From an uncultured Eubacteriales bacterium (GTDB lineage Bacteria; Bacillota_A; Clostridia; Oscillospirales; Oscillospiraceae), in NCBI GenBank assembly GCA_949747935.1, contig CATKHE010000171.1:1-17180 (forward strand): 17,180 bases of DNA, written 5' to 3'. Each line of letters begins with the position of its first letter. Position 1 is the stretch's first letter. The notes under the pieces are model-generated. The model was not told the DNA's origin and did no database searches. It saw only the letters and a program-made list of their open reading frames with translations. Position numbers and translations under genes: made by a program. Shown here in pieces: positions 1 through 17,180 of this stretch.

Positions 1-294
1 ATCATAAGTAGACCACCAGATATCTCCCATATTCTCTCCGTAGCTCAGGTCGAAAAGCGTCCCATCAGTCTCAAGGTCCAGATAGTCTCCCTCCTCGTCA
101 GCCTCGTGGTACAGGTAAATATCCATCCAATTTCCGCTGTGCAGGTTCTTCATAATTCGTTTCACATTGTCCTGGGTGACCTCATGAAAATTTCCGGGCC
201 AGCGCACATAATATTTCGCGGCGATGCCCTCTGGCAGTTCCGCCGGGACCTCGGCCACAGGAATAAACTCTCTATGCTCAACCCATTTACCCAT
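1..294 (-). CDS. Small hypothetical protein, 3' end cut by window edge
   Basis: The reading frame is open from ATG at 294 to the window edge (98 codons, no stop). It begins MGKWVEHREF and continues as an acidic, aromatic-rich soluble protein with no signal peptide or membrane segment; charged and tryptophan residues (EADEEGDYLDLE, DIWWSTYD) lie near the cut. An AGGGG ribosome site sits about 9-10 bases upstream. It lies 17 bases downstream of prmC on the same strand, so it is probably the last gene seen of that operon. In many Clostridia prfA follows prmC; this is not PrfA. I do not recognise the family. The frame and ribosome site make a real gene likely. Confidence 0.7.
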   Translation of the reverse strand, partial: MGKWVEHREFIPVAEVPAELPEGIAAKYYVRWPGNFHEVTQDNVKRIMKNLHSGNWMDIYLYHEADEEGDYLDLETDGTLFDLSYGENMGDIWWSTYD

Positions 295-311
295 AGCAAA
301 ATACCCCTATT

Positions 312-1175
312 CTAATTGTTAATGGTCCCCTCCACCACACGGAGGATATTCTGGGTATCGGGGAGCGTCTTGATCTCCTCATATCCGTTTTGAGCCAGAA
401 TATCCTCTACAGCGGGAGCCTGCCCCAGGCCCACCTCAAAAATGAGGGAGCCCCCCAGACGCAGGGCGGACTTCCATTTGGCGGCGATGGCCCGATAGAA
501 ATCCAGCCCCTCCTCCCCGCCATCCAGAGCCAAGCGGGGCTCATAGTCCTTCACGGAGACATCCAAACCTTCAATATCGCCGCTGGGTATGTAAGGGGGA
601 TTACACACAATAGCGTCAAAATCCCACAGTGCAGAGGTCGGATTTTCAAAAGCGTTGACCGACAGACAAGTGACCCGGGCGTTGAGCTCGTTGCGGCGAA
701 CGTTCTGCTTACAGACCCGCAGGGCCCCTTCCGACAGCTCCCCCAGCACCACCCGGCACTCAGGGGCATTGGCGGCGATGGCCAGCCCCACACAGCCGCT
801 GCCGGCGCACAAATCCAGCACTCGGGCTCCCTCACCGGAATCCCGGGCCTTGAGAATACCCCGCTCGGCCAGCAGCTCGGTGTCCAGTCGGGGAATGAGC
901 ACATCCCGGGAGATATCCAGCGACAGGCCATAAAACTCCCACTCCCCGATGATATAGGCCACCGGCTCGCCCGCCAGACGGCGCTGGACCAGTTCCTCCA
1001 CCCGCCGCTCCAGTTCCCCTGATGCATAGAGGGACATGTCCCGATAGAACTGTTCCCGGCTTTTGTCCGCAGCAAAGCAGATGATTTCCCGGGCCTCCAG
1101 CTGAGCGGACTCTACCCCTGCTTTTTTCAGCCGGGCTCGGGTATCCAGGAATAAATTGTTATAGGTGGTCGCCAT
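312..1175 (-). CDS. prmC: Peptide chain release factor N5-glutamine methyltransferase PrmC (HemK)
   Basis: Cytosolic SAM-dependent methyltransferase that modifies the glutamine of the GGQ motif in release factors RF1 and RF2, aiding translation termination. The 287-residue product has the usual full length: an N-terminal helical substrate-binding domain (about 1-85) containing the family GEWEFYG stretch, IPRLDTE at 95-101, the SAM-binding loop VLDLCAGSGCVG (119-130), and the catalytic NPPY motif at 192-195. The start is supported by AGGAAGGTGA shortly before the ATG. It lies 43 bases downstream of the DUF1385 gene, a pairing common in Clostridia, often with rpmE and prfA nearby. The first motif has Leu where the commoner form is IPRPDTE. 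Identification is secure from the combined motifs. Confidence 0.95.
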   Translation of the reverse strand: MATTYNNLFLDTRARLKKAGVESAQLEAREIICFAADKSREQFYRDMSLYASGELERRVEELVQRRLAGEPVAYIIGEWEFYGLSLDISRDVLIPRLDTELLAERGILKARDSGEGARVLDLCAGSGCVGLAIAANAPECRVVLGELSEGALRVCKQNVRRNELNARVTCLSVNAFENPTSALWDFDAIVCNPPYIPSGDIEGLDVSVKDYEPRLALDGGEEGLDFYRAIAAKWKSALRLGGSLIFEVGLGQAPAVEDILAQNGYEEIKTLPDTQNILRVVEGTINN

Positions 1176-1218
1176 GGAATCACCTTCCTGATGTTTTTAA
1201 GCGGAAATCCCCGGCCAT

Positions 1219-2193
1219 TTACCATGCGTCCGCACCTTTCTCCTCTGGCAGGACCAACTCCAGCGCCCGGATACCCACCTGGATCATGGAATCATCTGGC
1301 TCAAAGGTGGTAAAATTTTGCAGCCACAGCCCTGGTGCGGTAAAGAACCGGGTAACAGGTCCATCATGCCGGCCGGCCCAGCGGTTGATCTCATAGCTGA
1401 AGCCCACAATGACCGGCAGCATGGCCAGATGAGCCAGAAAACGCAGGAAGGGATTGCTTACCGGCCAGATGGCAAAGACTACGGTGGACACAAGGATGGA
1501 GATAGCAATAACCATAAACAGGAAGCTTGTCCCGCATCGGGGATGGTGCCGGGGCTGTTTCCGGACATTCTCCACCGTGAGAGGCAGCCCGGCCTCATAG
1601 CAGAAGATCGTTTTATGCTCTGCTCCATGGTAGGAAAATACCCGCCTCATCTCCCCCATACGGGAGCAAAGAGCCAGATAGGCCACAAAAATCAGCAGTT
1701 TCAACGCACTCTCCGCTAAATTCCGGACCAGCATGGATGAGGTCAGGACGGTGACAGCCGTCCCCAGCAGGGTAGGCAGCAAAAAAAACAGGCCGACGGA
1801 CATACCAATTCCAAGTGCTACCGCAAAGGTAGTAATCAGTGCGGTAACCCTTTCACTGCCCAGCTTCTCATTGAGCCAGATTTCCAGCTTGGAGGGCTCC
1901 TCCTCTTCTCCGTCCTCGTCTTCTGAAAAAAATTCAGCGGAAAACAACAGTGCGGTGACCCCGTTGTACATGGAATCGCAAAAATTGACCACTCCACGGA
2001 GAAGAGGCCAGCCTAAAACGGGATGTTTGTCTTTGATAAACCGGAGCTCCTTCTCCTGAACCTCCAGCTCACCGTCCGGCCTGCGGACTACCACGGCCTG
2101 CTTCTTGGGACCGCGCATCATAATGCCCTCGATCAGGGCCTGCCCACCGCACATAGTTTTAAATTTGGGGCACATACAATCTTGCTTGGACAT
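1219..2193 (-). CDS. DUF1385 (YqhQ-like) multi-pass membrane protein
   Basis: A 324-residue membrane protein of the DUF1385 family, often called a putative metal-dependent enzyme; its biochemical role is unknown. Family marks visible: GGQALIEGIMMRGP near the N-terminus (16-29), YHGAEHKTI at 188-196, HPRCGTSF at 217-224, and the C-terminal PGLWLQNFTTFEPDDSMIQV block. Conserved His, Cys and Glu residues could bind metal. Hydrophobic segments lie at about 117-142, 162-176, 224-246 and 251-267. I chose the ATG at 2193 rather than one 11 codons upstream, because AAAGGAG lies at proper spacing before it and MSKQDCMCPKF fits the family start. An acidic run (EDEDGEEEEP) lies at 91-100. First gene of an operon with prmC. 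Confidence 0.9.
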   Translation of the reverse strand: MSKQDCMCPKFKTMCGGQALIEGIMMRGPKKQAVVVRRPDGELEVQEKELRFIKDKHPVLGWPLLRGVVNFCDSMYNGVTALLFSAEFFSEDEDGEEEEPSKLEIWLNEKLGSERVTALITTFAVALGIGMSVGLFFLLPTLLGTAVTVLTSSMLVRNLAESALKLLIFVAYLALCSRMGEMRRVFSYHGAEHKTIFCYEAGLPLTVENVRKQPRHHPRCGTSFLFMVIAISILVSTVVFAIWPVSNPFLRFLAHLAMLPVIVGFSYEINRWAGRHDGPVTRFFTAPGLWLQNFTTFEPDDSMIQVGIRALELVLPEEKGADAW

Positions 2194-2237
2194 GTAGGTT
2201 CTCCTTTGGCTGCCTTTTCCAGGCATTAATTCTCAAC

Positions 2238-2291
2238 AGGCCGGGTTTTTCGCCGGCCTTCTCATATTACGGCCCGACAGGAATACCGGGC
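2238..2291 (-). promoter_or_regulatory. Two hairpins in the 5' leader of the DUF1385-prmC operon
   Basis: The roughly 100-base leader between the promoter and the DUF1385 start can form two hairpins. The first is 5 bp (GCCCG with CGGGC, 2272-2276 and 2287-2291); the second is a 7-bp AGGCCGG/CCGGCCT stem around an 8-base A-rich loop (2238-2259). Neither is followed by a T-run, so they are not plain terminators. They could stop read-through from the kinase gene poorly, stabilise the message, or mean nothing. No known riboswitch pattern is evident. Confidence 0.4.
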
Positions 2292-2300
2292 TCTGAACCT

Positions 2301-2329
2301 ATTTTACCAGACTAAGCCTCAATTTTCAA
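2301..2329 (-). promoter_or_regulatory. Sigma-A promoter for the DUF1385-prmC operon
   Basis: On the minus strand: -35 TTGAAA (2324-2329), a 17-base spacer and -10 TAAAAT (2301-2306), with a TG extension one base before the -10. The -35 lies inside the last codons of the upstream kinase gene. The expected transcript start is near 2294, giving a leader of about 100 bases. Spacing and hexamers are close to consensus. Confidence 0.7.
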
Positions 2330-3746
2330 CCGGCAGATAAATTGTGACAATGAACCCTCCGCCCTCGGCGTTGCCTACCTCCATTCGCCCCTCGTGTCGG
2401 ACTACAATCTCCTCACAAACGGCCAGTCCAATGCCTGAGCCCCGCGCCTTAGAGCTGCCCTTATAGAACTTGTTTTTCAGATAGGGCAGTTCCTCCTCAA
2501 GCGCTCCCGGACCGTAGTCCCGGATTCGGATAACAGCGTCGTTCCCCTCCTGATAGAGGGAAACCAAAATATGTTTCCCTGCGCCGCCGTGCTTGGCCGC
2601 ATTGTCCAGCAGATTGCAGAACACCTGCCGCAGCCGTTCCGGGTCACCGGAAATGGGCAGCATCTCCTCTGGACCGTCTGCGTAGTCCAGCGTAATGCCC
2701 TCCTTACGGAAAAACTCCTTATATGTGTATACCGCGTCCTCCAGCTCCGCTTTCAGGTCCAGCGGCTCCACCGACAGGGTAAACCGGCCGTCCTCAATAC
2801 GGGAAAACCCCAGCAGCTCCTCCACCATATTGCTCAGCCGCTTGGCCTCGGACACAATAATAGACATGCCCTTGCGCATATCCTCAGCGGAACGGACCTC
2901 TCCGGCCTGTATGGTCTCCGCCCAGCCTGTGATGGCGGTGAGGGGAGTGCGCAGTTCATGGGACATAGAGGAAATAAACTCGCTTTGCGTTTTCTCTGAC
3001 TGACGGATCTTCATCGACATGTCGTTAATAGCGTCGGTAAGTTCGCCGATCTCATCGTCAAACTTCTTCTCAATCTGAACGCCGTAGCTTCCGTCGGCAA
3101 TCACCCGGGCAATTTCGGTAATAGCGGCCAGAGGTTCTACAATGGAGCGGACAAAATACAAGTTGGAAAAATACACCATAGCAAAAATACCCAAGGCAAT
3201 TGCCGAAATCACCGCCATGGCGAAGGTAAACTGCCGGTCAATTCCGGACAGAGAGGTGACATAGCGAATGACCCCTACCACCTCCCCCTGGTAGATTACC
3301 GGGCTGGAGGCGGCCAGGATTCGCTCTCCGGTGTCGGGGTCCCTCCCTCTCCAGGGACTGGCGCTCCGCTCATTCAGGGCCTTTTGAATGTCAGGGGTGC
3401 TGGGGGTACTGCCGGCGGTCAGGTCGTTTCCGGAGTACAGCACCGCTCCGGCGGTGTCCAGAAACTGAAGCTCCAGCCGGCTCTTGTCCTCATAGCTGCT
3501 CACCGCCTGTTGGGCCGCAGCCCGGTAGTCAGAGCTGGTATACATCCGAAACCCGTTAGCGGAGGATGTGGCCTTTCGCTCCAGGTCGTCCGCCGGGCCG
3601 CTGTAATAGTAGCTCCACAGCATGGCGGCAAACGCACTTACAGCCAGCACCAGAATCAGCAGCACAATGGCCACACTGTTTACCAGCCACCGCCGCCGGA
3701 TGCCGCGGATTTTGACCTGGTCCTGTAATCTTGTAGCCTTGGCCAT
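2319..3746 (-). CDS. Membrane sensor histidine kinase with HAMP domain
   Basis: A 475-residue two-component sensor kinase. Domains in order: a basic N-terminus, helix 1 at about 22-44, an outside sensor region of about 125 residues (45-172), helix 2 at about 174-198, HAMP at about 200-250, a HisKA domain with phospho-acceptor His263 in SxSHELRTPL, then the ATPase domain with N-box NLLDNAAKHG (378-387), G1 DYGPG (410-414) and G2 GSGIGLAV (436-443). All catalytic boxes look intact. The outside region has no motif I can name. AGGAGGAGGTGA precedes the ATG at ideal spacing. It is the third gene of an operon, 78 bases after the response regulator, across a GC-rich palindromic gap. The natural partner is the adjacent OmpR-type regulator; the stimulus is unknown. 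Confidence 0.95.
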   Translation of the reverse strand: MAKATRLQDQVKIRGIRRRWLVNSVAIVLLILVLAVSAFAAMLWSYYYSGPADDLERKATSSANGFRMYTSSDYRAAAQQAVSSYEDKSRLELQFLDTAGAVLYSGNDLTAGSTPSTPDIQKALNERSASPWRGRDPDTGERILAASSPVIYQGEVVGVIRYVTSLSGIDRQFTFAMAVISAIALGIFAMVYFSNLYFVRSIVEPLAAITEIARVIADGSYGVQIEKKFDDEIGELTDAINDMSMKIRQSEKTQSEFISSMSHELRTPLTAITGWAETIQAGEVRSAEDMRKGMSIIVSEAKRLSNMVEELLGFSRIEDGRFTLSVEPLDLKAELEDAVYTYKEFFRKEGITLDYADGPEEMLPISGDPERLRQVFCNLLDNAAKHGGAGKHILVSLYQEGNDAVIRIRDYGPGALEEELPYLKNKFYKGSSKARGSGIGLAVCEEIVVRHEGRMEVGNAEGGGFIVTIYLPVEN

Positions 3747-3775
3747 TGTGGTTCACCTCCTCCTGTTAATCCTTC

Positions 3776-3815
3776 CGCCCCGCCCGCGGGCGGGGCGCAT
3801 CCTCCCCCGGGGGAG
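3776..3815. repeat. Two adjacent GC-rich perfect palindromes between regulator and kinase genes
   Basis: The 78-base gap between the regulator stop and kinase start holds a 22-bp perfect palindrome (3776-3797, centre CCCGCGGG) and, four bases away, a 14-bp perfect palindrome (3802-3815, CTCCCCCGGGGGAG). In RNA these would form very stable hairpins just after the regulator stop. Neither has a T-run. They could protect the upstream message end or lower kinase output relative to regulator. The palindromes are seen directly; the role is inference. Confidence 0.75.
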
Positions 3816-3824
3816 CAGAGTTTT

Positions 3825-4514
3825 TCAGCTCCCCCACTTATATCCATACCCCCACACAGTGTTGACAAAGGTGGGCTTCTGGGCATTGTCCTCAATCTTG
3901 ATCCGAAGGCGGCGGATGTTCACATCCACAATTTTCAGCTCGCCGAAGTAATCCTTGCCCCACACGGTATCCAGTATTTCCTCCCGGGACAGGGCCTTGC
4001 CCGGATTTTCCATAAACAGCTTGACGATGGAGTACTCCACCTGGGTGAGCTTGACCCGCTGCCCGTTCTTCTCCAGCGTTCGGTTGCGGGTGTTGAGCAA
4101 AAAGGGCGGGTCGCTGATCTCATCAGGTGAGATGGGCGCCTCATCTCCGCCGGTACGGCGGAAAAGAGCATCCACCCGGGCGGTGAGCTCGGCAGGTGAG
4201 AAGGGCTTGGTCACATAGTCGTCCGCCCCGGTCATCAGACCTGTGACCTTATCCATCTCCTGAGTACGGGCGGTAAGCATGATAATGCCGATTTTGTTGT
4301 CCATGGCCCGCAGACGGCGACAGACCTCAAAACCGTCGATGCCGGGCAGCATGATATCCAGCAGGGCCACCTTGATATCCGGATTGTCCCGGACGGCACC
4401 CAGGGCCTCCTCACCGGTTCCCGCCTCCACAGTTTGATAACCCGCCCGCTTCAGGTTGATTACCACAAAGCTGCGGATATTTTCCTCGTCCTCCAGGACC
4501 AATACCTTTCTCAT
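3825..4514 (-). CDS. OmpR/PhoB-family response regulator
   Basis: A 229-residue DNA-binding response regulator. The receiver domain (about 1-118) has the acidic pocket EDEE at 8-11, phospho-acceptor Asp53 (LLDIMLPGIDG), Thr81 (LTAR) and Lys103 (TKPF). The C-terminal winged helix (about 130-229) has the typical LTQVEYSIVKLF, SREEILDTVWG, VDVNIRRLRIKIE and VNTVWGYGYK blocks. All signalling residues are present. GGGAGG lies upstream of the ATG. It starts 21 bases after the lipoprotein stop and is followed by its partner kinase, so the three genes are very probably co-transcribed. Its targets are unknown, and no direct repeat resembling an OmpR-type site was recognised at the operon promoter. Confidence 0.95.
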   Translation of the reverse strand: MRKVLVLEDEENIRSFVVINLKRAGYQTVEAGTGEEALGAVRDNPDIKVALLDIMLPGIDGFEVCRRLRAMDNKIGIIMLTARTQEMDKVTGLMTGADDYVTKPFSPAELTARVDALFRRTGGDEAPISPDEISDPPFLLNTRNRTLEKNGQRVKLTQVEYSIVKLFMENPGKALSREEILDTVWGKDYFGELKIVDVNIRRLRIKIEDNAQKPTFVNTVWGYGYKWGS

Positions 4515-4535
4515 GGGTGCTTCCCTCCCAATCCA

Positions 4536-5984
4536 TTACTCACTGTACCAGCTTCTTCGGATGGTATTGAACCGCTCCAGCAGGTCCAGCTCGTCCAGCC
4601 CGCAGTCCCAACTGCTTTTGTGAAAACGGGCGGCATAGGTAACATTTTCCTCCTCGCAGAGGACAATCCAGCCCGCCTCCTCCAGATCAGAGCTGCGGCT
4701 GCTGGAAACGCGGTAGATACTCAGGAACGGCTCCGGCTCCTGCTCCTCGCCCCTCCAATTGGAAAATACCACCTCCCGACGGCCGGTGACCTGATCGTTG
4801 CGGGAAATGGTGATTTGATCCCGCCAGCTCTCCGGGATGGTCAGATACCATCCATCACTTACATTGTGATAGGTGGTGAGCACATGGCTGCGCTTTCCGC
4901 GCACGTCGTACTGGGCCCAGTCAATCAGCCAGAAATTGCTGGACGAGCTCTCCCCATAGCTGGGCAGGGAATAAGGCGCGGGCAGCTCGGCCACCATGTC
5001 CAGATTGATGTCAGTAGGATTAATCTCGGTATAGCCCTGGATGCGCTCCCGGCTGACCCCCTCCTCTGACATCGCCACATTGGTGAGCCTGCCCCCTACA
5101 TAGGCCACCACATCAATCACCCGACCACCCTCTGCCAGGGTGCTGGTGACATACAGGGCGGGCTGATTGTAGTCCCCGGCCAGATAATTGGTGCGGACGC
5201 GGCTGACTGCGCTGATGCCGGCGGACAACTCGGCGGTATCCAGCAAGGCCATCGCCCCGTCCTCCCAGCCATAGACCTCCACCTGACTGCTCGCTCCCCC
5301 AACGTCTACTCGGGTGACCAGCACCTCAATTCGGGTGTCTTTATCCATGTCCAACAGCCGGCAGCCGCTGGATCCGTCGCTTGCCACACTGCACCGGGTG
5401 AGCAGCCGTTCCATGCCTGTCAGGTCCATCCGTGTCATCGCTCTGACAGCTGCTAAAGCCTCCTCCTCGCTCAGTCCCTCGCTGGGCAGGTCGATCTCGT
5501 CCAAGGTATACACCCCAAGCTGATATGCGCCGGAGCTGATCTGCCAGTTCACAGCCAGCTCCTTCCGGCCTTCCCCGTTAATCTGAGCGTAGTCTATGGC
5601 GTAAATGGCGCTGCCCTCGCCCTCTACCACACCGGTAACCACATACTCCTCCCCAATCTGGGTAAAAATGTAGATCTTGATAGGCTTTTCAATACCCGGC
5701 ACCCGAAAAAACGTCACTGCGCTCTCCCGCAGGCCATCTCCGTCCAGGTCCTGGAGCTGGATGCTGGCGGTATTGTCCCCCGCCATAATGGTTACATCCT
5801 CCACACGGGTGCTGAATTCCAGCTCCAGCCCTGTGCGCACCGTCCGGATTGCTCCGTTAAGCTGTTCATATCCTGCCGACTTCTCCGGCTGCCGGTACAG
5901 ATCGTCCGGCGAACGGAACAGACAGCCACTGAGCAGCAGAGACGCCGCCAACATCAGCGCAAGACTTCTCCCTTTCTTTCTCAC
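4536..5984 (-). CDS. Lipoprotein co-encoded with a two-component system
   Basis: A 482-residue predicted lipoprotein: basic MRKKGR start, hydrophobic core, then lipobox LLSGC with Cys21 as the lipid-modified residue. The mature part is an acidic, beta-rich extracytoplasmic protein with a DLDGDG loop at 79-84, resembling calcium-binding VCBS/FG-GAP-type loops, and a second weaker one (LLDMDKDTRIEV). I know no named family for it. The start is GTG, supported by AGGAGGGC closely upstream. It opens the operon that continues with the response regulator and kinase, so it may act as an accessory sensor or as a product under their control. An extended -10 promoter lies about 60 bases upstream. Lipoprotein call is firm; function unknown. 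Confidence 0.85.
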   Translation of the reverse strand: MRKKGRSLALMLAASLLLSGCLFRSPDDLYRQPEKSAGYEQLNGAIRTVRTGLELEFSTRVEDVTIMAGDNTASIQLQDLDGDGLRESAVTFFRVPGIEKPIKIYIFTQIGEEYVVTGVVEGEGSAIYAIDYAQINGEGRKELAVNWQISSGAYQLGVYTLDEIDLPSEGLSEEEALAAVRAMTRMDLTGMERLLTRCSVASDGSSGCRLLDMDKDTRIEVLVTRVDVGGASSQVEVYGWEDGAMALLDTAELSAGISAVSRVRTNYLAGDYNQPALYVTSTLAEGGRVIDVVAYVGGRLTNVAMSEEGVSRERIQGYTEINPTDINLDMVAELPAPYSLPSYGESSSSNFWLIDWAQYDVRGKRSHVLTTYHNVSDGWYLTIPESWRDQITISRNDQVTGRREVVFSNWRGEEQEPEPFLSIYRVSSSRSSDLEEAGWIVLCEEENVTYAARFHKSSWDCGLDELDLLERFNTIRRSWYSE

Positions 5985-6043
5985 AGCCGCCCTCCTCTCC
6001 GAACAAGTGTTTCTTTCATTGCCGCATAACAGCGGTGTTTATC

Positions 6044-6052
6044 ATCATACCA
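6044..6052 (-). promoter_or_regulatory. Extended -10 promoter of the lipoprotein/two-component operon
   Basis: On the minus strand TGGTATGAT gives an extended -10 (TG, one base, TATGAT) about 60 bases before the GTG start of the lipoprotein gene. There is no good -35 at 16-18 bases, as is usual for extended -10 promoters. It sits in the 114-base gap after the U32 gene. A short CCGC/GCGG hairpin can form in the leader. Confidence 0.55.
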
Positions 6053-6098
6053 CAATTCCTGAAAAAAGCCATAGGTTTTTTATATTTTTCCCGCCGTT

Positions 6099-7316
6099 CT
6101 ACCGGGGCGACAGGTCCGCTCTCCGACGCAGCAGAGACAGGGGCGGGACCTGCCGGGACAGCCTCATACGAAAGACCATTTGGGGGTGCCGGACCTCCTC
6201 CAGAGAATTTCCTTCCTCGTTCCAGAGCGCCTCCACCCGGAACGCCTGGGGCCGGACGTCAGGGCCTACCAGTTCCAGATCATCCCCCACTTTGAATTTG
6301 TTGTTCAGAGTAAGGATGGCATTCCCCTCGCCATCGCAGGACTGCACTTTGGCCACAATCTGCCAGTCCCGCACATACCGGGCATCTTGGGTAAACTGCC
6401 CCGGCTGACCGTAGAAGAAGCCGGTGGAATAATGCCGGTGGCTGATATGCTCCACCTCGTCCCGCCAAACCGGGTCCAGGGGGACTCCGGCCGCCGCCGC
6501 GTCGACGGCGTGACGGTAGGCCCCGGTGACAATGGCGGCGTAGTAGGCCGACTTGGCTCTACCCTCCAGCTTGATGGAATCCACTCCAGCGTCCGCCAAA
6601 TCGGCGACATGGTCAATCATACACATATCCCGGGAGTTCATGATGTAAGTCTCGCCGTTCTCCTCATAGACAGGAAAATATTCCCCGGGCCGCTTCTCCT
6701 CCATCAGGGCGTACTGGTAGCGGCAGGGCTGGGCGCAGGCCCCCCGGTTGGAATCCCGGCCCGTCATGTAGTTGGACAGCAGGCATCGCCCGGAGTAGCT
6801 GACGCACATGGCCCCGTGGGCAAAGACCTCAATTTCCAGTTCGGGGGGCGTCTTGGTCCGAATCTCGCAAATCTCCTCCAAAGACAGCTCCCGGGCCAGG
6901 ATGACCCGACTGGCACCCAAATCGTTCCATGTCCGGGCGGACTGGTAACTGACAATGCTGGCCTGGGTGGAGATGTGGCGCTGGACGTGGGGGGCGTACC
7001 GTTCAGCAAGGGCCAGTACCCCCACATCGGCCAAGATAACCGCGTCTACCCTCAGCTCCTCCAGATACTCCAGCCATTCCGGCAGACGGCTGACCTCGTT
7101 GTTCCGGGGCATGGTGTTGCAGGTAACGTGGACCCGGACATTTTGGGTCCGGCACAGCTCCACAGCAGCCTTCAGCTCCTCCGGCGAGAAGTTTCCGGCA
7201 AAAGAACGCATTCCGAAGGTGTTCCCAGACAGATAGACAGCGTCCGCCCCATAGGCCGCCGCCATCTGCAGCCGTTCCATATCCCCCGCCGGGGCAAGAA
7301 GCTCCATTTTTCTCAT
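6099..7316 (-). CDS. U32-family protein (collagenase-like / tRNA-hydroxylation TrhP type)
   Basis: A 405-residue U32-family protein. It begins with the typical MELLAPAGDMERLQMAAAYG block and carries the U32 signature at 163-181 (EVFAHGAMC...SGRCLLS). Cysteines C171, C178, C194, C198 and C232 fit the spacing that in TrhP/UbiU-type relatives binds an iron-sulphur cluster. The family is traditionally called peptidase, but TrhP members (YegQ; B. subtilis YrrN/YrrO) act in 5-hydroxyuridine formation at tRNA position 34. The gene follows mltG by 91 bases; in B. subtilis mltG (yrrL) also heads a run containing yrrN and yrrO, which supports the tRNA role. I chose the ATG at 7316 because AAAAGGAG precedes it; the longer frame adds 56 unconserved residues. 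Only one U32 gene is here, not a YrrN/YrrO pair. Confidence 0.88.
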   Translation of the reverse strand: MRKMELLAPAGDMERLQMAAAYGADAVYLSGNTFGMRSFAGNFSPEELKAAVELCRTQNVRVHVTCNTMPRNNEVSRLPEWLEYLEELRVDAVILADVGVLALAERYAPHVQRHISTQASIVSYQSARTWNDLGASRVILARELSLEEICEIRTKTPPELEIEVFAHGAMCVSYSGRCLLSNYMTGRDSNRGACAQPCRYQYALMEEKRPGEYFPVYEENGETYIMNSRDMCMIDHVADLADAGVDSIKLEGRAKSAYYAAIVTGAYRHAVDAAAAGVPLDPVWRDEVEHISHRHYSTGFFYGQPGQFTQDARYVRDWQIVAKVQSCDGEGNAILTLNNKFKVGDDLELVGPDVRPQAFRVEALWNEEGNSLEEVRHPQMVFRMRLSRQVPPLSLLRRRADLSPR

Positions 7317-7407
7317 AATCTCTCTCCTTTTCGGGCAAAACGGCCCAATGAGAGCTACAGGCCCCTGTGTTTTTGCGGGACCCATGCCCTCACAGGGCCG
7401 TCGGACT

Positions 7408-8592
7408 TTAATTGCTTTTATAGCGATCCTGGCTGGCGATAAATCTCTGCAGCTGATCGTAGGTCCGGAAGAAATGATGGGCATTGTCGTCGCCCAAAGC
7501 GTAATAATAGTTGTTGCTGTCGGAGGGATTCAGAGCGGCCACAATGGATTCCATGCCCGGATTGGCGATCGGCGCGGGGGGCAGTCCTTTATACATATAG
7601 GTGTTGTAGGGAGAATCAATGGACTTGTCCGCCTCGACCGGCTCCTTCCCACCATTGATATAGACCAAGGTGGCATCGATCTGCAAATACCCTTGGGTGC
7701 CGGCGTCCGGATGGCGCAGGCGGTTGTAGATGACGGAGGCAATATCCGTCCGGTCCTCGCCGGTGGTCTCACGCTCAATCAGGGAGGCGATGGTGAGTAT
7801 CTCCCGCAGATTGAAGTCCGTCCGCTCCACCTGAGCCCGCAGGTCGTCACCCACCTGGCTGTCAAAATAAACAAGCAGCTTATTGATTGCATATATCGGA
7901 TCGTGGGGGGTGTAAAAGGTGTAGGTGTCCGGCATGAGATAGCCCTCCAGCCGGTGATAATCTCCCAGCGGGATATCCTGAAGGAAGGAAAATTTGTAGT
8001 CATGGTTGGCGGCGGCCTCCCGCAGCTCCTCCACGTTCTGGGCCACCCCCTTTTCCACCATCAGGCTGAATATCTGGTCGATATTGTAGCCCTCTGGAAT
8101 CGTCACCTTCACCTGGGAGCGGTTGGCGGAATTGGCGCTTATACCCGACAGCAGCGCCCGATAATCCATGTCGGTATTCAGCGTATAGCTGCCCACGCTG
8201 AACGAGTCCGTCTTGTGGGTGAAGGAGGCGAACAGCTTAAAGAGGAATTTATACTCAATCATCCCCTCACTCTTTAGCCGATCCGCCACATCATTAAAAT
8301 CGTCCTCCGCGGTAATGGTAAAGGTAATTTCCTTCTGCGCCTTATTCAGGGCCAGAACATCCTCCGCGGCGATCCAGCCCACACAGGCCAGCAGAATGGA
8401 CACGCCAATGACCGCCGTCACATACAGCAGAACCAGCGCCGTGGTGCGTCCGGCGGAGCGCCTCTTTTTCTTTCGGGGACGCCGTGCGGCATTCTGTCCC
8501 TCCCGGGCGGCAGAATGAGAGGGCCTCCCATTCTGGGAGGAACGCCGCTCACCGCTCCGATCTCTGTGCTCATAATAATTATCTTGCGGCAT
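7408..8592 (-). CDS. mltG: Endolytic murein transglycosylase MltG (YceG-like)
   Basis: Membrane-anchored lytic transglycosylase that cuts nascent peptidoglycan glycan strands inside the cell wall. The 394-residue product has a hydrophilic, Arg/Lys-rich cytosolic N-terminus (1-49), one membrane helix at about 50-72, and the YceG domain outside. Diagnostic motifs: TIPEGYN at 164-170, LEGYLMPDTY at 215-224, the catalytic ASLIERET with Glu273, YLQIDATLVY (302-311), SPYNTYMYKGLPPAPIANPG (327-346) and DNAHHFF near the end. I chose the ATG at 8592, with AGGAG seven bases upstream, over one 11 codons earlier without a ribosome site. It is followed by the U32 gene on the same strand. Identification is secure. 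Confidence 0.95.
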   Translation of the reverse strand: MPQDNYYEHRDRSGERRSSQNGRPSHSAAREGQNAARRPRKKKRRSAGRTTALVLLYVTAVIGVSILLACVGWIAAEDVLALNKAQKEITFTITAEDDFNDVADRLKSEGMIEYKFLFKLFASFTHKTDSFSVGSYTLNTDMDYRALLSGISANSANRSQVKVTIPEGYNIDQIFSLMVEKGVAQNVEELREAAANHDYKFSFLQDIPLGDYHRLEGYLMPDTYTFYTPHDPIYAINKLLVYFDSQVGDDLRAQVERTDFNLREILTIASLIERETTGEDRTDIASVIYNRLRHPDAGTQGYLQIDATLVYINGGKEPVEADKSIDSPYNTYMYKGLPPAPIANPGMESIVAALNPSDSNNYYYALGDDNAHHFFRTYDQLQRFIASQDRYKSN

Positions 8593-8629
8593 AGGGTCAG
8601 CTCCTAACAAAATTTTCCTGTCCATCTGT

Positions 8630-8658
8630 CACCAGGGACAAGGGCAGGCCATAGAATG
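8630..8658 (+). promoter_or_regulatory. Possible sigma-K-like sporulation promoter
   Basis: CACC (8630-8633), 16 bases, then CATAGAATG (8650-8658) resembles the mother-cell sigma-K pattern (mACm, 16-17 bases, CATAnnnTA; here the last A is G). It lies about 50 bases upstream of the small Cys/Gly-rich gene on the plus strand, with no good sigma-A match there. A GGGACG/CGTCCC inverted repeat follows at 8671-8683. Short degenerate motifs occur by chance, so this is tentative. Confidence 0.35.
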
Positions 8659-8708
8659 GTACAGAACGCAGGGACGACGTCCCGGCGAAACAAGTGAGGT
8701 GAAATGTT

Positions 8709-8876
8709 ATGTTCTGTGGGAACAACGGTTGGGGCGGCAACGGCACGCTGTGGATCATCATCCTGATCATCATCCTGTTCGGCTGGGGCGGCAATGGCTG
8801 CGGCTGCAACAACGGCTGCGGAAACAACTGTGGTTGTGACAATGGCTGCGGCTGCGGCGGTGACTGTGGCTGCTGA
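8709..8876 (+). CDS. 55-residue Cys/Gly/Asn-rich single-pass membrane protein
   Basis: The short frame starts MFCGNNGWGGNGTLW, runs through one very hydrophobic helix (about 14-25, Ile/Leu) and ends in a tail of GCGC, NNGCG and DNGCG repeats, with 10 cysteines in 55 residues. GAGGTG lies about seven bases before the ATG, and a two-way terminator follows 18 bases after the stop. It is the only rightward gene between leftward neighbours, so it is its own transcription unit. Composition recalls small YjcZ-like sporulation/coat-associated proteins of Bacillota, but I cannot assign a family. The cysteine-rich tail could cross-link or bind metal. The ribosome site, composition and terminator together make a real gene likely. 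Confidence 0.75.
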   Translation: MFCGNNGWGGNGTLWIIILIIILFGWGGNGCGCNNGCGNNCGCDNGCGCGGDCGC

Positions 8877-8893
8877 GCGGCAGTCTACACAGC

Positions 8894-8928
8894 GAAAAGA
8901 AGCGGGGGGAGAAACCTCCGCTCTTTTC
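8894..8928. terminator. Two-way intrinsic terminator
   Basis: Stem AGCGGGGG/CCTCCGCT (8901-8908 with 8915-8922, one G-U pair) around a 6-base loop, flanked by GAAAAG and CTTTTC that extend the stem past one bulged A. Plus-strand reading gives CTTTTC after the stem; minus-strand reading gives TCTTTTC. It lies between the stops of two converging genes: the small Cys-rich gene and the 5-FCL gene. Confidence 0.8.
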
Positions 8929-8934
8929 CGGTGG

Positions 8935-9465
8935 TCAAAGGGACAGGCTCTGTCTTTCGGTAATCAGGAAATCCACTTTGGCATCGTGGGTCTCAGTGGG
9001 CACCCGCTCCTGGAGAACCGCCTCCCTGCACAGACCAACCTTCACACCGGAAAATTCCTCCAGCCAGCGGTCATAATAACCGCCGCCGAAGCCCAGGCGA
9101 TATCCCTGCCTATCATAGCACACAGCGGGGACCAGCACAAGTCCGATCCCCTCCCGGGCCAGAAGAAGACAGTCCTCTCCCGGCTCTGAGATGCCGAAGG
9201 GTGCCTGTATCAGAGGTCTGTTCGGGTCATAGCGGCGCACCTCCATCCGGTGTTCCGGCAGCATTCTGGGCAGCCCCACCGTTTTGCCCCGGCCGACCAG
9301 CTCACCGATCAGCCGGGAGGTATCCGGCTCTTTGCCTGGAATTCCCCAGAACGCAAAAATAGTCCCGACCGCCTCCACTTGTGGGAGGGCCAGAAAACGC
9401 CGGAAGAGGGCGTCGTCGCTCTGACGCAGCTCCTCCGGTCCCAGGGCAGTCAGTTGCTCCCGCAC
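8935..9465 (-). CDS. 5-formyltetrahydrofolate cyclo-ligase
   Basis: Cytosolic ATP-dependent enzyme (EC 6.3.3.2) that turns 5-formyl-THF into 5,10-methenyl-THF, recycling folate. Visible are FAFWGIPGKEPDT (37-49), the GISEP block and the family signature GFGGGYYDR at 125-133 (numbered from the GTG). The GTG at 9465 given here has no ribosome site and cuts off conserved N-terminal sequence. The same frame stays open upstream as ELEKKTLRRR, the usual ATP-binding start of this family. The best-placed codon there is ATT at 9507, nine bases after AAAGGAG, giving 190 residues. So the true gene probably starts near 9507 with a non-standard codon. It follows the DJ-1 gene closely and ends at a two-way terminator. 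Confidence 0.9.
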   Translation of the reverse strand: MREQLTALGPEELRQSDDALFRRFLALPQVEAVGTIFAFWGIPGKEPDTSRLIGELVGRGKTVGLPRMLPEHRMEVRRYDPNRPLIQAPFGISEPGEDCLLLAREGIGLVLVPAVCYDRQGYRLGFGGGYYDRWLEEFSGVKVGLCREAVLQERVPTETHDAKVDFLITERQSLSL

Positions 9466-9547
9466 CCGGCGGCGCAGCGTCTTCTTCTCAAGCTCAACAG
9501 TAGAAATCCTCCTCCGCTCCTTTCCTGCGTTCTTAAGGGGCCGGCTG

Positions 9548-10087
9548 TCAATAACAAATAGCTTCCAACACCTTGTCGACCGCCGCCCGGTCTAGAAGGG
9601 CCTCGATCAGTTCCGCGCCAAAGTCGAAGGCAGAACCGGCGGCCCGACCGGTGATGATCCTGCCGTCCTTTATCTCACCTGGCGCCGTCTGCACCAAGGC
9701 TCCGGTGAGCTGATCCTCCATACCGGGGTAACAGATCGCCTTTTTCCCCTCCAGCAGGCCCCACTTTCCCAGCAGGGTGGGGGCGGCGCAGATGGCGGCT
9801 ACCCACAGGTCCCGCTCCACTGCCTCCCGGACCAGCTTCTCCACGGCGGGCTCGGCACCCAGGTTCTTCACACCCAGGCCGCCCCCAGGCAAAACAATCA
9901 TGTCCGCCCCGAACAGATCCAGCTTGTCCAGAACAGTATCGGCAATCACGGTGATACCGTGGCTGCCAGTGACGGGTTCGCCGGTGACAGACACCAACTG
10001 CGTCTCAAGCCCTGCCCTCCGCAACAGGTCGGCGGGCACCAAGGCCTCAGCCTCCTCAAAGCCAGGGGCCAACAGAATATATACCAT
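9548..10087 (-). CDS. DJ-1/PfpI (ThiJ) family protein
   Basis: A 179-residue member of the DJ-1/PfpI superfamily, small cytosolic proteins tied to glyoxalase/deglycase-like or stress activities; the exact substrate cannot be read from sequence. The flavodoxin-like fold is marked by VYILLAPGFEEAEALVP (2-18) with Glu14 at the position of DJ-1 Glu18, DMIVLPGGG (62-70), and the nucleophile elbow AAICAAPTLL with Cys100. GRAAGSAFDFG near the C-terminus fits the DJ-1 clade. I chose the ATG at 10087 because AAGGAGG precedes it; the longer frame from 10123 adds 12 residues without support. It lies 76 bases after the glycosyltransferase gene and before the cyclo-ligase, so probably one operon of unrelated housekeeping functions. 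Confidence 0.92.
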   Translation of the reverse strand: MVYILLAPGFEEAEALVPADLLRRAGLETQLVSVTGEPVTGSHGITVIADTVLDKLDLFGADMIVLPGGGLGVKNLGAEPAVEKLVREAVERDLWVAAICAAPTLLGKWGLLEGKKAICYPGMEDQLTGALVQTAPGEIKDGRIITGRAAGSAFDFGAELIEALLDRAAVDKVLEAICY

Positions 10088-10163
10088 AAATTTGTCCTCC
10101 TTAACATAGACCTCCGTGTCCACCGGTCACACAAAGGAGAGAATCCGGCTTTTTGAAGCGTCC

Positions 10164-10898
10164 CTACGATTTCTTGATCCGTTTTCCCGCGGCCTTTACC
10201 AGCACCAGAGGAAGCTTAGCCATCCTCCCCGCCCGCCGGGGCTCCTTTTTCAGACGGTAGGCCCACTCCAGCCCCAGCTTTCGCCACCCCTCCGGGGCCC
10301 GCTCCACCTTCCCGGCGAAGACATCCAGCGCTCCGCCCAGCCCAATGGCCAGCCGCGCGCCGGTGTGTCTGCCCCACCGGGCCATCCACTTCTCCTGCTT
10401 GGGGGCCCCCAGGCAGACAAACAGCAGGTCGGGCCGGGCGGCGGCCACCTTGAGGAGGACCTCCTCCTCGTCCTCGAAGTAGCCGTCCTGGGTACCGCAG
10501 AGGGTGATGTTGGGGTACTGATTCAGGATGCGACGGCCGGCCTCCTCGGCCACGCCGGGCTTGGCCCCCAACAGATAGAGCCGTCCGCCCATTCCATTAA
10601 GACAGATCAGCATATCCGCCGCAAATTCGATGCCGGGCACCCGGCCCTTCAGGGGCGTGCCCTGGAGCTTGGCCGAATAGACCACCCCGATGCCATCGGG
10701 CAGCACCAGGTCGGCCCCATTGAGCACCCTGCGGAAGTCGGAATCCTTCTCCGCCGTCAGAATAAACTCCGGATTGGGGGTGACCACATAGTGGAACTTG
10801 TCCTCTGCCAGAAGTGCGGCTCCCGCCTGGGCGGCCTCCTCCCGGGTCAGGTCGTCAAACGTAATGCCTAAAATCTCTTTTTTCAAACGAACCTCCAT
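10164..10898 (-). CDS. WecG/TagA/CpsF-family glycosyltransferase
   Basis: A 244-residue GT26-family transferase. Characterised members move N-acetylmannosamine (or a related sugar) onto an undecaprenyl-diphosphate-linked sugar, an early step in wall teichoic acid or surface polysaccharide synthesis at the inner face of the membrane. Visible: TPNPEF (40-45), LPDGIG with the catalytic-type Asp68, the GAKPG loop (111-115), GAPKQEKW (164-171) and the C-terminal GLEWAYRL with a basic tail suited to membrane contact. No other cell-wall polymer genes lie in the window. The ATG at 10898 is separated from an AAGGAG site by a 14-base perfect hairpin. A TTG four codons inside (10886), five bases after GGAGG, is an alternative start and gives MKKEILGITF, closer to the family norm. 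Exact sugar unknown. Confidence 0.9.
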   Translation of the reverse strand: MEVRLKKEILGITFDDLTREEAAQAGAALLAEDKFHYVVTPNPEFILTAEKDSDFRRVLNGADLVLPDGIGVVYSAKLQGTPLKGRVPGIEFAADMLICLNGMGGRLYLLGAKPGVAEEAGRRILNQYPNITLCGTQDGYFEDEEEVLLKVAAARPDLLFVCLGAPKQEKWMARWGRHTGARLAIGLGGALDVFAGKVERAPEGWRKLGLEWAYRLKKEPRRAGRMAKLPLVLVKAAGKRIKKS

Positions 10899-10912
10899 GC
10901 GCCCACGGGCGC
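10899..10912 (-). promoter_or_regulatory. Hairpin between ribosome site and ATG of the glycosyltransferase gene
   Basis: GCGCCCGTGGGCGC, a 14-base inverted repeat (6-bp arms, GT loop), lies directly against the ATG on the minus strand and separates it from AAGGAG about 20 bases upstream. Folding would bring the ribosome site nearer the ATG or block initiation. It may instead mean translation starts at the internal TTG at 10886. Confidence 0.5.
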
Positions 10913-11009
10913 TCTTCTCTCCTTCCCCGTTTTATCCGCCAGAGTGATATTTCCCCAGTGGACAGTCGCTCAAACAGGGAGGGATACACTTTTCCTTATA
11001 CTTTTGGAT

Positions 11010-11038
11010 ATTCTACCATGGAATGGCAAAAAAGTCTA
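11010..11038 (-). promoter_or_regulatory. Sigma-A promoter for the glycosyltransferase/DJ-1/5-FCL operon
   Basis: On the minus strand: -35 TAGACT (11033-11038), 17 bases, then -10 TAGAAT (11010-11015) with a TG extension one base before. It predicts a start near 11003 and a leader of about 105 bases. It lies in the divergent gap shared with the BlaI-type gene but about 80 bases from the operator, so the operator need not control it. Confidence 0.6.
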
Positions 11039-11107
11039 TGAAAAATCCATGAAGGTTTTTTTAATATCCTCCGAAATTTTTGTCTCCTTTTGTAACCATA
11101 CTGTAAC

Positions 11108-11139
11108 TTGACGGTCATCCACTTCAAGTGTAGTATAAT
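11108..11139 (+). promoter_or_regulatory. Promoter of the repressor/protease/sensor operon
   Basis: TTGACG (11108-11113) is a good -35. Either TAGTAT (11131-11136, 17-base spacing) or TATAAT (11134-11139, perfect hexamer but 20-base spacing) serves as the -10. Both lie inside the left arm and loop of the operator dyad, so a bound repressor would cover the -10 and start site. Expected transcript start is about 11143-11146. Confidence 0.65.
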
Positions 11140-11163
11140 AATCAACTACAATTGAAGTGGATG
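11116..11163. promoter_or_regulatory. Large inverted-repeat operator for the BlaI-type repressor
   Basis: Arms 11116-11134 and 11145-11163 are 19-base inverted copies with one mismatch, around a 10-base AT-rich centre. The inner part reads TGTAGT...ACTACA, matching the TACA/TGTA core typical of BlaI/MecI operators. It covers the -10 region and ends eight bases before the ATG of the BlaI-type gene, so the repressor very likely controls its own operon. The dyad is seen directly; repressor identity is inferred from position and family. Confidence 0.8.
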
Positions 11164-11170
11164 TGATGTG

Positions 11171-11542
11171 ATGAAACGGCTTCCTGACACTGAGCTTGAG
11201 GTCATGAAAGCCCTGTGGGCCACCGGTCCCGACACCCCCCGAGCCCTTCTGGAGGAGCGCCTGTCTCTCTTCGGCTGGGCCTCCAACACGGTCAACACCT
11301 ATCTCTCCCGCCTGGCGGACAAGGGCTTTGTGGCTGTCCGCCGGGAGGGAAAGAGCAACCTTTACTCCCCCCTGATCGGTCAGGAGGAGTATCAGTCCTT
11401 CGATAGCCGGGCCGTCTTGGACCGGCTGTACGGCTCCCCCCGGAACTTTGTCGCCGCCCTGGCCCGCAAGGGCCTGGAGCGGAGCGAGCTGGAGGAGCTC
11501 CAGACCCTCCTTGACCAGCTGAAGGGAGGTCAGAGCCGATGA
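11171..11542 (+). CDS. BlaI/MecI/CopY-family transcriptional repressor
   Basis: A 123-residue winged-helix repressor of the Penicillinase_R family. It opens with the family block LPDTELEVMKALW (4-16). The recognition region WASNTVNTYLSRLADKGFV spans 36-54 and the wing VRREGKSNLYSPLI 57-70. The C-terminal dimer helix has the typical SELEELQTLLDQL. Asn92-Phe93 (RNFVAAL) sits where S. aureus BlaI and MecI are cut (Asn101-Phe102, from memory), so proteolytic inactivation by the adjacent M56 protein is plausible. I chose ATG 11171; GTG 11168 directly before it is also possible, and the ribosome site is weak (AAGTGG). Its stop overlaps the M56 start as ATGA, so expression is coupled. It lies directly behind a strong operator dyad. 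Confidence 0.93.
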   Translation: MKRLPDTELEVMKALWATGPDTPRALLEERLSLFGWASNTVNTYLSRLADKGFVAVRREGKSNLYSPLIGQEEYQSFDSRAVLDRLYGSPRNFVAALARKGLERSELEELQTLLDQLKGGQSR

Positions 11543-12477
11543 ATCAGGTTCTTCTCACCCTCGGTGCTCTGACTCTGGGCGGCTCTGCCGCGGTGTTTCT
11601 CCTTTCCCTCACCAGCCGCTCCACCTGGGGCCGGTATGGGGCAAAATGGCGGTGCTGGGCTTGGCTTCTGCTCTGTCTGAGGCTGGCGCTTCCCTTCCCG
11701 CTCATGCCCCGCTGGGAAGCCCGGGCCCCCTTCCAAATGGATGTTCCGCCCACTCCTGTCATTACGCCGGGACCCACCGTGCCCGGACAGTCTCCAGCCG
11801 TTCCCCCATCGGCCGGAAGCACTCAGAGCGGACCGACTCCGCCTGCCGGACCGGCGGACGGCTCCTCCGTCACGCCCCCCGACGGCTCCGCCCCTCTCCC
11901 TCCTGTGGAGGCAAAGTCCTCCCGCTCCATCTCCCTCGCCCACATACTTCTGTGGATATGGCTGGCAGGGGCCGCCGCGGCGACGGTCTGGAATCTGCGT
12001 GCTCACTTCCGCTTCCTGAACTATCTGCGCCGCTGGGCCTCCCCCGTCACCGACGCGGAAGCCGTGTTGGCCTTCAACCGTCTAGGCGATCAGCTGGAAC
12101 TGGACCGGCGTCCCCGGCTGCTGGTGTGTCAGGGACTGAAGGTGCCCATGCTGGCCGGGATCTTTCGTCCGGCTATCCTTCTTCCCCAGGGAAATATCTC
12201 CGGGGAGGAGCTGGGCTTTTCCCTTCTTCATGAGCTCACCCACTACCGCCGCCGGGATATCTGGCTCAAATCCCTATCCATGTGGGTCAGCACCCTGCAC
12301 TGGTTCAACCCCTTCATGTGGTATATGATGCGTCTGGTGGAGCGGGATACCGAACTGGCCTGCGACGAGGACGCCCTGCGCCGTCTGTCCCCGGAGGATT
12401 ACTCCCCCTATGGTCAGACCATTCTCGCCGCTGTTGCAAGATTACAGAACAGAGAAAGGATCGAAACCGATGAATAA
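11539..12477 (+). CDS. M56-family (BlaR1/MecR1-like) metalloprotease lacking a sensor domain
   Basis: A 312-residue membrane zinc protease of the antirepressor type. Helices at about 3-24 and 37-55, then a Pro/Ser/Thr-rich outside linker (69-130), helix 3 at about 131-151, then the cytosolic protease loop. The loop has the family block PMLAGIFRPAILLP (203-216), the zinc motif HELTH at 231-235 and ERDTELACDE (268-277) with the expected third-ligand Glu. A hydrophobic stretch lies at about 245-263. In BlaR1 and MecR1 such a protease leads to cleavage of BlaI or MecI after the outside domain senses beta-lactam. This protein stops right after YGQTILAAVARLQN, without the fourth helix or any outside sensor. 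The missing parts appear as separate downstream genes. It overlaps both neighbours (4 and 8 bases). Confidence 0.9.
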   Translation: MNQVLLTLGALTLGGSAAVFLLSLTSRSTWGRYGAKWRCWAWLLLCLRLALPFPLMPRWEARAPFQMDVPPTPVITPGPTVPGQSPAVPPSAGSTQSGPTPPAGPADGSSVTPPDGSAPLPPVEAKSSRSISLAHILLWIWLAGAAAATVWNLRAHFRFLNYLRRWASPVTDAEAVLAFNRLGDQLELDRRPRLLVCQGLKVPMLAGIFRPAILLPQGNISGEELGFSLLHELTHYRRRDIWLKSLSMWVSTLHWFNPFMWYMMRLVERDTELACDEDALRRLSPEDYSPYGQTILAAVARLQNRERIETDE

Positions 12478-12640
12478 CAATATACCCCGCACCCCCTTCT
12501 CCACCCACCTGTCCCGGTCGGCGAAGGAGACGGAAATTCGTATCCGTAATATCTTCTCAGGACCCAAAAAGCGCCCTCCCTTTCTGCTGATTGTTCTGGT
12601 CGGCGCGCTGTGTCTGCTGTGCGGCAATCTGGTGGCCTTC
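12470..12640 (+). repeat. Conserved sensor start module, copy 1
   Basis: The 171-base segment encoding the first 57 residues recurs at the start of four consecutive genes. This copy shares a 30-base exact run with copy 2 from 12485, but its membrane helix is the most divergent and it ends in Phe, not Cys. Confidence 0.85.
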
Positions 12641-13852
12641 CGCCCCCTCCCCGCACAGCCCACCCTGGTGATGGAGACCCAATACTACGACACCAACAGC
12701 AATTATGTTGAGATACCCGCCCTGGCCCTCCCCGCTGGAGAGAAAAATGAGGCGGTGGAGGCCATCAACGCCGCACTTAACGACTTGCAGGAGGAATATG
12801 CCGACCTTGCCTCCCGGACGGGAGAGGACGCTCTGGATAATCAGTGCCTGTTCTACCCCTCCACCACCAACCGATACTTGAACCTGCTGTTCTATCGGGA
12901 TACCTTCACCACCGACCTGAACACCGGCCACGTCTTCTCCCTGGTCTACGACAAAAAGGAGGGGACGCTGGTATCTATAGAGGACGCCCTGGCCCGGGCC
13001 GGGCTGAACGAGAAGGGGCTGCTGGACCAGGTCACTGAGCAAGTCCAAGCACAAATCGACCGTGAGTACCAGGAGTACGACTTTCAGCTGGCGCTCCACA
13101 GTCTGACCCTGGAGGGCTTCCGCATCAAGGCGGACGGACAGCCGGTGTTCTACCTCACCGGGTGGGTGGACGACGTGGACGACGCGGTTCTGGACGCCAT
13201 CAGCGGTGCGGGCCACCTGTATATCTGTGAGGACCGGGCTGTCACTACTTACAATCGGTACAGCGGGGATTCCTCTCCCCTGGTCCCCGCCGAGGAGACC
13301 GACCAGCTGGACCCGCCCCTGTGGAACCAGTGGTATTTTGCCGGGGAGGAGCCGGAAGGCGGCTTTGTCCAGATTGAATCGCCCCTTTCCGGCCTGTCTG
13401 ACCCGGAGGTCTGCCTGTACCGGGACGGCTTCTCCACCCCCATCGGCCCGCTCATGTCGATAAACAGTTCCTTTTTCGCTCCGCTGATCCAGAACAGCGA
13501 AACGCTCTACGGATATGAGCCCACCTACCTGGAAGGGGATTACTGGTTCAGCGCCAACGGAGACGGCTTCCTATCCACCAATTATTACGATCCCACCGAC
13601 GGAACCGACAGTGTCTTTCTGCTGGACGTGACCCGTACCGACGTGTACACTCCCCGGGGCATCCGGGTAGGGGACAGTCGGGAGGCCGTGCTGGCCGCCT
13701 ACCCCGGGATCTATGACACTCCATACTTAAGCTATGGCGGAGATTACCTGTGGTACTGTGAATACGAGGAGGGCTGGGGCTCCGCCGTTCTGTTCTTCTT
13801 CTCCAATACGAATACAGTCCAGTCCATTCAACTTCACTTTCTGAATTACTAG
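12470..13852 (+). CDS. Detached sensor subunit 1 of the split M56 system
   Basis: A 460-residue membrane-anchored protein. Residues 5-37 (PRTPFSTHLS...SGPKKRPP) are a basic cytosolic segment almost identical to that of the next three genes. Helix at about 38-56 ends LVAF, with Phe where the others have Cys. The outside part has a region (about 70-260) that looks DUF3298/RsiV-like: paired helix INAALNDLQEEY, LNTGHVFSL, and SIEDALARAG. A C-terminal block GIRVGDSREAVLAAYPG (397-413) is common in Bacillota extracytoplasmic proteins. The ATG overlaps the end of the M56 gene by 8 bases; AAAGGA lies upstream. An upstream extension to 12410 overlaps M56 and was rejected because the paralogues start at the matching point. 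Sensor role is inferred from layout; ligand unknown. Confidence 0.82.
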   Translation: MNNNIPRTPFSTHLSRSAKETEIRIRNIFSGPKKRPPFLLIVLVGALCLLCGNLVAFRPLPAQPTLVMETQYYDTNSNYVEIPALALPAGEKNEAVEAINAALNDLQEEYADLASRTGEDALDNQCLFYPSTTNRYLNLLFYRDTFTTDLNTGHVFSLVYDKKEGTLVSIEDALARAGLNEKGLLDQVTEQVQAQIDREYQEYDFQLALHSLTLEGFRIKADGQPVFYLTGWVDDVDDAVLDAISGAGHLYICEDRAVTTYNRYSGDSSPLVPAEETDQLDPPLWNQWYFAGEEPEGGFVQIESPLSGLSDPEVCLYRDGFSTPIGPLMSINSSFFAPLIQNSETLYGYEPTYLEGDYWFSANGDGFLSTNYYDPTDGTDSVFLLDVTRTDVYTPRGIRVGDSREAVLAAYPGIYDTPYLSYGGDYLWYCEYEEGWGSAVLFFFSNTNTVQSIQLHFLNY

Positions 13853-13869
13853 CCGGGAAAGGAGACGCC

Positions 13870-14040
13870 ATGAATGAAAAAATGCCCCGCACCCCCTTCT
13901 CCACCCACCTGTCCGGGTCGGCAAAGGAGACGGAAATTCGACTGCGAAACATCTTCTCCGGACCCAAGAAGCGGCCACCGGTGCTGTTTCTGTCCCTGAT
14001 GTTCTCCGCATGTATTTTCTGCGGCAATTTAGTGTCCTGC
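13870..14040 (+). repeat. Conserved sensor start module, copy 2
   Basis: Second copy of the 171-base module. At protein level it matches copy 3 at 51 of 57 positions by hand count. Likeness falls away sharply after Cys57. Confidence 0.88.
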
Positions 14041-15129
14041 AACGTGGCCGAGGTGGAGCAAAACATCTCCCCGCAAAGCCCATCCGCGTCTTCCTCTGTC
14101 GAGACGGAAATTTCTGTCCCGCTCCAGGAAATAGACCGGGCCATACTGGAAAATATCGACCTGGACGGCGACGGGCTCCCTGACCGGCTCACTGTGGTGA
14201 CCCAGCAGTTTGAGGAACAGAAGGGCCCCTACAACGCACACCCAAACCGCATGGTTCTTCAGGCAGTGATGGGCAGCGGCCAGGTGCTGGACTGCATCTG
14301 GGAGGACCCCGGTGCGCCGATGGTCCGCACCCTGAAGGCGGGCCATCTCACCTCCGAGGCCCACGAGGACATCCTGCTGGAGCTCGAGGTCGGCAACAGC
14401 AACTACGCCGCTGCGGTTGTCTACGTTGTCCGGATCATCGACGGTGAGCTGACAGCGGAACCGTTCGGGATGGACTTTGCCACCCTCTGGGGGTCCTGTC
14501 TCGTTCCCCGGGAGGACAGTCCTCTGGACGCCGTCCGCATCCCCGTCAGCGTGGACAAATGGGCGCCCCCCGTCTGGTACGCCCTGCGCTGGAATGGGAC
14601 GGAGTTCGAGCTGTCTCTGGAGCCCGAGGTCAAAACCTACTCCGCCGCCACGGCCAGCGGCCACACCCACACCCTGATTCCCCAGGGACATATCCTCAAA
14701 TACGATACCTTTGACTGCTTTGAGCAGATCCAGGTGTGGGATGATTCCGTCCTGTTCCAGACCATTACCGAAGCTTCCGTGGTTCAGGATGACAGCCATC
14801 TCTTTGAAGGAATCTTGCGTCTTACCGTCTCAGGCGAGCAGTTGGACATCCAGGACGTGAACTTTGACGGCTCGGAGGACTTTGGCATCTACTGCGGCGG
14901 CAGCTACAACGGCCCCATGTACTGGTTCCTGTGGGATGAGGAGACATGGAGCTTCCGGCCCGGCTTTTTCTCCTCCGCCAACCTGACCATAGACTTGGAG
15001 AAAAAACAGCTGGTGGACGTCTGGAAGGACGGCTACGCCGGCCGTGACTACTACACCTATCGATTCAACGACCAGGGGGAGCGGGAACTGGTGGATCATC
15101 AGCGTGTTGACTTCCCCATGCCTAAATAA
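13870..15129 (+). CDS. Detached sensor subunit 2 of the split M56 system
   Basis: A 419-residue protein starting with the shared module: cytosolic PRTPFSTHLSGSAKE...SGPKKRPP, helix about 38-56, then LVSC with Cys57. LVSC fits a lipobox, but the cytosolic lead of about 37 residues is long for a lipoprotein signal, so it may be a plain membrane anchor or a lipoprotein. A Ser/Pro-rich linker follows. The outside domain has DLDGDG at 97-102 and DVNFDG at 329-334, loops of the calcium-binding VCBS/FG-GAP kind, and otherwise matches nothing I can name. It starts 17 bases after gene 1, with AAAGGAG upstream. The outside part shows no evident likeness to that of gene 1. Co-transcription is near certain from spacing; function is inferred. 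Confidence 0.82.
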   Translation: MNEKMPRTPFSTHLSGSAKETEIRLRNIFSGPKKRPPVLFLSLMFSACIFCGNLVSCNVAEVEQNISPQSPSASSSVETEISVPLQEIDRAILENIDLDGDGLPDRLTVVTQQFEEQKGPYNAHPNRMVLQAVMGSGQVLDCIWEDPGAPMVRTLKAGHLTSEAHEDILLELEVGNSNYAAAVVYVVRIIDGELTAEPFGMDFATLWGSCLVPREDSPLDAVRIPVSVDKWAPPVWYALRWNGTEFELSLEPEVKTYSAATASGHTHTLIPQGHILKYDTFDCFEQIQVWDDSVLFQTITEASVVQDDSHLFEGILRLTVSGEQLDIQDVNFDGSEDFGIYCGGSYNGPMYWFLWDEETWSFRPGFFSSANLTIDLEKKQLVDVWKDGYAGRDYYTYRFNDQGERELVDHQRVDFPMPK

Positions 15130-15139
15130 GGAGGATATT

Positions 15140-15310
15140 ATGTACGAAAAAATGCCCCGCACCCCCTTCTCCACCCCTCTGTCCGGGTCGGCGAAGGAGA
15201 CAGAACTGCGTCTGAAAAATATCTTCTCCGGGCCCAAGAAGCGGCCCCCGGTGCTGTTCCTGGTCCTGATGTTCTCGGTGTGTATCTTCTGCGGCAATCT
15301 GGTCTCCTGC
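15140..15310 (+). repeat. Conserved sensor start module, copy 3
   Basis: Third copy of the 171-base module. Many differences from copy 2 are silent third-base changes, which suggests selection on the protein rather than only very recent copying. Confidence 0.88.
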
Positions 15311-16939
15311 CAGGTAAAGGAGGCGGAGAACAATTCCCCTTCCTCCGGCGCGTCCCAGTCGGGGGACGTCTCTCTGGAGGGCGATCCCCCGGTCTCTGAC
15401 GTCACCTATCAATCTGTGCGTCAGGCAATGGCTCAGGAGGAACAGACCCTTCTGGAGAATCTGTTCCGGGCTGCCGAGCGGGAGGGCGGCTACCGCTTCC
15501 AGACCCCCTCCGCCCAACTGCTCACCACCGTTGACGCCCAGGACTGCATCCTGGGGGCGGTCTTTGTGGAGGACCACCTGGAGAACACCCTGATTCTGGG
15601 TGTCATGGAACGGGAGACCGGGGAAATCCCCCAGGGCGTTTTCCAATGCTCTGCGAAGAACGGCTGGCCCAACATTGTCGACATGTATGTCGATGAGAAG
15701 CCCTGTCTGCTCTACACCTTCAACGGCCAGGAGAACGGGCAGTATACCGGTCAGGCGGGGCTGGTCTGCCTGGAGGGGAAGGACCTCACCTGGAAGTGGC
15801 CGGCAGAGGGGGACGTGCGAGAACCGGAAAGCCCGGCCGGTCAGAAGTATCGGGATTTCTGGACCGGCCATCTGGCTCTGATGGCCCCCGGCGGGGTGGA
15901 TGTCTACGCCGTCAATCCGGACTTCCAATGGGGCAAGGACGAGCCCTGGTCCATGTGGCAGCTGGAGAACGGGGAGACCTTCTGGAGTAACTCCAGCTCC
16001 GCCGAGGAGCTGCCCATGCCCATCTACTTCCAGTCGCTGAGCTGGCTGGTGGAGTACACCAACGACCCCGGCGGCTGGCGGGTCCTCTCCCTGAAACCCA
16101 ACCGGGAGCTGTCCGACCCGGAAACCCGGACGGACTGCTTCACCCTGGAGGCCTGCACAGACAACGGTGCCGGTGCCTTCACTGCCGACCTGTTTTTCAA
16201 CTATGATTCGGAGCCGTCCCGGCCCCGGAGCTACAGCGAACTGGTCCACGCTGAGGTCCGCGCTCCGCTCCCCTCCGCCGCCGTCCCCGACCCGGAGGCC
16301 CGGGCGGCCTATGTCCGGGTCCTGGAGGACCTGCTCTACCGCTCTATCCTGCCCGACGGCGGTGAGGCGATCTTCGAGGATATGTCAGAAAACACCTTCG
16401 CCCTGGCCGACGTGGACGGAGACGGGCGGGAGGAGCTGGTCCTGCTCACCCGACCCAATATTTACGCCGGCTACCGGGGCTATATCCTGGATTACTACAA
16501 GAACGCCCTGGTCATCCAGCACGAGGGCTTTCCCTCCTTCACCTTCTACAGCAACGGGGCGTTCACCGAGGACGACTCCCACGCCCAGGGGGTCTGGACG
16601 GATACCTTCTGGCCCCACTCCCTCTACCGCTATCTGCCCGAGTCGGACAGCTATGAGCTGGCGGGCCATTTGTCCGCCTGGGAAAAGCAGGTCTCCGACA
16701 TCAACCCGGACAGTCTGCCCCCCTTCCCCACGGAAAAGGACAAGAGCGGGGCGGGTATTCTCTATTACATTCACCCGATCTCATCATATGAATACCTCAA
16801 CACCAGCGAAAGCCGCGTCAACATAGCGGTGGACCAGTCGGTCTATCTGGAGTGGCTGGAGCCCATCCTGGGGGACGCCCGGCCCCTGGAGCTGGAGCAT
16901 ATGCCCCTGACAGAAGAGAAAATCAACCGTCTGAAATAG
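15140..16939 (+). CDS. Detached sensor subunit 3 of the split M56 system
   Basis: At 599 residues this is the largest of the set. It has the shared start (PRTPFSTPLSGSAKE...SGPKKRPP), helix about 38-56 ending LVSC (Cys57), then a Ser/Gly linker. The outside part appears to have two domains: an N-terminal one (about 85-390) with no recognised motif, and a C-terminal one (about 395-599) with ALADVDGDGREEL (loop DVDGDG at 424-429), a pattern found in many Bacillota surface lipoproteins. The ATG at 15140 is preceded by AAGGAGG at ideal spacing. A longer frame from 15044 overlaps gene 2 and adds 32 residues absent from the paralogues, so it was rejected. Ten bases separate it from genes 2 and 4 on either side. 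Function inferred from context. Confidence 0.82.
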   Translation: MYEKMPRTPFSTPLSGSAKETELRLKNIFSGPKKRPPVLFLVLMFSVCIFCGNLVSCQVKEAENNSPSSGASQSGDVSLEGDPPVSDVTYQSVRQAMAQEEQTLLENLFRAAEREGGYRFQTPSAQLLTTVDAQDCILGAVFVEDHLENTLILGVMERETGEIPQGVFQCSAKNGWPNIVDMYVDEKPCLLYTFNGQENGQYTGQAGLVCLEGKDLTWKWPAEGDVREPESPAGQKYRDFWTGHLALMAPGGVDVYAVNPDFQWGKDEPWSMWQLENGETFWSNSSSAEELPMPIYFQSLSWLVEYTNDPGGWRVLSLKPNRELSDPETRTDCFTLEACTDNGAGAFTADLFFNYDSEPSRPRSYSELVHAEVRAPLPSAAVPDPEARAAYVRVLEDLLYRSILPDGGEAIFEDMSENTFALADVDGDGREELVLLTRPNIYAGYRGYILDYYKNALVIQHEGFPSFTFYSNGAFTEDDSHAQGVWTDTFWPHSLYRYLPESDSYELAGHLSAWEKQVSDINPDSLPPFPTEKDKSGAGILYYIHPISSYEYLNTSESRVNIAVDQSVYLEWLEPILGDARPLELEHMPLTEEKINRLK

Positions 16940-16949
16940 GAGAATCACT

Positions 16950-17120
16950 ATGAACAAAAACATGCCCCGCACCCCCTTCTCCACCGGGCTGTCCGGGTCG
17001 GCAAAGGAGATCGAGTTGCGTATCCGCAATATCATGTCCGGACCCAAGAAGCGGCCCCCGCTGCCCTTTTTGGCTCTGGTATTCTTCATCTGTATCTTCT
17101 GCGGCAATATTGTGTCCTGC
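16950..17120 (+). repeat. Conserved sensor start module, copy 4
   Basis: Fourth copy of the 171-base module. It keeps the invariant cytosolic residues (PRTPFST, SAKE, SGPKKRPP) and the final Cys; changes include H13G, T21I and F29M relative to copy 2. Confidence 0.88.
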
Positions 17121-17180
17121 CGGGTTGTGGAGAAGACGCCTCCGGCGGGCCCGGACAGCTCCGCTGTCTCATCCTCCCGG
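16950..17180 (+). CDS. Detached sensor subunit 4 of the split M56 system, 3' end cut by window edge
   Basis: The first 77 codons are visible, with no stop before the edge. The start MNKNMPRTPFSTGLSG, the SGPKKRPP segment, the helix at about 38-56 ending IVSC (Cys57) and the Pro/Ser linker (TPPAGPDSSAVSSS) repeat the module of the three genes before it. TAGGAG precedes the ATG by about nine bases, and the gene starts 10 bases after gene 3. The outside domain lies beyond the window, so whether it is again different cannot be seen. Its presence shows the array has at least four members. Confidence 0.85.
   Translation, partial: MNKNMPRTPFSTGLSGSAKEIELRIRNIMSGPKKRPPLPFLALVFFICIFCGNIVSCRVVEKTPPAGPDSSAVSSSR

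What the first reader, a model, noticed from the sequence alone, without database searches (positions are those of the whole stretch)
11171..17180. Split BlaR1-like system: one repressor, one truncated M56 protease and an array of detached sensor subunits
Seen: BlaI-type gene, an M56 gene that ends just after its protease loop, then at least four same-strand genes 10-17 bases apart (the first overlapping M56), all starting with the same cytosolic segment plus one helix and then different outside domains. Known: BlaR1/MecR1-type proteins carry protease loop, a connecting basic segment, a fourth helix and the sensor in one chain. In Clostridial M56 proteins the connecting segment has a similar Ser-Gly...Lys-Glu...Arg-Ile pattern (from memory). 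Inference: the fourth helix and sensor have been cut loose and multiplied, so several ligands could be read by a single protease and repressor. I know of no described system with this layout.
Basis: partly seen in the sequence, partly recalled or inferred. Interest (0 to 1): 0.9.

Follow-up and report, generated by a model that had tools for sequence, protein, structure and literature searches.

The report
Split BlaR1-type receptor with detached sensors
A bacterium carries a membrane-protease gene switch whose sensing half has been cut off and multiplied into several separate surface proteins, so one protease could listen to many signals, two of which may be wall-cutting enzymes such as lysozyme.

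Summary
Observation confirmed; interpretation largely holds. Bases 11171-17180 hold a BlaI-type repressor, an M56 protease ending within the region of BlaR1's autocleavage loop, and at least four genes sharing one N-terminus. Profiles place that N-terminus on the post-protease segment of intact M56 proteins (E 2.7e-9, independently chosen rows: E 1.4e-5). It matches BlaR1's autocleavage site, helix alpha9 with Arg294 (123 of 123 modules) and last membrane helix: the unit swapped in the BlaR1 dimer. The 36 split proteases read in full keep the other catalytic residues and end before this arginine. M56 adjoins modules in 18 of 19, 19 of 20 and 8 of 9 related loci, including a second M56 clade. 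New: a lipobox Cys ends the helix in 117 of 122 modules, so sensors are probably lipoproteins; ectodomains 1 and 2 resemble lysozyme-binding folds (RsiV, XAC2610); N-termini match same-locus paralogues better than ectodomain orthologues; exact operators occur only at this locus in six genomes. No contact or signalling was shown. Most likely: interchangeable sensor subunits complete a shared protease in trans.

The parts
11091..11107 (+). TGTAAC-N5-TGTAAC direct repeat just upstream of the -35 (looks like a response-regulator box; likeness to WalR boxes is recalled)
   Evidence: strict form in 20 of 37 BlaI upstream regions, loose form in 29 of 37; read in window
11108..11136 (+). promoter-like -35 TTGACG / -10 TAGTAT, 17 bp apart
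   Evidence: sequence; likeness to a consensus only
11122..11133 (+). BlaI-type operator 1, CTTCAAGTGTAG
   Evidence: pattern in 34 of 37 upstream regions, pattern written after seeing them
11146..11157 (+). BlaI-type operator 2, CTACAATTGAAG, inverted relative to operator 1
   Evidence: 33 of 37 upstream regions; exact ACTACANNTGAAGT lies only at this locus in each of 6 genomes
11171..11542 (+). BlaI/MecI-type repressor, 123 aa
   Evidence: Pfam PF03965 E 6.3e-25; MecI structure 1okr E 5.9e-8
11539..12477 (+). truncated M56 zinc metalloprotease, 312 aa; ends inside the region of BlaR1's autocleavage loop; lacks alpha9, the last TM helix and a sensor
   Evidence: PF05569 E 8.8e-43; NCBIfam blaR1_generic E 2.5e-32 but below its cut-off; catalytic set kept
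12470..13852 (+). module 1: shared N-terminus (LVAF, no lipobox Cys) plus RsiV/DUF3298-like ectodomain and a second C-terminal domain
13870..15129 (+). module 2: shared N-terminus with LVSC lipobox plus beta-rich ectodomain ending in an XAC2610-like domain
15140..16939 (+). module 3: shared N-terminus with LVSC lipobox plus 542-aa ectodomain, not folded here
   Evidence: only a weak FG-GAP match in Pfam and none in NCBIfam
16950..17180 (+). module 4: shared N-terminus with IVSC lipobox; ectodomain cut by the window end

Best explanation
This is a BlaR1-type receptor split into two kinds of subunit. The M56 protein supplies the membrane metalloprotease. Each module supplies what M56 lacks: the autocleavage (substrate-like) segment, helix alpha9 with the active-site arginine, the last membrane helix and an outside sensor. 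In S. aureus BlaR1 this helix pair is already swapped between the two chains of the dimer, so supplying it from another protein is structurally natural. Proposed working: different modules dock onto shared M56 proteins; without ligand the module's FSTxL segment sits in and blocks the active site; ligand binding outside, perhaps together with cutting or protection at the lipobox by signal peptidase II, shifts alpha9 and the helix, frees the protease and lets it cut BlaI; BlaI leaves the two operators and the operon, sensors included, is induced. Sensors 1 and 2 most likely bind lysozyme-like or other wall-cutting enzymes. Shown: gene layout, homology of the module, conservation of the arginine, P1' and lipobox positions, recurrence, operator location, fold likeness. 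Inferred: docking, gating, BlaI cleavage, lipidation and ligands.
For: Homology: hhalign 96.2%, E 2.7e-9; 80.3%, E 1.4e-5 with 9 independently chosen intact rows; shuffles at most 3.7 and 4.0 of 60 each. Position: the profile of 18 intact M56 proteins aligns to BlaR1 (8exp) residues 5-323, E 2e-28, with its invariant Arg on Arg294; module Arg24 123 of 123, residue 14 (P1') L/F/M in 124 of 124, residue 10 (P4) F/L in 124 of 124. 36 of 36 split M56 proteins read in full keep the HExxH, Asp210, Glu242, Asp246 and Tyr261 equivalents and have 71-87 residues from the first His to the end. BlaR1 structure paper: alpha9 and alpha10 swapped, Arg294' in the active site, signal peptidase site after Gly331 (PMC9834060: passages and section 6). 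Recurrence. N-terminus 81.2% identical among same-locus paralogues, 70.1% between ectodomain orthologues of different loci; paralogues higher in 158 of 204. Exact operators only at the locus in 6 of 6 genomes. Folds.
Against: No complex was predicted or measured. Likeness of same-locus N-termini could come from gene conversion alone, the pairs are not independent, and among the closest orthologues (ectodomain 70-95% identical) the effect is gone: 79.6 against 79.9, paralogue higher in 18 of 38. Arg24 may be conserved for another reason: an older report puts BlaR1's cut at Arg293-Arg294 (PMC3356374, passages). The lipobox implies that the sensor may be cut away from the helix that should carry the signal. 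L191 has a module with no M56 or BlaI on its contig. The S. aureus BlaI cleavage site (Asn101-Phe102) has no clear equivalent here: the conserved NF of these repressors aligns upstream of it (by eye). The BlaR1 authors hold that autocleavage is spontaneous and not part of signalling. No separate effector gene is known. Fold matches rest on models of mean pLDDT 74 and 71 with poor N-termini; Foldseek alone gave no module 1 match at E <= 0.001, and a match to another fold (over another part of the model) follows XAC2610 within 0.2 Z.
Confidence: 0.7

Rival explanations
1. The modules are outputs, not inputs: envelope lipoproteins (wall-enzyme inhibitors and the like) whose long signal peptide is a substrate or docking tag for M56, while BlaI simply controls their expression.
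For: Cys57 in 117 of 122 aligned modules; two ectodomains resemble lysozyme-binding or inhibitor folds and one class has a LytR_CpsA_Psr enzyme domain; the only exact operators are at the operon itself, so the module genes are among the regulated genes.
Against: Does not explain why the catalytic arginine is invariant on modules and missing from the short M56, nor the descent of the N-terminus from M56's own chain. Can be true together with the main reading.
Confidence: 0.2
2. The system monitors lipoprotein maturation: unprocessed module N-termini occupy M56, and the state of signal peptidase II processing, rather than ligand binding, is the signal.
For: Cys57 is one of three invariant positions among 22 diverse modules; BlaR1's sensor is also cut by a signal peptidase just after the same helix (PMC9834060, passages); 18 of 57 intact M56 proteins have a lipobox-like motif there, though only 2 of the 20 found by Pfam alone do.
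Against: Would not need 44 ectodomain classes among 118 modules; 26 of 119 listed homologues of module 1 have Phe in place of Cys.
Confidence: 0.09
3. Ordinary decay or misassembly: a broken BlaR1 gene with duplicated fragments.
For: Some modules are broken or rearranged: in L002, L016, L019, L084 and L086.
Against: 44 distinct split M56 domain sequences, catalytic residues kept in the 36 of 36 read in full, Arg24 in 123 of 123 modules.
Confidence: 0.01

Closest known systems
BlaR1/MecR1-BlaI/MecI (Staphylococcus aureus; structure 8exp)
   Same: BlaI-type repressor beside an M56 gluzincin protease; same catalytic residues; same autocleavage-loop, alpha9-arginine and last-helix segment; palindromic operator-like sites; a signal-peptidase-type site after the last helix.
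   Different: BlaR1 is one chain with one beta-lactam sensor. Here protease and sensors are separate genes, 1-7 module genes were counted per locus, no penicillin-binding domain was found in the modules scanned, and the site after the helix is a lipobox.
Mycobacterial BlaR (Rv1845c)-BlaI
   Same: M56-type protein said to lack the outside sensor, with a BlaI repressor (PMC5473688, one passage).
   Different: That passage describes no detached helix-plus-sensor genes; whether the protein keeps alpha9 and the last helix was not checked here.
RsiV (lysozyme receptor and anti-sigma factor)
   Different: The N-terminus is M56-derived and aligns with no anti-sigma domain here.
XAC2610-type inhibitors of lysozyme-like effectors
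   Different: Joined to an M56-derived N-terminus and further beta structure.

Membership tests
BlaR1/MecR1 receptor | M56 metalloprotease domain with HExxH and ExxxD | tested here: met
BlaR1/MecR1 receptor | adjacent BlaI/MecI-type repressor | tested here: met
   window; BlaI in 16 of 19 loci, 19 of 20, 8 of 9
BlaR1/MecR1 receptor | protease, last TM helix and sensor in one chain | tested here: not met
   36 of 36 split M56 proteins end 71-87 residues from the first His of HExxH; helix and sensor are in separate genes
BlaR1/MecR1 receptor | penicillin-binding (class D-like) sensor domain | tested here: not met
   no such Pfam match in the window modules or in 20 class representatives
BlaR1/MecR1 receptor | alpha9 arginine (Arg294) and autocleavage segment | tested here: met
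   present, but on the modules: Arg24 123 of 123, hydrophobic P1' 124 of 124
BlaR1/MecR1 receptor | NCBIfam blaR1_generic above its cut-off | tested here: not met
   112 bits against 400
BlaR1/MecR1 receptor | induction by beta-lactam and cleavage of the repressor | not testable with these tools
   needs experiment
bacterial lipoprotein | lipobox after a hydrophobic stretch | tested here: met
   modules 2-4 of the window; Cys57 in 117 of 122 aligned modules. Module 1 does not meet it (LVAF).
bacterial lipoprotein | processing by signal peptidase II and lipidation | not testable with these tools
   needs experiment
RsiV | lysozyme-binding ectodomain fold (module 1) | tested here: inconclusive
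RsiV | cytosolic anti-sigma domain | tested here: not met
   the N-terminus is the M56-derived segment
XAC2610-related proteins (NF047539) | family profile above curated cut-off (module 2 C-terminal domain) | tested here: met
   42.8 bits against 35

The most novel reading that the evidence does not exclude
A many-inputs-one-protease receptor: detached, mostly lipoprotein sensors each carry the swapped helix pair and the catalytic arginine of an M56 protease, so a protease that is incomplete on its own is completed and gated in trans by whichever sensor is docked. The sensors form an exchangeable set aimed at lysozymes and other wall-cutting enzymes, and the split arose more than once in the loop where BlaR1 cuts itself.
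Probability: 0.45. Interest if true: 0.93.

Novelty: new variant of a known kind. Interest (0 to 1): 0.86.

Why it matters
As far as I know, BlaR1-type receptors have been described as single chains with one sensor. Here the chain is cut in the very loop where BlaR1 cuts itself, and the swapped half has become exchangeable. If right, this is a natural split protease whose sensing can be studied by exchanging small subunits; it makes the open question of how the outside of BlaR1 controls its inside testable by supplying the swapped half in trans; and it suggests how these bacteria may sense wall-cutting enzymes of hosts or rivals.

Tried and rejected
Rejected: frameshift, pseudogene or misassembly (recurrence). 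Rejected: my first idea that the conserved NF of BlaI (28 of 36 split-linked repressors, Phe in 36 of 36) is the S. aureus Asn101-Phe102 cleavage site; the MecI alignment puts it upstream, so it is not claimed. Corrected: I first thought the lipobox was gained on splitting; 18 of 57 intact M56 proteins have a similar motif. That set is biased, since many were found with the module profile; of the 20 found by Pfam alone 2 have it. Corrected on re-check: 8 of the 18 intact rows used had been found with the module HMM; one search repeats the test without them (weaker, E 1.4e-5, still well above shuffles).

Not settled: one or several origins of the split. The tree of 101 protease domains needs 4 changes of label, starred branches force 2, and none of 200 bootstrap trees puts the split rows on one side of a branch, but the AU test does not reject that (p 0.139), and long branches are present.

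Led nowhere: plasmid collection, module 2 N-terminus (no match). Pfam on 20 ectodomain class representatives: 17 without a match at E 0.05, one LytR_CpsA_Psr over cut-off, two weak ones below cut-off. NCBIfam on 20 representatives: one over cut-off (LCP), weak XAC2610 in two, one other weak. PDB sequence searches with modules 1 and 2: none up to E 10, and only E 0.59-0.63 matches to an unrelated protease. Foldseek of module 1: none at E <= 0.001. An effector gene after the array: only the longest next same-strand frame was looked at, no shared effector seen. TGTAAC repeat elsewhere: 2-5 exact sites in each of 5 genomes and 1 in the sixth, locus included where exact; downstream genes mostly unclear. 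Paper searches aimed at a split M56 system: no paper; two that by title do not concern it and were not opened (open-access PMC only). Not classified as intact or detached: family-scan matches G047, G085, G129 and G188 and the matches without a locus.
Full report
WHAT IS THERE. The window carries, on the + strand, a BlaI-type repressor (11171-11542), an M56 metalloprotease gene (11539-12477) and four genes that begin with the same stretch (12470-13852, 13870-15129, 15140-16939, 16950 to the window end). The first 61 residues of the other three are 66, 74 and 87% identical to those of module 2. No genome is held for the window, so the far end of the array was not seen. The closest protein to module 2 (98% identity over the first 60 residues, also 419 aa) is named as from Oscillospiraceae bacterium 44-34.

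RECURRENCE. A scan of genome contigs with the four N-termini gave 19 loci, titled Oscillospiraceae, Lawsonibacter, Flintibacter, Colidextribacter or uncultured bacteria. M56 is present in 18 of 19 and BlaI in 16 of 19; L003, L011 and L017 are cut by contig ends. Module rows per locus are 1-7, broken ones included. A scan of 300 genomes of the same family gave 34 with matches at E <= 0.001: by the loci read, 22 have detached modules (for G028 judged from its frame alone), 8 are intact M56 proteins (L072-L079) and 4 were not classified. Of 20 larger stretches from 19 of these genomes, 19 hold M56 and 19 hold BlaI; in 18 the M56 is complete and short, in L096 it is cut by the contig end, and L097 has neither before its contig ends. 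Gene order varies: in L095 and L096 module genes stand between BlaI and M56. L094 carries a split and an intact BlaI-M56 system side by side. A protein search with the module N-terminus found 436 proteins, 120 listed. One with the M56 protein found 513, and the 120 listed are 281-315 aa long; the tool's length limits (0.55 to 1.75 times the query) would have hidden most intact proteins there.

WHAT THE SHARED N-TERMINUS IS. A profile of 126 module rows aligns with a profile of 18 intact M56 proteins at hhalign probability 96.2, E 2.7e-9, right after the protease loop; 60 controls with shuffled columns reach at most 3.7. Eight of those 18 had been found with the module HMM. With 9 intact proteins found by Pfam alone the result is probability 80.3, E 1.4e-5, at the same place, shuffles at most 4.0. 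The module HMM's hits in 8 of 8 intact M56 proteins of the family scan start 71-78 residues after HExxH. The intact profile aligns to S. aureus BlaR1 (8exp) over residues 5-323, E 2e-28, with its invariant arginine on Arg294 and a hydrophobic position on Phe284 (positions read off the printed alignment). By this chain, module residues 13|14 match the Ser283|Phe284 autocleavage bond and Arg24 matches Arg294. Over the module rows: Arg24 123 of 123; residue 14 L, F or M in 124 of 124; residue 10 F or L in 124 of 124; Thr12 120 of 124. AlphaFold2 models of modules 1 and 2 show helices at about 18-30 and 38-54, at low confidence.

WHAT THE PROTEASE HAS LOST. The 36 split M56 proteins that could be read in full keep HExxH and the equivalents of Asp210, Glu242, Asp246 and Tyr261 (36 of 36), and have 71-87 residues from the first His to the end, which is about BlaR1 271-287 if no gaps intervene: inside the autocleavage loop (271-289), before Arg294 (three partial rows and the intact copy of L094 were left out). 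The BlaR1 structure paper reports that alpha9 and alpha10 are swapped between the two chains, that Arg294' of the other chain pairs with Asp246 in the active site, that the autocleavage loop enters the active site, and that signal peptidase cuts after Gly331 just beyond alpha10 (PMC9834060: abstract, passages and section 6). It also concludes that autocleavage is spontaneous and not part of signalling, and an older paper places the cut at Arg293-Arg294 (PMC3356374, passages). The module is thus the swapped unit plus the substrate-like loop, made into a gene of its own.

LIPOBOX. Of 126 module rows 115 match a lipobox pattern after the helix; of the 11 others five are of the LVAF type and the rest are broken or mis-started. 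In the alignment Cys57 is 117 of 122 and the other five are Phe. Among 22 very different modules only Pro6, Arg24 and Cys57 are invariant. Window module 1 belongs to the Phe group; of 119 listed homologues of its ectodomain 89 have Cys, 26 Phe and 4 no readable motif. Among 57 intact M56 proteins 18 have a lipobox-like motif there, but only 2 of the 20 found by Pfam alone. So the sensors are probably cut and lipidated near the place where BlaR1 is cut by signal peptidase I. How a signal would pass after such a cut is open.

ONE PROTEASE, MANY PARTNERS. For 204 reciprocal-best ectodomain pairs between loci the N-termini are 70.1% identical, about the same as non-orthologous pairs of the same two loci (69.3%), while same-locus paralogues are 81.2% identical; the paralogues are closer in 158 of 204 (the near-identical pair L004-L011 was left out). 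For the 38 closest orthologue pairs the difference is gone (79.6 against 79.9). So the N-terminus follows the genome rather than the ectodomain, as expected if it must fit the local M56; gene conversion alone is an alternative, and the pairs are not independent.

CONTROL. Upstream of BlaI, two inverted operator-like sites flank the -10 region (34 and 33 of 37 upstream regions; one of the 37 belongs to the intact system of L094) and a TGTAAC-N5-TGTAAC repeat adjoins the -35 (strict 20 of 37, loose 29 of 37) (patterns written after seeing the sequences). The exact site ACTACANNTGAAGT occurs in 6 of 6 genomes searched only at this locus (8 exact sites); with one mismatch the pattern is rarer than its reversed control. 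The operon thus seems to control itself; no separate effector gene was found.

A SECOND CLADE. Searching 391 genomes of the class and 295 of the order (34 and 53 with matches) turned up detached modules of another type, such as MKNKYISPPFLSTSFSESGKKAK, next to BlaI and short M56 genes in L187, L188, L189, L190, L192 and L193 (in L193 one module is cut by the contig end and one looks incomplete), and a module with no M56 or BlaI on its contig in L191. In the tree of 101 protease domains the split ones form a group of 38 and a group of 6 placed with two intact proteins; starred branches force two changes, but the AU test does not reject one group (p 0.139).

VERDICT. The architecture is real and conserved, and five paper searches aimed at it (open-access PMC only) found no description; of the ten searches in all, the nearest published relative met is mycobacterial BlaR without sensor (PMC5473688, one passage). 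It most likely works like BlaR1 with exchangeable swapped halves, but it is not BlaR1 in the strict sense: protease and sensor are not one chain and no penicillin-binding sensor was found. Contact, gating, lipidation and ligands remain to be shown.

Noticed in passing
window 11091-11107: TGTAAC-N5-TGTAAC direct repeat at the -35 of the operon, found in strict form upstream of 20 of 37 BlaI genes; exact sites also occur elsewhere in the 6 genomes searched, once before a gene for a secreted SH3-like protein (L134/L138; SH3 is my reading). WalR likeness is recalled.
   Followed up: partly
L144, L145, L151, L152, L167, L176-L182, L184, L185, L197, L077, L031, L046: Intact, full-length M56 proteins with a lipobox-like motif at the end of the last helix, inside a polytopic protein (18 of 57).
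   Followed up: partly
L094:2337-9128: A split BlaI-M56-module system followed by an intact BlaI-M56 system in the same genome.
   Followed up: no
L191:8089-8676: A module gene with no M56 or BlaI found on its 15.5-kb contig.
   Followed up: no
L002:12571-13188, L016:7611-8585, L019:5578-6129, L084:10849-12384, L086:6350-6712: Broken or rearranged module genes inside arrays, suggesting birth and loss of sensors.
   Followed up: no
L001, L006, L008, L009, L012, L014, L015, L017, L019, L080, L081 (after the array): The next gene contains MKVA[IVL]FGAGTMG in 11 loci, so the array often sits at the same chromosomal place (3-hydroxyacyl-CoA dehydrogenase is my reading).
   Followed up: no
window 2319-4514: Histidine kinase and OmpR-type response regulator genes on the - strand, followed by a lipoprotein-like gene at 4536-5984 (my reading of the translations).
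   Followed up: no
window 12470-13852 and its homologues: The same ectodomain type is joined to a helix ending in Phe or in the lipobox Cys in different relatives (26 and 89 of 119).
   Followed up: partly
L196:6334-7818: BlaI followed by an M56 gene of the intact type in several pieces.
   Followed up: no
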